Part shown: piece after piece, positions 1 through 64,000 of the stretch
Layout of the letters: each line of letters opens with the position of its first letter
Numbering within the stretch: the stretch's first letter is position 1
NCBI RefSeq assembly: GCF_013387455.1
Contig: NZ_VWNC01000003.1
Coordinates: 62,001-126,000, forward strand
Origin: Mariprofundus sp. NF
GTDB lineage: Bacteria > Pseudomonadota > Zetaproteobacteria > Mariprofundales > Mariprofundaceae
DNA: 64,000 nt
Direction: 5' to 3'
Notes under the pieces: generated by a model
Told to the model about the DNA's origin: nothing
The model's input: the letters and a program-made list of their open reading frames with translations, nothing else
Databases searched by the model: none
Position numbers and translations under genes: made by a program

Positions 1-106
1 TGACTACTCTGCCATGCTTCAACTGATGACAAAATAGATAAGTTGCAAAGAGGACCCTACGGGGTCAGGTCTACTTTTATACCATCAAGATCGAAACTGA
101 AGACTC

Positions 107-1603
107 TTAATTCTTAATCTGAACATCCATCAAGCCGCGTAGGTTGCCATCCGGCATCGGTTTGAAGCCGCTGATGCGCGGGCCGGAGACGGCAATGACC
201 GGATCATACCAGAGTGGGATATAGACCTTATCCTGCTGCATCTTCTGTTGAATCTTCGCATAGATCAGCTTGCGTTCAGGCTGGCTCTCTCCGGCTGCGG
301 CAGCATCTAGCCAGCTATCCACTTGCGGATTGCTGTAGCGGCCACGGTTGGCACCTTTGGGTGGCCACATCTCAGTGTGCAGAATCCAGCGGTAGATATC
401 GGGATCGGTGATGCCCACCCAGGCGAGAGAGAAGACCTGAAAATCACCGCGTTTGATGCGGGCATAGAAACCGCCCCACTCCAGTGATTCAATCGAAACT
501 TTAATACCAACCTGCTGCCACATCGCGGCAATGGCTGTGGCCAGACGCAGGCGGATCGGATCGGTACTGGTTCTATAGTTGAGCACAAAACGGATGCCAT
601 CTTTATCCCTAGGGAAACCGGCCTGATCAAGCAGGGATTCGGCTTCAGTGAGATCAAACGGGGTAACTGGCAGCGGATTGGAGGCCCAGTGGCTGGCTGT
701 AAGTACTGTTTCGGCAAGGACAGGCAGATCAGAGAAGAGTGCGGCTTTGAGCTTGTTGCGATCCAGCGCCAGTGCCAGTGCTTTGCGAACGCGAACATCA
801 CCTACCACTCTGTCCTGCATATTCAGGCCGATATAGGAGAAGGTGGTGGATGGTGCGGTTTGAATGTTGAGCTGCTTCTGCTCACGAATATAGGGCAGCA
901 GATGCGGCGGCAGATCATTCTGCACAAAGTCGAGTTCACCACGGGTCAGTTTCAGCACCCTTGTGACCGGATCTTTCACACCGTTAAAGCGGATTTTAGC
1001 AACGCTGCCGACGTTTTCCCTGCGCTCAAGGGTGATGCCACTCTCACCCCACTCGGTGAGCTTATAGGGGCCACAACCGATGGTTTTGTGTGCATCATGG
1101 GGCGCAGAGGCGATCGATGCAGGGAGAATGCCTAGATTCAGACGGGTCAGCAGTGAGGCGTCGGGTTTGGAGAGGTGAATGGTGATTTGATGTTCACTAT
1201 CAACTTCAACACGTTCAATAGCAGAAAAACTCGCTTTAAGCGGACTGACAAGTTTGGCATCAATGACCGCATTGAGTGTGGCTGCGACATCGTTTGCTGT
1301 CACCGGGCTACCATCACTAAAGGTGATGCCCTGCTTAATTCTGAAATGCCACAGCAGTGGCTCAGGGTGGCTCCAGCGCTCGGCCAGATCAGCTTCGGCA
1401 TTGAATGATGCATCCAGCCTCAACAGGCCACGATGCAGAAAATCCTGCACACGCACCGATGCAGCATCGGTGGCAAAGCGGGGATCAACCGTGATCGGTA
1501 GCTGTGCCAGCCCCACGCGCAGCAGGTCACGATCACTCTCAGCCTGCTGGCAACCGGCCAGAAGCAGCACACAAAGAATCGACCTTAAGAGAAAAATTTT
1601 CAT
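107..1603 (-). CDS. ABC-type solute-binding lipoprotein, family 5 (peptide/nickel class)
   Basis: Periplasmic ligand-capture protein of an ABC importer of the oligopeptide/dipeptide/nickel class, anchored by lipid to a membrane. Seen: a signal peptide with lipobox LLAGC (acylated Cys at residue 18), then a body of about 480 residues with the family block SDGSPVTANDV and the usual family length. No permease or ATPase gene is beside it, so its partners lie elsewhere and the ligand cannot be named. I start at the ATG at 1603; a TTG at 1604-1606 is the alternative. Neither has a clear Shine-Dalgarno, and a repeat element fills the leader from about 10 bp upstream, so expression may depend on that element or be weak. 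Confidence 0.85.
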   Translation of the reverse strand: MKIFLLRSILCVLLLAGCQQAESDRDLLRVGLAQLPITVDPRFATDAASVRVQDFLHRGLLRLDASFNAEADLAERWSHPEPLLWHFRIKQGITFSDGSPVTANDVAATLNAVIDAKLVSPLKASFSAIERVEVDSEHQITIHLSKPDASLLTRLNLGILPASIASAPHDAHKTIGCGPYKLTEWGESGITLERRENVGSVAKIRFNGVKDPVTRVLKLTRGELDFVQNDLPPHLLPYIREQKQLNIQTAPSTTFSYIGLNMQDRVVGDVRVRKALALALDRNKLKAALFSDLPVLAETVLTASHWASNPLPVTPFDLTEAESLLDQAGFPRDKDGIRFVLNYRTSTDPIRLRLATAIAAMWQQVGIKVSIESLEWGGFYARIKRGDFQVFSLAWVGITDPDIYRWILHTEMWPPKGANRGRYSNPQVDSWLDAAAAGESQPERKLIYAKIQQKMQQDKVYIPLWYDPVIAVSGPRISGFKPMPDGNLRGLMDVQIKN

Positions 1604-1613
1604 CAACAGAACA

Positions 1614-1801
1614 GAGGATGCTTCAATTTTGATTCATGGCAAGGCGTAAGGCGCGCAAAACCGGAGCGTATTGAAATACGTGACTCAGGCATCCACTGCC
1701 TTCGCCCTTCGGGCAATCCTTGATTGTCCAAACGGCTCCTGCCTTTTTGTGAGGATTTGAGCACCGAAGCAACGCAGCTATGGGACAAAAGTGGAGTATT
1801 C
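1614..1801. repeat. Intergenic repeat element with imperfect inverted ends
   Basis: The whole gap between the solute-binding protein start and the rlmD-like stop is a GC-rich element. Its ends are imperfect inverted repeats: GAGGATGCTTCAATTTTG at the left, and on the complement of the right end GAATACTCCACTTTTG, each followed a few bases on by CAT(g/a)GC. Inside are a small hairpin (CGTATT-GA-AATACG, about 1669-1682) and the string CTTCGCCCTTCGGGCA, which recurs at 8261-8276 next to trmL. One strand is open for 66 codons, but that reading frame looks like repeat sequence rather than a protein. It resembles non-autonomous MITE-like repeats; that classification is inference. Confidence 0.55.
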
Positions 1802-1805
1802 ATTT

Positions 1806-3062
1806 TTATATCCGAGTCCAGAGACTCATCGCCTCTACATGCCCTGCCCCGGGAAAAAGATCCAGTGCACGCAGCGCTTTGAACTGATATCCATGCTTTT
1901 TCAGAATAGCACCATCCCTTGCTCCAGCCGCCACATCACAAGAGATCATAATAATCTTTTCCGGCAGCAGACGTGAAATCTGATCACAGATCCGTTTGGC
2001 ACCTCGCCTTGGCGGATCAAGCAGCAGCAGATCAGCGCCGATATAGGGCTCGATATCAAAATCCTCAAAGAGATTAGCCTCTGTAAAGCTGGCTTTAACA
2101 TGCAGCGCTTTGGCATTGGCTGCTGCCGCACGCACACTGGCGGCATTAAGTTCTGCACCGAAGACCTCTGCCCCGCTCGCTGCTGCAAGTGGCAGCGAGA
2201 GATTGCCGATACCACAGAAGAGATCGGCAATACGTCTTGGTTTTCCGGCCCAATCCTGAATCTGGGCAATCAACTCACGGTTCCCTTCAACCTGCCCCTG
2301 CACAAACCCATCCGGGCCAACCGTAACTGCCACATCCAGGTTTCCTGCAGGCAGCTGGTCATGAAGTGGGATAACAGGCTTCTTCAATGGCCGGGTGATA
2401 CCCTGAGCATCCCGCCACCACCACTGCAGAACCAGTGCATCAAGTTCATCGGTGGCAATCGACTCAGGCGGATGCTCTGTTTCGATAATGAGATGAATAC
2501 CATCATTAAGCTGCAATGCCTGCACTGATGCCACACCGTTCAGATGCATATTTTTTTCAATCAGGCGGGCGAGTTGATTAAGCTGAGGTGTGACAACCAG
2601 ACAATCACGATGGCGCACCGGCTGATGGCTGGCAAAGGCTTTAAAGCCAAGAAACAGCCCCGCCCTGTCACTGCCCACTGACCAGCGGACACGCCTGCGA
2701 AAACGATCTTCCTGCCATACAATCGGTAACCACGCCGTATCACTCTTTATGAACGGTGCAAACGCACTTTTCACCCACTCCGATTTCAGTTTGGCCTGAT
2801 CAGAGCCAGAGATTGATTGTAGCGCACAACCTCCACAAAGAGTTGCAACAGGGCAGGCTGGCGTGATGCGCTGATCAGAGGCTTCAAGCACCTCGACAAT
2901 CTCGCCACGCCATACGCCACGCCGCTTTCCAGAGATATGTACGGCCAACTCATCACCGGGCACGGCATTGGCAACCAGCACAGTGTCACCATCTGCATGC
3001 ACCAGCGCCTCACCGCCGGGCAGTATCGGGCCAGCACGCCCCTTCAGGGTTTTACCGATCAT
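1806..3062 (-). CDS. rlmD: 23S rRNA (uracil-C5)-methyltransferase, RlmD/RumA type
   Basis: SAM-dependent methyltransferase that makes 5-methyluridine in 23S rRNA (U1939 in E. coli numbering for RlmD). Seen: N-terminal TRAM-like domain (about 1-60); the four [4Fe-4S] cysteines in RumA spacing (C70, C76, C79, C154); SAM motif DLFCGIGNLSLPLA near 280-293; LLLDPPRRG near 346-354; catalytic nucleophile C375 in ISCD followed by ARD; and the C-terminal GHVE with E410 as the likely base. At 418 residues it is close to the usual 430. It overlaps the upstream methyltransferase gene by 4 bp, so the two are probably co-transcribed. The cluster-type Cys set argues against TrmA; RlmC is less likely because of the TRAM domain. 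Confidence 0.88.
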   Translation of the reverse strand: MIGKTLKGRAGPILPGGEALVHADGDTVLVANAVPGDELAVHISGKRRGVWRGEIVEVLEASDQRITPACPVATLCGGCALQSISGSDQAKLKSEWVKSAFAPFIKSDTAWLPIVWQEDRFRRRVRWSVGSDRAGLFLGFKAFASHQPVRHRDCLVVTPQLNQLARLIEKNMHLNGVASVQALQLNDGIHLIIETEHPPESIATDELDALVLQWWWRDAQGITRPLKKPVIPLHDQLPAGNLDVAVTVGPDGFVQGQVEGNRELIAQIQDWAGKPRRIADLFCGIGNLSLPLAAASGAEVFGAELNAASVRAAAANAKALHVKASFTEANLFEDFDIEPYIGADLLLLDPPRRGAKRICDQISRLLPEKIIMISCDVAAGARDGAILKKHGYQFKALRALDLFPGAGHVEAMSLWTRI

Positions 3063-4204
3063 CGCTGTAGATGATCCAGATGATCAAACTGACTGAGATA
3101 ATCAGGGCGTGCGCTCTCAACCCCTTTTGCCTGTCCCAATATCTTAAACACCTCACCCATGCCGTATGGCATCAATACCCGTTTGGCGTGCGCCATCAGA
3201 TGCATGCTGGCGGCATCATTCTGCATCGCCAGCGACTGCACAAAGGCTTGTACTGATGGTGATTGCGCAAGCCAGCCACCCTGCGACATCCAGAGCAGTG
3301 GAGTCAGACCAACGGCTCTGCCAGCCTTTACCAGCGCCGTGAAATCGACATGGGCTGTGATATCGCGACTGCCGGGATCTTCCAACACATCCTCACTGGC
3401 GGCCTGACCGATATGAGCCATCAGTGAACCCTCACGCCTGCCCTCGCGGTAGTACTCCTGCTGTGAATAGCCGTAATCATTGGTAAAGATAAAACCGCGC
3501 TCAACGATAGCGGCCAACTGCTCTTGCCACTCTTTCAGACCCGGATTCCACTCACTGACATAACCATCCTGCCAACCTGCAATCAGTTCATCTGCAATCT
3601 CTGGCCCATCATCAATAATCTTTTCACCATTTTTCCAATCAAAACCTGCCTCAGTGGCGACCACACCACGCTCATAAAAAGCACCACCTGAGTGAGCAAA
3701 ACAGCGCACCGGAAAGGCATCGGGCAGCTCATTACTGAAAACAATAATATTTTCGCGTGGTTCAACCGCATCAAGTGTGGAGACAACGTCAACGTCAAAA
3801 CCGGATGCGCCAAACAGTTCGATCTGGCGCTGACGCAACTGCGCACTACGCTCAACCGAGATCACAGCTGTGGGTTGCGTCATATTAAACTGGGCGATCA
3901 TGCCCAGCGTTGAAGCCAGTAGTTTGCCGGAACCGGAACCCTGCTCCAGTAGTGTCCACTGCGCCGGCTCACCCAGCTCTTTCCATGCCCAGAAGAGCAG
4001 ATCGGCAAAACCGAGTGATAACCAGGGGCCAAGTTCAGGAGCAGTGACAAAATCCCCTTTTTCACCGAAAACGGTTTTCGATTCGTAATAACCGAGTCCC
4101 GGTTCGTAAAGCGCAGCCTGCATAAATCGGTCAAAAGGGAGGAAACCATCACCCTCTTGAATCCGGTTTTGAATCATCTTATATAACTGTTGATGCTCGG
4201 ACAT
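3059..4204 (-). CDS. Class I SAM-dependent methyltransferase, MidA/NDUFAF7 family
   Basis: Protein-arginine-methyltransferase-like enzyme of the MidA family (DUF185). In mitochondria the family methylates the complex I subunit NDUFS2; the bacterial substrate is not established. Seen: the family's N-terminal signature GYYESKTVFGEKGDFVTAPE (about residues 38-57), glycine-rich SAM loop LEQGSGSGKL near residue 86, and a full length of 381 residues. It is the first gene of a two-gene minus-strand unit with the RlmD-like gene (4-bp overlap) and is divergent from trxA, whose putative promoter begins at its start codon. No complex I gene is visible nearby to support the mitochondrial analogy. Confidence 0.85.
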   Translation of the reverse strand: MSEHQQLYKMIQNRIQEGDGFLPFDRFMQAALYEPGLGYYESKTVFGEKGDFVTAPELGPWLSLGFADLLFWAWKELGEPAQWTLLEQGSGSGKLLASTLGMIAQFNMTQPTAVISVERSAQLRQRQIELFGASGFDVDVVSTLDAVEPRENIIVFSNELPDAFPVRCFAHSGGAFYERGVVATEAGFDWKNGEKIIDDGPEIADELIAGWQDGYVSEWNPGLKEWQEQLAAIVERGFIFTNDYGYSQQEYYREGRREGSLMAHIGQAASEDVLEDPGSRDITAHVDFTALVKAGRAVGLTPLLWMSQGGWLAQSPSVQAFVQSLAMQNDAASMHLMAHAKRVLMPYGMGEVFKILGQAKGVESARPDYLSQFDHLDHLQR

Positions 4205-4206
4205 GG

Positions 4207-4235
4207 TTGACGCTTTTACCCCCCAGGACTAACTT
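4207..4235 (+). promoter_or_regulatory. Candidate sigma-70 promoter of trxA
   Basis: TTGACG (4207-4212) and TAACTT (4230-4235) are separated by 17 bases, in the 60-bp gap between the divergent MidA-family gene and trxA. The -35 matches consensus at 5 of 6 positions and the -10 at only 3 of 6. A Shine-Dalgarno-like AAGAGGAAA follows just before the trxA start. Confidence 0.35.
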
Positions 4236-4267
4236 GTCGTGCAATTCCAATCCAAAGAGGAAATTAA

Positions 4268-4600
4268 ATGTCTTCAGATTTAATCATTCATGTCAGTGAC
4301 GAAAGTTTTGATGCCGATGTACTAAAAGCAGGCGGCCCTGTCGTCGTTGACTTCTGGGCCCCATGGTGCGGCCCGTGCAAACAGATCGCCCCGATTCTGG
4401 ACGAAGTTGCAGGCGAGAAGCAAGGTCAGGTAACAATCGCCAAAATCAATATCGATGATAACCCGAACACGCCGGGCAAATATGGCGTTCGTGGCATCCC
4501 TACATTGATGCTTTTCCGCGACGGCAACGTTCAGGGCACCAAAGTTGGCGCAGTCAACAAAGCCAAGCTCACCGAGTTCATCGACGAGCATCTGGACTGA
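4268..4600 (+). CDS. trxA: Thioredoxin 1
   Basis: Small cytoplasmic dithiol oxidoreductase that reduces protein disulfides with electrons from thioredoxin reductase. Seen: canonical active site WCGPC (C34 and C37), the buried Asp region VVVDFWA before it, the cis-Pro motif GIPTL about 40 residues later, and a length of 110 residues as in E. coli TrxA. AAGAGGAAA lies just upstream of the ATG. It is a single-gene unit ending in a strong rho-independent terminator, divergent from the MidA-family gene. Confidence 0.97.
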
Positions 4601-4620
4601 TTCCAGCGCAATCACATTAC

Positions 4621-4650
4621 AAAGGCAGGGCTAACCCCCTGCCTTTTTTG
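4621..4650 (+). terminator. Rho-independent terminator after trxA
   Basis: Hairpin GGCAGGG / CCCTGCC preceded by AAA and followed by a run of six T. It can serve trxA and, on the other strand, the incoming diguanylate cyclase transcript. Confidence 0.85.
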
Positions 4651-4708
4651 TTTCCATAAAACTGGGACACATCATCTGAACGCCTGATAACACCCAAAGC
4701 AGAGATGG

Positions 4709-6634
4709 CTATTCTGACGATGGATCAACCATAGGATATGAGACCGAACGATTCCTGCCATTCTGTTTCGCGAGATAAAGGGAATTATCGGCACCCTTCA
4801 ACAGCTCCTCAGATGATTGTTTCTCTATCTGACTTAACGATTTGATACCGATTGAAATCGTATATTGAATGCTTTGATCATCATACCTCACCACCATGTT
4901 TTCCACCTTCTGCCGAAGGCGCTCAGCAAAGACCATGGCATTTTCTGGCGATGTTTGAGGGAGAATAATGACAAACTCTTCGCCGCCGTAGCGGGCGCAT
5001 GTATCCACACTGCGAACCAGTCCTTTCATGAGAGTGGCTAACTCCACGAGACAGGCATCACCGGCCTGATGACCATAGGTATCATTGATCTGTTTGAAAT
5101 AATCCAGATCCAGCATCAGCAGAGAGAGCGGTGTCTGGAATCGGATAGCACGCTGCACCTCATCTTCCAGTTTCCGGTTCATGTAGATGCGATTATAAAT
5201 TTCTGTCAGACCATCGATATTGGCCTGCCTCTGCAGCTTGAACTGAAGCTGTTTGCGTTCGGAGATATCGACATGTGTTCCAATTAAGCGTTTATACCCA
5301 TTATCTCCCTTTGCAGATACACCTCTGCCGCGAGCCAGAATATCCACCCAATGCCCATCCTTATGCTGCATTCTGAATTCGACCTCATACTTGGATATTT
5401 TCCCACTCAGGTAATCATCAATAGCTTGTTTTGCTTTATTGATATCATTCGGGTGAACCAGCCGCTCCCATGTGTCAAAGCTGTTTTCCAACTCATCCTC
5501 ACTGTATCCCAACATGGATTTCCAGCGTTTGGAAAAGACAACATCGTTGGTTTTAAGGTTCCAGTCCCACAAGCCATCGCTGGATCCCTCCATGGCAAGA
5601 GAAAACCTCTCTTCACTATCTGCCAGAGCTTGCTCCGCTATTTTTCGCTTGGTTAAATCATGGATAAATGCAAATCCCCTCAGCGCCCCATCAAATGGGG
5701 CCACCGTAGCACTGACCTCCACGCAAACAGTTCTGCCATCTTTGCAGCGGTGTCTGGTTTCAAATCTGGCCCTCCCCTTATCTGCGATATCTTTGATGTG
5801 ATCAGCTACTTCATCAGCTCTTTCTCTAGCCTCCAGATCGGCAACATTCATACGCATCAGCTCTTCTCTGCTGTAGCCAGTTAATTCACAGTAGGCGTCG
5901 TTAACTTCCAGCAGATTGCCGTTTTCATCTGTCATCCAATATCCCTCATTCGCGGTGCGAATAGAGATCCTGTAACGCTTTTCTTGCGCCAGCTTCTCTT
6001 CTTCCAACAGCTTTCTCTCTGCTTCCTGTTTATAAAATATAAAGCCTATACCAATAACGAGTGATACTAAGAGGAAAACAACGGCACCTAGAATTAACCC
6101 AAGGTTTCTGACCTCCTGAGCGATAGCCTGCCTCAGGGTTTCCTCAACCTCCTGTGCCTGTTCCATTGCCTTATTGTAAGAGGCATCAAAAACCTGATCG
6201 ATGGCGCTGCCAATGGCACTATCCTTACCTGGCTCTAAGCGTTGATGGGCAATTTCTTTCAGGTCGTGCAATAAAATAAGAACCTGATTAATTTCCTCAT
6301 GTAAAAGTGGATCATCCAGAGGTATGTATTCCCCTTCATGATTTGTTCCTCCATGCAGCATGGCATTGGCATACCACTCTGCATGATCCAAGTGCATCCA
6401 CACTTCATTGGCATCGACGCTTGGATCACCCTGCACCAGCTCCTCAAACCAGAGGTGGAACTCTGTTGTATGAGTCATGACCTCCTGAGCAGCATCTGCC
6501 AGTGGTACATGGTGGTCTGACATATTTAAGCCGATTCTGAACATCATGAACATGGAGACAGTCATAGCTATCGCGACAGCCACAATCATACTGTAAACCA
6601 GCTTCGGATTAATAATGGAGTTATAAAATCTCAC
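4709..6634 (-). CDS. Membrane diguanylate cyclase with two PAS domains
   Basis: Makes c-di-GMP from two GTP in response to an unknown signal. Residue numbers count from a TTG at 6661: TM helix about 21-45, periplasmic loop about 46-187 rich in His/Glu/Asp, TM about 188-210, a coiled-coil-like Glu/Lys segment 212-230, PAS about 230-340, PAS-PAC about 350-470, then GGDEF. The active-site signature is GGEEF (559-563), an active variant. An inhibitory I-site RSVD lies five residues before it, so product feedback is expected. The start is uncertain. The GTG at 6634 has GGAGG 12 bases upstream and is used here; the TTG at 6661 has no ribosome site. No phosphodiesterase EAL domain is present. Confidence 0.9.
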   Translation of the reverse strand: MRFYNSIINPKLVYSMIVAVAIAMTVSMFMMFRIGLNMSDHHVPLADAAQEVMTHTTEFHLWFEELVQGDPSVDANEVWMHLDHAEWYANAMLHGGTNHEGEYIPLDDPLLHEEINQVLILLHDLKEIAHQRLEPGKDSAIGSAIDQVFDASYNKAMEQAQEVEETLRQAIAQEVRNLGLILGAVVFLLVSLVIGIGFIFYKQEAERKLLEEEKLAQEKRYRISIRTANEGYWMTDENGNLLEVNDAYCELTGYSREELMRMNVADLEARERADEVADHIKDIADKGRARFETRHRCKDGRTVCVEVSATVAPFDGALRGFAFIHDLTKRKIAEQALADSEERFSLAMEGSSDGLWDWNLKTNDVVFSKRWKSMLGYSEDELENSFDTWERLVHPNDINKAKQAIDDYLSGKISKYEVEFRMQHKDGHWVDILARGRGVSAKGDNGYKRLIGTHVDISERKQLQFKLQRQANIDGLTEIYNRIYMNRKLEDEVQRAIRFQTPLSLLMLDLDYFKQINDTYGHQAGDACLVELATLMKGLVRSVDTCARYGGEEFVIILPQTSPENAMVFAERLRQKVENMVVRYDDQSIQYTISIGIKSLSQIEKQSSEELLKGADNSLYLAKQNGRNRSVSYPMVDPSSE

Positions 6635-6769
6635 TTGATACTGAGCCCTCCAGTGAAGCAACCAATTGTGGCCTGAGGGGTATCAACCCTAGCTCTACAA
6701 TCAATACCCTTATCGCTAGTTTAGCATAAATCAGACCATTAAATGTGCGCGATCTATGCGAATAACACG

Positions 6770-6793
6770 GCTTTTAGAGAGCCTGCTAAAAGC
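6770..6793 (-). terminator. Inverted repeat downstream of the 6851-7261 gene
   Basis: Perfect 8-bp arms GCTTTTAG / CTAAAAGC around an 8-base loop. It sits about 60 bp past the stop of the minus-strand gene. No clear T-run follows, so this is a weak or processed 3' end at best. Confidence 0.35.
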
Positions 6794-6850
6794 TTATTGA
6801 CTATAAGTTGTCTGGAAGAGGCTCAATTGCATGGAAGGAGTTCAATCCTC

Positions 6851-7261
6851 CTAATTTATAAATGCAGTGATAGCGCTGGCCAATTCATCTTCACCTTGAG
6901 TAATCCAGGAAATAGCCTCGTTCAATTCTGTGAATATTTTTACATCTTTTCTCTGTTCTAAAGAACTAGCTCGATAGCCTTCAGCCATTCCCTGTAATAA
7001 CGGGGTATCGTTAATGAGTAATGCAAGTAACCACTCAGGTTTATCTCCAATATGATTTGCAACATGCCGGACACCGTGCACAGTTAATTCATCAATATTC
7101 GAAATCTCCCTGCAATCAATGAACTCCTTCATGTCAGGAATGCTCTGAGTTTTCTCAGCATGAGAAGTGACAAGATCTAAGAGCGTTTTATCATCAACCA
7201 CACCAAATAGCTTGATGAGTACAAAACCATGCTCTTCCATGTAATGAGTGCTAAATCCCAT
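6851..7261 (-). CDS. Conserved-looking hypothetical protein, STAS/SpoIIAA-like fold possible
   Basis: Not recognised with certainty. From the ATG at 7261 it is 136 residues with no signal peptide or TM segment. An early beta-rich stretch (HGFVLIKLFGVVDD) is followed by a helix, then a beta strand (KEFIDCREIS), alternating to the end. That pattern is reminiscent of STAS/SpoIIAA-like single-domain proteins, but this is a guess from secondary structure. The frame is open to a GTG at 7354; the ATG at 7261 begins the folded part. No strong ribosome site is visible for any start. It is monocistronic and divergent from the 7528 gene pair. Confidence 0.55.
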   Translation of the reverse strand: MGFSTHYMEEHGFVLIKLFGVVDDKTLLDLVTSHAEKTQSIPDMKEFIDCREISNIDELTVHGVRHVANHIGDKPEWLLALLINDTPLLQGMAEGYRASSLEQRKDVKIFTELNEAISWITQGEDELASAITAFIN

Positions 7262-7527
7262 AGAGACATTATAACAATTCATAATATCATAGAAAAGTTT
7301 TTCCTTTGGCGGGAAAACAGGGTCTGTTTTGAGAGCATGAAATAATAACAGCACCCTTGCGTAGTGAATGATTATTTGTGGCCGAAATTCAAACTATTGC
7401 GTTGGAGAGCGTTGAGACTAAGCCTTTAGGCCGATGAAATCTCCGTTACATATCATTTGCCATGTTTGGCCGGATCGCTCGCTTGATCCAGATTAACGGC
7501 GTATAGTGGTCGGGAAAGGGTTTACTT

Positions 7528-7734
7528 ATGTCGACATTAATAGCCACACCGGGTTTTGAATCACAGCCACTGCATCTTCAAGGTGCAAAGTCAGTGATTC
7601 TGGTTGTTTCATTAATTTCTGCGATATTTGGATGGTTAAATATTAGATTTATTACTGCAAAAAGAGATAACAGATCACCTCATTCGACACCAAATAGCGT
7701 CGAAAATCATTCGAACAGTAAGGGAAAACCATGA
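7528..7734 (+). CDS. Small single-TM hypothetical protein
   Basis: 68 residues with one hydrophobic helix (about 23-43, SVILVVSLISAIFGWLNIRF) and a polar Ser/Asn/Lys-rich cytoplasmic-type tail. No family recognised. Its stop overlaps the start of the next membrane protein by 4 bp (ATGA), so the two are translationally coupled and may form one membrane complex. It belongs with the DUF2391-like gene rather than trmL. Confidence 0.55.
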   Translation: MSTLIATPGFESQPLHLQGAKSVILVVSLISAIFGWLNIRFITAKRDNRSPHSTPNSVENHSNSKGKP

Positions 7735-8126
7735 ACTTAAACTTCAACTCAGAGGATGCCAGCCAGGTTGCAATTGGAGCTTTTGCTTTAGCAGTTCCAG
7801 TTGCGTTCTCTGAAGAGGCATGGAGGCTGGGCGAGACACTTCCTATAACGAATCTGCTAACACTATTTCTTCTCTCTATGTCGTTCCTAACCTTTTACGC
7901 ATATCAAAGTGTATTTCAAGGCAAGGTTAAACACAGAATGCCTGCTTTTTTATGGCGTATAGCCATTGCTTATGCGATTACAGCATTGGTGGTTGCGTTA
8001 GTACTGTTTTCTTTAAATAAATTCCCGTTACTTACAGATACGGTTGTTGCATTTAAACGCTTAATAGTCATCTCTATGCCTGCTTGTATGGGTGCTATTA
8101 TTGTGGATAGCTTTGATAAAGAATAA
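7731..8126 (+). CDS. Integral membrane protein, DUF2391/TIGR02587-like
   Basis: 131 residues with about four hydrophobic helices (roughly 14-32, 43-61, 75-95, 105-124). The segment AFALAVPVAFSEEAWRLGE with a conserved Glu/Trp pair resembles the TIGR02587 (DUF2391) putative integral membrane family, whose function is unknown. Translation is coupled to the preceding 68-residue single-TM protein through a 4-bp overlap. About 75 bp downstream begins the disrupted copy of the trmL 5' end. Confidence 0.6.
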   Translation: MNLNFNSEDASQVAIGAFALAVPVAFSEEAWRLGETLPITNLLTLFLLSMSFLTFYAYQSVFQGKVKHRMPAFLWRIAIAYAITALVVALVLFSLNKFPLLTDTVVAFKRLIVISMPACMGAIIVDSFDKE

Positions 8127-8199
8127 ATACTGAAGAGCAACACCCGAAACGGTTCGTCACTATTGCACTGGATGGCATTCTGACTAAGCCTTCTGTCAC

Positions 8200-8352
8200 A
8201 TGAATACACCTCTACATATCGTCCTCGTTGAGCCTGAGATTGACTCAGGGCATCCAAGCCCTTCGCCCTTCGGGCATGCCTGTGGCACGTCCACAATTGT
8301 ACAGGATAGTACAATTGCACGCGCAAGCGCCCCACAAGGGTGGCGCACATGA
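8200..8352 (+). pseudogene. Orphaned 5' fragment of trmL (first 14 codons)
   Basis: The ATG at 8200 opens a frame whose first 14 residues, MNTPLHIVLVEPEI, are almost the same as the start of the intact TrmL at 8405 (MTPPLHIVLVEPEI). After the 14th codon the sequence changes abruptly into hairpin-rich repeat and stops at TGA 8350-8352. The two copies differ at many third positions but share the 11 identical bases GAGCCTGAGAT (8230-8240 and 8435-8445). No Shine-Dalgarno precedes 8200. Best read as the original 5' end of trmL, separated from its gene by an insertion. Confidence 0.7.
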
Positions 8353-8404
8353 TGTGCGCCATGAATTTGGCGATCCTGCCAAATTGTCCCCCTGGAGGCC
8401 TCTC
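8242..8404 (+). repeat. Hairpin-rich insert between the two trmL 5' ends
   Basis: Consecutive perfect palindromes fill this stretch: CAATTGTAC/GTACAATTG with a 6-base loop (about 8294-8317), GGCGCACAT/ATGTGCGCC with a 1-base loop (8342-8360), ATTTGGC/GCCAAAT with a 6-base loop (8364-8383), and GAGGCCTC near 8395. Its left part repeats the core of the 1614-1801 element (CTTCGCCCTTCGGGCA). It ends with GGAGG, which gives the current trmL its ribosome site. It could act as folded RNA in the trmL leader or as recombination DNA. Confidence 0.6.
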
Positions 8405-8866
8405 ATGACGCCTCCACTGCACATCGTGTTAGTGGAGCCTGAGATCCCTCCTAATACCGGCAACATTGCACGGCTGTGTGGCTGCACGGGTTGCACACTG
8501 CATCTGGTGCATCCGCTCGGGTTTGATGTCGATGAAAAAGCGGTACGGCGAGCAGGGCTGGATTACTGGCAACATCTGGATATTCATCACCACCAGAGCT
8601 GGCAGGAGGCGCGTCAGTTTATCGGGATAGAGCGCAACTGGTACGGACTCAGTTCGAAGGTGAAAACCAGCTTCTGGGATGTGCAGTACAAGCCCGGAGA
8701 CGTGCTGGTTTTCGGCCCTGAAACCAGAGGTTTAAGTAGCTCCATTTTAGAGGAGATAAATGGCGTAACCATCCCGATGCGGGAGGATGCTCCGGTGCGC
8801 TCACTGAATCTCTCCAATGCCTGCTCCATCGCCGTGTTTGAGGCGCTAAGACAGCTTAAACAGTGA
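8405..8866 (+). CDS. trmL: tRNA (cytidine/uridine-2'-O-)-methyltransferase TrmL
   Basis: SPOUT-family enzyme that 2'-O-methylates the wobble nucleotide 34 of tRNA-Leu isoacceptors. Seen: start VLVEPEIPPNTGNIARLC, the typical TrmL/SpoU opening; FGPETRGLS near residue 100; and the C-terminal knot motif IPM...SLNLSNACSIAVFEALRQ. Length 153 residues matches E. coli TrmL (157). The start is the ATG at 8405 with GGAGG 7 bases upstream. The frame is open further 5' to 8228, but that extension is the insert described above. The first ten codons are a recoded duplicate of the fragment at 8200. Confidence 0.93.
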   Translation: MTPPLHIVLVEPEIPPNTGNIARLCGCTGCTLHLVHPLGFDVDEKAVRRAGLDYWQHLDIHHHQSWQEARQFIGIERNWYGLSSKVKTSFWDVQYKPGDVLVFGPETRGLSSSILEEINGVTIPMREDAPVRSLNLSNACSIAVFEALRQLKQ

Positions 8867-8877
8867 TATAACAGGAA

Positions 8878-9091
8878 TTATCCACCGCAGACATAGTCCC
8901 ATTAAGGTTTTTTAAGAATTAGCTCCGCCAGCTCAAAATAGCCTCATAAAGCAATATCTAACATGCTATTAATAAAGGTGTTTTTATATCGCCTAAAATT
9001 TAGGCAGTAATCATGCTGTATGAACGAAGGTAAGTTAAACATCAAACGGTGAAGTTTTATCCACCAAGTTATCCACAGCTTCTGTGGATAG
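8878..9091. promoter_or_regulatory. Cluster of DnaA-box-like 9-mers in a 320-bp gene-free gap
   Basis: The 321-bp gap 8867-9187 holds one perfect DnaA box TTATCCACA (9069-9077). It also holds three one-mismatch boxes: TTATCCACC at 8878-8886 and 9057-9065, and CTATCCACA on the complement at 9083-9091. The last two boxes form an inverted pair around GCTTC. An AT-rich stretch with TATAT and ATTTA runs between the outer and inner boxes (about 8930-9010). It could be a replication origin, a DnaA-titration site or a DnaA-regulated leader; no dnaA, dnaN, gidA or parAB gene is nearby. I see no gene in this gap. Confidence 0.45.
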
Positions 9092-9187
9092 CATCGGTAA
9101 GCCCTTACTTTTCAACAGTTAGCAGCTTTTCAGGCTGTGAATGAGAAATTATTGAGTCGGTTTAAGGTAATTAACAGAAGTGTTGAA

Positions 9188-10003
9188 TCAGAGCTTTTTA
9201 TGCTGCAAAACAGGCATCGATGCCCGCACCTGCTCCAGCTTCTGCATAGAGAGTTCAGCACTTATAAACCCCTCCCCTTCAGCAAGCTCTTCCACCACTT
9301 CTCCCCAGGGATTAATGATCATACTGTGCCCCCAGGTCTGCCTGCCATCGGGGTGTCTTCCCGACTGGGCAGAGGCCAGCATATAACACTGATTCTCAAT
9401 CGCCCTTGCTCTGAGCAGAGGCTGCCAGTGAGCACGCCCAGTTATAGCTGTAAATGCAGCCACATTGACCAGCAGCTGACAGCCTGCATCGACATAGCGG
9501 CGATAGAGTTCGGGGAAACGCAGATCGTAACAGATGCTCAGACCAACCTTGAAACCTTCTATGCTGACGGTAACAGGTTTCTCCCCCGCCTCAATCAGTG
9601 CCGACTCATGGTAGGACTCGCCATTGTATTCCATATCAAAGAGATGAATCTTATCGTAGAGCGCGATGAGATCGCCCTTGGCATCATAAACCGGGCACAC
9701 ATTGCGAATCTTCCCGTCACGACCGCTGAGCAACAGCGTGCCGCCAATAATGGCAATGCCGTGCTGAACAGCCTGCTGTGAAAGAAATTTGAGTATTGAT
9801 GAGTCAGCCTGATCTTCGACCAGCGCCCGCTTCTCCTCTTCACTACCACCCATAAAAGCGAAGTTCTCAGGCAGCACCACCAGTTTGGCCCCAGCCTCTG
9901 CCGCTTTTGCCAGCAGAGAGGTTACTACCGCAAGGTTTCGCTCGATCTCTTTTACGGAGCAGATCTGTATGCAGGCGACCTTCAGTGTCGCATCACCACT
10001 CAT
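9188..10003 (-). CDS. Carbon-nitrogen hydrolase, Nit2/omega-amidase-like
   Basis: Nitrilase-superfamily amidase, closest by pattern to the Nit/NIT2 branch that hydrolyses deaminated glutathione or alpha-keto amide by-products; the substrate is inferred. Seen: the complete catalytic triad E46 (LPENFAF), K118 (YDKIHLFD) and C158 (SICYDLRFPELYR), and a C-terminal WGHSMIINPWGEV block. Its 271 residues are typical of the branch and it has no signal peptide, so it is cytoplasmic. Its start overlaps the end of the upstream DUF4438 gene by 4 bp, making a two-gene unit; this pairing may hint at a shared role. Confidence 0.9.
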   Translation of the reverse strand: MSGDATLKVACIQICSVKEIERNLAVVTSLLAKAAEAGAKLVVLPENFAFMGGSEEEKRALVEDQADSSILKFLSQQAVQHGIAIIGGTLLLSGRDGKIRNVCPVYDAKGDLIALYDKIHLFDMEYNGESYHESALIEAGEKPVTVSIEGFKVGLSICYDLRFPELYRRYVDAGCQLLVNVAAFTAITGRAHWQPLLRARAIENQCYMLASAQSGRHPDGRQTWGHSMIINPWGEVVEELAEGEGFISAELSMQKLEQVRASMPVLQHKKL

Positions 10004-10887
10004 TCGACTGCAAAGCGGCCAATGGATCTGATGGCACCGATATTGGCCGTTTCACTGATCACCGGCAGCAGCTTGCCGTTACAGGCACTCATCAGGGTCA
10101 TCATGCCCGGTCCGTGACCGGCCAGTGGCGAATCGGAGTGAATCACAACACCAATCGTAACCGCCCCTTTGCGATAGGTGCGTCCGTAGCGATTGTCGTG
10201 ATCCAGCACTGCAACAAAATCACCGAAACGAAGTCGCTCCATGCCGTTCTCTTTCACCATATCCTCATCATGACAGAGGATGTCGTAGTCGCCGGTAGCC
10301 ACTGAGAGCGCACCGATACCCGAACCCATAGCATGGCCGGGCACGATCACATGCACCGGCACCTCGATCTTGCCATCCTCACGCTCAACAAGACCCCAGG
10401 CGTCGAGCAGATCCGGATCGAGGTTGTAGATAAACACCTCAGGATGATCGATGAGTTTCAACCCCTGTCCGCACCCTTTAACAAGAAATTTGTCATCACA
10501 GGTCAGCTTATCCAGTGTACTATCAGGGAAATCGAGCATCAGGTGCTCAACACCGCCATGGTGACCAAGTACGGTGCCTTTAGCCCCTTTGGCAGCACCG
10601 GAAATCACCGTGGCCCGGTTACCACAACAGGCGAGAAACTGGTACCCTGACTCACATTTTCGATTCTTGTGCGTCATGGTCGTGGATACGCCCGGCTCAA
10701 TATGTTCACCGGCCCAGCCAAAGACCGAATCACCGATTTTCACGTTATAGGTGATGCCACCGGTGGAGGGCCAGGAGAAGACTTCACCGGCAGAACCCAC
10801 TTCAAACGGTGCCCACTGATGCGCCGGAGCAACAGAGCCCTGCACGGCGGTTTGCACTAACTGATCACGATTACTCTTCAGACTCAT
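10000..10887 (-). CDS. DUF4438-family protein
   Basis: 295 residues matching the pattern of the DUF4438 family, whose function is not established. Seen: Gly-rich GNRATVISGAAKGAKGTVLGHHGG near residue 88, VIVPGHAMGSGIGA near 185, DHDNRYGRTYRKGAVTIGVVIHSDS near 229 and GPGMMTL near 258. The many His, Asp and Gly residues suggest metal or ligand binding. No signal peptide or TM segment. AAGGAA lies 8 bases before the ATG. It is translationally coupled to the nitrilase downstream. Confidence 0.75.
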   Translation of the reverse strand: MSLKSNRDQLVQTAVQGSVAPAHQWAPFEVGSAGEVFSWPSTGGITYNVKIGDSVFGWAGEHIEPGVSTTMTHKNRKCESGYQFLACCGNRATVISGAAKGAKGTVLGHHGGVEHLMLDFPDSTLDKLTCDDKFLVKGCGQGLKLIDHPEVFIYNLDPDLLDAWGLVEREDGKIEVPVHVIVPGHAMGSGIGALSVATGDYDILCHDEDMVKENGMERLRFGDFVAVLDHDNRYGRTYRKGAVTIGVVIHSDSPLAGHGPGMMTLMSACNGKLLPVISETANIGAIRSIGRFAVE

Positions 10888-10904
10888 ATTATTATTCCTT
10901 TTTT

Positions 10905-11027
10905 CACCGCAAATTACGCAAAGGGACGCAAAGTAAAATCAATATTTGTCATAATAACCAATAGGCAACCATCGGCTCCCTGCAATACTGATCACTCCTC
11001 TTGCCTACCTTTGCGTCTTTTGCGGTT
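10905..11027. repeat. Inverted pair of the CACCGCA...ACGCAAAGG dispersed repeat
   Basis: The left arm at 10905-10933 reads CACCGCAAATTACGCAAAGG and continues with GACGCAAAG. The right arm at 11005-11027 is the complement of ACCGCAAAAGACGCAAAGG. The same motif recurs singly at 62580-62611 and in variant form at 51683-51714. The arms flank about 75 bp without an open frame, in the 182-bp gap between the DUF4438 gene and aat. Confidence 0.6.
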
Positions 11028-11069
11028 CAATATCTCATCTTCGATTAGAAACGAAAAGCTACCAGATAA

Positions 11070-11699
11070 TCAATCACTGATCCGGTTGAGAAATTCGCGT
11101 CGAGAAATCTCACGCGCACCAAGGCTCTGCAGATGGGCGGTGTGAAACTGGCAATCAATCAGCTTCCAGTTTTCAGACAAGGCCCGCTCACACAGTGCCG
11201 CCAGCGCCACTTTAGAGGCATCGATTTCACGACTGAACATCGACTCGGCAAAAAAGACACCGTTGTGCAGTACACCGTACAGCCCGCCGATCAACTTATC
11301 CTGCTGCCACACCTCTACCGAGTGGGCATAACCCTCTGTAAACATAGCCTGATAGGCCGTGATCATCTCAGGCAGGATCCAGGTACCACTCTCGCCTTGG
11401 CGTGGAATCGCTGCACAGGCATGGATCACCTCAGCAAATGATTCATCAAATGAGATGGAATAGAGATTCTGTCGCATACGTCGGGCCAGACGTCTGGAGC
11501 AGTGAAAATCTACAGGAAAGAGCACCATGCGCGGATCCGGCGACCACCAGAGAATCGGCTGCCCCTCTGCATACCAGGGGAAAATACCCCGGCTATATGC
11601 CGCCAGCAGCGTTTCCGGCTGCAGATTACCCCCGGCAGCCAGCAGTCCATCATCATCAGCCTGTTCTGGATCAGGAAATTCGATCATAGGACAAATCAT
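11070..11699 (-). CDS. aat: Leucyl/phenylalanyl-tRNA--protein transferase
   Basis: Transfers Leu or Phe from aminoacyl-tRNA to N-terminal Lys/Arg of proteins, creating N-degrons for ClpS/ClpAP. Seen: the family's opening FPDP...DGLLAAGGNLQPETLLAAYSRGIFPWY, WWSPDPRMVL, then W-PEM--AY and GGLYGV...FFAESMFS, and C-terminal DCQF...HL-SLGA. Its 209 residues are slightly short of E. coli Aat (234) but all core blocks are present. Starts at ATG 11699 or 11687 (MIEFP) are both possible. It appears monocistronic. Confidence 0.93.
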   Translation of the reverse strand: MICPMIEFPDPEQADDDGLLAAGGNLQPETLLAAYSRGIFPWYAEGQPILWWSPDPRMVLFPVDFHCSRRLARRMRQNLYSISFDESFAEVIHACAAIPRQGESGTWILPEMITAYQAMFTEGYAHSVEVWQQDKLIGGLYGVLHNGVFFAESMFSREIDASKVALAALCERALSENWKLIDCQFHTAHLQSLGAREISRREFLNRISD

Positions 11700-11871
11700 A
11701 TCTCAGCATCTGTTTAATGATACGTTAGCCTGTAAATCCGTTATTTGCAGCCGCCTCTTGATGGATTCAGAACTAAATGCCATAGTTCGTATATTATTTT
11801 ATTAGATTATTAGAATACGTTTAATATTATAACCTGAAAATGTGCAATCCCCGCACGTGAGAGAGGATATT

Positions 11872-12555
11872 ATGAACGATCAAAGCAAGCTCCCCCCCCT
11901 TGAACAATTCAAGCAGGATGATTCAGAAATCCGTAAAAAGATAACTAAAGCCCATCGGCTTCAAACCATCACATGGACAGTAAGTGTACTTCTGGCAGCA
12001 ATACTCTTGGGGGGGCTGGTTTTCGCCCACTCGCAGCATCTGGATACCCTTACAGAGATGGCGGATGATTTATCACTGATCATGATGACTGTAACGATTC
12101 TGGTTACATCCGGATATATTGTCTTTATCTTCTTCTATTTTGGAACTGTACGAAGAATTTACCATGCTCACAGCGTCATCCATCAGCGCCTGAAAGATCA
12201 AGTAGATCCTGATGAACACCCCAAATTCTCATGGCACAGCTATTTCAGAAAAGAAGATACTGAACCCCGCAATAGTGGCTTTGGTGTCATCCTTGCCATC
12301 ACCACGAAGATTATCACCCTTTTTGTGCTCATTCTCATTTCTCAATTCGGCTGGATGCACATGAAAGCCGTCAGTGGTCATGAGCTACAAACAGAACATT
12401 ATGCCTATCTTGGCCTTATTGATCTGACCCTGTTTTCCAGCCTCGTTCTGTTTATTATTGTACTGGTAGCAGTTCGCATCGGCGTTCTTGGCAAGCAGAA
12501 GGATCCACATGGAACAACCGGCAAAGGTAATTACTATGAGCCAGATCAGGATTAA
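11872..12555 (+). CDS. Four-TM membrane protein, paralogue A of a tandem pair
   Basis: Unrecognised. 227 residues from the ATG at 11872, chosen because GAGAGG lies just upstream. An N-terminal amphipathic segment rich in Lys/Asp (1-35) is followed by TM helices near 37-56, 73-97, 140-160 and 185-208, and a polar Gly/Lys/Asp tail. Shared with the next gene: a soluble loop F-W-SYF-K between TM2 and TM3, a His/Glu motif E-EHY---G-ID before TM4, and LFSSLVLF in TM4. The His/Glu set could bind a metal or haem, but that is speculation. AT-rich upstream DNA (about 11775-11830) probably holds its promoter. Confidence 0.7.
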   Translation: MNDQSKLPPLEQFKQDDSEIRKKITKAHRLQTITWTVSVLLAAILLGGLVFAHSQHLDTLTEMADDLSLIMMTVTILVTSGYIVFIFFYFGTVRRIYHAHSVIHQRLKDQVDPDEHPKFSWHSYFRKEDTEPRNSGFGVILAITTKIITLFVLILISQFGWMHMKAVSGHELQTEHYAYLGLIDLTLFSSLVLFIIVLVAVRIGVLGKQKDPHGTTGKGNYYEPDQD

Positions 12556-12660
12556 TCAGGAAAACCTTGCCCGATTATCCCTGACTTGCTGTAACCGGCC
12601 TTAAAGTTAGTCTGCTGCGCCATTGAATAGATGCGCAGATCAGACAACATGGGGTTATAA

Positions 12661-13287
12661 ATGAACGAAGCTTCGATTTCCACAGCACTTGAGCAGTTCC
12701 AGAAAGAAGAGAGGCAGGTTCGAGACAAGGTTCTGCGCCTCAAACGTTTAAAAAACATCATCTGGCTTGTAATCGCCCTGCCTACCACTGTTCTGGCCGC
12801 ATTAATTGCTTACAACCACACCACAATGGAACCTCAGGCACTGGCCGAATTCGCGATTCCCCTACTGAAGTGGGGTTCGCTGGCCTGCACCATCATCTAT
12901 CTCGCCTATATCGTGATGCATATGCCGCTTGTTCGCGCCATCTATCAGGCCAAAAGTGAAATCTATCCACGCTATAATGCTGCAGCTGCAGATACAGAGC
13001 AGAAAACATTTCAGTGGCAATCCTACTTCTCTAAAGATGAGAAGAGCTCTTCAAGCGGTAAAACTGCTGCACTGCTACTGGGAGCCAAAGTATTCAGCCT
13101 CTTTATGCTGATTATCTTCTATCAGTTCTCATGGATACATGCGCTGGGTCGCATCGGTGTGGAGCTGAACAATGAGCACTACTCGTTCATGGGATTTATT
13201 GATTTCGCACTCTTCTCTTCGCTGGTTCTTTTCGCTGTTGTGCTGATCTTCACCCGCGTCTCCTCACTGGCGAAAAAAACAAGCTGA
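12661..13287 (+). CDS. Four-TM membrane protein, paralogue B of a tandem pair
   Basis: Unrecognised. 208 residues with the same plan as the preceding gene: a charged helical N-terminus (LEQFQKEERQVRDKV), two TM helices (about 36-55 and 68-92), a loop containing FQWQSYFSK, TM3 (about 138-158), ELNNEHYSFMGFIDFALFSS, and TM4 to about 200. The tail is shorter than in paralogue A. The ATG follows GGGGTTATAA, a modest ribosome site. A 105-bp gap separates the copies; no terminator is seen in it, so they may be co-transcribed. Tgt follows 42 bp later. Confidence 0.7.
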   Translation: MNEASISTALEQFQKEERQVRDKVLRLKRLKNIIWLVIALPTTVLAALIAYNHTTMEPQALAEFAIPLLKWGSLACTIIYLAYIVMHMPLVRAIYQAKSEIYPRYNAAAADTEQKTFQWQSYFSKDEKSSSSGKTAALLLGAKVFSLFMLIIFYQFSWIHALGRIGVELNNEHYSFMGFIDFALFSSLVLFAVVLIFTRVSSLAKKTS

Positions 13288-13329
13288 ATCCCTTGCTGCA
13301 ATGCGGTACAGACGTCAGTCTGCGCCGCC

Positions 13330-14454
13330 ATGTCCTCCCTCAGTTTTGAAATCCTCGCCAAAGATGAAACCGGTTATGCCCGTGCCGGTCGTGTGCAGTT
13401 GCCACACGGCAGTGTCGAAACACCTGTTTTCATGCCGGTTGGCACACAGGCGACTGTAAAAAGTCTTACCCCTGCCGACCTCACCGATGATATTGAAGCC
13501 TCTATTATTCTCGGTAACACCTATCATCTGATGCTGCGCCCGGGTGCTGATCTGGTGGAGAAGATGGGTGGTTTGCATAAATTCATGGCCTGGGATCGCC
13601 CTATCCTGACCGATTCCGGTGGTTTTCAGGTCTGGTCTCTCGGTGAACTGCGCAAGATCGAAGCGCACGGTGTCCGTTTCCGCTCCCATATTGATGGCCG
13701 TGAAGTATTCCTCGGCCCCAAAGAGAGCATGGATATCCAGCGTAAACTCGGCAGTGATATTGTCATGGCCTTTGACGAGTGCACCCCCTACCCGGCCACC
13801 TATGAAGAGGCCAATGATTCGATGCAACTCTCCATGCGCTGGGCTGCAGAGTGTCGTGAATACCTGCCGGTCAACGAGACACAGGCGCTGTTTGGTATTG
13901 TACAGGGTGGCATGTATCCGGAACTGCGTATCGAGAGTCTGCAAGCAATCTCTGAGATCGATTTTGAAGGCATTGCTATTGGTGGCCTCTCGGTCGGTGA
14001 ACCCAAAGAGGAGATGATGGCGATGATGGATGCGCTGGCTCCGCATCTTCCGCAAGACAAACCGCACTACGTGATGGGCGTGGGCACACCCGATGATCTG
14101 ATTGAAGGTATTGATCGCGGTATCGACATGTTTGACTGTGTGATGCCCAGCAGAAATGCGCGTAATGGCACCCTTTTCACCGATGATGGCAAGATCAACA
14201 TCAAAAACCTTAAACATTTCGATGATGCGTCGCCAATCATGGAATCGTGTAACTGCTACACCTGCAAGAACTTTTCCCGCGCTTACCTGCGCCATCTGTA
14301 TATGGCAAAGGAGATTTTAAGTTCGAGGTTGAATACCTTGCACAATCTTCACTACTATTGCCATCTCATGTCTCGGGCCAGAACCGCACTGATTGAGGGG
14401 AATTGGCCCGAATTCCGTGACAAGTTTTTACAACGCTACCGCGGTGAAGCATAA
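13330..14454 (+). CDS. tgt: tRNA-guanine (queuine) transglycosylase
   Basis: Exchanges guanine 34 for preQ1 in tRNAs with GUN anticodons, the committed tRNA step of queuosine synthesis. Seen: DSGGFQVWSL with catalytic Asp95, FGIVQGG near 190, GLSVGEPKEEM near 216, the nucleophile-containing FDCVMPSRNARNG near 270, and the zinc site CNCYTC followed by His about 25 residues on. Full length at 374 residues. First gene of the classical tgt-yajC-secD-secF order, and queD, an earlier step in the same pathway, closes the cluster. Confidence 0.97.
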   Translation: MSSLSFEILAKDETGYARAGRVQLPHGSVETPVFMPVGTQATVKSLTPADLTDDIEASIILGNTYHLMLRPGADLVEKMGGLHKFMAWDRPILTDSGGFQVWSLGELRKIEAHGVRFRSHIDGREVFLGPKESMDIQRKLGSDIVMAFDECTPYPATYEEANDSMQLSMRWAAECREYLPVNETQALFGIVQGGMYPELRIESLQAISEIDFEGIAIGGLSVGEPKEEMMAMMDALAPHLPQDKPHYVMGVGTPDDLIEGIDRGIDMFDCVMPSRNARNGTLFTDDGKINIKNLKHFDDASPIMESCNCYTCKNFSRAYLRHLYMAKEILSSRLNTLHNLHYYCHLMSRARTALIEGNWPEFRDKFLQRYRGEA

Positions 14455-14488
14455 TCGCCGTCTATTGATATTCAGGAGTTATAACATC

Positions 14489-14923
14489 ATGAAAACAGTT
14501 TTCTCTCTCTCTTTCGCATCTATTGCTGCTGCGATGAGCTTTATTACCCCGGCCTTTGCTGAGGGCGCTGCTGCAGATGGCGGTTTCGCCTCTCTGATTC
14601 CACTGCTGCTGATCATGGTGATTTTCTACTTCCTGCTTATCCGTCCACAGCAGAAGAAACTGAAAGAGCATCGCGGCATGGTCGACTCGCTGAGTAAAGG
14701 TGACAAGGTAATGACCGGTGGTGGCGTCTACGGCAAAATCACTGCCGTCAACGAAGATACCCTGAAGGTTCAAATTGCTGAGGGTGTAGTGATTAAGGTT
14801 AAGCGCGACACCGTGGCCGGCCTTGCTGAAACAGCACCGGCCAAACCGGCTGCCAAACCTGCTGCCAAACCGGCTGCCAAACCTGCTGAAAAAGCAGACG
14901 CAAAAGCAGACGCAAAAGACTAA
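14489..14923 (+). CDS. yajC: Preprotein translocase accessory subunit YajC
   Basis: Small inner-membrane partner of SecDF in the Sec holotranslocon. Seen: N-terminal hydrophobic signal-like segment, a main TM helix LIPLLLIMVIFYFLLI ending in RPQQKK, then the soluble YajC core KGDKVMTGGGVYGKI. The 144-residue form has a long Ala/Lys/Pro tail made of AAKP repeats encoded by near-identical 12-bp units (about 14840-14887). The ATG at 14489 has AGGAG 10 bases upstream; the frame is open further 5' into tgt, but that is not needed. Co-transcribed with secD and secF. Confidence 0.95.
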   Translation: MKTVFSLSFASIAAAMSFITPAFAEGAAADGGFASLIPLLLIMVIFYFLLIRPQQKKLKEHRGMVDSLSKGDKVMTGGGVYGKITAVNEDTLKVQIAEGVVIKVKRDTVAGLAETAPAKPAAKPAAKPAAKPAEKADAKADAKD

Positions 14924-14950
14924 CAGTTTTTTTAAACAAGGATTTCATTC

Positions 14951-16531
14951 ATGCATAGCTTTCCACGCTGGAAATACGGGCTCATTCTGACCGTACTTGT
15001 GGTCTCCCTGATGGGAGCCCTGCCCAACCTCACCACACCACCATCATGGTGGCCATCTGCTCTGAGTACTCCGATGACCCTCGGCCTTGATCTCAAAGGC
15101 GGCATCCATCTGGTACTCGATGTTGATGTGGATAAAGCTGTATCACACAGCGTTACCGGTGATATCGACACAGCCCGTCAGGCGCTGCGTAAAGAGCGCA
15201 TCCGCTACAGCAAGCTGAGCAGTGACAGCACCAGCATGACCATCGTGATCAAAGAAGCTACCGAGATCGATGCTGCCGCAAAGATTCTGGAAGAGAATTT
15301 CAACACCTATGCGATTAGCAATCCGGCTGGCAGCACCTTTGTTCTTAACCTGAAACCTGAAACCGCCAAAGAGCTTAAGAAGTTCGCTGTTGATCAGGCG
15401 ATTGAGGTGATTCGTAACCGTATTGATGCGCTGGGCACCACTGAACCGACCATCATCAAACAGGGTGAGCGTCGTATTCTGGTACAGATCCCCGGTTTTG
15501 AAGACAGCGCCCGTGCTAAAGATATGATCGGCCGCACTGCCCAGCTTGAGTTCAAAATCGTGGATGAGAAGGGTGACCTTGATAAAGCACTTTCAGGCAG
15601 CATCCCTGCCGGTGATATCATCATGTATGGCCCCGAGCAGACCCGTAATGGCAAGAGCTACCGTCAGCCCTATCTGCTGAAAAAACGTACTGAACTATCA
15701 GGCAATGAAATTGCCGATGCGCGTGTTTCAATTGACTCCCGCTACAATGAGTATGCCGTTACCCTGAAGTTCAACACCAAAGGCGCACGTAAATTTGATA
15801 AGCTGACAGCAGCCCATGTCGGTGAGCGTTTTGCCATTATCCTTGAAGGTACCGTCAACTCTGCACCGGTGATTCGTGAACGCATCGCCGGCGGCTCTGC
15901 CCAGATTACCGGCAGTTTCTCACCGGAAGAGGCGCATGATCTGGCCATTATCCTGCGTGCCGGTGCCCTGCCCGCTCCGGTTAAAGTGGTCGAAGAGCGC
16001 TCCATCGGCCCGAGCCTGGGTCAGGACTCTATTGATCAGGGTATCAACTCCATCCTTATCGGCTCGGTACTCGTACTGATCTTTATGGGCCTCTACTACC
16101 GTTTGTTCGGCATGGTCGCCAACGTTGCACTGGTCTTCAATATGCTGCTGATTCTGGCGGCCATGAGCATTATCGGTGGCACCCTGACCCTGCCCGGTAT
16201 CGCCGGTATCGTACTGACTATCGGCATGGCCGTGGATGCCAATGTGCTGATCTTTGAGCGAATACGTGAAGAGCTAAGGCTAGGCAAAACACCGCTGGCA
16301 GCCATTGATGGTGGTTATGATAAAGCACTCTCAACCATCGTTGATGCCAACATCACCACGCTGATCGCCGCTATCGTTCTCTTCCAGTTCGGCTCCGGTC
16401 CGGTGAAAGGTTTCGCAGTCACCCTCTCGGTTGGTATTCTGGCATCGATGTTCACTGCTATCACTGTCACGCGCGGCATCATCGCCTTCTCAACCGCCAA
16501 ACGTAACCGTATCGAAAAACTGAGCATCTGA
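14951..16531 (+). CDS. secD: Protein translocase subunit SecD
   Basis: Inner-membrane subunit that uses the proton gradient to pull proteins through SecYEG from the periplasmic side. Seen: N-terminal TM, the diagnostic LGLDLKGGIHLVLDVD, the periplasmic P1 domain, EERSIGPSLGQDSID before the membrane block, and a C-terminal group of five TM helices with TLPGIAGIVLTIGMAVDANVLIFERIREEL. Its 526 residues are a short but normal SecD. Only 10 bp separate it from secF. Confidence 0.97.
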   Translation: MHSFPRWKYGLILTVLVVSLMGALPNLTTPPSWWPSALSTPMTLGLDLKGGIHLVLDVDVDKAVSHSVTGDIDTARQALRKERIRYSKLSSDSTSMTIVIKEATEIDAAAKILEENFNTYAISNPAGSTFVLNLKPETAKELKKFAVDQAIEVIRNRIDALGTTEPTIIKQGERRILVQIPGFEDSARAKDMIGRTAQLEFKIVDEKGDLDKALSGSIPAGDIIMYGPEQTRNGKSYRQPYLLKKRTELSGNEIADARVSIDSRYNEYAVTLKFNTKGARKFDKLTAAHVGERFAIILEGTVNSAPVIRERIAGGSAQITGSFSPEEAHDLAIILRAGALPAPVKVVEERSIGPSLGQDSIDQGINSILIGSVLVLIFMGLYYRLFGMVANVALVFNMLLILAAMSIIGGTLTLPGIAGIVLTIGMAVDANVLIFERIREELRLGKTPLAAIDGGYDKALSTIVDANITTLIAAIVLFQFGSGPVKGFAVTLSVGILASMFTAITVTRGIIAFSTAKRNRIEKLSI

Positions 16532-16541
16532 GGCTACTGAT

Positions 16542-17486
16542 ATGCAACTGATCCGTTCTGACATTAACGTCGATTTTATCGGCAAGAGAAAATTCGCCCT
16601 GATTGTTTCAGGTATCATGCTGCTGGTTTCGCTCGGCGCACTGGCTGCCAAGGGGTTGAACTTCGGCATCGACTTCACCGGCGGTACGCTGGTTGAAGTT
16701 AAATTTGAAACAGCACCTGCAATTACTGATGTTCGTGCCGCCCTCTCTCCCAAAGGTTATGGCAATGCAGTGATTCAGGAGTTTGGTGCTCCTGAAGAGA
16801 TTCTGATTCGCGTTCAGAACGAAGAGGCTGAAAACTCATCGATCATCAGCACAGCTATTCTTGATGGTCTTGCCGAGAAGTTCGGTGCGGATGCCATTGA
16901 GATGCGCAGGGTTGAGTTTGTCGGCCCACAGGTGGGTGAAGAGCTGACCCGTGCAGGTATCATGGCTGTATTGATCGCCATGCTGGCTATTCTGATCTAT
17001 GTCACTTTCCGTTTTGAGTTCCGCTTTGCACTCGGTGCTGATGCAGCCCTGCTGCACGATATCACCATCGTGCTTGGCCTGTTTGCACTTACCGGCAAAG
17101 AGTTCTCACTGCCGGTGATTGCCGCACTGCTGACAGTGATCGGCTACTCGCTGAATGATACCATCGTGGTCTTTGACCGCATCCGTGAAAACTTCGCTGC
17201 TAACCGCAAACGCAAGAATCCGCATGATGAGAAACTGGTAGTCAACGACTCGATTAATCAGACGCTGTCGCGTACCGTGATGACCTCCGTTACCACATTG
17301 CTGGTGGTGCTTGCCCTCTTCTTCCTCGGCGGTGAAGTGATTCACGATTTTGCCTTTGCACTGATTGCCGGTATTTTTGTCGGTACCTACTCCTCGATCT
17401 ATGTTGCCAGCCCGGTCATGCTGGCACTTGCAGGACGTTTTAAAGGCAACGAAGAGGAGATCAAGGAGATGGAGGCCAGGCCCTGA
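16542..17486 (+). CDS. secF: Protein translocase subunit SecF
   Basis: Partner of SecD in the proton-driven SecDF complex. Seen: first TM, the SecF signature FGIDFTGGTLVEV, GPQVGEEL before the C-terminal membrane block, and GYSLNDTIVVFDRIREN plus a TM5/6 region ending in a charged cytoplasmic tail. 314 residues, the usual size. Part of the tgt-yajC-secD-secF transcript, with the Mth938-like gene 32 bp downstream. Confidence 0.97.
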   Translation: MQLIRSDINVDFIGKRKFALIVSGIMLLVSLGALAAKGLNFGIDFTGGTLVEVKFETAPAITDVRAALSPKGYGNAVIQEFGAPEEILIRVQNEEAENSSIISTAILDGLAEKFGADAIEMRRVEFVGPQVGEELTRAGIMAVLIAMLAILIYVTFRFEFRFALGADAALLHDITIVLGLFALTGKEFSLPVIAALLTVIGYSLNDTIVVFDRIRENFAANRKRKNPHDEKLVVNDSINQTLSRTVMTSVTTLLVVLALFFLGGEVIHDFAFALIAGIFVGTYSSIYVASPVMLALAGRFKGNEEEIKEMEARP

Positions 17487-17518
17487 GCTCCTCCCTGCCT
17501 TCAGGCAAGAAGATTTAA

Positions 17519-17908
17519 GTGAAAGGTGATATCTCATCTCGACTACCGGGTGGAACACTACTGTTCACCGGTTACGATGATGCTCAGATCAGTATCAACC
17601 GCAAAGCCTACCCGAGTGGTCTCTGTATCCATGCTAATGCTATAACAGCCCCCTGGGGGCCTGAGAAGCTTAGTGAGCTGACGACAGAGCAGCTGACCAT
17701 GCTTATGGAGCCGGCACCTGAAATTCTGATTCTTGGTACAGGCCGTCAGACCGCATTCCCCTCTGCGGAGATTCTGGAGTTTGTCAGCAGCAGAAAGATT
17801 GGACTTGAGTGTATGGATAGCCGTTCGGCTGCCCGCACCTACAATATCCTCATTGAAGAGGGGCGGACCGTATCAGCAGCGCTGCTGCTGCCCAGTGCCC
17901 GGAGATAA
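17519..17908 (+). CDS. Mth938-like (DUF498) domain protein
   Basis: 129-residue soluble protein of the Mth938/NDUFAF3-like fold. Seen: PEILILGTGRQTAFPS with the fold's Gly-rich loop near residue 68, and GLECMDSRSAARTYNIL near 94. In other proteobacteria this family often sits beside secF, and its eukaryotic homologue assists complex I assembly; the bacterial role is not settled. Starts at GTG 17519. Two bases separate its end from queD, indicating co-translation. Confidence 0.85.
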   Translation: MKGDISSRLPGGTLLFTGYDDAQISINRKAYPSGLCIHANAITAPWGPEKLSELTTEQLTMLMEPAPEILILGTGRQTAFPSAEILEFVSSRKIGLECMDSRSAARTYNILIEEGRTVSAALLLPSARR

Positions 17909-17909
17909 A

Positions 17910-18284
17910 ATGGCAATTTTTGAACTATCCATCCAGACCCACTTCTCGGCTGCCCATAGTCTGCGTGACTATCCCGGTGACTGTGCGCGCCTGCATGGCC
18001 ACAACTGGCATGTACGGCTCTTCATCGAGTGTGAAGAGCTCGATGAGATCGGCCTGGGCATTGACTACAAAATTATGAAAAACGAGCTCAAAGCGGCTCT
18101 GGAGCCATGGGATCACTATAACCTGAATGATGTGGCACCGTTTGATAGCATCAACCCATCCAGTGAAAATGTTGCACGCGAATTGTACAGAGAGATGAGT
18201 GCACGCCTTGATGATGATCGTATCCGGGTTTCTCGCGTTGAGATCTCAGAAACCTGCACAGCCAAGGTTACCTACCGCCCATAA
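17910..18284 (+). CDS. queD: 6-carboxytetrahydropterin synthase
   Basis: Second step of queuosine/preQ1 synthesis: converts 7,8-dihydroneopterin triphosphate to 6-carboxy-5,6,7,8-tetrahydropterin. Seen: zinc ligands in HFSAAHSL and LHGHNW, the catalytic-type Cys in GDCARLHGHNW, PSSENVARELYREM, and C-terminal VEISETCTAKVTY. 124 residues from the ATG at 17910, which is preceded by GGAGA; the frame also runs back inside the previous gene, but the family start is here. With tgt at the other end of the cluster, the operon brackets SecDF with two queuosine genes. Confidence 0.95.
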   Translation: MAIFELSIQTHFSAAHSLRDYPGDCARLHGHNWHVRLFIECEELDEIGLGIDYKIMKNELKAALEPWDHYNLNDVAPFDSINPSSENVARELYREMSARLDDDRIRVSRVEISETCTAKVTYRP

Positions 18285-18287
18285 ATA

Positions 18288-18315
18288 AAACGTGGGCCAC
18301 AATGGGCCCACGTTT
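18288..18315. terminator. Bidirectional terminator between queD and the Rho_N-like gene
   Basis: AAACGTGGGCC / GGGCCCACGTTT hairpin with a 5-base loop, A-rich on one side and T-rich on the other. It lies between convergent genes. Confidence 0.8.
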
Positions 18316-18351
18316 CTCTGATCTTAGATCAGTTTAGAGTCTAGCTGCTAA

Positions 18352-18549
18352 TCAGGCCTGGCACTCACCACGGTAGAGGCATGGTGTAACAGCGCAGTTA
18401 GCGATGCGAGCAAAGCAGTCTGTGTTGCCTTCAGCAATCTGAATGGAATGAATGAGCTCAGCTTTACGAAGCTTTGCGCTCCCTTTCAGACCAAGACCTG
18501 ATGCCTTCTCAAGTAACTCTTTTTTTGTCACGGTATTCTTTGTAGCCAT
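18352..18549 (-). CDS. Rho_N/SAP-like mini-protein with a four-Cys tail
   Basis: 65 residues. The first 40 (TKKELLEKASGLGLKG...KAELIHSIQ) fit the helix-extended-loop-helix of the Rho N-terminal/SAP/HeH group, which binds nucleic acid. The tail EGNTDCFARIANCAVTPCLYRGECQA carries Cys at 45, 52, 57 and 63 and probably forms a small metal or disulfide knot. I recall similar tails (DCF...C...CLWRxDC) in other bacterial mini-proteins annotated as SAP or Rho_N, but no function is assigned. It is monocistronic, with the shared terminator downstream and AT-rich leader DNA upstream. Confidence 0.75.
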   Translation of the reverse strand: MATKNTVTKKELLEKASGLGLKGSAKLRKAELIHSIQIAEGNTDCFARIANCAVTPCLYRGECQA

Positions 18550-18678
18550 GTTGGTTTACATCCTATAGTTGAAATTGGCGCGAACCATAGCGGCAGAAAC
18601 CCTATTAGCAAGAGAAATGCATTGATTTTACTGGCATTTACAAGGAATCCTCAATTTTCATGGGAGTGCATAAAATGA

Positions 18679-19461
18679 TCAGATGTCAAGTTGGCCCACA
18701 TCTACATGTTGACCCCACAGACGGGAGATCAATTTCTCACTGGGGCTGCCTGTACTCCAGAACTGAACAGCCCCGCACTGGCTCTCCTGACTAAGCCTGC
18801 CGCGCAGCATAAGTTGCCGTTTCAACTCACGTGCAATGGCATCACCCGTATCAAGAATGGTAACAGCATCACCTGCAATCTCACCAATCAGAGGTATCAC
18901 ATAGGGGTAGTGGGTACAGCCGAGAACAAGGGTATCCACGCCCTGCTCCAACAGCGGTTTGAGATAAGCTGTTAATATGGCCCGGGTCTCCGCCCCGGTC
19001 AGATCACCCGCCTCAATACGCTCTACCAGTCCAGGACAGGGCTGAACAAGCAGCCTGGCATCAGCAGCAAAGCGCGATTTCAAGCTATTGAATCGTTCAC
19101 TGCTTACCGTACCACTGGTGGCCAGCACGCCAACCACACCGGTTCGACTATGTATCACTGCAGGTTTAAGCGGCGGCTCCATGCCGATAACAGGGATATT
19201 ATAGCGTTCTCTGAGCAGGTTAATCGCCACGGCAGTTGCCGTATTACAGGCGACCACAATGGCCTGAGCCCCCTTCTCAACGAGAAAGTCGGAGATCTTC
19301 AGACAGCGATCAGTCACCTCTGCCGCTGTCTTGCAGCCATATGGCATATAGGCAGTATCAGCAACATAGATCAATGATTCTGCACTTAGATGCTGATGAA
19401 TGTGCGCTAACACGGAGAGCCCGCCAACACCGGAATCAAATACACCTATAGATTTCTGCAT
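18679..19461 (-). CDS. murI: Glutamate racemase
   Basis: Cofactor-independent enzyme that makes D-glutamate for peptidoglycan. Seen: IGVFDSGVGGLSVL at the N-terminus, the two catalytic cysteines in VVACNTATA (about residue 74) and LVLGCTHYP (about 184), and YVADTAYMPYG near 35. About 260 residues, normal. Start chosen at ATG 19461 because the upstream ATG at 19476 lies directly against GAGGAG with no spacer. It is divergent from the ECF sigma gene. Confidence 0.95.
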   Translation of the reverse strand: MQKSIGVFDSGVGGLSVLAHIHQHLSAESLIYVADTAYMPYGCKTAAEVTDRCLKISDFLVEKGAQAIVVACNTATAVAINLLRERYNIPVIGMEPPLKPAVIHSRTGVVGVLATSGTVSSERFNSLKSRFAADARLLVQPCPGLVERIEAGDLTGAETRAILTAYLKPLLEQGVDTLVLGCTHYPYVIPLIGEIAGDAVTILDTGDAIARELKRQLMLRGRLSQESQCGAVQFWSTGSPSEKLISRLWGQHVDVGQLDI

Positions 19462-19573
19462 GCCTATATTTCCCATCTCCTCAAATTCATTTCAAGTGCA
19501 GAAGCTAACCAAAAATAGAGCCATGCGAAGAGAATAAAATATAACATCATCAACCTGTGATATCTGAAGCAAT

Positions 19574-20179
19574 ATGGCTATTGATGAAGGTAACTCTTCT
19601 GGTCAGAGTCGAGGCATGCAAACAGAGCCGCACCAATGGATTAACGAACACGGCGATTATCTCTATCGTTATGCGATGTCACGACTCCATAATGAGGAAG
19701 TGGCGGCAGATCTGCTGCAGGAGACTCTACTTGCAGCCTGGAAAGGTCATAGCAATTTTGCCGGCCAATCTACCATGCGAACGTGGTTAGTCGGCATCCT
19801 CAAACATAAAATTATCGATTACATCCGCAAAGAGATCCGCGACCGCAATCTGAGTGAAAATGTAGGCAACGACCCAACCACGGCTTACTTCAATAACGAT
19901 GGCAGCTGGAGTGAAGCCCCGCGTGCATGGAACGAAAACCCTGAGTCGCTCTGTCAGAATGAGCAGTTCAGCACTGTACTTGAAACATGTGCAGACAAAC
20001 TGCCTGAAAAACAGCGGCTGGTTTTCCGGCTGCGTGATATCAGTGGCGATGATACAGAAAGCGTGTGTAAGAGTTGTGATATTACAGCGACCAACCTTCA
20101 TGTTCTTCTGCATAGGGCGCGCCTGTCACTACGAAAATGTCTTGAGATCCACTGGTTTGGCGTGGGAGAGAAGCAGTGA
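19574..20179 (+). CDS. ECF-type RNA polymerase sigma factor
   Basis: Alternative sigma-70 factor. Seen: region 2 (YLYRYAMSRLHNEEVAADLLQETLLAAW, then TMRTWLVGILKHKIIDYIRKE) and region 4 (LPEKQRLVFRLRDISGDDTESVCK, then ATNLHVLLHRARLSLRKCLE). A 45-residue acidic/aromatic linker lies between them. Its 201 residues are typical. The stop overlaps the start of an HxxxCxxC zinc-finger anti-sigma gene by 4 bp, a common arrangement for the ECF groups whose region 2 contains WLxGILxHKIxDxxR. The regulon is unknown. ATG 19574 is used; an in-frame ATG at 19616 is possible. Confidence 0.9.
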   Translation: MAIDEGNSSGQSRGMQTEPHQWINEHGDYLYRYAMSRLHNEEVAADLLQETLLAAWKGHSNFAGQSTMRTWLVGILKHKIIDYIRKEIRDRNLSENVGNDPTTAYFNNDGSWSEAPRAWNENPESLCQNEQFSTVLETCADKLPEKQRLVFRLRDISGDDTESVCKSCDITATNLHVLLHRARLSLRKCLEIHWFGVGEKQ

Positions 20180-20421
20180 ATCACGCATGTAAACATGTTT
20201 CTCGCCTGGCATCCGACAGTATTGAGCGAAAGTTATCCCTGTGGGAGAGGTTCAGGTTCCATCTGCACCTGGCCATGTGCAGGAATTGCAGAAATTTTGA
20301 CCAGGCCCTTGAGCTGATGCATCAGGCGACCGAACTGATGCGTAAAACGCGCTATGGCAAGATCGAACTCACGGATACACAACGTGACCGGCTTCATAAG
20401 GCCATGGATGAGCAAATCTAG
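20176..20421 (+). CDS. Zinc-finger anti-sigma factor (zf-HC2 type), very short
   Basis: 81 residues from GTG 20176. It carries the ZAS signature H31-x3-C35-x2-C38 (HLAMCRNC), an upstream Cys5 that may be the fourth ligand, and a Lys/Arg-rich helix. No TM segment follows the finger, so it is a soluble anti-sigma, likely to hold the upstream sigma factor in the cytoplasm and release it on redox or metal change. Translationally coupled to the sigma gene (4-bp overlap) and followed by an inverted repeat. Confidence 0.85.
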   Translation: MNHACKHVSRLASDSIERKLSLWERFRFHLHLAMCRNCRNFDQALELMHQATELMRKTRYGKIELTDTQRDRLHKAMDEQI

Positions 20422-20452
20422 GGATGCTCTGACTTTTTCAGAGTATCCCTAG
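20418..20452 (+). terminator. Long inverted repeat ending the sigma/anti-sigma unit
   Basis: 15-bp arms CTAGGGATGCTCTGA and TCAGAGTATCCCTAG with one mismatch around a CTTTT loop. The left arm includes the anti-sigma stop codon. No T-run follows, so it may be a processing or weak termination hairpin. Confidence 0.5.
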
Positions 20453-20527
20453 GTCGTTACTGATTAATTGGTATGCTGGAAAACCGGCTACTGCCTGAGC
20501 AAACTTGCCACCAGTTATCTGAATGAC

Positions 20528-21595
20528 CTACTCAACTCTGGCCGGAAGTGGAATACTCCAGACATGGAACCCAGAGGTGCCACCCGATGCATGCAGTCCT
20601 TTTTTCGTTGCCCTGTCCACCTTACGATCAGAGTGGTAATAGACTCTGCCATTTGATCCGATAGCTGGTGCACCATCGTGGGCAGCATCGAATGTCAGAC
20701 GGGTCAGATGCTGACCATCACGTCGGATCATCCAGACATCCCAGTTCTCTTTTTTGATTTTGATTCCGGCTTCGCCCCGATTGGATGTGAATGCAATCCA
20801 CTTTCCATTCGGGCTCCAGGTTGGCTGCACATCGATACTGTTGGAATTGGTCAGCTGAATCAGGTTTGATCCATCCACATCCACCATAAACAGATGCCAG
20901 CTATGGCCTGTCTGCATGGAGAACACGATACTCTTGCCATCTGGTGAGAGTGACGGATTCACCCCGGCGGTGAGGCTGCTCTCTTCACCGTTTTTACCAA
21001 TATACAGCAGACGTGTCTCATTACCGGCAATCTTCCAGTTTTTAAAATCCAGCGTATTGATCTTTTTTTCGTTGCCTGACCTCATCAAACCTGAGGTTGG
21101 CAGCAGCCGAACACCAATCAGGCCACCACTCTCCAGCACAATCAACTCAATAAACTCACCAGTCAGACGCGAAAGGCGACGTACAGCCCCTTTGCCATTG
21201 GCAGCCATCTGCCATACACCCAGATCACCACCCCGATCAGAGAGGAAGGTGGTGTGTTCAGGGCCCTGCCAGTTCATCGAGTGAAAAGCGCGCTTATCAT
21301 CAGTCAGCACATTCAGGGGATCACCATTTTCCAGCAGACGACGTGTCACTACGCTTTTATTGCGCTTACCTGAAATCACCAGAAGATGTTTGCCATTGGG
21401 TGAAATTCTCGGATACATCTCTGTTTCACCGGACTCCAGCGTCAGCAACGAGGCATTTTCAGATGGAGACAGAGAGGATTCCGTAGCAGGTTTCTTTTCC
21501 ATCACCTCTTGCTGTAACCAGTCGAGAAGATCATCGCTGTAAGCTGTGGAGGATAGCGCCAGCGTCGCCATAACAGTCAAAGCAAAGCGAATCAC
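20528..21595 (-). CDS. Exported TolB-like beta-propeller protein
   Basis: Secreted or periplasmic protein with PD40/TolB-type propeller blades. Seen: a Sec signal peptide (FALTVMATLALSSTAYS, cleavage about residue 21) and repeated blade motifs ISPNGKHLLVISG, LSPDGKSIVFS and WSPNGKWIAFTSNRG, the last two separated by the DVDGSNLIQLT turn typical of TolB. Start at GTG 21595: AGGAGG lies 7 bases before it, whereas the ATG further upstream overlaps the preceding stop codon. The protein it binds is unknown. It is downstream partner of a related propeller gene 23 bp away. Confidence 0.85.
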   Translation of the reverse strand: MIRFALTVMATLALSSTAYSDDLLDWLQQEVMEKKPATESSLSPSENASLLTLESGETEMYPRISPNGKHLLVISGKRNKSVVTRRLLENGDPLNVLTDDKRAFHSMNWQGPEHTTFLSDRGGDLGVWQMAANGKGAVRRLSRLTGEFIELIVLESGGLIGVRLLPTSGLMRSGNEKKINTLDFKNWKIAGNETRLLYIGKNGEESSLTAGVNPSLSPDGKSIVFSMQTGHSWHLFMVDVDGSNLIQLTNSNSIDVQPTWSPNGKWIAFTSNRGEAGIKIKKENWDVWMIRRDGQHLTRLTFDAAHDGAPAIGSNGRVYYHSDRKVDRATKKGLHASGGTSGFHVWSIPLPARVE

Positions 21596-21618
21596 GGTGC
21601 TACCTCCTGTTGAGATCA

Positions 21619-22713
21619 TTACTTGATATCCAGTTTCCAGATATTCCAGCCGGAGTAGGTATCACCCTGAGGATTGCCTAATACCCGGTTCGAGTGGAAT
21701 ACCACACTGTTGTTATCCAGCCAGGCTGGCCCGCCATCGGTTGCATCCTTGGCATTGGTCAGACGCGTTGCACGAATAGTGGAGACATCCAGCATATAGA
21801 TTGAAGTGTTACGAACATTTCCAGATGAGTCACGATTTGAGACAAAGGCCAGCTTTTTACCGTCAGGGCTCCAGGCTGGTTCAAAATCACCATATTCAGA
21901 GCTGGTCACCTGCATCAGGTTGTCACCATCAATATCCTGCATCCAGATATCGTAGTTACCCTCTGTCTGTCGAACAAAGGCAACCCTTTTACCATCGGGA
22001 GAGATAGCTCCATCATAGGCATTGGGAATCATGATCATTTCACTGCTCTGGCGCGAAAAAATATAGAGCACAGGGGCATCCAACTTATTCAGATTACCTG
22101 CTCTGGTTCCAGCATAACCCTGTTTGTAACGGAAGTTATCGGAATCATAGGTGCGCCAGTGCTGTCCGACCAGTTCGTGGTGCGGAAATTTGATAAATTC
22201 ACCAAGCATCTGATTGTAACGTGCCTTCTGGAAGGTGGTATCAAAACACCATACTTTACCGTCACTGGATGCATTGAGATGGAAAGGAGCAATCGTGCCA
22301 CGGTAGGTTGCCATACCACCGATAGAGACTTGACCATCACCTCTGCCCTGCCACATCCATGCGGAGATCGGACCGACGCGATCACTCACATAACCGATAG
22401 AGCCATCATCAACAGCAACGCCATAACGCATGGAGTCATTCAGCGCCAGTTTCTTCATATGATAACGACCTGAGTTTGGCGATGTCTTGGAAACCCGGTA
22501 CATGGAGAGGTCATCACCCTTACGCTGACCGAAAACCAGAAACTGACCGGCTACAGAGGGGTAGACACTCTCAACGCCGCGATCTGCAACATAGGGTGTA
22601 ACCGGATAGAGTGGAGGCTGAGGCTTAGTGACCATAGTCTGGCTCATGGCCAATGAGGGTTGAACCAACATAGCTGCAACTGCGATGGCTGACAGCAAGT
22701 ATCTGATTTTCAT
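21619..22713 (-). CDS. Exported TolB-like beta-propeller protein, operon lead
   Basis: 364 residues with a signal peptide (cleavage after SLAMS, about residue 25). The C-terminal half has TolB/PD40 blades (AISPDGKRVAFVRQ, MQDIDGDNLMQVT, WSPDGKKLAFVSNRD, and a last blade ending in GWNIWKLD). The N-terminal half is more divergent but also beta-rich. Related in sequence and order to the next gene, so an old duplication is likely. No tol-pal genes are nearby, so this is not the canonical TolB. A CRP-type operator lies 107 bp upstream. Confidence 0.83.
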   Translation of the reverse strand: MKIRYLLSAIAVAAMLVQPSLAMSQTMVTKPQPPLYPVTPYVADRGVESVYPSVAGQFLVFGQRKGDDLSMYRVSKTSPNSGRYHMKKLALNDSMRYGVAVDDGSIGYVSDRVGPISAWMWQGRGDGQVSIGGMATYRGTIAPFHLNASSDGKVWCFDTTFQKARYNQMLGEFIKFPHHELVGQHWRTYDSDNFRYKQGYAGTRAGNLNKLDAPVLYIFSRQSSEMIMIPNAYDGAISPDGKRVAFVRQTEGNYDIWMQDIDGDNLMQVTSSEYGDFEPAWSPDGKKLAFVSNRDSSGNVRNTSIYMLDVSTIRATRLTNAKDATDGGPAWLDNNSVVFHSNRVLGNPQGDTYSGWNIWKLDIK

Positions 22714-22791
22714 GTCGTGATCTCCTGAATACAGTTATTTCTGCTTCGTGAAGAGAACTTCAACTACCAGGCCCCCACCTAAAGCAGGCGA

Positions 22792-22835
22792 ATCATACAT
22801 TCGCACTTTCCCAAATCTTTGTGACTTTCATCACA
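22792..22835 (-). promoter_or_regulatory. CRP-family operator and -10 box upstream of the propeller pair
   Basis: TGTGA-N6-TCACA at 22820-22835 is a perfect CRP consensus palindrome. On the same strand as the propeller gene, TATGAT (22797-22792) makes a good -10. A transcript start 6-7 bases later (about 22786) would put the operator centre at -41.5, the classical class II activator position. The positions are seen; the activation and the regulator are inferred. Confidence 0.6.
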
Positions 22836-22902
22836 GATTAAAACCTTTTAACATATGATTAACCGAATCCGTATCCATTCGGCCTGTTACCTCTGTTTGT
22901 AG

Positions 22903-23139
22903 CTAAATCTTGCCTTCGGACTTCAGGCCGTTGAGCAGATCTTCGTAGTTGATGACCGGCTCATAATCCTGCGCCTCAAAGGCCATCAGATTTTTCTGAT
23001 CCTCTGCCAGCATGTTACAGACCGCTTCATTGACGATATCCGATATGGAGCGATCTGTTCCTGCAGCCCGCAGTCTCAACGCCTTGTGAATGTTTTCATC
23101 AAAATAGATGGTGGCCTGTTTGGCTTTGCTTTTATCCAT
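22903..23139 (-). CDS. Orphan ribbon-helix-helix (CopG/antitoxin-like) protein
   Basis: 78 residues. The N-terminal RHH fold ATIYFDENIHKALRLRAAGTDRSISDIVNEAV (about 8-42) binds DNA as a dimer. The acidic C-terminus with EDLLNGLK looks like an antitoxin's toxin-binding tail. No toxin frame follows within the 190 bp downstream or lies upstream, so either the toxin is lost or it regulates on its own. Pgi, 65 bp upstream, is oriented the same way. Confidence 0.8.
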   Translation of the reverse strand: MDKSKAKQATIYFDENIHKALRLRAAGTDRSISDIVNEAVCNMLAEDQKNLMAFEAQDYEPVINYEDLLNGLKSEGKI

Positions 23140-23204
23140 GATTCACCCCGCAAAATGAGAGGATAATAATATTACATTAAGACGTCAAAGTCGCACTTGC
23201 CACC

Positions 23205-24851
23205 CTACTCTTTCCTGTGCTCTTTATAATAGTTTATCAAGCCATTGGTAGATGAATCGTGGCTGGTTGTATCTTCAAAATCATCCAGTTCAGGAAGAAT
23301 CTTTCGGGCCAGCTGCTTACCAAGCTCAACACCCCACTGATCATAGGCATTCAGATCCCAGATCACGCTCTGCACAAAGATCTTGTGCTCATACATCGCC
23401 AGCAGGCTACCGAGTGCTTTTGGCGTCAGCTTCTGGAACAGAATCGAGTTGGTCGGTTTGTTGCCGGGGAACACCTTATGCGGAAGCAGCGCCTCAAGCG
23501 CATCTCCACTCAAACCTTCAGCCTCCAACTCCTTGCGTACCTCATCTTCATTTTTACCCACCATCAACGCTTCAGTCTGGGCAAAAAAGTTGGAGAGCAG
23601 CATCGGATGATGACGTCCCACCGGGTTCTTGGTCTCTACCGGCGCAAGAAAGTCACACGGAATCAGTTTGGTACCCTGATGAATCAACTGATAGAAGGCG
23701 TGCTGTCCATTGGTGCCGGGCTCACCCCAGATAATAGGGCCGGTCGAGTAATCCACAGCTTTGCCACTGCGCGTTACCCGTTTGCCGTTACTCTCCATGT
23801 CACCCTGCTGAAAGTAGGCAGAGAATCGGTGCATATACTGATCATACGGGAGCATGGCATGTGAATCGGCATCAAAGAAGTTGTTATACCAGACACCGAG
23901 CATTGCCAGTATGACCGGTACGTTCTCCTCAAACGGTGCCGTTCGGAAATGCTCATCCATCTCATGAGCACCTTCTAAAAGCTCCTCGAAATGGTCCATG
24001 CCGAGATAGAGAGCGATGGAGATACCAACTGCACTCCAGAGCGAGTAGCGCCCGCCAACCCAATCCCAGAACTCAAACATGTTGGCTGTATCAATGCCGA
24101 ATGCGGAGACCGCTTTGGCATTGGTTGAGACAGCTACGAAGTGCTGGGCAACAGCCTTCTTGCTGCCACCACGGGTCAGGAACCAGTCACGCGCTGTACG
24201 CGCATTGGTAATGGTCTCCTGCGTGGTAAATGTTTTGGACACGATCACAAATAGCGTGGTTTCGCGGGAGAGGTGCCTGAGCGTCTCAACCATGTGTGTG
24301 CCATCCACATTGGATACAAAATGCATATGTATCTTGTCACGGCCATAGGGGGTCAATGCAGCACTCACCATCACCGGCCCCAGATCTGAGCCACCGATGC
24401 CTATATTAACCACATCGGTAATGGGTTTGCCGGTACTGCCCAACCACTCACCGGAGCGTACCGATTCGGTAAAGTTGCGCATCTGCGCCAGCACCCGGTT
24501 CACATCGGGCATCACATCATGACCATCAACCATTACCGGGCGATTGGAGCGATTGCGCAGAGCGGTATGCAGCACAGCCCTCTCCTCAGTATTGTTAATC
24601 TTTTCGCCCGAGAACATGCGATCTGTCCAACCCTGCACATCTCGTTCACGCGCCAGTTCAAGTAGCAGAGACTGGGTCTCTTCAGTGAGAATGTTTTTGG
24701 AGTAGTCGACAAGCGTATCACCAAAATGAAGGGAGAACTTATCAAAGCGTTGCGGATCATCGGCAAAGAGGTCGCGCATATGCACCTTTTTCATCTCTTC
24801 GGCGTGTGCCGCCAGTTTTTTCCATGCTGCTGTTTGCGTCAGTTCAGACAC
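23205..24851 (-). CDS. pgi: Glucose-6-phosphate isomerase
   Basis: Interconverts glucose-6-P and fructose-6-P, linking the gluconeogenic block at 36-46 kb to glycogen. Seen: [17 protein letters not shown] near residue 84, [14 protein letters not shown] near 150, [14 protein letters not shown] near 206, [13 protein letters not shown] near 269, [19 protein letters not shown] with the catalytic Glu/His near 376, and C-terminal K-ready [21 protein letters not shown]. Full length (548). Divergent from the glgA operon across 160 bp. Confidence 0.97.
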
Positions 24852-25013
24852 GTATCCCCCCTTACCGCTGATTAACGGATGACCAGAAGTGTATGGCTCA
24901 GCTTCTGCACAGGCTAAACCTTGTCTACTCAGGATTCAAACCATCAAATAGAGCGCAACAGTTTATGACAGGCAACAGCCATGCTAGGATGTCGTTCTCA
25001 GGGGAGAGGACAA

Positions 25014-26468
25014 ATGGCTAAGCTGAATATTGTATTTATCGCATCGGAAGCGTCACCACTTGCCAAAACGGGAGGGTTAGCTGATGTGGCAGGTTCACTG
25101 CCGCATGCACTGCAGCACATCGGCCACAAGGTTACGGTGATTCTGCCCTTCTATCGCAGAGAGCTCGAAAAAAACGGTATCTCTACGAAACCGATGCACA
25201 CCTCCATCGAGATGTGGGCTGATGGCGTGCAGCGGCAGTGTCCCCTACATCAGGCCGAGATCAATGGCCTGCATTATATTCTCATCGAACAGGATGATCT
25301 CTATGATCGCGAAGGCATCTATGGCCCTGCCGGCGGCGCTTATGAAGATAACCTGCTGCGCTTCTTGCTGTTTGATCGCGTAGCTCTGGAAGCGGCAGCT
25401 CAGTTGGGCAAGAAGGTTGATATTATTCACTGCCACGACTGGCAGACCGGCATGATTCCGGTGCTGCTGAAGACGCAGTATCAGCACCACCCTGCCATCG
25501 CCAATGCCAAGACCGTCTATACCATTCATAACCTCGCCTATCAGGGCAACTTCCCGCCTGAATGGATTCACCGCCTTGGCATTCCAAGCCACCACTTCCA
25601 TCCGGGTGATTTCGAATTCCATAATCAGATCAACTGCATGAAGGCTGGCATCGCCTCAGCCGATGCAATCACTACGGTCAGCCCCTCCTATGCTGAAGAG
25701 ATACTCACCCCTGAATATGGCTGTGAACTGGAAGGTTTCCTGCAACTGCATACCGGCAAACTATCAGGCATCGTCAATGGACTGGATATCGCAGATTGGG
25801 ATCCATCCAACGACAAATCGCTTGTCAGCAACTACGGAGCAGGCAACACAGCTGGCAAAAAACGCTGCAAAGCGGCACTTCAGAAGGAGTTCGGGCTCAA
25901 CGTTTCAGCTGACACCCCTCTGATGGTTATTATCTCACGTCTGGCGGATCAGAAAGGCATTGATCTGCTACTTGCCAATGCTCAGCGCTGGATTGATCGC
26001 GGCTATCAGATCGGTGTCCTCGGTTCCGGTGACCCCCACAGTGAAGAGGCTCTGCACAGGATCGCAGATGCCAACCCTACGCAGATGTTCTTCTATCGCG
26101 GCTTCAATGAATCACTGGCCCGTCATATCTATGCCGGAGGTGATATCTTCCTGATGCCTTCGCGTTTTGAACCATGCGGATTGGGGCAACTGATGGCCAT
26201 GCGTTATGGCACGGTGCCGGTTGTTCGTGCAACCGGAGGCCTGAGGGATACGGTAACCGACCATAAACAGAGCCGGGGTGCAGCAACCGGCATCCACTTC
26301 ACCGATGCCACGCCAGAAGCCTTTGATGAGGCGGTAGAGTATGCAATCTCACTGTATGGCAATAAAACCATCTGGGCACGCATTCGTAGCAATGCTCTGA
26401 AACGCGACTCCTCATGGGAAGCCTCGGCAAGTGATTACGCCGATCTTTACGGGCACCTGCTAAGTTGA
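25014..26468 (+). CDS. glgA: Glycogen synthase (ADP-glucose)
   Basis: GT5 glycosyltransferase elongating alpha-1,4-glucan from ADP-glucose. Seen: N-terminal ASEASPLAKTGGLADV with the substrate-binding KTGGL (K18), the DWQTG...HNLAYQG block near 140-185, VSRLADQKGIDLL-like IISRLADQKGIDLL near 302, and the C-terminal PSRFEPCGLGQLMAMRYGTVPVVRATGGL-type catalytic region. 484 residues from ATG 25014, chosen for the GGGGAGAGG 6 bases upstream. The stop overlaps the glk start (TGATG). No glgC or glgB gene is in the window. Confidence 0.96.
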   Translation: MAKLNIVFIASEASPLAKTGGLADVAGSLPHALQHIGHKVTVILPFYRRELEKNGISTKPMHTSIEMWADGVQRQCPLHQAEINGLHYILIEQDDLYDREGIYGPAGGAYEDNLLRFLLFDRVALEAAAQLGKKVDIIHCHDWQTGMIPVLLKTQYQHHPAIANAKTVYTIHNLAYQGNFPPEWIHRLGIPSHHFHPGDFEFHNQINCMKAGIASADAITTVSPSYAEEILTPEYGCELEGFLQLHTGKLSGIVNGLDIADWDPSNDKSLVSNYGAGNTAGKKRCKAALQKEFGLNVSADTPLMVIISRLADQKGIDLLLANAQRWIDRGYQIGVLGSGDPHSEEALHRIADANPTQMFFYRGFNESLARHIYAGGDIFLMPSRFEPCGLGQLMAMRYGTVPVVRATGGLRDTVTDHKQSRGAATGIHFTDATPEAFDEAVEYAISLYGNKTIWARIRSNALKRDSSWEASASDYADLYGHLLS

Positions 26469-27391
26469 TGGATCGGGTCTTAGCCGCTGATATCGGCGGT
26501 ACAAATCTTCGCCTGGCCCTGATCGATGAAAATGGAAACTTTATCGATGAGTCGCGGGTTGAGGCCAGACTCAGTCGCCACGATCAACAGACACGCGAAG
26601 CTGCAGAGAACTATGTGCTCGACACCCTCTCAGAAGCCATCACCCCCTTTCTTGATCAACATCCTGTTAGCGATATCGGCATCGGTTTCCCCGGCTTCTT
26701 CCGTGGTACAACAGGCATTCTGGCTGGCTCCCCCAATCTACCACTACTGGAAGATTTTGAGCTGGGCAAACGACTATCAGAACGGCTGAAAATTCGTGTC
26801 GCCGTACAGAATGATGCCCTATGCGCGGCCATCGGTGAGCAGCGGTTCGGTGCTGGAAGAGGCCATGAGAACTTACTGCACATCACCCTTGGCACAGGCG
26901 TTGGTGGCGGTCTTATTCTGAACAATGTGTCCTACACCGGAGAGCGCGGCATGGCCATGGAGTTCGGTCATCTGCGGGTGGTACATAAACAGACACACCG
27001 GTGCGGATGCGGCAATTACGGCTGCCTTGAAGCTTATGCCTCCGCCACCGCTGTAGCACGCCGATTTGCCGAGCGCAGTGGTATCGATACCGATGCCCGA
27101 CAGGTTTATGAGTATGCCTGCGATGGCAACAAAGATGCTGCCCTGATCCTCAAGGAGACCGGCATATACCTTGGACTGGCGATTGCTGAAGCGGTCAAGC
27201 TGCTTGATATTGAGACCATCACCATCAGTGGCGGCTTAAGCCATGCCTGGCATCTGATTCATCCACCCCTGATGGCCGAGCTCAATGACAATCTTATTCC
27301 ACCTCTGCGCGGTAAGATCAACGTCATCCACTCCACGCTGGATGACAAAGCCGGGCTACTGGGAGCGGCACACATCGCCTCCCGCCGCTGA
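26468..27391 (+). CDS. glk: ROK-family glucokinase
   Basis: Phosphorylates glucose released from glycogen or other glucans. Seen: phosphate-1 loop ADIGGTNLRLALID at the N-terminus, TLGTGVGGGLI near 142, and the ROK zinc motif CGCGNYGCLEAYASATA near 178 with the preceding His. About 307 residues. The ROK fold also covers other sugar kinases and repressors; there is no N-terminal HTH here, so it is a kinase, and glucose is favoured because it is coupled to glgA. Start ATG 26468 overlaps the glgA stop. Confidence 0.88.
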   Translation: MDRVLAADIGGTNLRLALIDENGNFIDESRVEARLSRHDQQTREAAENYVLDTLSEAITPFLDQHPVSDIGIGFPGFFRGTTGILAGSPNLPLLEDFELGKRLSERLKIRVAVQNDALCAAIGEQRFGAGRGHENLLHITLGTGVGGGLILNNVSYTGERGMAMEFGHLRVVHKQTHRCGCGNYGCLEAYASATAVARRFAERSGIDTDARQVYEYACDGNKDAALILKETGIYLGLAIAEAVKLLDIETITISGGLSHAWHLIHPPLMAELNDNLIPPLRGKINVIHSTLDDKAGLLGAAHIASRR

Positions 27392-27398
27392 GATCATC

Positions 27399-28022
27399 TT
27401 GCAAACCAGCTACAATATCCCTGCCGCACCGATCTGCGTAGAGCAGGAGATCAAACGCAGCCGTTTCATTGCTGATATCGCCCATGCTGAAGCCAAAGCA
27501 GATGCTCTGGCCTTTATTGAACTGATCAAACAACGGGAACCTGAAGCACGTCACCACTGCTGGGCCTATATTGCAGGTCACCCTGTTCAATCGATTAACC
27601 GGGCCTGCTCTGATGATGGCGAACCGCAGGGCACGGCAGGAAAACCGATGTTGAATGTACTGCAACATAAAAACATCGGTGAGATCGTGGTGGTGGTCAG
27701 TCGTTATTTCGGTGGCATTAAACTCGGTGCTGGCGGACTGGTGCGTGCCTATTCAAGTGCGGTGCAACAGGCTGTTGAAGCGCTACCACTCAAACTGCAT
27801 ACCACCACGCTACCTGCGATCATCCACCTCCCCTTTGCGCTGGAGAGTCAGATTCGCCATCTACTTGATGGCCTGCAGATCGATATTATGCAGACCCTTT
27901 ATCAGAACAGTGTTGAAATGCATGTCGAGGTAGAGCTTGGTAGAGAGCTTGAGTTTGAAGAGGCCGTGATCAATGCCAGCAGTGGCAGTGCCAGCGTCAC
28001 ATTCCCCCGAATCCAGACATAA
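27399..28022 (+). CDS. YigZ/IMPACT-family protein
   Basis: Two-domain protein of the YigZ/IMPACT (UPF0029) family. Seen: IEQEIKRSRFIA-type opening (VEQEIKRSRFIADIAHA), HHCWAYIAG, the hallmark SDDGEPQGTAGKPML near 68, and VVVSRYFGGIKLGAGGLVRAYSSA near 95, followed by a ferredoxin-like C-terminal domain. Biochemical role not firmly known; eukaryotic IMPACT acts in translation control. The family start fits TTG 27399, 7 bases after the glk stop; upstream ATGs would overlap glk by 100 bp. Last gene of the glgA unit before a strong terminator. Confidence 0.88.
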   Translation: MQTSYNIPAAPICVEQEIKRSRFIADIAHAEAKADALAFIELIKQREPEARHHCWAYIAGHPVQSINRACSDDGEPQGTAGKPMLNVLQHKNIGEIVVVVSRYFGGIKLGAGGLVRAYSSAVQQAVEALPLKLHTTTLPAIIHLPFALESQIRHLLDGLQIDIMQTLYQNSVEMHVEVELGRELEFEEAVINASSGSASVTFPRIQT

Positions 28023-28023
28023 A

Positions 28024-28055
28024 AAAAGACGCGGAGCCAGGGCCCCGCGTCTTTT
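28024..28055. terminator. Bidirectional terminator between yigZ and glgP
   Basis: AAAAGACGCGG / CCGCGTCTTTT hairpin with a 10-base GC-rich loop, A-run on one side and T-run on the other, between convergent genes. Confidence 0.88.
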
Positions 28056-28077
28056 AATTTTCAGATAAAGCGCCGAA

Positions 28078-30576
28078 TCAGCGAAGTATGGCTTCCGGTT
28101 TAACCGGATCCAGATGCCAGATGTCGCGGTTATAATCCTGCATGGTGCGATCAGTTGAAAATTTACCACTGTATGCCGTATTCAGAACACTCATCTTCTG
28201 CCAGCGATCCTGATCCTGGAATGCAAGCGAAGCCTGCTGCTGTGCATCGATATAGGAACGGAAGTCGGCAGCCACCAACCATGGATCATTCGGAGAACGG
28301 ATAGCACCAATCACCGACTGGAACAGCCCCTGCTCAAACTGACTGAAGTGGCCACACTCCAGAAGTTCCATCACACGGCGGAAATCTTCATCCTCTGCAA
28401 TGATCGCATCAGGGTTATATTTGCCACGAATAGCTTCTACTTCCGCTGCATCAAGACCGAAAAGGAAGAAGTTCTCATCGCCCACCTCTTCACGGATCTC
28501 GATATTAGCGCCATCGAGTGTGCCGATGGTCATCGCACCATTCATCATGAATTTCATATTGCCGGTGCCTGAAGCCTCTTTACCGGCGGTAGAAATCTGC
28601 TCAGAGAGATCCGCAGCAGGTGCAATCACCTCCATGGCGGATACACGGTAGTTCGGGAAGAAGACCACTTTCAGCTTATCGCCCACTTCAGGATCGTTAT
28701 TCACCACCTCAGCCACATTGTTGATCAGTTTGATGATCTGTTTGGCCATGTAGTAACCCGGTGCCGCTTTACCACCAATCAGAACACAACGGTTCGTCCA
28801 GTTCTCGGCATCACCACGTTTGATACGATCATAGAGGTGAATCACATGCAGCAGGTTCAATAGCTGACGCTTGTACTCATGGATACGTTTCACCTGAATA
28901 TCAAACATCGCATCCGGGCTGAATGTAACACCGCAATCCTTCTCAACCACGGCTGCCAGACGCTCTTTGTTCTCACGTTTGCAGGCCACCCATTTGGTGC
29001 GAAAAGCAGCATCATCAGCATAAGGCGCCAGATTGCGCAACTCATTAAGTTCAGTCACCCAACCTTCACCAATGGTGTCAGTGATCAGCTTGGACATCGG
29101 CTTATTACACCATGCCATCCAGCGACGCTGTGTTACACCGTTGGTTTTATTGTTGAACTTCTCTGGCCAGAGGGCGTAGAAATCGGCAAACAGCCCCTCA
29201 ACCAGAAGGTCGGAGTGCAGCTGAGCTACACCATTCACCGAGTAGCAGCCAACCAGTGCGAGGTAGGCCATGCGTACCTGCTGCACATCACCCTCTTCAA
29301 TGATCGACATGCGACGCTGGCGCTCAATATCACCCGGCCAGTGCTTGGCAATCTCGGAGAGGAAACGTGCGTTGATCTCATAAATAATATCGAGAACACG
29401 CGGCAGCAAGCGACCGAACAGGTAGACAGGCCAACGTTCCAGTGCTTCAGGAAGCAGTGTATGGTTGGTGTATGCCATCGTTTTAGAGGTGATCGACCAC
29501 GCCTCATCCCAATCCAGTCGATACTCATCAATCAGAATTCGCATCAACTCTGCAACCGAAACGGTCGGGTGCGTATCATTGAGCTGGAAGCAGTTCTTCT
29601 CGGCGAACTTACTGAAATCTTCGCCGTTGGCTTTCACCCACTGGCGAATCACATCCTTGATGCTGGCTGAGGCGAGGAAATACTGCTGCCTTAAGCGCAG
29701 CTCCTTACCATTTTCGCTGGAATCATTGGGGTAGAGTACCATCGAGATATGTTCAGCTTCGTTCTTCTGAGCCACAGACTCAGGGTAACTACCGGCATTA
29801 AACTCACCCAGATCAAACTCATCAGTCGCCGCAGATTTCCACAAGCGCAGGGTATTCACTGTGCCATTTTTATAACCCGGAACCGGGGTATCATAAGGAA
29901 TTGCGACTACATCGTGTGAACCAACCCAGCGGCAGCGCTGTACACCGGCATCATCATGATAACACTCGGTGTGACCACCGAAATGGATACGCTGAGCATA
30001 TTCAGGGCGCTCTATCTCCCACACATTGCCATTGATCAGCCAATGATCCGGCTCTTCAACCTGATGACCATTAACGATCTTCTGGCGGAACATGCCATAC
30101 TCATAACGGATACCATAACCGGTAACAGGCAGCTGCAGCGTGGCGCAGCTATCAACAAAACAGGCCGCCAGTCGGCCCAGACCACCATTACCAAGGCCTG
30201 CGTCATTCTCCTGCTCGATCTTCTCTTCCAGATTCAGGCCCAGCGCATGCATCGCCTCTTCAACCTGTGGTTCAAGATCGAGATTCAACATGGCATTGCC
30301 AAGTGCACGCCCCATCAGAAACTCAAGCGACAGGTAGTAGGCGCGTTTGCCCTCTGTCGTCTCATAGGCGTCCTTGGTGTTCTTCCAGTTCTCCATCAGA
30401 TGATCACGCACAGTATGTGCAATTGCACGATAGCGATAATGAAAATCGGTACTGCTGGAGTGCTGGCCGAGTGTGCGCAGAAAGTGGCGCTGGACACCAT
30501 TCACGATGCCATCAGCTGTTTTATCCAGCGGAGGCACATCGGTAATACGGCGTTGTGGTTTAACGGTTTCAGTCAT
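28078..30576 (-). CDS. glgP: Glycogen/starch phosphorylase
   Basis: GT35 PLP enzyme that releases glucose-1-P from alpha-1,4-glucan. Seen: N-terminal HFLRTLG...DHLMENWKNT, NDAGLGNGGLGRLAACFVDS near 120, QLNDTHPTVSVAELMRIL near 335, GGKAAPGYYMAK near 598, and the PLP-lysine block EASGTGNMKFMMNGAMTIGTLDGANIEI near 680. Full length (832). It opposes the glgA operon across a shared terminator, so synthesis and breakdown genes are adjacent but separately transcribed. Confidence 0.97.
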   Translation of the reverse strand: MTETVKPQRRITDVPPLDKTADGIVNGVQRHFLRTLGQHSSSTDFHYRYRAIAHTVRDHLMENWKNTKDAYETTEGKRAYYLSLEFLMGRALGNAMLNLDLEPQVEEAMHALGLNLEEKIEQENDAGLGNGGLGRLAACFVDSCATLQLPVTGYGIRYEYGMFRQKIVNGHQVEEPDHWLINGNVWEIERPEYAQRIHFGGHTECYHDDAGVQRCRWVGSHDVVAIPYDTPVPGYKNGTVNTLRLWKSAATDEFDLGEFNAGSYPESVAQKNEAEHISMVLYPNDSSENGKELRLRQQYFLASASIKDVIRQWVKANGEDFSKFAEKNCFQLNDTHPTVSVAELMRILIDEYRLDWDEAWSITSKTMAYTNHTLLPEALERWPVYLFGRLLPRVLDIIYEINARFLSEIAKHWPGDIERQRRMSIIEEGDVQQVRMAYLALVGCYSVNGVAQLHSDLLVEGLFADFYALWPEKFNNKTNGVTQRRWMAWCNKPMSKLITDTIGEGWVTELNELRNLAPYADDAAFRTKWVACKRENKERLAAVVEKDCGVTFSPDAMFDIQVKRIHEYKRQLLNLLHVIHLYDRIKRGDAENWTNRCVLIGGKAAPGYYMAKQIIKLINNVAEVVNNDPEVGDKLKVVFFPNYRVSAMEVIAPAADLSEQISTAGKEASGTGNMKFMMNGAMTIGTLDGANIEIREEVGDENFFLFGLDAAEVEAIRGKYNPDAIIAEDEDFRRVMELLECGHFSQFEQGLFQSVIGAIRSPNDPWLVAADFRSYIDAQQQASLAFQDQDRWQKMSVLNTAYSGKFSTDRTMQDYNRDIWHLDPVKPEAILR

Positions 30577-30641
30577 AATTCTAACCTTGCAAAAAATTGG
30601 TGGCGCACCCTACATTTATTGCCGGGCTATTTCACGGAGAT

Positions 30642-30667
30642 AAAAAAAGGGCTACTTAAAGTAGCCC
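30642..30667 (-). terminator. Rho-independent terminator of the FGE-like/cytochrome operon
   Basis: On the minus strand a hairpin GGGCTACTT/AAGTAGCCC (30649-30667, 1-base loop) is followed by seven T (30642-30648), about 30 bp past the FGE-like stop and before the glgP start region. Confidence 0.85.
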
Positions 30668-30695
30668 CTGATAAGAATTGTTCAGTAACAGATCA

Positions 30696-31502
30696 CTATT
30701 CGCGAAGCAGACGGAAACCTACATATGGCAGACGATAACGCGGATGGAACACCCTACGGTCACCTGAACGCATATCCTTAGGGAAGCGGTACCATGCACC
30801 ACCGCGAACAGAGCGGTCTTTGTTGGATTTTGTCTCACTGTACTTCAACTCGGAACCATCCCACTCCTGTTTGTAGTAAGAGCCGGTCCACTCCCAGACA
30901 TTGCCGTGCATGTCGTAGAGCCCCCATGGGTTGGGTTTCTTCTGACCAACGGGATGCGTCTTCTTGTCTGCATTACTGCTGTTCCAGGCGTAATCGGAAA
31001 AAGCGGTGCGATCTTCACCCCATGAAAAAGCGGTTGTTGTACCTGCGCGAGCGGCATACTCCCACTCAGCTTCTGTAGGCAGACGATATTTGTAACCGTT
31101 TTTGCGGCTCTTTTTGGTTAGCCAGTCAGCGTACATCTGAGCATCCTGCCACTTCACATGGATAGCAGGTTGCTTACCCCGACCCCATGTCTCATCGCGG
31201 GCCATGGCGTTACCTGTCTTTTTACAGAAGTGATCGTACTGTTCGAAGGTCACTTCATACTTACCCAGCCAGAAACCCTTCTTGATCTCAACTTCGTGCT
31301 GCACTTCATCGGGATAACGGCCAAATTCACCTTCAGGCGTGCCCATCATGAACTTGCCAGGTGCAATGTAGACGAACTCAATACCGAACTCATCGGTCAT
31401 GATGTCGCCAGCTTTCGGCTCATCTGCCAGGGACTTCACTGGTGCTGCCAGCAGGGTTATGGTGAATATCAAGCCAATAAAACCACTCTTATGAAAATTC
31501 AT
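30696..31502 (-). CDS. Exported FGE/SUMF1-fold protein lacking the catalytic Cys pair
   Basis: 268 residues. A Sec signal peptide (cleavage after KSLA, about residue 26) is followed by the formylglycine-generating-enzyme/SUMF1 fold: FVYIAPGKFMMGT, YEVTFEQYDHFCKKTG, RLPTEAEWEYAARAGT, GLYDMHGNVWEWT and a final RSVRGGAWYRFP...GFRLLRE. True FGE has two redox Cys just after RGGSW; here that stretch has none, so formylglycine formation is unlikely. A binding, maturation or EgtB-like role is possible. Start at ATG 31502 with GGGAGAG upstream. It lies 10 bp after the cytochrome b gene in one operon. Confidence 0.85.
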   Translation of the reverse strand: MNFHKSGFIGLIFTITLLAAPVKSLADEPKAGDIMTDEFGIEFVYIAPGKFMMGTPEGEFGRYPDEVQHEVEIKKGFWLGKYEVTFEQYDHFCKKTGNAMARDETWGRGKQPAIHVKWQDAQMYADWLTKKSRKNGYKYRLPTEAEWEYAARAGTTTAFSWGEDRTAFSDYAWNSSNADKKTHPVGQKKPNPWGLYDMHGNVWEWTGSYYKQEWDGSELKYSETKSNKDRSVRGGAWYRFPKDMRSGDRRVFHPRYRLPYVGFRLLRE

Positions 31503-31512
31503 ATCGCTCTCC

Positions 31513-32109
31513 CTACTTCCATCTAATATTGAGACGCTCGAAGATATCGAGAACCCTCTTATGGCCGAGCAGCAGGTGGTAAAGCACCATGGATACGTGG
31601 CAGACAATGAAAACATAGATCACAATGCCGAAGAACTCGTGCAGACTGAACATAAACAGCATATCCATAGTCATGCTACCGTCAGAACGCACACCGTTCA
31701 TCACATAGGCACCGGTCGTGCCCAGTGCGATCAGCGTCAGGAATCCGAGACCATGCATGGCGCCAGCCAGTGCGGTACGATTTTCCGGTGGAGCAAGATT
31801 ACCAGTGAAAATACCCGGAAGCTCCTCTCTGGCCGATTTGTAAAAGGCTGCGCGGTGTGTTTTCGAGAACCATGGCACCAGACGGCCCCATGCCTCCTTA
31901 TCGGCAAAACGGGTCATGGCATAGATAAAACTGAGCAGGTAAGCAGTCCAGCCGATAAACATGATATGCCATGAGAACAGAACATTCGCCCAGATCACCA
32001 TCTTGCCCGGCTCAGGAACGCGCATCACCAGCGCACTACCAAGCTGAAACACCACGGTCACAATAAATAGAAAATGAAGAACGCGCGTTGCCGTATTAAT
32101 TCTGTCCAT
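31513..32109 (-). CDS. b-type cytochrome, cytochrome b561/Ni-Fe hydrogenase type
   Basis: Four-TM di-haem-type cytochrome b of 198 residues. Seen: TM1 about 8-28 with H12, TM2 about 40-64 with H48, TM3 about 115-137 with H119, and TM4 about 152-180 with H157, H171 and H178, which supply candidate haem ligands. The long cytoplasmic loop 70-110 is basic. Start at ATG 32109 because GGAGG lies 6 bases upstream; two further in-frame ATGs upstream lack one. It probably passes electrons between quinone and an exported partner; the adjacent exported FGE-fold protein and 39-residue TM peptide are candidates. Confidence 0.85.
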   Translation of the reverse strand: MDRINTATRVLHFLFIVTVVFQLGSALVMRVPEPGKMVIWANVLFSWHIMFIGWTAYLLSFIYAMTRFADKEAWGRLVPWFSKTHRAAFYKSAREELPGIFTGNLAPPENRTALAGAMHGLGFLTLIALGTTGAYVMNGVRSDGSMTMDMLFMFSLHEFFGIVIYVFIVCHVSMVLYHLLLGHKRVLDIFERLNIRWK

Positions 32110-32239
32110 GTAATCCTCCATACCAACAATTGGCAGCGAACAATAGAATGATTTCATTATATTATCAACCTCTAATATAATGCGGGTTTTTGAGTTGAAA
32201 TCTCACCCCTCCCAGGGCGGCCCGCAAGCTGCGCTTTTT

Positions 32240-32359
32240 CTATCTGAATTCAAGTGACAGGCCCCTCTTCTGCTTACCTCTGAAGAAGAGGTAAATGATC
32301 AGAATCAGAATGACTGCAAAGAAACACCAGACTGAGAACAATGCAACCGTGTAGAACAT
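32240..32359 (-). CDS. 39-residue single-TM peptide upstream of the cytochrome b gene
   Basis: Short frame MFYTVALFSVWCFFAV then ILILIIYLFFRGKQKRG and LSLEFR. A single strongly hydrophobic helix is followed by a positive stop-transfer cluster, which fits an N-out/C-in membrane peptide. This recalls small accessory subunits of oxidases (CydX, CcoQ/CcoS-like); no family match is claimed. It starts 131 bp before the cytochrome b gene's end-on neighbour and reads the same way. The ribosome site is weak, and the 130-bp gap to the cytochrome gene leaves room for a separate promoter. Confidence 0.55.
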   Translation of the reverse strand: MFYTVALFSVWCFFAVILILIIYLFFRGKQKRGLSLEFR

Positions 32360-32481
32360 TTAAGTGGACGCCAGAGCAATAATTTATAAAACAGGATTCA
32401 ACTACTAATCCCACTTCGATTTGCTTCATTGAAATTTGTGGTCTACTTTAGATTTAAAGGGAAAGGAGAAGGAGAAGGGTC

Positions 32482-33300
32482 ATGAATAAATCAACTGGAA
32501 GGCTGTTTGCCTGGGCAAACCCAGTCACCAGACTTAATCTTGTCGATCATACTTGGGTGACTGACTATGACGTTCCGCCCATCCATAAGAGCCCTCCCCC
32601 TCCCCCTGACTCGAATCTTTATTGGTGGTGCTGGGGCAAATATCACCCGGATGGAACTGGCGGCATCGGCCATCCACAACATGGGGCTATCGGAAATGCA
32701 TCAGTCGATCTGAGCACCGCATCCAACATAGTCGAACCCAACATCAGCCCCAAATCGCCTGTAAAACCCAACAAAGGCCTGGGAACCATTGCCTATTACG
32801 GCATTGATGGCGTCTGTCATCAGGTCGCCAATCAGACTTTGTATGCAACTGGTTCAAAAACAGCTTAACCGCTTCGCGTTCATGGTGCACGCGGCTACTC
32901 GCTTAGCACCTTCTTTTTCCATAACTACGGCCTGCAAACTGAGGCATGGGCTGAGGTGGTTGCCACATACGCTCCAGAGATCAAGGTTCCCGATGATGAT
33001 TTCATGGCAATCATGGAAAAAGTCATTCAGATACCAGAAAAGAGTGTCTTTGAACTTCTGTCTGTCCGCACTGCCGCTCAGCAATCTTTGCAGGAGCTGC
33101 GCAAAGATGCTGCCAGCAAGTCACATATTGAACTGCGCATTGAAATCATTGAGGTTCTCGGTAAAGCACTCGAAAAGCTGCATAAGACTCTGGGTAAAAC
33201 CGACTTTGAAAAACTGTTCCCGCCATTTGAGAAGATTATTGATGGTGAGTGGATTGATGCCTCCATGGTAGAGCAGAGCGTTCAGAACCTTCAGGGGTAA
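32482..33300 (+). pseudogene. Hypothetical gene interrupted by one in-frame stop
   Basis: One reading frame runs from ATG 32482 to TAA 33298-33300, broken only by TAA at 32866-32868. Before the stop: WWCWGKYHPDGTGGIGHPQHGAIG and DGVCHQVANQTLYATG. Directly after it, in the same frame: PLRVHGARGYSLSTFFFHNYG and a long helical C-terminus (about 32960-33290) with EIIEVLGKALEKL. The CHQVANxxLYATG and GARGY-S----YG segments belong together in a recurring bacterial hypothetical family as I recall it. A CAA (Gln) to TAA change is the simplest cause. TAA rules out selenocysteine or pyrrolysine. GGAGAAGG precedes the start. Confidence 0.7.
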
Positions 33301-33351
33301 CTTTACGCAGCTGCAGCCCCGAATGATCAACTAAAGTAGCGAAAGCTTTGT

Positions 33352-33903
33352 TTATGCCTGAATTTGTTCGGGAGGTGAAAGGCCCAGCAGCAGAGCCAGA
33401 TTGGAGAGCCCCTCCTGTACGCGACTATAGGTGGTGTCGACGGTATCCTTCACACCACCATTGAGCGCCTGCAGCCCTTCAAGAATATCACGCGCCTGCT
33501 CAAAACCGCGTTCGATACCAACCTGTACGTTATTAAATAGCTGCTCTCTGGAGCGCTGTTCATCGGCTGGCAGATCAATCTGTGCGTTTTCAGCCCTGCC
33601 GATCAACTGGGTCGCGAAACTGATAATACGTTCAGCTGTAGCTTCAGGACTCATATCCACTCCTGAATCAACGGCGCGCTGTACCGCCCCATCACCAAGA
33701 TAGGGTTTAAACATCTCATTAATCTTTTCCTGTGCCGCCTGCAGAATCAACTCGGTAGGATTGTTGGCCGCATTCAGACTCATACGACTATCAAGTTTGG
33801 CCTGAACAGATTCAGGAAGCGCTGCAGCTCTGCCCTGAGGGGCAGCCTTCTGCGGCAGAAGAATCGCATTGGCAGAATTATAACCGGGAATTGTAATCGC
33901 CAT
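33352..33903 (-). CDS. DUF5610-family protein
   Basis: 183 residues, helical, no TM or signal peptide. The C-terminal block FNNVQVGIERGFEQARDILEGLQ and GVKDTVDTTYSRVQEGL is typical of DUF5610, a family of unknown function seen mainly in flagellated gammaproteobacteria. Start ATG 33903, with AGGAGG 5 bases before it; a GTG 3 bases upstream is the alternative. A sigma-28-like promoter on the minus strand (33983-33957) points into it, which would tie it to motility. Confidence 0.78.
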   Translation of the reverse strand: MAITIPGYNSANAILLPQKAAPQGRAAALPESVQAKLDSRMSLNAANNPTELILQAAQEKINEMFKPYLGDGAVQRAVDSGVDMSPEATAERIISFATQLIGRAENAQIDLPADEQRSREQLFNNVQVGIERGFEQARDILEGLQALNGGVKDTVDTTYSRVQEGLSNLALLLGLSPPEQIQA

Positions 33904-33956
33904 CACAGCCTCCTGAGATTGCGCTGATTAAAGTGCAGCCGCAATCTCATTATATA

Positions 33957-33983
33957 TTATCGCATAAATTCGAATGAACTAAA
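33957..33983 (-). promoter_or_regulatory. Sigma-28-like promoter for the DUF5610 gene
   Basis: Read on the minus strand: TTTAGTTC, 11 bases, TGCGATAA. Compared with the FliA consensus TAAAGTTT-N11-GCCGATAA it matches 5 of 8 and 6 of 8 positions with exact spacing. It lies about 55 bp before the DUF5610 start. Confidence 0.45.
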
Positions 33984-34047
33984 GCGGAGAGGGGAAAAGC
34001 GAAATTGCATGGTGTGGAGTAATGCTACAGTTTTAAGCAGAAAAAGC

Positions 34048-34074
34048 TTAAGCTCAGGGTTATTTCACCGATAA
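34048..34074 (+). promoter_or_regulatory. Sigma-28-like promoter for the GAF-HD-GYP gene
   Basis: TTAAGCTC, 11 bases, ACCGATAA: 5 of 8 and 7 of 8 matches to the FliA consensus with exact spacing. A transcript from about 34081 would leave only a short leader with GAGGAG at 34095-34100. Confidence 0.5.
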
Positions 34075-34135
34075 ACGTATAAGTTTGCCCTATCGAGGAG
34101 ACAGGACGATTCCAGATTCACATTTAAGCACCGGT

Positions 34136-35788
34136 ATGTACACCATTCCCGCAGGCCTGTCGCATGACCAGGACCTGGTTCAGCGTATTGAGAAACTCAA
34201 TGCCATCGGTATTGCGCTCTCAGCCGAGAGTGATATGCCACGGCTTATGGAGATGATTCTCGTGGGTGCCAAAGTGATCACCCGCGCAGACGGTGGCACG
34301 CTGTATACGGTTGCAGATGATAAAAGCCTGCATTTTGAAATTGTGCGCACCAGCTCACTCGGCATCAACATGGGCGGCACCACGAAACGGGCGGTACAGT
34401 TTAAAGCTATCGCCCTCTACCACCGCGATGGCCGCCCCAACAATGAGCGCGTGGTTGCCTACTCGGCCCTGAACAATGAAACAGTTAATCTGGCCGATGT
34501 TTATGAAGACAACGGTGCTGGCTTCGACTTCACCGGACCACGTATGTTTGATGAGCGCATGAACTACCGTACCCGCTCCATGCTCTCCGTCCCCATGGTT
34601 AATCATGAAGGCAAAACCGTCGGTGTCATTCAGTTGATCAATAAACAGGGCGGCCAAAATGGTGATGTCATCGCCTTTGAGGATGACGATATCCATCTGG
34701 TGAAATCACTGGCCTCACAGGGCGCTGTGGCGCTAACCAACAAACGGTTGATTGATGATCTGAAAGCGCTGTTTGACTCCTTTGTGAAAACCATCGCAAC
34801 CGGCATCGATGAAAAGTCACCGTATACCGGCGGCCACTGTAAACGTGTTCCAGTGCTGACGCTGGCTCTGGCAGATGCCGCCAGCCAGGCAGATGGGGCA
34901 CTGGAAAGCTTCACCCTGACTGAGAAGGAACGCTACAGCCTTGAAGTGGCCTCATGGCTGCACGATTGCGGCAAACTCGTCACACCTGTGCATGTGGTTG
35001 ATAAAGCGACCAAGCTTGAGACGATCTATGATCGCATCACCCTGATCGATACCCGCTTTGAGTTACTCAAACGCGATGCCGAAATCGTCATGTTAAAGCA
35101 GTTGCTTGAGACAGGGTTAGAGGGAGCTGATGCTGAGGGCGCTGTACGAAACTATCACCGCGAGCTTGAAGATCTTAATGCCGAACGCGATTTCATTCGC
35201 CACTGCAACAAAGGTGTTGAGTCGATGGCCCCTGAGCTCAAAGAGCGGGTAAAAGCCATCGCCAAGCGCACCTGGTGCAATAGTGATGGCGAAACTGTGC
35301 CATTCTTCTCTGAAGATGAACTGAATAATCTACTGATTCAATACGGCACACTTAACGCCGATGAGCGGCAGATCATTAACGACCATATTGTCATTACCAA
35401 CAAAATGCTCAAATCGATGAAGTTCCCGCGTGATATGGAGAACGTGCCTGAATATGCAGGAAGCCATCATGAGCGCATGGATGGCAAGGGTTACCCGCTG
35501 GGCCTGACCCGCGAAGAGATGAGCATACCTGCCAGAGTGATGGCCATTGCCGATGTGTTTGAAGCACTGACCGCCAGAGATCGCCCCTATAAAGATGCCA
35601 AAAAACTCTCTGAATCGCTATCAATCCTCGGCAAGATGAAACAGCAAAACCACATCGATCCCGACCTCTTCGATCTCTTTATTGAGGAGAAGGTCTACCT
35701 CCCCTACGCCCGGGAGTTCATGGACCCTGAGCTCATCGATATCGATGAGCCCTTCGAAATCCCCGGTTACCCGTTCGACATGGAATAA
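34136..35788 (+). CDS. GAF-HD-GYP domain protein (c-di-GMP phosphodiesterase type)
   Basis: Cytoplasmic sensor-hydrolase. A GAF domain (about 20-175: ADGGTLYTV, RSMLSVPMVNHEGKTVGVIQLINK) is followed by an HD-GYP domain with SWLHDCGK (HD) and, about 170 residues on, HHERMDGKGYPLGL, then RVMAIADVFEALTARDRPYK. HD-GYP enzymes linearise c-di-GMP. A long insert (about 310-420) between the HD and GYP motifs is larger than usual. The start is unsettled: ATG 34136 lacks a ribosome site; GAGGAG (34095-34100) would fit an in-frame ATT at 34109; TTG 34085 is also in frame. Divergent from DUF5610 and likely flagellum-linked. Confidence 0.9.
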   Translation: MYTIPAGLSHDQDLVQRIEKLNAIGIALSAESDMPRLMEMILVGAKVITRADGGTLYTVADDKSLHFEIVRTSSLGINMGGTTKRAVQFKAIALYHRDGRPNNERVVAYSALNNETVNLADVYEDNGAGFDFTGPRMFDERMNYRTRSMLSVPMVNHEGKTVGVIQLINKQGGQNGDVIAFEDDDIHLVKSLASQGAVALTNKRLIDDLKALFDSFVKTIATGIDEKSPYTGGHCKRVPVLTLALADAASQADGALESFTLTEKERYSLEVASWLHDCGKLVTPVHVVDKATKLETIYDRITLIDTRFELLKRDAEIVMLKQLLETGLEGADAEGAVRNYHRELEDLNAERDFIRHCNKGVESMAPELKERVKAIAKRTWCNSDGETVPFFSEDELNNLLIQYGTLNADERQIINDHIVITNKMLKSMKFPRDMENVPEYAGSHHERMDGKGYPLGLTREEMSIPARVMAIADVFEALTARDRPYKDAKKLSESLSILGKMKQQNHIDPDLFDLFIEEKVYLPYAREFMDPELIDIDEPFEIPGYPFDME

Positions 35789-35820
35789 AAAAAAGGACTG
35801 CCAATTGGCAGCCCTTTTTA
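35787..35820. terminator. Bidirectional terminator between the HD-GYP gene and pfp
   Basis: A-run, then GGACTGCC-AATT-GGCAGCCC, then a T-run, between convergent genes. Confidence 0.8.
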
Positions 35821-35841
35821 ATTTGAAACCTGAAAATTAAA

Positions 35842-37026
35842 TCAGTAAAGCTTACCCATCTTCGGCATTTCACCAACCAGCGGGCTGATATAATCAATCC
35901 AGGCTTGGGTTACATCGTTACCGGCCTCGTTGATATACTCACCTTTCAGCTCAGTTGCTTCACGCGCCACAGTAGAGAGCGGCGTGATAAAACACTCACT
36001 GCTATAAGGTACACTGGAGAGCCTGCGAATTGCTACAGAACCCGGTTCAGCAGTTGCTACGGCGTGATTAACACCGAAATCACCTACCATGCGCGCTTCA
36101 CGAGCATCGACTTCAGAGACAATCGTCGGAAAACTGCGCTGCAGGTAACCAAAGGTATCAGCACGCACACGTACCGTTTCTCCTGCATAGGCCTCTTTCA
36201 CCTTGCCTGAAAGAAAATCACCCAATGCACCGGTACCAGAGAGCTGCAGATTACCATGAGAGTCACGTTCACCTGAGGTCATCACAGGTTCACCGGCAGC
36301 GTTGGTAATACCTTCTGAGACAGCCACCACACAGCGACCATACTTGGCCATCGCCGCTTTTACATCAGCCTGGAACTGAGTCACATCAAAGGTACGCTCA
36401 GGCACATAGATCAGATGCGGGCCATCACCCTCATCCTGACGTGCCATTGCCGATGCAGCAGTCAGGAAACCGGCATCACGGCCCATTACCACGTTGATTT
36501 TGACACCGGCAAGGGCTGCGTTATCACGATCATCACCCATGAATGCCAGTGCTACAAATTTCGCAGCTGAGGCAAAACCCGGGCAGTGATCGGTAACACG
36601 CAGATCGTTATCAATCGTTTTAGGGATATGGATGGTGCAGAAATCGTAGTTCGCCTCTTTGGCCATCTCGGCGATAATATGGGCGGTTTCAGCAGAGTCG
36701 TTGCCACCTATATAGAAGAAGTAACGTACATCATGCTTTTTAAACACTTCAAAAACGCGCTCGCATTCTGCTCTGCCGGGTTTCAGGCGTACCGAACCCA
36801 GACCAGCAGCAGGTGTGGCCGCAACAATCTCAAGCTCTTCATCACTCTGCGTGGTCAGGTCGATGAAATCCTCTTTCATAATACCCGCGATACCGTGGTG
36901 TGCACCGAGAATGCCTGTAATGTCGGACTGCTTCCTGGCGGCCAGCACAGCGCCCACCAGCGACTGATTAATAACTGCCGTCGGACCTCCGGATTGTCCG
37001 ATCACCATCTTACCTTTCAAAGCCAT
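35842..37026 (-). CDS. pfp: 6-phosphofructokinase, PPi-dependent type
   Basis: Phosphofructokinase-fold enzyme of 394 residues. Seen: GQSGGPTAVINQSL at the N-terminus, YIGGNDSAETA near 98, and IPKTIDNDL near 125. The Asp after GGN and the Lys in PKTIDND mark PPi-dependent enzymes (ATP enzymes have GGDGS and GTIDND), so it is likely reversible between fructose-6-P and fructose-1,6-bisP using pyrophosphate. Start ATG 37026 with AGGAGGG 6 bases upstream; the frame continues 5' without support. It lies next to the glpX-tkt-gap-pgk block and faces away from it. Confidence 0.88.
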   Translation of the reverse strand: MALKGKMVIGQSGGPTAVINQSLVGAVLAARKQSDITGILGAHHGIAGIMKEDFIDLTTQSDEELEIVAATPAAGLGSVRLKPGRAECERVFEVFKKHDVRYFFYIGGNDSAETAHIIAEMAKEANYDFCTIHIPKTIDNDLRVTDHCPGFASAAKFVALAFMGDDRDNAALAGVKINVVMGRDAGFLTAASAMARQDEGDGPHLIYVPERTFDVTQFQADVKAAMAKYGRCVVAVSEGITNAAGEPVMTSGERDSHGNLQLSGTGALGDFLSGKVKEAYAGETVRVRADTFGYLQRSFPTIVSEVDAREARMVGDFGVNHAVATAEPGSVAIRRLSSVPYSSECFITPLSTVAREATELKGEYINEAGNDVTQAWIDYISPLVGEMPKMGKLY

Positions 37027-37127
37027 GATTAGCCCTCCTATGATTGGCACGGCATAATAGCGACTTATGGGTCGTATGACACCCCTCTTTTTTGTAAAAC
37101 TAAAGATCAATCCAAGGAATGATATAG

Positions 37128-37934
37128 ATGACCTTTGAACAGCAACTGGAACAGCTATCCGCAATCCTGATCAGAGCTGGCCGGGAGATTATCATGCCCG
37201 CTTATGCCCTCGCTGTGCAGACAACACGCAAAGCCGACGGTTCGGTGGTGACAGAGACAGATTTGGCCTGTCAGCACTTTATCGAGCAGGAGCTGCTCAA
37301 AATCGACCCGAAGATCGGCTTTCTCGGTGAAGAGATGAGCCAAGCCCAGCAGTTAAACTGTCTACAGCAGAGAGGCGGCACATTCTGGTGCCTTGACCCA
37401 CTCGATGGCACCACCAACTTTGCAACCTCCTTTCCCGGTTTCTCCATCTCTCTGGCTCTGATCAGAAATGGCAGCGTTGAACTTGCCTGCATTCATGACC
37501 CGGTCCGCTCAGAAACATTCTCTGCATTTCTCGGTGGTGGTGCTTTTCTTAATGGCCAGAGCATCCACTGCTCAGAAGAGGTTGAACTGAGCAACAGTGT
37601 TGGTTTTATCGACTTTAAACGCCTGCAGAAAGAGACCGCCAGCCGCTTTGCCACTGAGAAGATCTATCGCAGCCAGCGTAATGTCGGCAGCTGCGCACTG
37701 GAGTGGGCATGGCTGGCAGCCGGACGTGGCCAGTTTATTATCCATGGTGGTGAAAAACTTTGGGATTTTGCAGCCGGTAGCCTGCTGGCCTCTGAGGCGG
37801 GGTGCTATGTGGGTGATTTTTTCGCAACAGAACTGTTTCCGACCTCCTCCCTCTCATCCCCCATTCTGGCCACCTGCAGCCGCTCCCTTCAGGCAGAGCT
37901 GAAACAGCAACTGAGATGTGAACCTCCTATATAA
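37128..37934 (+). CDS. Inositol-monophosphatase-family phosphatase
   Basis: Mg/Li-sensitive phosphatase fold (IMPase/CysQ/FBPase-IV group). Seen: GEE at about residue 66-68, the metal motif DPLDGTTNFATSFPGFSISLAL near 88, and the C-terminal ligand WDFAAGSLLASEAG near 213. 268 residues, cytoplasmic. The substrate could be inositol phosphate, 3'-phosphoadenosine 5'-phosphate or a sugar bisphosphate; context in a sugar-phosphate cluster beside glpX slightly favours a sugar phosphate, but this is inference. Divergent from pfp. Confidence 0.85.
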   Translation: MTFEQQLEQLSAILIRAGREIIMPAYALAVQTTRKADGSVVTETDLACQHFIEQELLKIDPKIGFLGEEMSQAQQLNCLQQRGGTFWCLDPLDGTTNFATSFPGFSISLALIRNGSVELACIHDPVRSETFSAFLGGGAFLNGQSIHCSEEVELSNSVGFIDFKRLQKETASRFATEKIYRSQRNVGSCALEWAWLAAGRGQFIIHGGEKLWDFAAGSLLASEAGCYVGDFFATELFPTSSLSSPILATCSRSLQAELKQQLRCEPPI

Positions 37935-38041
37935 ATAAAGTACTTTTTTACCTACGCCATTCGGGGTCGCATTTTACAGATAAAACAGCTAGGATGCGGT
38001 TGCTAAAAATTTAGCGTCTTTGTATTTTATGAGGGGGAAAC

Positions 38042-38995
38042 ATGGGAAGCGTTTGCGATCTTAAGATTGATCTGGTGGAAGTGTGTGAGGCAGCAGCCCG
38101 CGCTTGTGCCCCGTTTGTAGGTTCCGGCCAGAAGGATGAGGGCGATGGCCTGGCAGTTGATGCCATGCGCGAGCGCATCAATCAGGTGAAGATGAAAGGT
38201 GTGGTTGTCATTGGCGAAGGTGCCAAGGATGAGGCCCCTGCCCTGTATGACGACGAACCAGTCGGAACAGGTGAAGGTGTTGGCGTTGATATCGCCGTTG
38301 ACCCGATTGAGGGCACAAACCTGTTCGCCAAGGATATGCCCGGCTCTATCGTAACGCTGGCAGCAGCTCCTGCAGGTTCGATGTATCGCCCGGGTGCATG
38401 CTTCTATATGGACAAGCAGGTTTATCCAAAAGCAGCACGTGGCAAAATTGATCCGGAAGCACCGGTAGCAGATCGTCTGCATGCGCTTGCCAAGGCACTG
38501 GGTAAAGACATCAGAGAGATTCGCGTATTCATCCTCGATAAACCTCGTCACCAAGAGATGATTCAGGAAGTTTATGCTTGTGGCGCCAAGGTTCGTCTGG
38601 CGACTGATGGTGATGTAAATGGTGCGATTCAGGCTGTATTGAACATGGGTTCTGATGCGCTGTTCGGCATTGGCGGCACACCTGAAGGTATCGTGACTGC
38701 CTGTGCGGCCCGTGCAATGGGCGCAGAGATGTTCGGTCGCATGGCTCCTCAGAAAGATTTTGAGATCAAGCTGTGTGAAGAAGAAGGCATCGACACCAAG
38801 CGTATCATCACCCGTGATGAACTCGTGACCTCTGACGACTGCATGTTTGTTGCAACTGGCCTGACCAGTGGCGCATACTGTCACCACGTTAAGGTTGGCA
38901 GTGATGCTGATGGCCGCTATATGACCACAGACACCGTTGTACTCTCCGGTTCTGTTGGCAATATCAGGCGCGTTCAGACCACACTGCACGTTTAA
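38042..38995 (+). CDS. glpX: Fructose-1,6-bisphosphatase class II (possibly bifunctional FBP/SBPase)
   Basis: Dephosphorylates fructose-1,6-bisP and, in cyanobacterial and some autotrophic members, sedoheptulose-1,7-bisP. Seen: KDEGDGLAVDAMR, GEGAKDEAPALYDDE near 60, VDIAVDPIEGTNLFAKDMPGSI near 83, GGTPEGIVTACA near 204, and C-terminal SDDCMFVATGLTSG near 261. 317 residues. GAGGGGG lies 6 bases before the ATG. First gene of the plus-strand carbon block; the palindrome GCTAAA-AA-TTTAGC sits in its leader (38002-38015). Followed by transketolase, which fits ribulose-5-P regeneration. Confidence 0.95.
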   Translation: MGSVCDLKIDLVEVCEAAARACAPFVGSGQKDEGDGLAVDAMRERINQVKMKGVVVIGEGAKDEAPALYDDEPVGTGEGVGVDIAVDPIEGTNLFAKDMPGSIVTLAAAPAGSMYRPGACFYMDKQVYPKAARGKIDPEAPVADRLHALAKALGKDIREIRVFILDKPRHQEMIQEVYACGAKVRLATDGDVNGAIQAVLNMGSDALFGIGGTPEGIVTACAARAMGAEMFGRMAPQKDFEIKLCEEEGIDTKRIITRDELVTSDDCMFVATGLTSGAYCHHVKVGSDADGRYMTTDTVVLSGSVGNIRRVQTTLHV

Positions 38996-39072
38996 TCACT
39001 AAAAATATTTTAGCAATTAAACAACCATCATAAGTTAATCTTATGGAAAAAATAATAACTACTGATTTGGCA

Positions 39073-39098
39073 CGAATAGTTGCATCTGCAACTATTCG
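39073..39098. promoter_or_regulatory. Perfect 12-bp inverted repeat upstream of tkt
   Basis: CGAATAGTTGCA and TGCAACTATTCG flank a 2-base centre in the 142-bp glpX-tkt gap, 40 bp before the transketolase start. It could be an operator for a dimeric regulator or a leader hairpin. The loop is too tight for a good RNA hairpin, which favours a DNA site. Confidence 0.5.
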
Positions 39099-39137
39099 CC
39101 AGCACAACTCTAAACATATATAAGGGGAACATAGCAT

Positions 39138-41126
39138 ATGAGTAATAGCAGCCGTAGACACCTGGCCAATGCCGTTCGCGCTCTTGCGATGGATAGCGTT
39201 CAGAAAGCAAACTCGGGACATCCGGGTGCACCAATGGGCATGGCGGATATCGCCGAAGTCCTTTGGAATGATTACATGAAGCACAACCCGACCAACCCGA
39301 AATGGGCTGATCGCGACCGCTTCATCCTCTCTAATGGTCATGGCTCTATGCTGATCTACTCTCTGCTGCACCTGACCGGTTACGATCTGGGCATGGAAGA
39401 TCTTAAGCAGTTCCGTCAGCTGCACTCTCGCACACCAGGTCACCCGGAGTACGGTTACGCACCAGGCGTTGAGACCACAACCGGCCCTCTGGGTCAGGGT
39501 ATCACCAACGGTGTTGGTATGGCACTGGCAGAGAAGACTCTGGCTGCACAGTTCAATAAGCCAGGTCACGAAATTGTTGATCACAACACCTACGTATTCC
39601 TCGGCGATGGCTGCCTGATGGAAGGTATCTCTCATGAAGCTTGTTCTCTGGCCGGCACACTGGGTCTGGGCAAACTGATCGCGTTCTGGGATGACAACGG
39701 CATCTCAATTGATGGTGAAGTTGAAGGCTGGTTCACTGATGATACACCGGGCCGCTTTGAAGCATACGGTTGGCAGGTTATTCGCGGTGTTGATGGCCAT
39801 GATGCTGAAGAGATCAAACAGGCAATCGAAACTGCTAAAGCAGAAACCGGCAAACCAACGATGGTCTGCTGCAAAACTGTGATCGGTTTCGGCTCTCCAA
39901 ACATGGCTGGCACACATGACTGTCATGGCGCAGCTCTGGGTGATGAAGAGATCGCACTGGTTCGTAAAGAGCTGGGTTGGGATCACGCACCATTTGAAAT
40001 CCCTGCAGATGTATATGCTGGCTGGGACAATAAAGAAGCTGGCGCTGCCGCTGAATCTGACTGGGATGCTCGTTTCGCTGCATATGCGGCTGAGTTCCCT
40101 GCAGAAGCTGCAGAGTACACACGTCGTATTAACAACGAGCTGTCTGCTGACTGGGACGCTGGCGCTGATGCATTCATCGCTGAAGTTGCTGCCAAGGGTG
40201 AAACCATCGCATCACGTAAAGCTTCACAGAATGCCATTGAAGGCCTGGCTAAGATCACCCCTGAATTCCTGGGTGGCTCAGCTGACCTTGCCGGTTCAAA
40301 CCTGACACTTTGGTCTGGCGCAAAACCAGTCATCAACGATCCTGCCGGCAACTATGTAAACTACGGTGTACGTGAGTTCGGCATGGCTGCCATGATTAAT
40401 GGCATCTCCCTGCATGGCGGCTTTGTACCTTACGGTGCAACCTTCCTGATGTTCTCAGAGTATGCACGTAACGCACTGCGTATGGCTGCACTGATGAAAG
40501 TAGGCCATATCGAAGTATTTACTCATGACTCGATTGGTCTGGGCGAAGATGGCCCTACCCATCAGCCTGTTGAGCAGACTGCAACACTGCGCATGATTCC
40601 AAACATGGATGTATGGCGCCCTTGTGATGCTGTTGAATCTTCAGTGGCCTGGAAAGTTGCAATCAAGAATCAGACTGGCCCTACTTCACTGATCTTCTCA
40701 CGTCAGAACCTTCCACATCAGGATCGTTCAGCTGACCAGATCGCACTGATCGAGCGCGGTGGTTATATCCTCAAAGATTCAAACGGCACACCTGATGTAA
40801 TCATCATCGCAACCGGTTCTGAAGTATCTCTGGCTATGGAAGCAGCAGCTGCATCAGATAAGAACGTCCGTGTTGTATCTATGCCATCCACCAACGTTTT
40901 TGATAATCAGGATGCAGCCTACAAAGAGTCTGTACTGCCAGCATCTGTGGCTGCACGTGTTGCAGTTGAAGCAGGTGTTACCGGTTTCTGGGCGAAGTAT
41001 GTTGGTCTCAACGGTAAAGTGATCGGTATCGATACCTTTGGTGAGTCAGCTCCAGCTGGTGAACTGTACAAACTGTTTGGCATTACCACTGAGGCAGTAG
41101 TCGCAGCGGTTAACGAAGTAGCATAA
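39138..41126 (+). CDS. tkt: Transketolase
   Basis: ThDP enzyme transferring two-carbon units in the Calvin and pentose-phosphate cycles. Seen: [19 protein letters not shown] near 27, [18 protein letters not shown] near 116, the ThDP motif [13 protein letters not shown]...WDDNGI near 156-190, and the pyrimidine-domain [18 protein letters not shown] near 466. Full length (662). Codons are strongly biased, as expected for a highly expressed gene. AGGGGAA precedes the ATG. A hairpin lies between it and gap. Confidence 0.98.
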
Positions 41127-41143
41127 ATCAACGTTTATTGGAC

Positions 41144-41188
41144 TTTTTCTGCCTTTCGACTATATATCACGGTTGAAGGGCAGAAAAA
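41144..41188 (+). terminator. Hairpin between tkt and gap
   Basis: Arms TTTTTCTGCC-TTCGAC and GGTTGAA-GGGCAGAAAAA with a 10-base AT loop. No uninterrupted T-run follows on the plus strand, so it may attenuate or protect RNA rather than end transcription fully. Confidence 0.5.
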
Positions 41189-41215
41189 TCCACAACGTGT
41201 TTCATATTAGATTAA

Positions 41216-42244
<1,029 letters not shown>

Positions 42245-42252
42245 AGTAACAG

Positions 42253-42279
42253 AACGTGGGGGCTTCGGTCCCCACGTTT
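42253..42279 (+). terminator. Rho-independent terminator after gap
   Basis: AACGTGGGG-GCTTCGGT-CCCCACGTT with a stable UUCG-type loop, then TTG. Strong stem, short T-run. Confidence 0.8.
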
Positions 42280-42417
42280 GTCATTGCCTGTTTGCAAATT
42301 TAAGGGGAAAGCAAGCTGGCAGCGACAAACGTTCATACGTTGTTGTACAATCCCAAGTCATCACCTTGTTATCTTTTTTGACAACGGTGTGATCTATTTA
42401 TCTTAAAGGAGTAGAGA

Positions 42418-43596
42418 ATGTCTGTAATTAAAATGACCGACCTTGACCTTGCTGGTAAGCGCGTATTGATCCGCGAAGACCTCAATGTGCCGATTAAAGA
42501 TGGTAAAGTAACATCTGATGCCCGTATTCGTGCATCGATGCCAACTATCACCCACGCGGCCAATGCTGGTGGCAAGGTTATGCTGATGTCTCATGTTGGA
42601 CGCCCTACCGAAGGCGAGTTCAGCGAAGAGAACTCTCTACAGCCTGTAGCTGATCATATCGCAGGCCTACTGGGTAAACCTGTACGCCTGATCCGCGACT
42701 ACCTTGATGGTGGCTTCGATGTTGCTGACGGTGAAGTCGTACTGCTTGAAAACGTGCGTTTCAACGCAGGCGAAGGTAAGAACAATGAAGAGCTCTCCAG
42801 GAAATATGCAGCCCTGTGTGACATCTATGTGATGGATGCATTCGGTACTGCCCATCGTGCCCAGGCATCTACCCACGGCGCTGGTGTTTACGCACCTGTT
42901 GCATGTGCAGGTCCGCTGCTGGCTGGTGAGCTGGAAGCGCTTGGTAAAGCACTGGATAATCCTGCACGCCCGATGGTTGCCATCGTAGGCGGCTCCAAGG
43001 TCTCTACCAAATTGACCGTGCTTGAATCACTGGCCACAAAAGTGGATCAGCTGGTTGTTGGCGGTGGTATCGCTAACACCTTTATCGCTGCTGCAGGTTA
43101 CCCTGTAGGTAAATCCCTCTATGAAGCGGATCTGATTGATACCTGCAAACGTCTGACTGCTGATGCAATCGCCAACGGCGGCAGCATTCCTGTACCAACT
43201 GATATCGTTTGTGCCAAAGAGTTCTCCCCTACCGCTGCTGCAACACTGAAAGCTGCTGATGAGTGCCTTGATGATGACATGATCTTTGATATCGGCCCTG
43301 ATTCTGCTGCTGCACTGGCTGAGATTATCATGAATGCCGGTACCATCGTATGGAACGGCCCTGTAGGCGTATTTGAATTCGATCAGTTCGGCGAAGGCAC
43401 CAAAGCGATCTCACTTGCCATTGCTGAGTCTTCAGCATTCTCTATCGCAGGTGGCGGTGACACACTGGCTGCAGTAGACAAATACGGCATCGCAGACAAA
43501 GTTTCCTATATCTCCACCGGTGGTGGTGCATTCCTTGAGTTCCTGGAAGGCAAAGCACTGCCAGCAGTTACTATGCTAGAGGAGAGAGCAGCCTAA
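42418..43596 (+). CDS. pgk: Phosphoglycerate kinase
   Basis: Transfers phosphate between ATP and 3-phosphoglycerate. Seen: [25 protein letters not shown] near 59, [14 protein letters not shown] near 107, [10 protein letters not shown] near 194, and C-terminal [18 protein letters not shown]...[12 protein letters not shown]. 392 residues. AAAGGAG precedes the ATG. Its stop is immediately followed by the pyk start, so the two are co-translated. Confidence 0.98.
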
Positions 43597-45051
43597 GTGA
43601 CTGAATTTCGTAGAACTAAAATTGTAGCAACACTCGGTCCAGCCTCTGAATCTCCAGAGGTTTTGGACCAGCTTATCAAGGCCGGTGTGAACGTTGTTCG
43701 CCTGAACTTCTCACACGGTTCAGCTGAAGATCACAGAAATCGTGCTGAAAGTGTCCGCACTGCGGCCAAGAATAACGGCGTTTGCGTTGGTATCCTAGCT
43801 GATATGCAGGGTCCTAAGATCCGCATCGGCAAGTATAAAAACGGCAAGACGTTCCTGACTCAGGGCCAGAAGTACATTATTGATGGTGCTTTGGGTCTGG
43901 ATGACGGTGATGATGAACGTGTAGGTCTGACCTATAAGGAACTGGTTGGTGATGTTGTCCCCGGTGCCCGCCTACTGCTCAATGATGGCCTGATTGCCAT
44001 GGATGTAGATGATATTATCGGTCAGGAAATTCACTGTACCGTTATCGTTGGTGGCGTTCTATCCAACAATAAAGGCATCAATCGTGCCGGTGGTGGTCTC
44101 TCTGCTGCCGCCCTTACCGACAAGGACAAGGAAGATATCAAAGTAGCCTGTGCCATTGGCGTAGACTACATTGCCATCTCCTTCCCTCGTGATGGTGCTG
44201 ACATGGAGTATGCCCGTTCACTGGTACGCGCAGAGGGCAGCAATGCCGGTCTGGTTGCCAAAGTTGAGCGTGCAGAAGCGGTAGAGAATCTGGATAGTAT
44301 TCTTGAAGCTTCTGATGTGGTGATGGTTGCCCGTGGTGATTTGGGTGTTGAGATCGGCGATGCAGCTGTACCGCCGGTACAGAAACGTATTCTGCGCGAA
44401 GCACCCAAGCACAATACGCCGGTGATTGTTGCAACTCAGATGATGGAATCGATGTGTGAAAACCCGATCCCGACACGAGCAGAGGTCAACGATGTAGCCA
44501 ATGCCGTACTGGATGGCACCGATGCAATTATGCTCTCCGGAGAGACTGCTGCTGGTAAATATCCGGTTTTGGCTGTGCAGGCGATGCATCGCACCTGTAT
44601 TGAGACAGAGAAGCAGAAGGTTCTGCCCTCCTCCTCAACACGTGATCCTCGCTTCCCGCCACACTCGATCGATGAGTGTATGGCCCGTCAGGCCATGGAA
44701 GCATCACATATGATGCCGATTTCGGCGATTGCCTCATTCACACAGAGTGGCAACACCGTACTGTATATGTCCCGTCATCTGACCAAGTGCCCGATCTACG
44801 CACTGACTCCGTTGGGAGAAACTGCAGGCCGGGTAACATTGTTCAGAAACGTCATCCCGAAACCGGTTAGTCTTGATTACGGTGAAAAGGATGCACCACA
44901 GGCAACCCGCGACATCGTATCGATGATGCTCTACGACGAACTGGTTGAAAATGACGATCTGGTCATATTCACGCTTGGTACACCAATGGGCAAAGCTGGT
45001 GGAACAAACACAATGAAGATTATCCGTGTTGGAGAAGTCTTCAACGACTGA
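43597..45051 (+). CDS. pyk: Pyruvate kinase
   Basis: Makes pyruvate and ATP from phosphoenolpyruvate. Seen: RTKIVATLGPASESP, RLNFSHGS near 35, ADMQGPKIRIG near 68, the Mg/substrate loop VMVARGDLGVEI near 245, and ATQMMESMCENPIPTRAEVNDVANAVLDGTDAIMLSGETA-type block near 283. 484 residues, with a C-terminal allosteric domain. GTG start directly after the pgk stop; GAGGAGAG lies in the end of pgk. Confidence 0.96.
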   Translation: MTEFRRTKIVATLGPASESPEVLDQLIKAGVNVVRLNFSHGSAEDHRNRAESVRTAAKNNGVCVGILADMQGPKIRIGKYKNGKTFLTQGQKYIIDGALGLDDGDDERVGLTYKELVGDVVPGARLLLNDGLIAMDVDDIIGQEIHCTVIVGGVLSNNKGINRAGGGLSAAALTDKDKEDIKVACAIGVDYIAISFPRDGADMEYARSLVRAEGSNAGLVAKVERAEAVENLDSILEASDVVMVARGDLGVEIGDAAVPPVQKRILREAPKHNTPVIVATQMMESMCENPIPTRAEVNDVANAVLDGTDAIMLSGETAAGKYPVLAVQAMHRTCIETEKQKVLPSSSTRDPRFPPHSIDECMARQAMEASHMMPISAIASFTQSGNTVLYMSRHLTKCPIYALTPLGETAGRVTLFRNVIPKPVSLDYGEKDAPQATRDIVSMMLYDELVENDDLVIFTLGTPMGKAGGTNTMKIIRVGEVFND

Positions 45052-45141
45052 AATCGATTGATTTCAGGACTCGTCAGGGTCAAAGTATAGGGTAAGTATT
45101 TTTTTGGGGTTAAGACCCGCTTAAAACATAAGGAGGAAGAA

Positions 45142-46179
45142 ATGGCACTCATTTCATTGCGACAACTACTGGATCATGCGGCTGAAAACAGCTACGGCAT
45201 GCCGGCATTTAATGTAAACAACATGGAGCAGGTTCATGCAATCATGCAGGCTGCTGATGAAACCGATTCTCCGGTTATCATGCAGGGTTCTGCCGGTGCA
45301 CGCGGTTACGCTGGCGAAGCATTCCTGCGTCACCTGATTGCTGCTGCAATTGAGCAGTACCCGCACATCCCTGTTGTTATGCATCAGGATCACGGCTCTG
45401 AGCCTGCAGTATGTCTGCGCTCTATTCAGTCCGGCTTCTCATCAGTGATGATGGACGGCTCTCTGATGGCTGATGCCAAGACTCCTTCTACTTACGAGTA
45501 CAACGTTGAAACAACCCGTAAGGTTGTTGAGATGGCTCACGCCGGTGGCGTATCTGTTGAAGGCGAGCTCGGCTGCCTGGGTTCTCTGGAAACCGGCATG
45601 ATGGGCGAGGAAGACGGCCACGGCGCAGAAGGCAAGCTTGATCTTGAGCAGCTGCTGACCGGTGTTGATGAAGCTGCTGACTTCGTAGAACAGACTGGCT
45701 GTGATGCACTTGCTATCGCAATCGGTACTTCTCACGGCGCTTACAAGTTCACCAAGCCACCTACAGGCGCGGTTCTGCGTATCGACCGTATCCAGGAGAT
45801 CCACGCCAAACTGCCTAACACGCATCTGGTCATGCACGGTTCTTCTTCAGTGCCTCAGGACTGGCTGGCTACCATCAATCAGTACGGTGGCGACATGGGC
45901 GAGACTTATGGCGTTCCTGTTGAAGAGATCATTGAAGGCATCAAGTCCGGCGTTCGTAAAGTGAACATCGATACTGACCTTCGTATGGCTTCTACCGGTG
46001 CTGTTCGTAAGTTCCTGGTTGAAAACCCAGCAAACTTCGACCCACGCAAGTTCCTGAAGGCTTCTACAGCTGCAATGCAGGGTATCTGTAAAGAACGTTT
46101 CGAGCAGTTCGGTTCTGCTGGTAACGCGTCCAAGATCAAAGCACGCTCTCTTGAGAGCATGATCGGCTACTACAGCTAA
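45142..46179 (+). CDS. fba: Fructose-bisphosphate aldolase class II, Calvin-cycle subtype
   Basis: Zinc aldolase joining dihydroxyacetone-P with glyceraldehyde-3-P (and erythrose-4-P in the Calvin cycle). Seen: [19 protein letters not shown] near 80 with zinc-ligand His, [12 protein letters not shown] near 136, [10 protein letters not shown] near 194, the GSSSVPQDW near 232, and [12 protein letters not shown] near 274. 345 residues, the length of the CbbA-type subfamily. AAGGAGGAAG lies before the ATG. Last gene of the block, closed by a strong terminator. Confidence 0.97.
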
Positions 46180-46200
46180 TCAAAAGAAGTTTAACTTCGC

Positions 46201-46233
46201 AAAAAGGCGGGCCTTTAAGGTCCGCCTTTTTTT
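46201..46233 (+). terminator. Rho-independent terminator after fba
   Basis: AAAAAGGCGG-(loop)-CCGCCTTTTTTT, with an 11-base loop. Confidence 0.9.
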
Positions 46234-46348
46234 ATGCAGTGTTCAGGCTTCTGGTTATTGGCCGTTAATTTGCTTAACAACTTGAAAGAGTGGTCTGCAT
46301 CCTGAAAGCTGCCATGTAACAGCTAACGCTTCATTGGGGGGGTTGATA

Positions 46349-49087
46349 ATGCCTAATCGGACAACCAACTATTTCGCAATTGTCCTTCTGCTGGTTGGCC
46401 TACTGGCTGCTGCAGTCATTGGTGAGAAGATATTACTTGAGAAATTTGTTTCAGAGACCCGGTCCGATACGCAAAACCAACTGCGCTTCTATCACGTCCA
46501 GCTGGAAGCCAACCTTCAAAGCGACACTCAGCTTGTTAAAGGGCTGGTTGCGGTGATCGCTTCAAACCCTGACATTACTCAGGATGAATTTTCAACTGCA
46601 GCAAAACCACTTTTTGAGATGGGATCTAGCCTTAGAAACATTGCTGTAGCACCGGATATGGTTGTGCGATATGTCTATCCAATCATCGGCAATGAAGGGG
46701 TCATAGGACTGGATTACACGAAAAAAGAAGACCAGTTCGACATGGTGGAGCTTGCACGAACATCGGGGAAAATAGCTCTGGCCGGGCCTGTTGAACTGGT
46801 GCAGGGCGGTAGCGGTTTCATCAGCCGGATACCGGTAGTTACAGGAACTAAAGATGGGAACAGTAGATTCTGGGGCATGATCTCCGCAGTTATTGATGTC
46901 GAAAAACTTTATAAAAAAAGTGGTTTGATGGACGCTGAGATTCCACTTGAGATTGCGATTCGTGGTAAAGATGGGGCTGGAGCAAAAGGCGCAGTTTTCT
47001 TTGGTCGGGCTGATCTGTTTGATGCCAACCCTGTCGCGGCGAACATCCCGATCCCCAACGGTTCATGGCAAATGGCTGCCATCCCTAAAGGTGGCTGGCC
47101 TGTTGAACCAAATAACTTATGGATCATAAGAGCAGCCTTTGCCTCTATAGCCATGCTGATTATTTTTCCTTTTTTTGCCTTAGCACGCGCTACAGGCAGG
47201 TTATCAGAAAATGAACTGAAACTGCGAGGCCTCTATGAACTATCACCACTGGGGATCGCCTTAACCGATATGCGTGGGCGCTATCTTGAATTTAACGATG
47301 CATTTCAGAACATCTGCGGCTATCAAAAAGATGAGTTAAACAGCCTGGACTACTGGGCTCTTACGCCAGAAAAATATACTGAAGATGAGGCCCGTCAGTT
47401 AGAGTCACTTGAAAAAACAGGCCAGTATGGCCCTTATGAAAAAGAGTATCGCCGTAAGGATGGCTCTTTAATCCCCATCAGACTCAATGGCTTGCTGATC
47501 AAGGATAGTAAAGGGAAGGACTGTATCTGGTCTATTGTTGAGGATATCAGTGAGCGCAAAGCTTCTGAAGCCACCTTGCGCAAGCTATCTCAGGCGATCG
47601 AGCAGGCTGGTGAATCGGTGATCATCACCAGCAGGCAGGGAATCATCGAATACGTCAACGCCGCTTTCACCACAATCACAGGTTATCTGCCTGAAGATGT
47701 TCTGGGTAAAAACCCAAGAGTGCTAAAAAGTGGCAATCAAAGTGAAGAGTTTTACGAAAGACTCTGGCGAACCATCTCAAGTGGGAATATCTGGCATAGC
47801 TCCGTCATTGACAGGAAAAAAGATGGAAGTGAGTACCCGGCCATTATGAGCATCTCTCCTATTTTCGATGAGAGTGGAGAAATCACCCACTACGTTGGCA
47901 TTCAACAGGATATGACGGCACATCAAACGCTTGAGGATAAATTCCGTCAGGCCCAAAAGATGGAGGCACTTGGTACGCTGGTTGGTGGCATTGCCCATGA
48001 CTTTAACAACATGCTGGCCGGCATCACTGGCAACCTCTATCTGGCAAAAAGAAAAGTTGAAGGATTACCCGATGCTCAGGAGAAACTGGATAATATATCT
48101 AAACTCAGCTTCCGTGCAGCAGAGATGATCCAGCAACTGCTGGTGTTTGCCAGAAAAGGTACCATTGAGATGAAACTGTTTGGATTAACCTCATTTATGA
48201 AAGAGGCATTCAAATTAAGTGCTACCACTATTCCTGAAAACATCGTACTGAACACCGAACTCTGCCGGGAAGAGCTGATTATCAAGGGTGATGCCACGCA
48301 GATTCAACAGGTACTGATGAATCTGCTGAACAATGCGCGTGATGCACTGGCTAATACGCCATCCCCTGAAATTCACGTCAAGCTGGAGAGCTTCAGAGCC
48401 GACAAACATTTCACATCTTCCCACCCTGAAATTCATAGTGCTCAATTTGCTCACCTGAAGGTGAGTGATAACGGCTGTGGAATCAGTGAGCATGACCAGG
48501 AGCACATTTTTGAACCATTTTTTACAAGCAAAGAGGTTGGTGAGGGTTCCGGCCTTGGACTTCCGATGGCCTATGGCGCGGTACAGAGTCACGGAGGGCA
48601 CCTTGAAATAGAGAGTCGCGTCGGCATTGGTACATCTGTACACATTTACCTGCCTCTGATCAAAGAGTCCATACATACAGTCACCGCTGAAGGGGAGGCT
48701 GTATCAGTTCAAGGCAGTGGTGAACTGATCCTCATCGTGGATGATAACACTGAGATTTTACATACCAACAAAGAGGTTTTAGAGAGCCTCGGATATCAGG
48801 TGTTAATCGCTTCTGATGGCCTTGAAGCTGTAGAACGATTTGCTGCAAATAAGGAGACTGTTCAACTGATAATTATGGATATTGTCATGCCTAAGATGGG
48901 TGGCGTTATGGCCTTTGAACGTATTAAAGAGATGAGCCCTGATGCAAAGGTGATCTTTGCAACTGGCTATGACATGGATGAAACACTCGAGAGCGAAATG
49001 CCTTCTGTTGAATATGAGGTGCTTTCCAAGCCGTATGACATCATACAACTTAGCAAACTGGTTCGAACGAAGTTGGATTTGCAGTAG
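46349..49087 (+). CDS. CHASE-PAS-PAS hybrid sensor histidine kinase
   Basis: Membrane receptor kinase of 912 residues. In order: TM (about 8-25), periplasmic CHASE sensor (about 30-250; NIAVAPDMVVRYVYP, GLDY), TM about 258-280, PAS about 290-405, PAS-PAC about 410-530, HisKA with GGIAHDFNNMLAG (His about residue 550), HATPase with N box MNLLNNARDAL and GEGSGLGLPMAYG, and a C-terminal receiver (LILIVDDN, phospho-Asp in IIMDIVMPKMGG). CHASE domains sense small extracellular molecules; the ligand is unknown. Start ATG 46349 with GGGGGG nearby. No cognate regulator gene is adjacent. Confidence 0.93.
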   Translation: MPNRTTNYFAIVLLLVGLLAAAVIGEKILLEKFVSETRSDTQNQLRFYHVQLEANLQSDTQLVKGLVAVIASNPDITQDEFSTAAKPLFEMGSSLRNIAVAPDMVVRYVYPIIGNEGVIGLDYTKKEDQFDMVELARTSGKIALAGPVELVQGGSGFISRIPVVTGTKDGNSRFWGMISAVIDVEKLYKKSGLMDAEIPLEIAIRGKDGAGAKGAVFFGRADLFDANPVAANIPIPNGSWQMAAIPKGGWPVEPNNLWIIRAAFASIAMLIIFPFFALARATGRLSENELKLRGLYELSPLGIALTDMRGRYLEFNDAFQNICGYQKDELNSLDYWALTPEKYTEDEARQLESLEKTGQYGPYEKEYRRKDGSLIPIRLNGLLIKDSKGKDCIWSIVEDISERKASEATLRKLSQAIEQAGESVIITSRQGIIEYVNAAFTTITGYLPEDVLGKNPRVLKSGNQSEEFYERLWRTISSGNIWHSSVIDRKKDGSEYPAIMSISPIFDESGEITHYVGIQQDMTAHQTLEDKFRQAQKMEALGTLVGGIAHDFNNMLAGITGNLYLAKRKVEGLPDAQEKLDNISKLSFRAAEMIQQLLVFARKGTIEMKLFGLTSFMKEAFKLSATTIPENIVLNTELCREELIIKGDATQIQQVLMNLLNNARDALANTPSPEIHVKLESFRADKHFTSSHPEIHSAQFAHLKVSDNGCGISEHDQEHIFEPFFTSKEVGEGSGLGLPMAYGAVQSHGGHLEIESRVGIGTSVHIYLPLIKESIHTVTAEGEAVSVQGSGELILIVDDNTEILHTNKEVLESLGYQVLIASDGLEAVERFAANKETVQLIIMDIVMPKMGGVMAFERIKEMSPDAKVIFATGYDMDETLESEMPSVEYEVLSKPYDIIQLSKLVRTKLDLQ

Positions 49088-49108
49088 AAATCACTTCTTA
49101 TGCTTAAC

Positions 49109-49519
49109 TTAATAGCGAAGTGTGGAGCGGTGAGACACTTTTCTGCTGTTTGCTATCACAGCAAAGGTGCCGGGAATGGCTCTGCAGTTGTTGTGCTGAT
49201 ATTTCTCGGCGATTGATTTCACCAGTTCAAAGGCTTCTCTGTGTTGCTGGATTTTGCTCGCTGATGCTCTGGCGTAAAAGGTAAAAGAGGCTTCAAGGTC
49301 GGCATCAGCGGCATGAAAGCTATTCTGCCAGGCGGTGCGAAACGAGGTACAGCTATCCCAGTTGGCCTGCTCATTCATCTGCTCTGTTACCTCAGCCTCA
49401 AAAAGCTGAGATACCACTCTCACCTGTGATTGGCTTTGAATCACCTCAGATGCATGCGCAGGATGATGGGCAACAAAGACGAATAGTGCGGCAAATGAGA
49501 ATAACAGAATCTTTTTCAT
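49109..49519 (-). CDS. Small exported protein of unknown function
   Basis: 136 residues. A clear signal peptide (MKKILLFSFAALFVFVAHHPAHA, cut near residue 23-24) leads to a helical, Gln/Ala-rich body with two Cys (WDSCTS near 56 and NNCRA near 111) that could form a disulfide. No family recognised. GGGAGCC is a modest ribosome site. It is monocistronic between the hybrid kinase and the M48 protease gene. Confidence 0.7.
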   Translation of the reverse strand: MKKILLFSFAALFVFVAHHPAHASEVIQSQSQVRVVSQLFEAEVTEQMNEQANWDSCTSFRTAWQNSFHAADADLEASFTFYARASASKIQQHREAFELVKSIAEKYQHNNCRAIPGTFAVIANSRKVSHRSTLRY

Positions 49520-49613
49520 ACAGGGCTCCCTCAGCTTTTTTCAATGGCTGAAAGTGTATGAAACAGGGAGAATCCTTCTGTATATCAGGTCACAATTTTA
49601 TCTGTTTAAAGCG

Positions 49614-51539
49614 TCAGGATGAAGAGAGGCTAATCTGTGGCATCGGGGCACCGAGTGCATCACAGACTGCGCGCAGAAGTTCAAATTCATTCACCCGCAC
49701 CTGACCATCAGCCAGTACAACCGTGACACACGCCTTCACCAGACGCCGTTTAATCTCCGGTGAGGCCTTTTCTGCCTTGCTTAGAGCCCGATCCATAGCC
49801 GAGAGGTCACAAGCCGTCTCAGAGGGCTTCAGGTCGAGCTGCCAGGCAAAGATCTCGGAGATGGCACTGCTGAACAGAGCACCCGGATCCTGATGAGTCC
49901 CCTGCCCGATCAATGTCGAGATGATGCAGGCGATCTCCTGATCAATTTCAGCGGCCACATCGAAATGGGTTGTCACCTGTTTCACGTTGGCAAAACTCGG
50001 ATGCAGATGACGCACCAGCATGCGATGCAACATATATTCAAAGATACTTAACTCACTATCGGCTTTAATCAGCGCAGCGGTGCAGGCGCGGAAGGTTTTG
50101 TACTGGGGTTTTGATAACGATTTGAGGGCTGGCATAAGTATCTCCAGCAGCGGGATACGCAGTGCGGCATCCAGATTCAACAGCTCGGCCTGAATATCCA
50201 GCAGCTCACGCAGCACATTGGCATCGGCCATCTTCTCCAGCGCTTTTAGCTGCAGGCCGCGTACAGCTTTATCCGGATCAAGTAGCAGGCCGTAAACAAT
50301 AGCGCGGGCAGTGAATGGATCGTGGGCAAACTGGTGCAGTCGATCCGGCATCCGTTCCAGCAGCAGGCCACTCTGTTGCAGTGCAGTTGCATCAGGCTGA
50401 CCAATGGAGTCCATCACCTGTGCAGCATTCATCTTTTGAACCAGTGGCATGGTTTCGCCAGCCAGTGAACTGATAGCCTCATCCATAACCATTGAACTTC
50501 GGGATGCAGAATCCACCTTCGCAAAGGAGCCTGCAAAGGAGGGATCGAGCCGGCGGATGCGTTCAGCCAGTGGCGGATGCGTGGCCCACCAATCCTTGTT
50601 CTCCCACGATTTTACTGCATTGCCGAAAAAGAAGTGGCTGGTCTGCTGGGTGGCAGCGTGATTAATACGCGAGCCACCTTTGTAACCCCCAATCACCTTC
50701 AGGGCTCCGGCAATGCCCTCCGGGTTACGTGTGAACTGTACTGCTGCTGCATCAGCGAGAAACTCACGCTGGCGGGATACCGCACGTTTAATCATATCGG
50801 CAAAAACAGCACCGATGGTACCGACAACAAAGATCAGCAGGCCGACCACAAGAATGGCGGGATGGCTGCCACGCTCACGAGAGCTGTAGTGAGCTGAATG
50901 CCTTGCTGTCATAAGAAGAATACCGGCATCGGAGATCAGAGTGATACCGAACAACAACCCCATCAGACGCATTTTCAGGCCTGTATCACCATTAAGGATA
51001 TGGCTGAATTCATGGGCGATGACCCCCTGCAACTCATCTCGGCTAAGCAGCTCAATGGCACCATTGGTAACAGCAATAACAGCATCGGAACGGCCAAAAC
51101 CTGCAGCAAAAGCATTAATGCCGGGCTGAGGCAGAAGATAGACCGGAGGCACAGGAAGGCCTGCTGCAATGGCCATCTCCTCCACCACATTGGATAGGCG
51201 CCTGAGCAGAGGATCATCTGTTGCAGTGGCGACACGTTGCGCACCAAGCATCTCGGCGACGGCTGCACCGCCCCCCTGCTTCAATTGCCGGGTACGGTAG
51301 AGACTGCCAGAAGCCACAACCACTACGGTTGCACCGACCACCCAGAGAAAACGCTCTGCATCCCAGAGAGTACGGATGAACAGCTCACCTTCAGTGACAA
51401 ACATCTGGCTTACATACAATCCCACCGTAACAGCCAGGTAGACCGCCAGCACAATTAGAACTACAGCGCAGCAAAACAGCACCACCAGAAGCGTAGTGTT
51501 ACGTTTGGCTAACTCTTGCTGTCCAAAAAAATCATTCAT
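49614..51539 (-). CDS. M48-family membrane metallopeptidase, HtpX-like with long C-terminal domain
   Basis: Inner-membrane zinc protease. TM helices about 15-45 and 62-84 come first; the active site is H176-EFSH-180, two more TM helices lie about 190-245, and the third ligand is the Glu of RQREFLADAAAVQF near 264. A 300-residue cytoplasmic C-terminal region is absent from classical HtpX (about 290 residues) and resembles the M48 proteins encoded beside LemA in many bacteria. Role: probably membrane-protein quality control. It lies 175 bp downstream of lemA, with a dispersed repeat between them. Confidence 0.88.
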   Translation of the reverse strand: MNDFFGQQELAKRNTTLLVVLFCCAVVLIVLAVYLAVTVGLYVSQMFVTEGELFIRTLWDAERFLWVVGATVVVVASGSLYRTRQLKQGGGAAVAEMLGAQRVATATDDPLLRRLSNVVEEMAIAAGLPVPPVYLLPQPGINAFAAGFGRSDAVIAVTNGAIELLSRDELQGVIAHEFSHILNGDTGLKMRLMGLLFGITLISDAGILLMTARHSAHYSSRERGSHPAILVVGLLIFVVGTIGAVFADMIKRAVSRQREFLADAAAVQFTRNPEGIAGALKVIGGYKGGSRINHAATQQTSHFFFGNAVKSWENKDWWATHPPLAERIRRLDPSFAGSFAKVDSASRSSMVMDEAISSLAGETMPLVQKMNAAQVMDSIGQPDATALQQSGLLLERMPDRLHQFAHDPFTARAIVYGLLLDPDKAVRGLQLKALEKMADANVLRELLDIQAELLNLDAALRIPLLEILMPALKSLSKPQYKTFRACTAALIKADSELSIFEYMLHRMLVRHLHPSFANVKQVTTHFDVAAEIDQEIACIISTLIGQGTHQDPGALFSSAISEIFAWQLDLKPSETACDLSAMDRALSKAEKASPEIKRRLVKACVTVVLADGQVRVNEFELLRAVCDALGAPMPQISLSSS

Positions 51540-51682
51540 GCGATTGCACTCACCACGATAACCATCTGCTGTATGGCGTTTGAGAAAGAGTATATCTCCC
51601 GGAGAAAGAAGGATACGGGGAGAGGCGTGTCAACGCTGCTACTCTCATATTCGAAACACCCGCTCGGTCATACATATTGTTT

Positions 51683-51714
51683 CCCTTCGTGGTCTTCGTG
51701 CTATCTGTGGTGAA
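51683..51714 (-). repeat. Variant dispersed repeat abutting the lemA stop
   Basis: Complement reads TTCACCACAGATAGCACGAA then GACCACGAAGGG, ending one base before the lemA stop codon. It is a variant of the CACCGCAGAGGACGCAAAGG repeat at 10905, 11005 and 62580. It lies in the 175-bp gap between lemA and the M48 gene; the rest of that gap holds nothing I recognise. Confidence 0.5.
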
Positions 51715-52308
51715 TTACTGGAAACTGACCTTCGGAGCCTGCTTCTCCTCTACCGCTTCGATACGCCAGAGTGTTGCCTCAGCAAAACCGAACATCGGCG
51801 CCAGCATCACATCGGGGAAAGTCTCGCGCTGGGTATTATAAACCATCACCTCATCGTTAAAGGCCTGACGGGCAAAAGAGACTTTGTTTTCGGTTGTGGT
51901 CAACTCTTCGGAGAGCTGCATCATGGTCTGGTCGGCTTTCAGATCAGGGTATGCCTCCATCACCGCATTAAGACTAAGCAGTGCGCCACCGAGTGCCGCC
52001 TCTGCTCCCATCAGTGATTTCATCGCCGAAGCATCACCGGGATTGCTCGCAGCAGCTTTTGTTGCTGCCAGCGCCTGATTACGCGCTTCAGTCACCTTGG
52101 TCAGCGTTTCATTCTCATGTTTGAGATAGGCTTTGGCTGTCTCAACCAGGTTGGGAATCAGATCGTAACGGCGTTTGAGCTGCACATCGATCTGTGAAAA
52201 TGCATTTTTGAAGCGGTTCTTAAACTTCACCAGACGGTTGTAGATCATCACAATATAGAAGGCCAGAAATAGGATGAAACCCAGAACTACCAGTACCGAT
52301 GTTGCCAT
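51715..52308 (-). CDS. LemA-family protein
   Basis: 197 residues. An N-terminal TM helix (about 4-23) with YNRLVKFKNRFKNAFSQIDVQLKRRYDLIPNLVETAK directly after it is the LemA signature; the rest is a helical coiled domain exposed to one side of the membrane. Function is not well defined; LemA is often encoded with M48 proteases, as here. Two bases separate it from the MFS gene upstream, so MFS-lemA-M48 read in order on the minus strand. Confidence 0.92.
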   Translation of the reverse strand: MATSVLVVLGFILFLAFYIVMIYNRLVKFKNRFKNAFSQIDVQLKRRYDLIPNLVETAKAYLKHENETLTKVTEARNQALAATKAAASNPGDASAMKSLMGAEAALGGALLSLNAVMEAYPDLKADQTMMQLSEELTTTENKVSFARQAFNDEVMVYNTQRETFPDVMLAPMFGFAEATLWRIEAVEEKQAPKVSFQ

Positions 52309-52310
52309 AA

Positions 52311-53573
52311 TTAAACCTCCTGCATCTCTGATTTTTCATCTACATAGTAAAGTACGATAGCACCGGCAGCGAACAGAGCAACAATCACCAGAATGGAGAA
52401 ACGGGCACTGCCGGTGAGATAGCTGGCCAAACCCATCAACAGTGGCCCGAACACTGCCGCAAATTTACCCAGCATATTAAAGAAACCGAAGAACTCAGCC
52501 GCCTGCTGCTTGGGAATCATACGAGCATACATCGAACGGCTTAACGCCTGAATACCACCCATCACCAGTCCTATGGCTGCCGCCAGCCAGTAGAAGTCAT
52601 TGGCATTCTGCATCGTTGAGCTCCAGATACAGGCCACTGCATAGACTGCGATGCTGGCAATAATCACCCGCTTGGCGCCAAACCGTGCTCCCAGCCAACC
52701 AGCTGCAAGCGCGGCAGGAAAAGCGATAAACTGGGTCATCAGCAGCGCAGAGATCAACACGCTGGAATCAAAACCGAGCGACAGTCCATAATCGACAGCC
52801 ATATGTGCCACCGTATTCACCCCGTCGATATAGAGGAAGTAGGCGATCAGAAAGAGCCACACCTGTTTAAGTGAACGCAGATGATGAATTGTTCCACTGA
52901 GTTGATGAAAACCGGCTCTGGCCGATGCTACCCAGCCCAATCGCCCCTCCTGCCCCGTCTCATGCACATAGAGTGCAATGGGAATCGTAAATAGTGCCCA
53001 CCAGACAGCCACAGAGAGGAATGACCAGCGTACCGCCTCCGCTTTATCGGCAAGAAAAAACCATTCGGGATGCAGCGTCATCAGCACATTAACTGCAAAG
53101 AGGATACCGCCACCGATATATCCGAGCGCATAACCAAGGGCGGACACCCGATCCAGCTGTTTATGCTCGGCCACATCAACAATCAAGGCGTCGTAAAAGA
53201 CATTGGCACCGGAAAATGCGATGGCACCAAAAAGATAGACCAGTACCGCCATCTGCCACATCCCTTCACTGACCAGAAACAGTGCGGCAGTCATCACAAT
53301 GGCAAGCGAGGTAAAGGAGAGCATCAACTGCTTCTTCAATCCACCCTGATCAGCCATCGCTCCCAACACTGGGGCTAATAGCGCGATCACCAATCCTGAG
53401 GCTGCATTGGCGATACCAAGCCAGAAGGTGCTCTCATTAACGCTCAGATCACTGGCCCAGTACTGTTTGAAGAAAACAGGGAAAAACCCGGCCATCACTG
53501 TCGTGGTATATGCAGAGTTGGCCCAGTCGTAGAGCGCCCAGGAGTAGATGACTTTGCGGTTGCCTTTACCCAT
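52311..53573 (-). CDS. MFS transporter, Atg22/UMF1-like
   Basis: 420 residues with 11-12 TM helices. Seen: SWALYDWANSAYTTTVMAGFFPVFF at the N-terminus, the hallmark of the vacuole-effluxer Atg22-like/UMF1 family; ALLAPVLGAMAD in TM2-3; and NVFYDALIVDVAEHKQLDRVSALGYALGYIGGG near 130. Yeast Atg22 exports amino acids from the vacuole; the bacterial substrate is unknown. First gene of the MFS-lemA-M48 unit and divergent from dtd across 46 bp. Confidence 0.9.
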   Translation of the reverse strand: MGKGNRKVIYSWALYDWANSAYTTTVMAGFFPVFFKQYWASDLSVNESTFWLGIANAASGLVIALLAPVLGAMADQGGLKKQLMLSFTSLAIVMTAALFLVSEGMWQMAVLVYLFGAIAFSGANVFYDALIVDVAEHKQLDRVSALGYALGYIGGGILFAVNVLMTLHPEWFFLADKAEAVRWSFLSVAVWWALFTIPIALYVHETGQEGRLGWVASARAGFHQLSGTIHHLRSLKQVWLFLIAYFLYIDGVNTVAHMAVDYGLSLGFDSSVLISALLMTQFIAFPAALAAGWLGARFGAKRVIIASIAVYAVACIWSSTMQNANDFYWLAAAIGLVMGGIQALSRSMYARMIPKQQAAEFFGFFNMLGKFAAVFGPLLMGLASYLTGSARFSILVIVALFAAGAIVLYYVDEKSEMQEV

Positions 53574-53619
53574 CTCTGCAATTTAGCATCCAATCAGCCG
53601 CTTTGGCGAGGAGGAATAG

Positions 53620-54057
53620 ATGCGAGCCATTATTCAGCGCGTTAGCGGAGCAAGTCTTGTCACCGGTGAGCAATCCCCATGCGCTATTGGTCGGGGTATT
53701 GTTGCACTGGTCGGCATTGAGAAGGGAGATAGTGCAGCTTCGGTTAAACGCATGGCTGAACGGCTCACCGGCTACCGGATTTTCCCCGATTCTCAAGGAC
53801 GCATGAATTTGAGTCTTTCTGATATCAATGGGGAGATTCTGCTGGTACCGAATTTCACTGTGGCTGCCGACACCAAAAAAGGGACCCGGGCAGGCTTTTC
53901 AACTGCAGCTGAACCTGTTGAGGGTAAAAGGCTTTTTCTGGCACTGGCTGAACGGCTCTCAAAATACCCGTTACGACTGAAAACAGGCCTCTTCGGCGCA
54001 GATATGCAGATCACACTGAGCAATGATGGCCCTGTCACCTTTATACTGGAGAGTTAA
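53620..54057 (+). CDS. dtd: D-aminoacyl-tRNA deacylase
   Basis: Hydrolyses D-aminoacyl (and Gly-tRNA-Ala) mischarged tRNAs. Seen: MRAIIQRVSGASL start, GRGIVALVGIEKGD, and the C-terminal cross-subunit gate TLSNDGPVTF with Gly-cisPro. The other catalytic motif normally reads SQFTL; here it reads PNFTV (about residue 77), so Ser-Gln is replaced by Pro-Asn. The rest of the block (AADTKKGTRAGF) is standard. 145 residues, full size. GAGGAGG lies before the ATG. Confidence 0.92.
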   Translation: MRAIIQRVSGASLVTGEQSPCAIGRGIVALVGIEKGDSAASVKRMAERLTGYRIFPDSQGRMNLSLSDINGEILLVPNFTVAADTKKGTRAGFSTAAEPVEGKRLFLALAERLSKYPLRLKTGLFGADMQITLSNDGPVTFILES

Positions 54058-54145
54058 AGCCATATCACAGTCGATATTGGACAAAACAGAGCGATCATGA
54101 AACACTCATTGCCATCTGAATAACTCATGGGGAAGGAGTGAAATC

Positions 54146-55078
54146 ATGTCTGACGATTTTTCCAAAAAGCCGGAATTTGATGAGCAAGCCGAGCATCGCT
54201 CTGACGAAGAAGCATTGAATGATACCACCGACGGTGAACTTCTCGGTGACCTGCTTGATGAGATTACCGAGCCTGATGAGAGCGCTGAGATAGAGCCTGT
54301 TATTGCTCCGGTGGATGAAGATGCTGTCGAAATCGAAGAGAAACCCTATGCATCAGACGATGGCCCTGAAGAGGAGCAGAAGAGCAGTATACTGCTGATC
54401 GGCATCATCGTTGCAGTACTGGTCGGTGGCATCGCCTACTTCACCACAAAATCTGATAGCCCTGAGCAGCAACCGGCAGTCACTGCCAGCAACCAGACAG
54501 CCAGCCCGGCTGCAACTGCGCAGCATAAACCGGCAACTCCCGATACCAAAAAAGCACTCTCTACTGCCAAGAAAGAGATGAAAAAAGAGGTTGAAAAAAC
54601 TGTCGCCAGCTCCAAAAAAGCGGCAGTGGCTGAAAAACCGCTAGCCCTGAAACCACTGCTGAGTGAACCGGCAGCTATTGATGCAGCCGAAAAAGCAGCA
54701 TCTGCTGTTTCTACTGCCCCTTCCGATATGGCCGCAACCTCTGTTGATACGGCAGCACTCTCATCTGCTGTTGCAGTTACGCTTGAAGTTGACCCTGTCA
54801 CCCGCAAGGTAATTTCACCCACAGAGGGAAGAACCACCTTTGCCTGGGCAGTGAATCTCATATCACTCTCAACCCATGCCGCCGCTGATCGACTTATCAC
54901 AAAACTCAAGGCCAACGGCACTGAAACCGAGCTGGTACAGATTAATATTGGTGAGAGCACTTTTTACCGTGTTCGCGTGCCTAACTTTTCCAGTGTAGAA
55001 GAGGCCGATACTGCACACGCGAAATTCAATGAAGACCCCATGTATAAAGGTTCATGGGTTAGCCGCTACCGTAAATAG
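54146..55078 (+). CDS. SPOR-domain membrane protein A
   Basis: 310 residues. A very acidic cytoplasmic N-terminus (1-78), one TM helix (81-100), a Lys/Ala/Pro-rich periplasmic linker (about 103-225), and a C-terminal SPOR domain (about 231-309; FAWAVNLISLSTHAAADRLITKLK, FYRVRVPNFSS) that binds denuded septal peptidoglycan glycans. Likely a cell-division or cell-envelope accessory such as DedD or FtsN types. GGAAGGAG precedes the ATG. It has the same architecture and MSDD start as the gene at 60269. Confidence 0.85.
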   Translation: MSDDFSKKPEFDEQAEHRSDEEALNDTTDGELLGDLLDEITEPDESAEIEPVIAPVDEDAVEIEEKPYASDDGPEEEQKSSILLIGIIVAVLVGGIAYFTTKSDSPEQQPAVTASNQTASPAATAQHKPATPDTKKALSTAKKEMKKEVEKTVASSKKAAVAEKPLALKPLLSEPAAIDAAEKAASAVSTAPSDMAATSVDTAALSSAVAVTLEVDPVTRKVISPTEGRTTFAWAVNLISLSTHAAADRLITKLKANGTETELVQINIGESTFYRVRVPNFSSVEEADTAHAKFNEDPMYKGSWVSRYRK

Positions 55079-55097
55079 AAGAGGATCTGCTCTATTG

Positions 55098-55130
55098 GCT
55101 TAATCGCCCAGTCTCTCTGGTCGATTAAGC
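55098..55130 (+). terminator. Hairpin after the first SPOR gene
   Basis: GCTTAATCG-c-CCAG / CTGG-t-CGATTAAGC: 13 paired bases with one mismatch around TCTCT. No T-run, so it may act as an mRNA 3' processing or leader hairpin for the methyltransferase 37 bp downstream. Confidence 0.5.
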
Positions 55131-55167
55131 TGTAGACTGAATTTGGCCTCCGCCCTAGCCTGCACGC

Positions 55168-55950
55168 ATGTCCGATGCCTTCTCAAAAGATGATAAATTA
55201 AGCCTCGATGCCACACTGGAAGGTGCGGTACGCAGTTTGACCAGCAATTACCCCGACATCTCCGGCACACATCTGGATATCGGCAGCGGCACCGGCAACC
55301 TGATTCGCCGCATCCGTCAGGAGTATGATGTACAAAGCTGCGCCTGTGACTATACCGATGAGTTTATGGAGCTTGATGGTGTAACAGTTAATGTCGTTGA
55401 TCTTAATGACGGGAAACTGCCCTATGCTGACCAGCAGTTTGATCTGGTCACCTTCACCGAAGTAGCCGAACATCTGGAAAATTATCGGGCTATTATCAGG
55501 GAAATTCATCGGGTCCTCAAACCGGGTGGCGTTGTCGTGATAACCACCCCCAATGTCCTGAACATGAAATCACGCATGCGTTTTCTCATCACCGGATTCT
55601 GGAGCATGTTCGGCCCACTGCATGTTGGCGAAACATCAATTGAGAGTGCCGGTGGCCATATTACCCCCATCCCCTACCCCTATCTGGCGCATGCGTTGAT
55701 GGATTCGGGATTTGATCTGCCAGCTTTCTCAACCGACAAAATACAGTTTCACTCGCTCTACTGGTTTATCCTCTTCTATCTGCCCATCCAACTGCTTGCA
55801 GCCCTGTCATGGAAAAAAGAGCGCAATAAGTACCGCACACTGGATAAGCATAACGAACCGATCATCAAGCAGATCAACAGCACAGAGATGCTGCTTGGCC
55901 GTTGTATCGTGGTTTCGGCCCGCAAGCCGGATCCTGAGTGTTGCCAATAA
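55168..55950 (+). CDS. Class I SAM-dependent methyltransferase
   Basis: 260 residues of the UbiE/Methyltransf_11-23 type. Seen: motif I THLDIGSGTGNLIRRIR near 35-50, CDYTD (acidic ribose-binding strand), DLVTFTEVAEHLENYRAIIREIHRVLKPGGVVVITTPN (motifs post-I to III). A hydrophobic stretch near 190-212 may touch the membrane. The substrate is unknown; such genes often modify quinones, lipids or cell-surface glycans. Its end overlaps the transporter gene by 13 bp. Confidence 0.85.
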   Translation: MSDAFSKDDKLSLDATLEGAVRSLTSNYPDISGTHLDIGSGTGNLIRRIRQEYDVQSCACDYTDEFMELDGVTVNVVDLNDGKLPYADQQFDLVTFTEVAEHLENYRAIIREIHRVLKPGGVVVITTPNVLNMKSRMRFLITGFWSMFGPLHVGETSIESAGGHITPIPYPYLAHALMDSGFDLPAFSTDKIQFHSLYWFILFYLPIQLLAALSWKKERNKYRTLDKHNEPIIKQINSTEMLLGRCIVVSARKPDPECCQ

Positions 55951-57398
55951 ACAGTAAAAACATAGCTCTTATCGCCGGCCCTGCAGTTGCAACGGCTTGC
56001 CTTATTCTGGTTGATATCCCAGGACATCCTACAGCGCCTGCCATGCTCGCCGTTGCCCTCTGGATGGCGATCTGGTGGATCACAGAGTGTGTACCACTGG
56101 GAGTCACCGCGCTACTGCCGCTCGTCGCCTTCCCGCTGCTCGGTATCGCAACAGGCTCAGAGACAGCACCCCGTTATTTCAACAGCATCATCTTTCTTTT
56201 TATCGGCGGTTTCCTGATCGCACAGGCGATGGAGAACTCCGGCCTGCACAAACGCATCGCCCTGAATATGTTGAGCCGACTGCATGCCAGCCCCCTGCAA
56301 CTGGCCATGGGCTTTGCTGCAGCCACGGCCTTTCTCTCGATGTGGATCTCCAATACAGCTACCGCCATGCTGATGGTGACCATCGCCCTGCCACTACTTA
56401 AAAAACTACTGGAGGAGCATGATGCTGAGGAGGTAGGGCCGATGGCAGCCACCTTCCTGCTGATTATCGCCTACTCGGCCAACATCGGTGGCATGGGCAC
56501 ACCGGTCGGCTCACCACCCAATCTGGTCTTCCTTGAAAATATGCGCGTCAGCCTGCCTGATTCCGTCCCCTCATTCCTTGAGTGGATGATGATCGGTATT
56601 CCTATGGTGCTCGTCGGGCTGCTTGTTCTGTTTGTCGTACTCGGGCCTCAACTTGCGAAACTCCCGTGGAACAGATCCGATGGCAGCCAGCTGAAGCAGG
56701 CCCTGCAGGCACTGGGCAAAGCACGCCGGGAGGAGAAGTTTGTCGCCTGGGTACTGACCATTACCGCATTGCTCTGGATAACCAGATCCGGCATCCGGAG
56801 TGAAGGGCTGGATATTCCCGGCTGGTCCTCTCTGCTCCCCTACAAAGGGGTCGATGACGGTACTGTTGCTATCTTTATGGCTTCACTGCTATTCCTGTTG
56901 CGCGGTGAGGATGGGCGTCCTCTCCTCGGCCGCGAATCGTTTCCAAAACTACCCTGGGACATTGTACTGCTCTTTGGCGGCGGCTTCGCACTGGCCCACG
57001 GCATGCAGCAATCAGGCCTCTCATTCTGGATCGGCGGACAACTCGAGTTTCTCAGAAGTGTACCACTGCCACTGATGATGCTGGCCGTTGCCGTGGTGAT
57101 TATCTTCCTGACTGAAATCACCAGCAATACTGCAACCACGCAGGTGATGTTACCGATTCTGGCTGCTGTCAGCCTTGCCAATGGACTGGATGCCATGTCG
57201 GTGATGCTGGTTGCAACCATCGGCGCCTCCTGCGCCTTTATGCTGCCGGTTGCCACACCACCCAATGCTATTGTTTTCGGTTCTGGTATGGTGCCGATGC
57301 ATGCCATGGTCAAGGCTGGCATACGCCTGAATCTGATCATGATTATTGTTGTTACAACACTCATTTATCTGTTGCGTCCACTACTTCCAGCCATCTGA
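55938..57398 (+). CDS. DASS/SLC13-family anion:sodium symporter
   Basis: 486 residues, about 12 hydrophobic helices. Seen: the paired DASS motifs SNTATAMLMVT near 137 and SNTATTQVMLPIL near 396, TPVGSPPNLVF near 190 (the second in the classical position), and GGGFALAHGMQ near 348. These bind Na+ and a dicarboxylate, sulfate or similar anion; the specificity cannot be read here. GTG start at 55938 lies inside the end of the preceding gene. Probably co-transcribed with the methyltransferase. Confidence 0.9.
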   Translation: MLPINSKNIALIAGPAVATACLILVDIPGHPTAPAMLAVALWMAIWWITECVPLGVTALLPLVAFPLLGIATGSETAPRYFNSIIFLFIGGFLIAQAMENSGLHKRIALNMLSRLHASPLQLAMGFAAATAFLSMWISNTATAMLMVTIALPLLKKLLEEHDAEEVGPMAATFLLIIAYSANIGGMGTPVGSPPNLVFLENMRVSLPDSVPSFLEWMMIGIPMVLVGLLVLFVVLGPQLAKLPWNRSDGSQLKQALQALGKARREEKFVAWVLTITALLWITRSGIRSEGLDIPGWSSLLPYKGVDDGTVAIFMASLLFLLRGEDGRPLLGRESFPKLPWDIVLLFGGGFALAHGMQQSGLSFWIGGQLEFLRSVPLPLMMLAVAVVIIFLTEITSNTATTQVMLPILAAVSLANGLDAMSVMLVATIGASCAFMLPVATPPNAIVFGSGMVPMHAMVKAGIRLNLIMIIVVTTLIYLLRPLLPAI

Positions 57399-57522
57399 TT
57401 TATTGATCAGCCTGATCAAATTTTATTGATTTACCAATCGATTCATTCGACTCAATAATTCGCCTGCGGCCTTACAAAACCGCCTTGATTTTCAGTGACA
57501 TCATGTCAGGAGAGCAACACAT

Positions 57523-57672
57523 ATGGGTCATCACGCATTTGATTACTCAATCTGGGAGAAGGATCAAGTTCCACCCAAGCAGGATAAAATTAAACATAGC
57601 CATCGCATTGAACTAAAGCAGCTGGAGAAGAAGCGCCGCGATTATGATGACTGGGAAGAGTGGGACGATTAA
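57523..57672 (+). CDS. 49-residue charged protein
   Basis: MGHHAFDYSIWEKDQVPPKQ, then a Lys/His-rich helix (HSHRIELKQLEKKRRDYDD) and an acidic end WEEWDD. AGGAGAG lies about 8 bases before the ATG and a terminator follows the stop, so a real short gene is likely. It has no TM segment and no family I recognise. A helical, highly charged tail suggests binding to protein or RNA. Confidence 0.6.
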   Translation: MGHHAFDYSIWEKDQVPPKQDKIKHSHRIELKQLEKKRRDYDDWEEWDD

Positions 57673-57723
57673 TCACCCCTGCCGGTGATTGAATCCCGAC
57701 TCTGATCTTGCCATTTTAAGCCA

Positions 57724-57762
57724 AAAAAGAGCCTCTCTGATTACCTCAGAGGGGCTCTTTTA
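57724..57762. terminator. Bidirectional terminator after the 49-residue gene
   Basis: AAAAAGAGCC-tctctga / tcagagg-GGCTCTTTT hairpin with a short AT loop and T-run, between convergent genes. Confidence 0.85.
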
Positions 57763-57779
57763 TTATTGACGACTCTGGC

Positions 57780-58091
57780 TTATCGGCTGGCTAGTCGAGA
57801 TTTAATCTCATCTTTGGTCGGAATGGCAACCTGAGAGAGCACCACATTGATATCAAAGTCGTGATTTCTATCCCATATCTCAGCAATGGCATCACCGCAG
57901 GAGATAAGCAGACGTTCATTCTCCAGATCATTACAGGCAAATTCGATAAGTGAATTCAGAGCCTTCTCGGAGTCGAAATGGCCGAGATAGACGGCAGCAC
58001 TATTGCGGAGCTCCACTGCCTCTTCGCGATTGAGCAGTACTGCCAGTAGAAATTCAGCACGTTCGTGTTCGTCTTTGAACTCTTCACCCAT
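57780..58091 (-). CDS. HEAT-repeat-like small protein
   Basis: 103 residues, entirely helical. LRNSAAVYLGHFDSEKALNSLIEFACND and then RLLISCGDAIAEIW look like two HEAT-type helical pairs; such folds are adaptors for proteins. No catalytic motif or TM segment. It starts with GGTGATG as a weak ribosome site. 272 bp lie between it and the MBL-fold gene; I see no gene in them (a 70-codon frame at 58122-58334 looks random). Confidence 0.7.
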   Translation of the reverse strand: MGEEFKDEHERAEFLLAVLLNREEAVELRNSAAVYLGHFDSEKALNSLIEFACNDLENERLLISCGDAIAEIWDRNHDFDINVVLSQVAIPTKDEIKSRLASR

Positions 58092-58363
58092 GCATCACCT
58101 CCGAAGCCCCTGAAACAAGATCTAATAACGGCCCCTACTATTCAATCTAAAACAGCGTTGCCAAGGGGTAATTATTGCCTTAGCCCGGAGCCGATTTAGG
58201 GGGTTAATATCGTTCACCACCTGAAGAGCAGGAGAGTAACCACCCCACAAATAAGGATTTTTCCTACTTCCAGCTGGTATAACATCAGACTTGAAGAGGA
58301 CCTTACATAACTGAAACAAACACAGTTCCGACAATATGATAAGAATCCTTTATATTAAAAACA

Positions 58364-59245
58364 TTACCATTCGATGCTCAGCCCCTCTCGGGACAGTGCA
58401 ATCTCCGGCACTTCAACGCTGAGACTGTTGCGGCTCTCCTTAAACAGAGCCTCAAGGGCATCATCGCTACGGGTCGGTTCGTGATGCGTTAGAAACAGCT
58501 GCTGCACTTCTGCCTTCTCAGCCATCTTCATGCAGGAGTGATAGGTGCCATGCCCCCACCCCTTCTTGGCCGGGTACTCAGCTTCGCTATAGGAGGCGTC
58601 GGCAATCAGCACATCCACACCACGTATCTGATCCATAAAGTGGGACTCTTTCTGATCGAGTAGCGACTGGTACATCTCAAACTCATCATCTTCCTGATCA
58701 TAGATATTATAGGGGTTCTCATGGTCGCCGGTAAAAAAGAGTGATTTGCCACGGCAATCGATGCGATAACCAAAATTCACCACCGGATGATTCAGCAGCA
58801 CCGGGGTGATAGTAACCTCACCAATGTTCACCTTCTCACCCTCTCTGAGTGAGACGTAATCGATTTTGGCATTGAGCTCGCATTCACGAATGGGAAAAAA
58901 ACGGTACTGCAGCTGAACACTGAGAATCTCTTCAATGCTGTTCTGGGTGATCGGGTCGTAGGCACCATAAATCGTGGCACGATTATTCGGTACAAACAGC
59001 GGAATAAAGAAGGGAAGACCCTGGATATGATCCCAATGCGAATGGGTATTAAAAATATGGGCATGCAGCGGGAAATCACCGAACAGCGTATGTGAGAGTG
59101 GGAAGATGCCGGTTCCGGCATCGAGAATAATCAGCTGTCCATCATCGGTTCTGATCTCGATACAGGTGGTATTGCCACCATAACGCACCGTTTTCGGCCC
59201 CGGTGAAGGGATTGAGCCGCGTACGCCCCAGAATGTCAGCTTCAT
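58364..59245 (-). CDS. Metallo-beta-lactamase-fold hydrolase, RNase Z/phosphodiesterase-like
   Basis: 293 residues. Seen: FWGVRGSIPSPGP and RYGGNTTC at the N-terminus, the zinc motif NTHSHWDHIQGLPFF near 66, FTGDHE near 170, DASY near 214, WGHGTYHSCMKMAEKA near 228, and LTHHEP near 251. The group includes RNase Z-like and cyclic-nucleotide phosphodiesterase-like proteins; the HxHxDH set and final His are all present, so it should be active. Its start overlaps the upstream HDOD gene by 4 bp. Confidence 0.87.
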   Translation of the reverse strand: MKLTFWGVRGSIPSPGPKTVRYGGNTTCIEIRTDDGQLIILDAGTGIFPLSHTLFGDFPLHAHIFNTHSHWDHIQGLPFFIPLFVPNNRATIYGAYDPITQNSIEEILSVQLQYRFFPIRECELNAKIDYVSLREGEKVNIGEVTITPVLLNHPVVNFGYRIDCRGKSLFFTGDHENPYNIYDQEDDEFEMYQSLLDQKESHFMDQIRGVDVLIADASYSEAEYPAKKGWGHGTYHSCMKMAEKAEVQQLFLTHHEPTRSDDALEALFKESRNSLSVEVPEIALSREGLSIEW

Positions 59246-60102
59246 GAGCGAACCATATTAAGTAGTTTATCAACCTCTTCCTGCAGGCCATCCATCTGCG
59301 CCACCACATCTTCGAGGTTACAGTGCAAGCGGTTATGCATCACCTCTGAAAAATCACCCACATAGGGATCACCGTTATCACCCAGATGCATCGCTTTGAC
59401 AACGGAACTGGCAGCAGCCACCGATAGCGCCAGATTGGATGAGCCCTCACTACAATTCACCTGCGTTCTGATGCAGTCCACCAGCGGCTCCGGCAGCTGC
59501 CAGCTTTCAGCCAGCATCGCACCCACCTCGGCACTGGAAACACCCAGTCGCTCCATCTCCACCAGTGCAAGCGGCAGATTTTTCTCTTTGGCTTCGGTAA
59601 TAATCTTGCCGTAGGTGACGGGTTCAAACTGGATAAATACGGCTTTACCGAAATCGTGCAACAGACCGGCAACAAAATGATCAGAAGCATCGCGAATATT
59701 GAGTTGATTCCTGGCCAACCACTGGGCTACTGACGCTGTAGCCAGCGAGTGAGTCAAAAATTTTGACATACTAAGCTCAGGAATACTCTTCCTCGGCATC
59801 GTCTCGAGCGTAGCGATACTGACAGCCAGATTTTTAATCGTGTTCAGTCCGAGATAAACCAGCGCATGCTGAACCGATGAAACATGCCTCGACAAGGCAA
59901 AAAAGGCTGAATTTACCATCTTTAGAATCTTCATGGTCATCACCGGATCACGCTCAATCACCTTGACCAGATCTTTGGGCGAACAGTTGATATCACGGGT
60001 AATGGACATCACCTGATGCACGCTCTCAGGAAAGGCGGGCATGGAGTCCACCATATTGGTTAAACGCTGCTTCAGCTCTTCGCTGCTATCTATTTCTGTC
60101 AT
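59242..60102 (-). CDS. HDOD-domain signalling protein
   Basis: 286 residues: PAFPESVHQVMSIT, then PVMTMKILKMVNSAFFALSRHVSSVQHALVYLGLNTIKNLAVSI, and FVAGLLHDFGKAVF with the HD-like pair. HDOD domains lack complete HD catalysis and usually act as protein or nucleotide-signal switches. Translationally coupled to the MBL-fold hydrolase (4-bp overlap). The HDOD protein may control the hydrolase; this is inference from context. Confidence 0.9.
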   Translation of the reverse strand: MTEIDSSEELKQRLTNMVDSMPAFPESVHQVMSITRDINCSPKDLVKVIERDPVMTMKILKMVNSAFFALSRHVSSVQHALVYLGLNTIKNLAVSIATLETMPRKSIPELSMSKFLTHSLATASVAQWLARNQLNIRDASDHFVAGLLHDFGKAVFIQFEPVTYGKIITEAKEKNLPLALVEMERLGVSSAEVGAMLAESWQLPEPLVDCIRTQVNCSEGSSNLALSVAAASSVVKAMHLGDNGDPYVGDFSEVMHNRLHCNLEDVVAQMDGLQEEVDKLLNMVRS

Positions 60103-60268
60103 GCAGCCATACGAGCAAGAATAGTGCCGTATTGGCCGTCAGTTTTGTGTAATAAGGAGAGAGCAGCCAGACTTGCAAAAGTTTGACATTAACTTAACGT
60201 AGCACAAGGGCGTCGAAGCTGTCATTCCAGCTCTTTTGACAGTATCGATCAGGTGGGAGGAGTTCTGC

Positions 60269-61177
60269 ATGAGTGATGATAAAAAACTACATCATAGGGA
60301 GCTCGACCCCTTTGCCGGTGAGTATGAGCCTGAGCCCTTTTTTGATGAGACTCCTGATGAGACCCCTGTTGCAGATGAACCCCTCATGCAAGCCGATGAA
60401 ACCCCGACTCTTGAACCTGAAAACAGCGTAGACCCGATTGATGAGGAGCCTCTGTTTCCGGACGAATCACCGGAAGATTTCTCAGAAACTGGTGAGACCA
60501 CTACCGACACCCCTATCTATTCGGCCCCACCAGAGCAGAAAAGCGGTATCAATATTGGCATGGTAGCAGCAGTGATTCTTGTTGCCGTTGCCGCCATTGG
60601 CTATCTCACGATTGCCGATAACGGCGAAAAACCAGTTCAGACGGCTCAGGTAAAAGAAGCACAACCTGCTGCGGTTGAGACTGCTGCGGTTGAGACTGCT
60701 GCGGTTGGGACTGCTGCGGTTGGGACTGCAAAGGTTGAGACTGCAAAGGTTGAGACTGCAAAGGTTGAAGCTGCAAAGGTTGAGGCTGCAAAGGTTGAGG
60801 CTACGAAGGTAGAGGCTGCAAAGGTAGAGACTGCAAAGATAGAGACTGCAAAGGTTGAAGCTGCGAAAGTTATAATGGAAAAAGAGACATCAAAGAATAC
60901 AGCAGCGCCTTCAGCTACGCTGCCAGCAACAGATTCAGGCAATTGGATCATCTATCTTGCTTCGGTCCGCTCGGAAAAATCAGCGCAGCAGCTGGTAGCC
61001 CGAATCAAGGCCTCTAACATTGAGACCAAGGCAGTGCGGGCAAATGTTAAAGGTAAAATATTTCATCGCATTCAACTCCATCGCACCTTAAATAGAGAAG
61101 ATGCGGAAGTAACACGTAGCTTCCTGGCCAAAAAACTGGGGTTAAAAGGGGCCTGGATTGAAGAGAAACAGCTCTGA
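60269..61177 (+). CDS. SPOR-domain membrane protein B with 15-bp repeat linker
   Basis: 302 residues: an acidic Asp/Glu/Pro N-terminus (1-90), TM helix about 95-114, a linker with thirteen 5-residue units (about 135-200), and a C-terminal SPOR domain (about 225-302: NWIIYLASVRSEKSAQQLVARIK, FHRIQLHRTLNREDA). Binds septal peptidoglycan. Start ATG 60269 with GGGAGGAG upstream; a more distal ATG is in frame but has no site. Same plan as the protein at 54146. hemL follows 96 bp later. Confidence 0.83.
   Translation: MSDDKKLHHRELDPFAGEYEPEPFFDETPDETPVADEPLMQADETPTLEPENSVDPIDEEPLFPDESPEDFSETGETTTDTPIYSAPPEQKSGINIGMVAAVILVAVAAIGYLTIADNGEKPVQTAQVKEAQPAAVETAAVETAAVGTAAVGTAKVETAKVETAKVEAAKVEAAKVEATKVEAAKVETAKIETAKVEAAKVIMEKETSKNTAAPSATLPATDSGNWIIYLASVRSEKSAQQLVARIKASNIETKAVRANVKGKIFHRIQLHRTLNREDAEVTRSFLAKKLGLKGAWIEEKQL
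60671..60865 (+). repeat. 15-bp minisatellite inside SPOR protein B
   Basis: Thirteen in-frame 15-bp units. The first four are GCGGTTGAGACTGCT-like (AV[E/G]TA); the next nine begin with AAG, giving KVE[T/A]A. Units are close to identical at DNA level, so length variation between strains is expected. A partial fourteenth unit follows. Confidence 0.9.
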
Positions 61178-61273
61178 AACAGCCCGAATTTAAAACCCGT
61201 AACATTGACACAAGCCCGCCCTCTTCCTAACGTCCCGTCACTTTTAGAAACAGACCCACAATAAGGATTATTC

Positions 61274-62575
61274 ATGTCAATCACTACCCAGTCACAAAAT
61301 GATTTCGAGCAGGCCTGCAAGCTGCTACCCGGCGGTGTTAATTCACCGGTTCGCGCTTTCAAATCGGTCGGCGGCACACCACGCTTTTTTGCCAAAGCCA
61401 GTGGAGCCTATGTCTGGGATGTTGATAACAATAAATACATCGATTATGTCGGCTCATGGGGCCCGATGATTCTCGGCCACACCCACCCTGATGTCGTTAA
61501 GGGTGTACAGGAGACTGCTGCACTCGGCATGAGCTTTGGCGCACCATGCGAACTGGAGATTGATCTGGCTCAGCTGGTGATCGATATGGTACCCTCCATT
61601 GATGTCATCCGCTTTGTCAATTCAGGCTCAGAAGCGACCATGAGTGCATTGCGTCTGGCACGCGGTTTTACCGGCCGCGATAAGTTCATTAAGTTTGATG
61701 GTGGTTATCATGGCCATGCCGACGGCTTCCTGGTTAAAGCCGGCTCCGGCGCTGCCACCTTTGGTGAGCCTGACTCTGCCGGTGTGCCTGCCGATTACGC
61801 CAAACTGACACTGACTGCCCCGTTCAATGATATCGATGCGGTGAAAAAACTCTTCGCCGACAACAAGGGTGAGATCGCCTGCATCTTTGTTGAGCCTGTA
61901 CCGGGCAATACCGGAGTGATGCTGCTTAATGATAACGGTTTTCTACAGCAACTGCGCGACATCTGTGATGCAGAGGGTGCGCTACTGATCTTTGATGAGG
62001 TGATGTGCGGTTTCCGTGTTGCTGCCGGTGGTGCACAGGAGCGCTTCGGCATCATGCCTGATCTGACATGCCTGGGTAAAATTATCGGTGGTGGTCTGCC
62101 GGTCGGCGCTTATGGTGGCCGCGAAGAGATCATGCGCAAGATCTCTCCTGATGGCCCTGTCTATCAGGCAGGCACACTATCGGGTAACCCACTGGCTATG
62201 CGTGCGGGCATTGAGACACTCTCTCGCCTGCGTGCACCGGGTTTCTACGAAGAGCTGGAACGCAAAACCACGCGTCTGGTGGAAGGGCTGCTGGAAGGTT
62301 GTAAGGCTGCCGGTGTTCCCGCTGTTGCCAATCAGGTCGGTGCGATGTTCACCGTCTTCTTCACTGAACTTGATGCTGTCACCTGTTGTTCTGATGTAAG
62401 TAACCACTGTGATCTGGCTTTCTTCGGCAAATTCTTCAACGCCATGCTCGATGAAGGCATCTATCTCGCCCCATCACAATACGAAGCGGCATTTATGAGT
62501 GCAGCACATACAGATGCTGATGTAGAGAACACCATCGCAGCTGCCGGCCGTGCTCTCGCGAAGCTGACCGCATGA
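61274..62575 (+). CDS. hemL: Glutamate-1-semialdehyde 2,1-aminomutase
   Basis: PLP enzyme forming 5-aminolevulinate in the C5 haem pathway. Seen: [30 protein letters not shown] near 60, [17 protein letters not shown] near 116, GGYHGHAD near 145, FDEVMCGFR near 240, and the PLP-lysine in [16 protein letters not shown] near 267. 433 residues. A CACCGCAGAG repeat separates it from hisI. Confidence 0.97.
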
Positions 62576-62579
62576 TTTT

Positions 62580-62611
62580 CTCACCGCAGAGGACGCAAAG
62601 GGTCGCAAAGG
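62580..62611 (+). repeat. Single copy of the CACCGCAGAGGACGCAAAGG repeat
   Basis: CACCGCAGAGGACGCAAAGG followed by GTCGCAAAGG fills the hemL-hisI gap. Related to the inverted pair at 10905-11027 and the variant at 51683. Confidence 0.7.
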
Positions 62612-62639
62612 AAAAACTATCTCCAAATGGAATAGGCGC

Positions 62640-62999
62640 ATGATAACCCTGTTGAACCAGATTAAATTTAATGAAGCGGGACTTGTTCCTGCTATCGCAC
62701 AGGACGCGACAACCGGTCGTGTGTTGATGATGGCCTGGATGAATGAAGAGGCCGTTGAGCAGACAGTGGCAACCGGTTTTGCCCACTACTACTCCCGCTC
62801 TCGCAGCAAGCAGTGGAAAAAAGGTGAATCCTCCGGCCATATTCAGAAGGTGATCGACATGTTTCTCGACTGTGATGGTGATACAATGCTGCTGATCATT
62901 GAGCAGACCGGACCTGCCTGCCACACCAACCGCAAATCCTGCTTTTATAAAAAGCGGCAGGATGATGAATGGGTAACCAACGAGGAGCCCCTGAAATGA
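62640..62999 (+). CDS. hisI: Phosphoribosyl-AMP cyclohydrolase
   Basis: Third step of histidine synthesis, opening the adenine ring of PR-AMP. Seen: [45 protein letters not shown] and the zinc/Mg block [20 protein letters not shown]. 119 residues, a free-standing enzyme of the N-terminal HisI type. Its stop overlaps the hisE start (ATGA). The other his genes are not in the window. Confidence 0.96.
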
Positions 63000-63313
63000 G
63001 TAACGATATTCTGAAAGAGCTGGCCGCTATTCTTGAAGCGCGCAAGTCCGAAGCACCCGATGCATCCTATGTGGCTTCACTCTACGCCAAGCCGGACAAG
63101 ATGCTGGAGAAGATCGGCGAAGAGGCAGTTGAAACCATCATCGCCGCCAAGAACGATGACAGTGAACAGATCATCTATGAAACAGCCGATCTCTGGTTCC
63201 ACTCCATGGTGATGCTGGCCCAGAAAGGCTTAAGCCCTGACGATGTTCTCAATGAACTCGCCCGCCGCTTCGGCGTTTCAGGGCACGAAGAGAAGGCATC
63301 GCGTAATAAGTAG
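62996..63313 (+). CDS. hisE: Phosphoribosyl-ATP pyrophosphatase
   Basis: Second step of histidine synthesis, cleaving PPi from PR-ATP. Seen: [30 protein letters not shown] and the MazG-like [14 protein letters not shown] metal-binding helix. 105 residues from ATG 62996, translationally coupled to hisI by a 4-bp overlap. Separate HisI and HisE proteins rather than a fusion. Confidence 0.95.
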
Positions 63314-63327
63314 AAACTGAGGTTCCA

Positions 63328-64000
63328 ATGGCAGACGACAAATACCTTTCAACATCAGCACTAGCTAAAGTGATCGGAATTCCAGCGAAGGAACTGTTTG
63401 CAAAATTCCTCTCTGATAGCTTGATTGAAAAGATCGATGAGCAATGGAACCTTACTCCTCTAGGCATGAAAATTGGCGGTAAATATTTGGAAAGTAAAAA
63501 ATTTGGCCGTTATATTGCCTGGCCAGAATCAATGTCCACAGCTCCAACGATTGAAAAACAAGCTGAGACACGATTGACAGCCAGAGCTCTTGGAACCAAG
63601 TATGATCTATCTGCCAACAAAATTAATTTCATTCTTTCGGAACTGGGCTGGATTCAGAAAAGTATCAAAGGTTGGAAGCTTACTCTACAGGGAGAGAAGC
63701 TTGGCGGAATTCAGGATGAAGACAGAAAATCAGGCATCCCTTTTGTTCGGTGGCCTGAGAACATTATAACCAACCGGGCTCTTCTCGGCTCAATTCAGGA
63801 TGTGAAAGGTGAGGCTGAGCTATCAATTGCCAAACAAGTTGATTTCAGAGAAAAATTTGAAGCAAAACACCGTGCTACAGATGGTCACTTTGTACGTTCA
63901 AAGGCTGAGATGCTCATTGATAACTGGTTGTACATGGCAGAAATCGTCCATGCTTATGAACGCAAACTTCCTGTTGAAGAAAATGTATATTGTGACTTCT
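63328..64000 (+). CDS. Protein with duplicated winged-helix-like units, partial at the window end
   Basis: Starts at ATG 63328 and is open for 224 codons to the window edge. Two similar units follow each other: ALAKVIGIPAKELFAKFL...WNLTPLGMKIGG...GRYIAWPE (about 12-66) and ALGTKYDLSANKINFILSELGWI...WKLTLQGEKLGG...FVRWPEN (about 88-146). Each looks like a winged-helix DNA-binding domain with a conserved WxLTxxGxKxGG turn and WPE end. After them comes DGHFVRSKAEMLIDNWLYMAE, which I associate with PD-(D/E)XK-like nuclease modules. AT-rich compared with hisE. Function not established. Confidence 0.65.
   Translation, partial: MADDKYLSTSALAKVIGIPAKELFAKFLSDSLIEKIDEQWNLTPLGMKIGGKYLESKKFGRYIAWPESMSTAPTIEKQAETRLTARALGTKYDLSANKINFILSELGWIQKSIKGWKLTLQGEKLGGIQDEDRKSGIPFVRWPENIITNRALLGSIQDVKGEAELSIAKQVDFREKFEAKHRATDGHFVRSKAEMLIDNWLYMAEIVHAYERKLPVEENVYCDF

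Follow-up and report, generated by a model that had tools for sequence, protein, structure and literature searches.

Integrative elements of the SXT/R391 group insert at the 5′ end of the gene prfC. Partial duplication of a gene, whether by homologous or by homology-assisted illegitimate recombination, leaves a 5′ fragment beside a complete copy. Among short palindromic repeats, REPs are 20–40 bp long, are tagged with GTAG or CGTC, and rarely occur as head-to-tail dimers (PMC3733652), while the Rickettsia palindromic elements (RPEs) measure ~150 bp (PMC10969869).

As with SXT/R391, what appears to be the native 5′ end of trmL in the iron-oxidizing bacterium Mariprofundus sp. NF now lies upstream of its former place, and the body of the gene is joined to another 5′ end. 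Unlike SXT/R391, the locus has no integrase, no element-sized DNA and no core conserved between genomes, and the interval between the two starts is a dispersed host repeat. The arrangement also recalls a partial gene duplication, in that a resident 5′ fragment lies beside a complete copy of seemingly other descent, but several lineages have their breaks at similar places, near codons 14 and 24–26, and repeats lie within the junction.

The window analyzed here is the 64-kb stretch C3:62001–126000 of this genome (G000; 2.53 Mb in 24 contigs). Within it, trmL occupies 8405–8866 on the plus strand and encodes a tRNA (cytidine(34)-2′-O)-methyltransferase, with matches to Pfam PF00588 SpoU_methylase (6.7e-32) and to solved structures of that enzyme (~1e-37). 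Codons 1–14 of the gene itself (copy 2, 8405–8446) read MTPPLHIVLVEPEI, and 14 codons matching them (copy 1, 8200–8241, plus strand) read MNTPLHIVLVEPEI. Five codons are identical, seven are synonymous and two, codons 2 and 3, are non-synonymous. The 11 residues of codons 4–14, PLHIVLVEPEI, are identical in both copies and stand in frame 205 bp 5′ of the gene, a match that cannot be a product of chance. These near-identical, mostly synonymous starts, together with an exact 11-bp match at both junctions, were the core of a preliminary description of the locus, and both observations hold: GAGCCTGAGAT occurs at 8230–8240 and 8435–8445 and nowhere else in the window, against a chance expectation of 0.04 matches.

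The nearest named relative by TrmL, the sister Mariprofundus sp. KV (L037; 95% protein identity), has a single uninterrupted trmL start. Window positions 8160–8241 align to KV 9961–10042 (84%), covering the trmL upstream region and start, and positions from 8401 onwards align to KV from 9997 onwards. Since both segments fall on one and the same KV start region, KV offers an empty site that joins cleanly, in agreement with the preliminary description. The sequence now preceding copy 1 (8160–8199, plus strand) corresponds to the upstream region of KV trmL; copy 1 is therefore native-looking, which supports its assignment as the displaced native start. Copy 2 carries a Shine-Dalgarno GGAGG of its own (8394–8398, plus strand), 6 nt 5′ of the ATG. 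Because no GGAGG precedes either copy 1 or KV trmL, copy 2 very probably drives trmL translation. A 7-bp hairpin is predicted around the copy 2 start, pairing 8393–8399 with 8410–8416.

A separate difference from KV lies further upstream, where ~3.5 kb between trxA and trmL (4661–8160) is not in KV. This segment encodes a PAS-GGDEF protein, a 167-aa protein without a Pfam match and a DUF2391-like membrane protein, and identity to KV is 95% to its left and 88% to its right.

BLAST of the region against G000 revealed that the interval between the two starts has other copies in its own genome. A model of the repeat (R1) matches at trmL at 8242–8300 (plus), 8293–8363 (minus) and 8339–8387 (plus). 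The stretch 8242–8387 (146 bp) is one palindromic element (PE) in plus orientation, split in its third hairpin by a nested inverted PE, and this composite layout recurs at C1:572835–572978. The terminal TTGT of the element is followed by CCCCCT (8388–8393, plus strand), just as the element is followed by the CCACCC.. of copy 1 in genomes G008 and G013. These 6 bp are a probable leftover of codons 15–16, so that a native-like copy 1 seems, tentatively, to continue across the insert. The 163-bp interval, previously taken for the remnant of an integrative element, is instead this PE followed by CCCCCT and the Shine-Dalgarno GGAGG. A further PE, common to KV, is matched by R1 at 1682–1750 (plus). 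A search of the window against Rfam returned no match. The length of the PE had suggested an integron attC or a tRNA-like unit, and this candidate was rejected on inspection by eye, with no attC or T-loop signature present.

PE units are ~69–75 bp long, begin with GATTC or GACTC, end in GT, mostly as TTGT, and often lie head to tail in arrays with a spacing of ~74 bp. Alignment of 21 units yields three hairpins with 21 pairs, of which 16 vary in both partners. The covariation score is 0.476; shuffles score 0.145, and slid structures reach no more than 0.132. Model R1 detects PE in 22 of 23 Mariprofundus genomes at 1 to 110 copies each, including 43 in G000 (E ≤ 0.01) and 32 in G015, which matches KV in TrmL identity. 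The loci inspected are mostly intergenic. Just outside the window, a 72-bp PE (L004, C3:59547–59618) stands in frame in a glyoxalase/VOC gene of G000 and contributes 24 extra codons, and the KV gene is without it. As G000 has a PE at this site and KV does not, PE has moved since their split. Judged from these two alleles, PE is a repeat that has been mobile since two close species separated and that can enter coding sequence in frame. G000 has one Y1_Tnp gene, with no PE within ~1 kb of it, and Y1 counts do not obviously track PE counts.

Like REPs, PEs are short palindromic units that occur singly and in clusters, mostly between genes and many per genome, with one in coding sequence; unlike REPs, they have a 72–75-bp unit with three hairpins and are often arranged head to tail (PMC3733652). 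An unpaired GTAG or CGTC end tag was not found in PE, the ends of which are GA[C/T]TC and TTGT, and CGTC lies inside the second stem. With RPEs, PE shares in-frame palindromic insertion into protein genes, in one gene only, the glyoxalase (24 codons), plus trmL copy 1 of G008 and G013 (25 codons); by description, PE differs in having about half the ~150 bp of an RPE, in being mostly intergenic and probably in its sequence (PMC10969869). No report of palindromic repeats in Zetaproteobacteria, PE included, was found in the open-access literature searched. PE forms a structured family of palindromic repeats, and nearly all of the Mariprofundus genomes compared contain it.

Doubled trmL starts are also found outside Mariprofundus sp. 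NF. Among 68 loci compared, upstream trmL fragments occur in G000 and in six relatives scattered across genera (G008, G013, G026, G032, G093 and G094), with about 173–275 bp from start to start. Copy 1 in these six reaches approximately codons 24–26 and is followed by ~90–125 bp and then by the start codon of the gene; its end differs between G000, G008/G013 and the other genera. In both G008 and G013, a PE lies in frame (25 codons) between codons 14 and 15 of copy 1, the same place as in the window. Among 71 PEs, the one at trmL in G000 and the one at trmL in G008 are each other's nearest neighbors, and that of G013 ranks fourth of 70 for G000. This reciprocal relationship suggests a single origin for the PE-bearing block, even though close sisters are without it, and speaks for a single PE insertion into a common trmL allele that was inherited or transferred. 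Pooled over five genomes, 33 differences between copy 1 and copy 2 are synonymous and 7 are not, as expected if both had been working gene starts until they were joined. The copies are nearly identical within G032, G093 and G094, so these doublings would be young or homogenized. In G094, the copy 1 frame is broken.

The two starts appear to differ in descent. Over codons 4–14, copy 2 of G000 shows 7 of 11 synonymous differences from KV, compared with 28 of 139 over the remainder of the gene (Fisher p=0.0035), although windows with 7 of 11 also occur in two or three neighboring genes. Elsewhere in trmL, 11-codon windows have at most 5 synonymous differences, codons 15–26 are ordinary (3 of 12), and copy 1 has 5 of 11. 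In G008, copy 1 is native-like, with only 2 and 3 of 11 synonymous differences over codons 4–14 from its sisters G010 and G005, whereas copy 2 has 8 and 9 of 11. No near donor of copy 2 was found among the genomes compared. Together, these comparisons support, without proving, a foreign descent for copy 2 and a native one for copy 1; for G000 taken by itself, they lend modest support to a foreign substitute 5′ end. The substitute start proposed in the preliminary description is supported in so far as copy 2 departs from KV, and its arrival with an element is not.

The single-copy sisters G010 and G005 (L015 and L022) offer a second comparison. They are 94% identical upstream and identical over codons 4–13; from codon 14 on they diverge, with 9 of 12 synonymous changes in codons 15–26 (p=1e-4) and 23 of 122 in the rest. 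Because this stretch also begins at codon 14, it is probable that short stretches near the start of trmL, bordered by codon 14, have been replaced in more than one event. In these otherwise near-identical loci, approximately codons 14–38 of trmL are synonymously replaced. At another locus (L119, in G030), a divergent trmL (39% identity) adjoins a 21-codon 3′ remnant, on the opposite strand, of the usual zetaproteobacterial trmL, and this juxtaposition suggests gene replacement.

In g5, g11 and g13 genomes, a hairpin leader (leader E) lies directly 5′ of the trmL start (L117, L118, L035, L120, L121, L146 and L147). We considered leader E as a dispersed repeat and rejected the idea, as in the six genomes with a match it is found at trmL only. 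The last 10–11 nt of the leader (−11 to −1) are complementary to coding nucleotides 74–84 in G026, G032, G034, G094 and G095, with near-complementarity in G008 and G013. Across these seven sequences, the paired fraction of cells is 96.1%, with three pairs altered in both partners, whereas at most 54.5% pair with a slid partner. The leader of G093 has a different 10-bp complementarity, to coding nucleotides 65–74. With seven sequences, there is modest support for a predicted pairing of the last 11 nt with codons 25–28 that would enclose the start region. A self-splicing intron, with copy 1 joined to codon 27 and the leader end as guide, was also considered and rejected: the window has no Rfam match, the G094 frame is broken, and the PE sits inside copy 1.

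How the second start arose can be read in several ways. The preliminary description saw an SXT-like scar, in which an element with a tyrosine recombinase integrated at GAGCCTGAGAT, gave trmL a substitute 5′ end and was later deleted down to 163 bp. The clean empty site in KV, the 11-bp identity at both junctions in G000, the unlikeness of the copy 2 start to KV and the recurrence of borders near codon 14 are all consistent with such an event, and insert lengths do vary (173–275 bp); the reading fails on other tests. The interval is PE, a genus-wide repeat. A degenerate start pattern run over 78 Zetaproteobacteria genomes, with matches in 60, returned no trmL starts more than 275 bp apart and thus no large element between two of them. 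G000 contains six Phage_integrase matches, only one of which is on this contig (C3:8205–8690); no tyrosine recombinase gene was found next to trmL, this nearest one being ~60 kb away. Among viral contigs, a long trmL-start pattern had no match, and a short pattern had one match, a chance hit antisense in a phage gene. The proposed 11-bp core is identical between the copies in G000, but in relatives it does not look like an attachment site: the copies in G008 read GAGCCTGAAAT and GAACCGGAGAT, and in all six relatives with doubled starts copy 1 overruns it. No mention of integration at trmL turned up in the literature searched. Hence, we regard an integrative-element origin as highly improbable.

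We give about an even chance to a duplication of the 5′ part of trmL through recombination with a diverged allele, with copy 1 as a native relic and PE insertion site and copy 2 running the gene. The KV empty site, the sporadic occurrence of doubling, the sister-like copy 1 and divergent copy 2 of G008, the divergent copy 2 of G000, the kinship of the trmL PEs in G000 and G008, the mostly synonymous differences between copies, and the replaced stretch in G010/G005 argue for it. It is weakened by the failure to find a donor of copy 2 among the genomes compared, by the equally divergent windows in neighboring genes, by the distance of G000 copy 1 itself from KV, and by the recurrence across genera of a copy 1 break at approximately codons 24–26, which chance joins do not predict. 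Old vertical inheritance, with one ancestral duplication mostly lost and copy 1 retained as a uORF that encodes a leader peptide, would accommodate the shared PE site and related PEs of G000, G008 and G013, as well as the codon 4–14 peptide of copy 1, which in G000 and G008 has stayed the same while the codons diverged synonymously. Yet the uneven distribution requires many losses, G094 has a broken frame, the end of copy 1 is not the same in G000, in G008/G013 and in other genera, and the near-identical copies of G032, G093 and G094 look young or homogenized, and we consider this history unlikely. The coincidence of the copy 1 break with the leader-complementary site raises a further candidate, hairpin slippage: the end of leader E would pair with codons 25–28, and the loop, from the ATG to codon 25, would be duplicated with the leader during replication, G000 being a decayed version. 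In G093, break and complementarity are both shifted, and the leader sequence is also found before copy 1 in G026, G093 and G094. However, the window genome is without the leader, none precedes copy 1 in G008, G013 or G032, and slippage leaves unexplained why copy 2 of G008, and not copy 1, departs from its sisters; we find it likewise unlikely.

For recombination with a diverged allele, we infer a donor, a route, an order of events and a spread of the block as follows. DNA of trmL from a diverged relative would have recombined at the locus, and the first codons of the recipient (copy 1), with the native upstream region, would have stayed in front of copy 2, a start of other descent that would now drive the gene from a ribosome-binding site of its own. 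As a dispensable fragment, copy 1 may then have received a PE between codons 14 and 15. In G000, a second PE would have entered the first in inverted orientation, and most of what followed codon 16 in copy 1 would have been lost. The block could spread, as it has trmL 5′ sequence at either end. A more far-reaching proposal is that, in Zetaproteobacteria, a short cassette repeatedly targets the trmL 5′ end. The cassette would comprise the leader and the first ~26 codons, in some cases together with PE, and would pass from one relative to another, swapping gene starts for synonymously different ones; complementarity of its end to codons 25–28 would set the target, and no dedicated recombinase would be involved. 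This we hold to be improbable.

The idea of an attachment site in a tRNA-modification gene gives way to a testable one, gene-start replacement by recombination. If it is true that doubled starts spread as cassettes, the beginning of a housekeeping gene would be swappable without loss of function.
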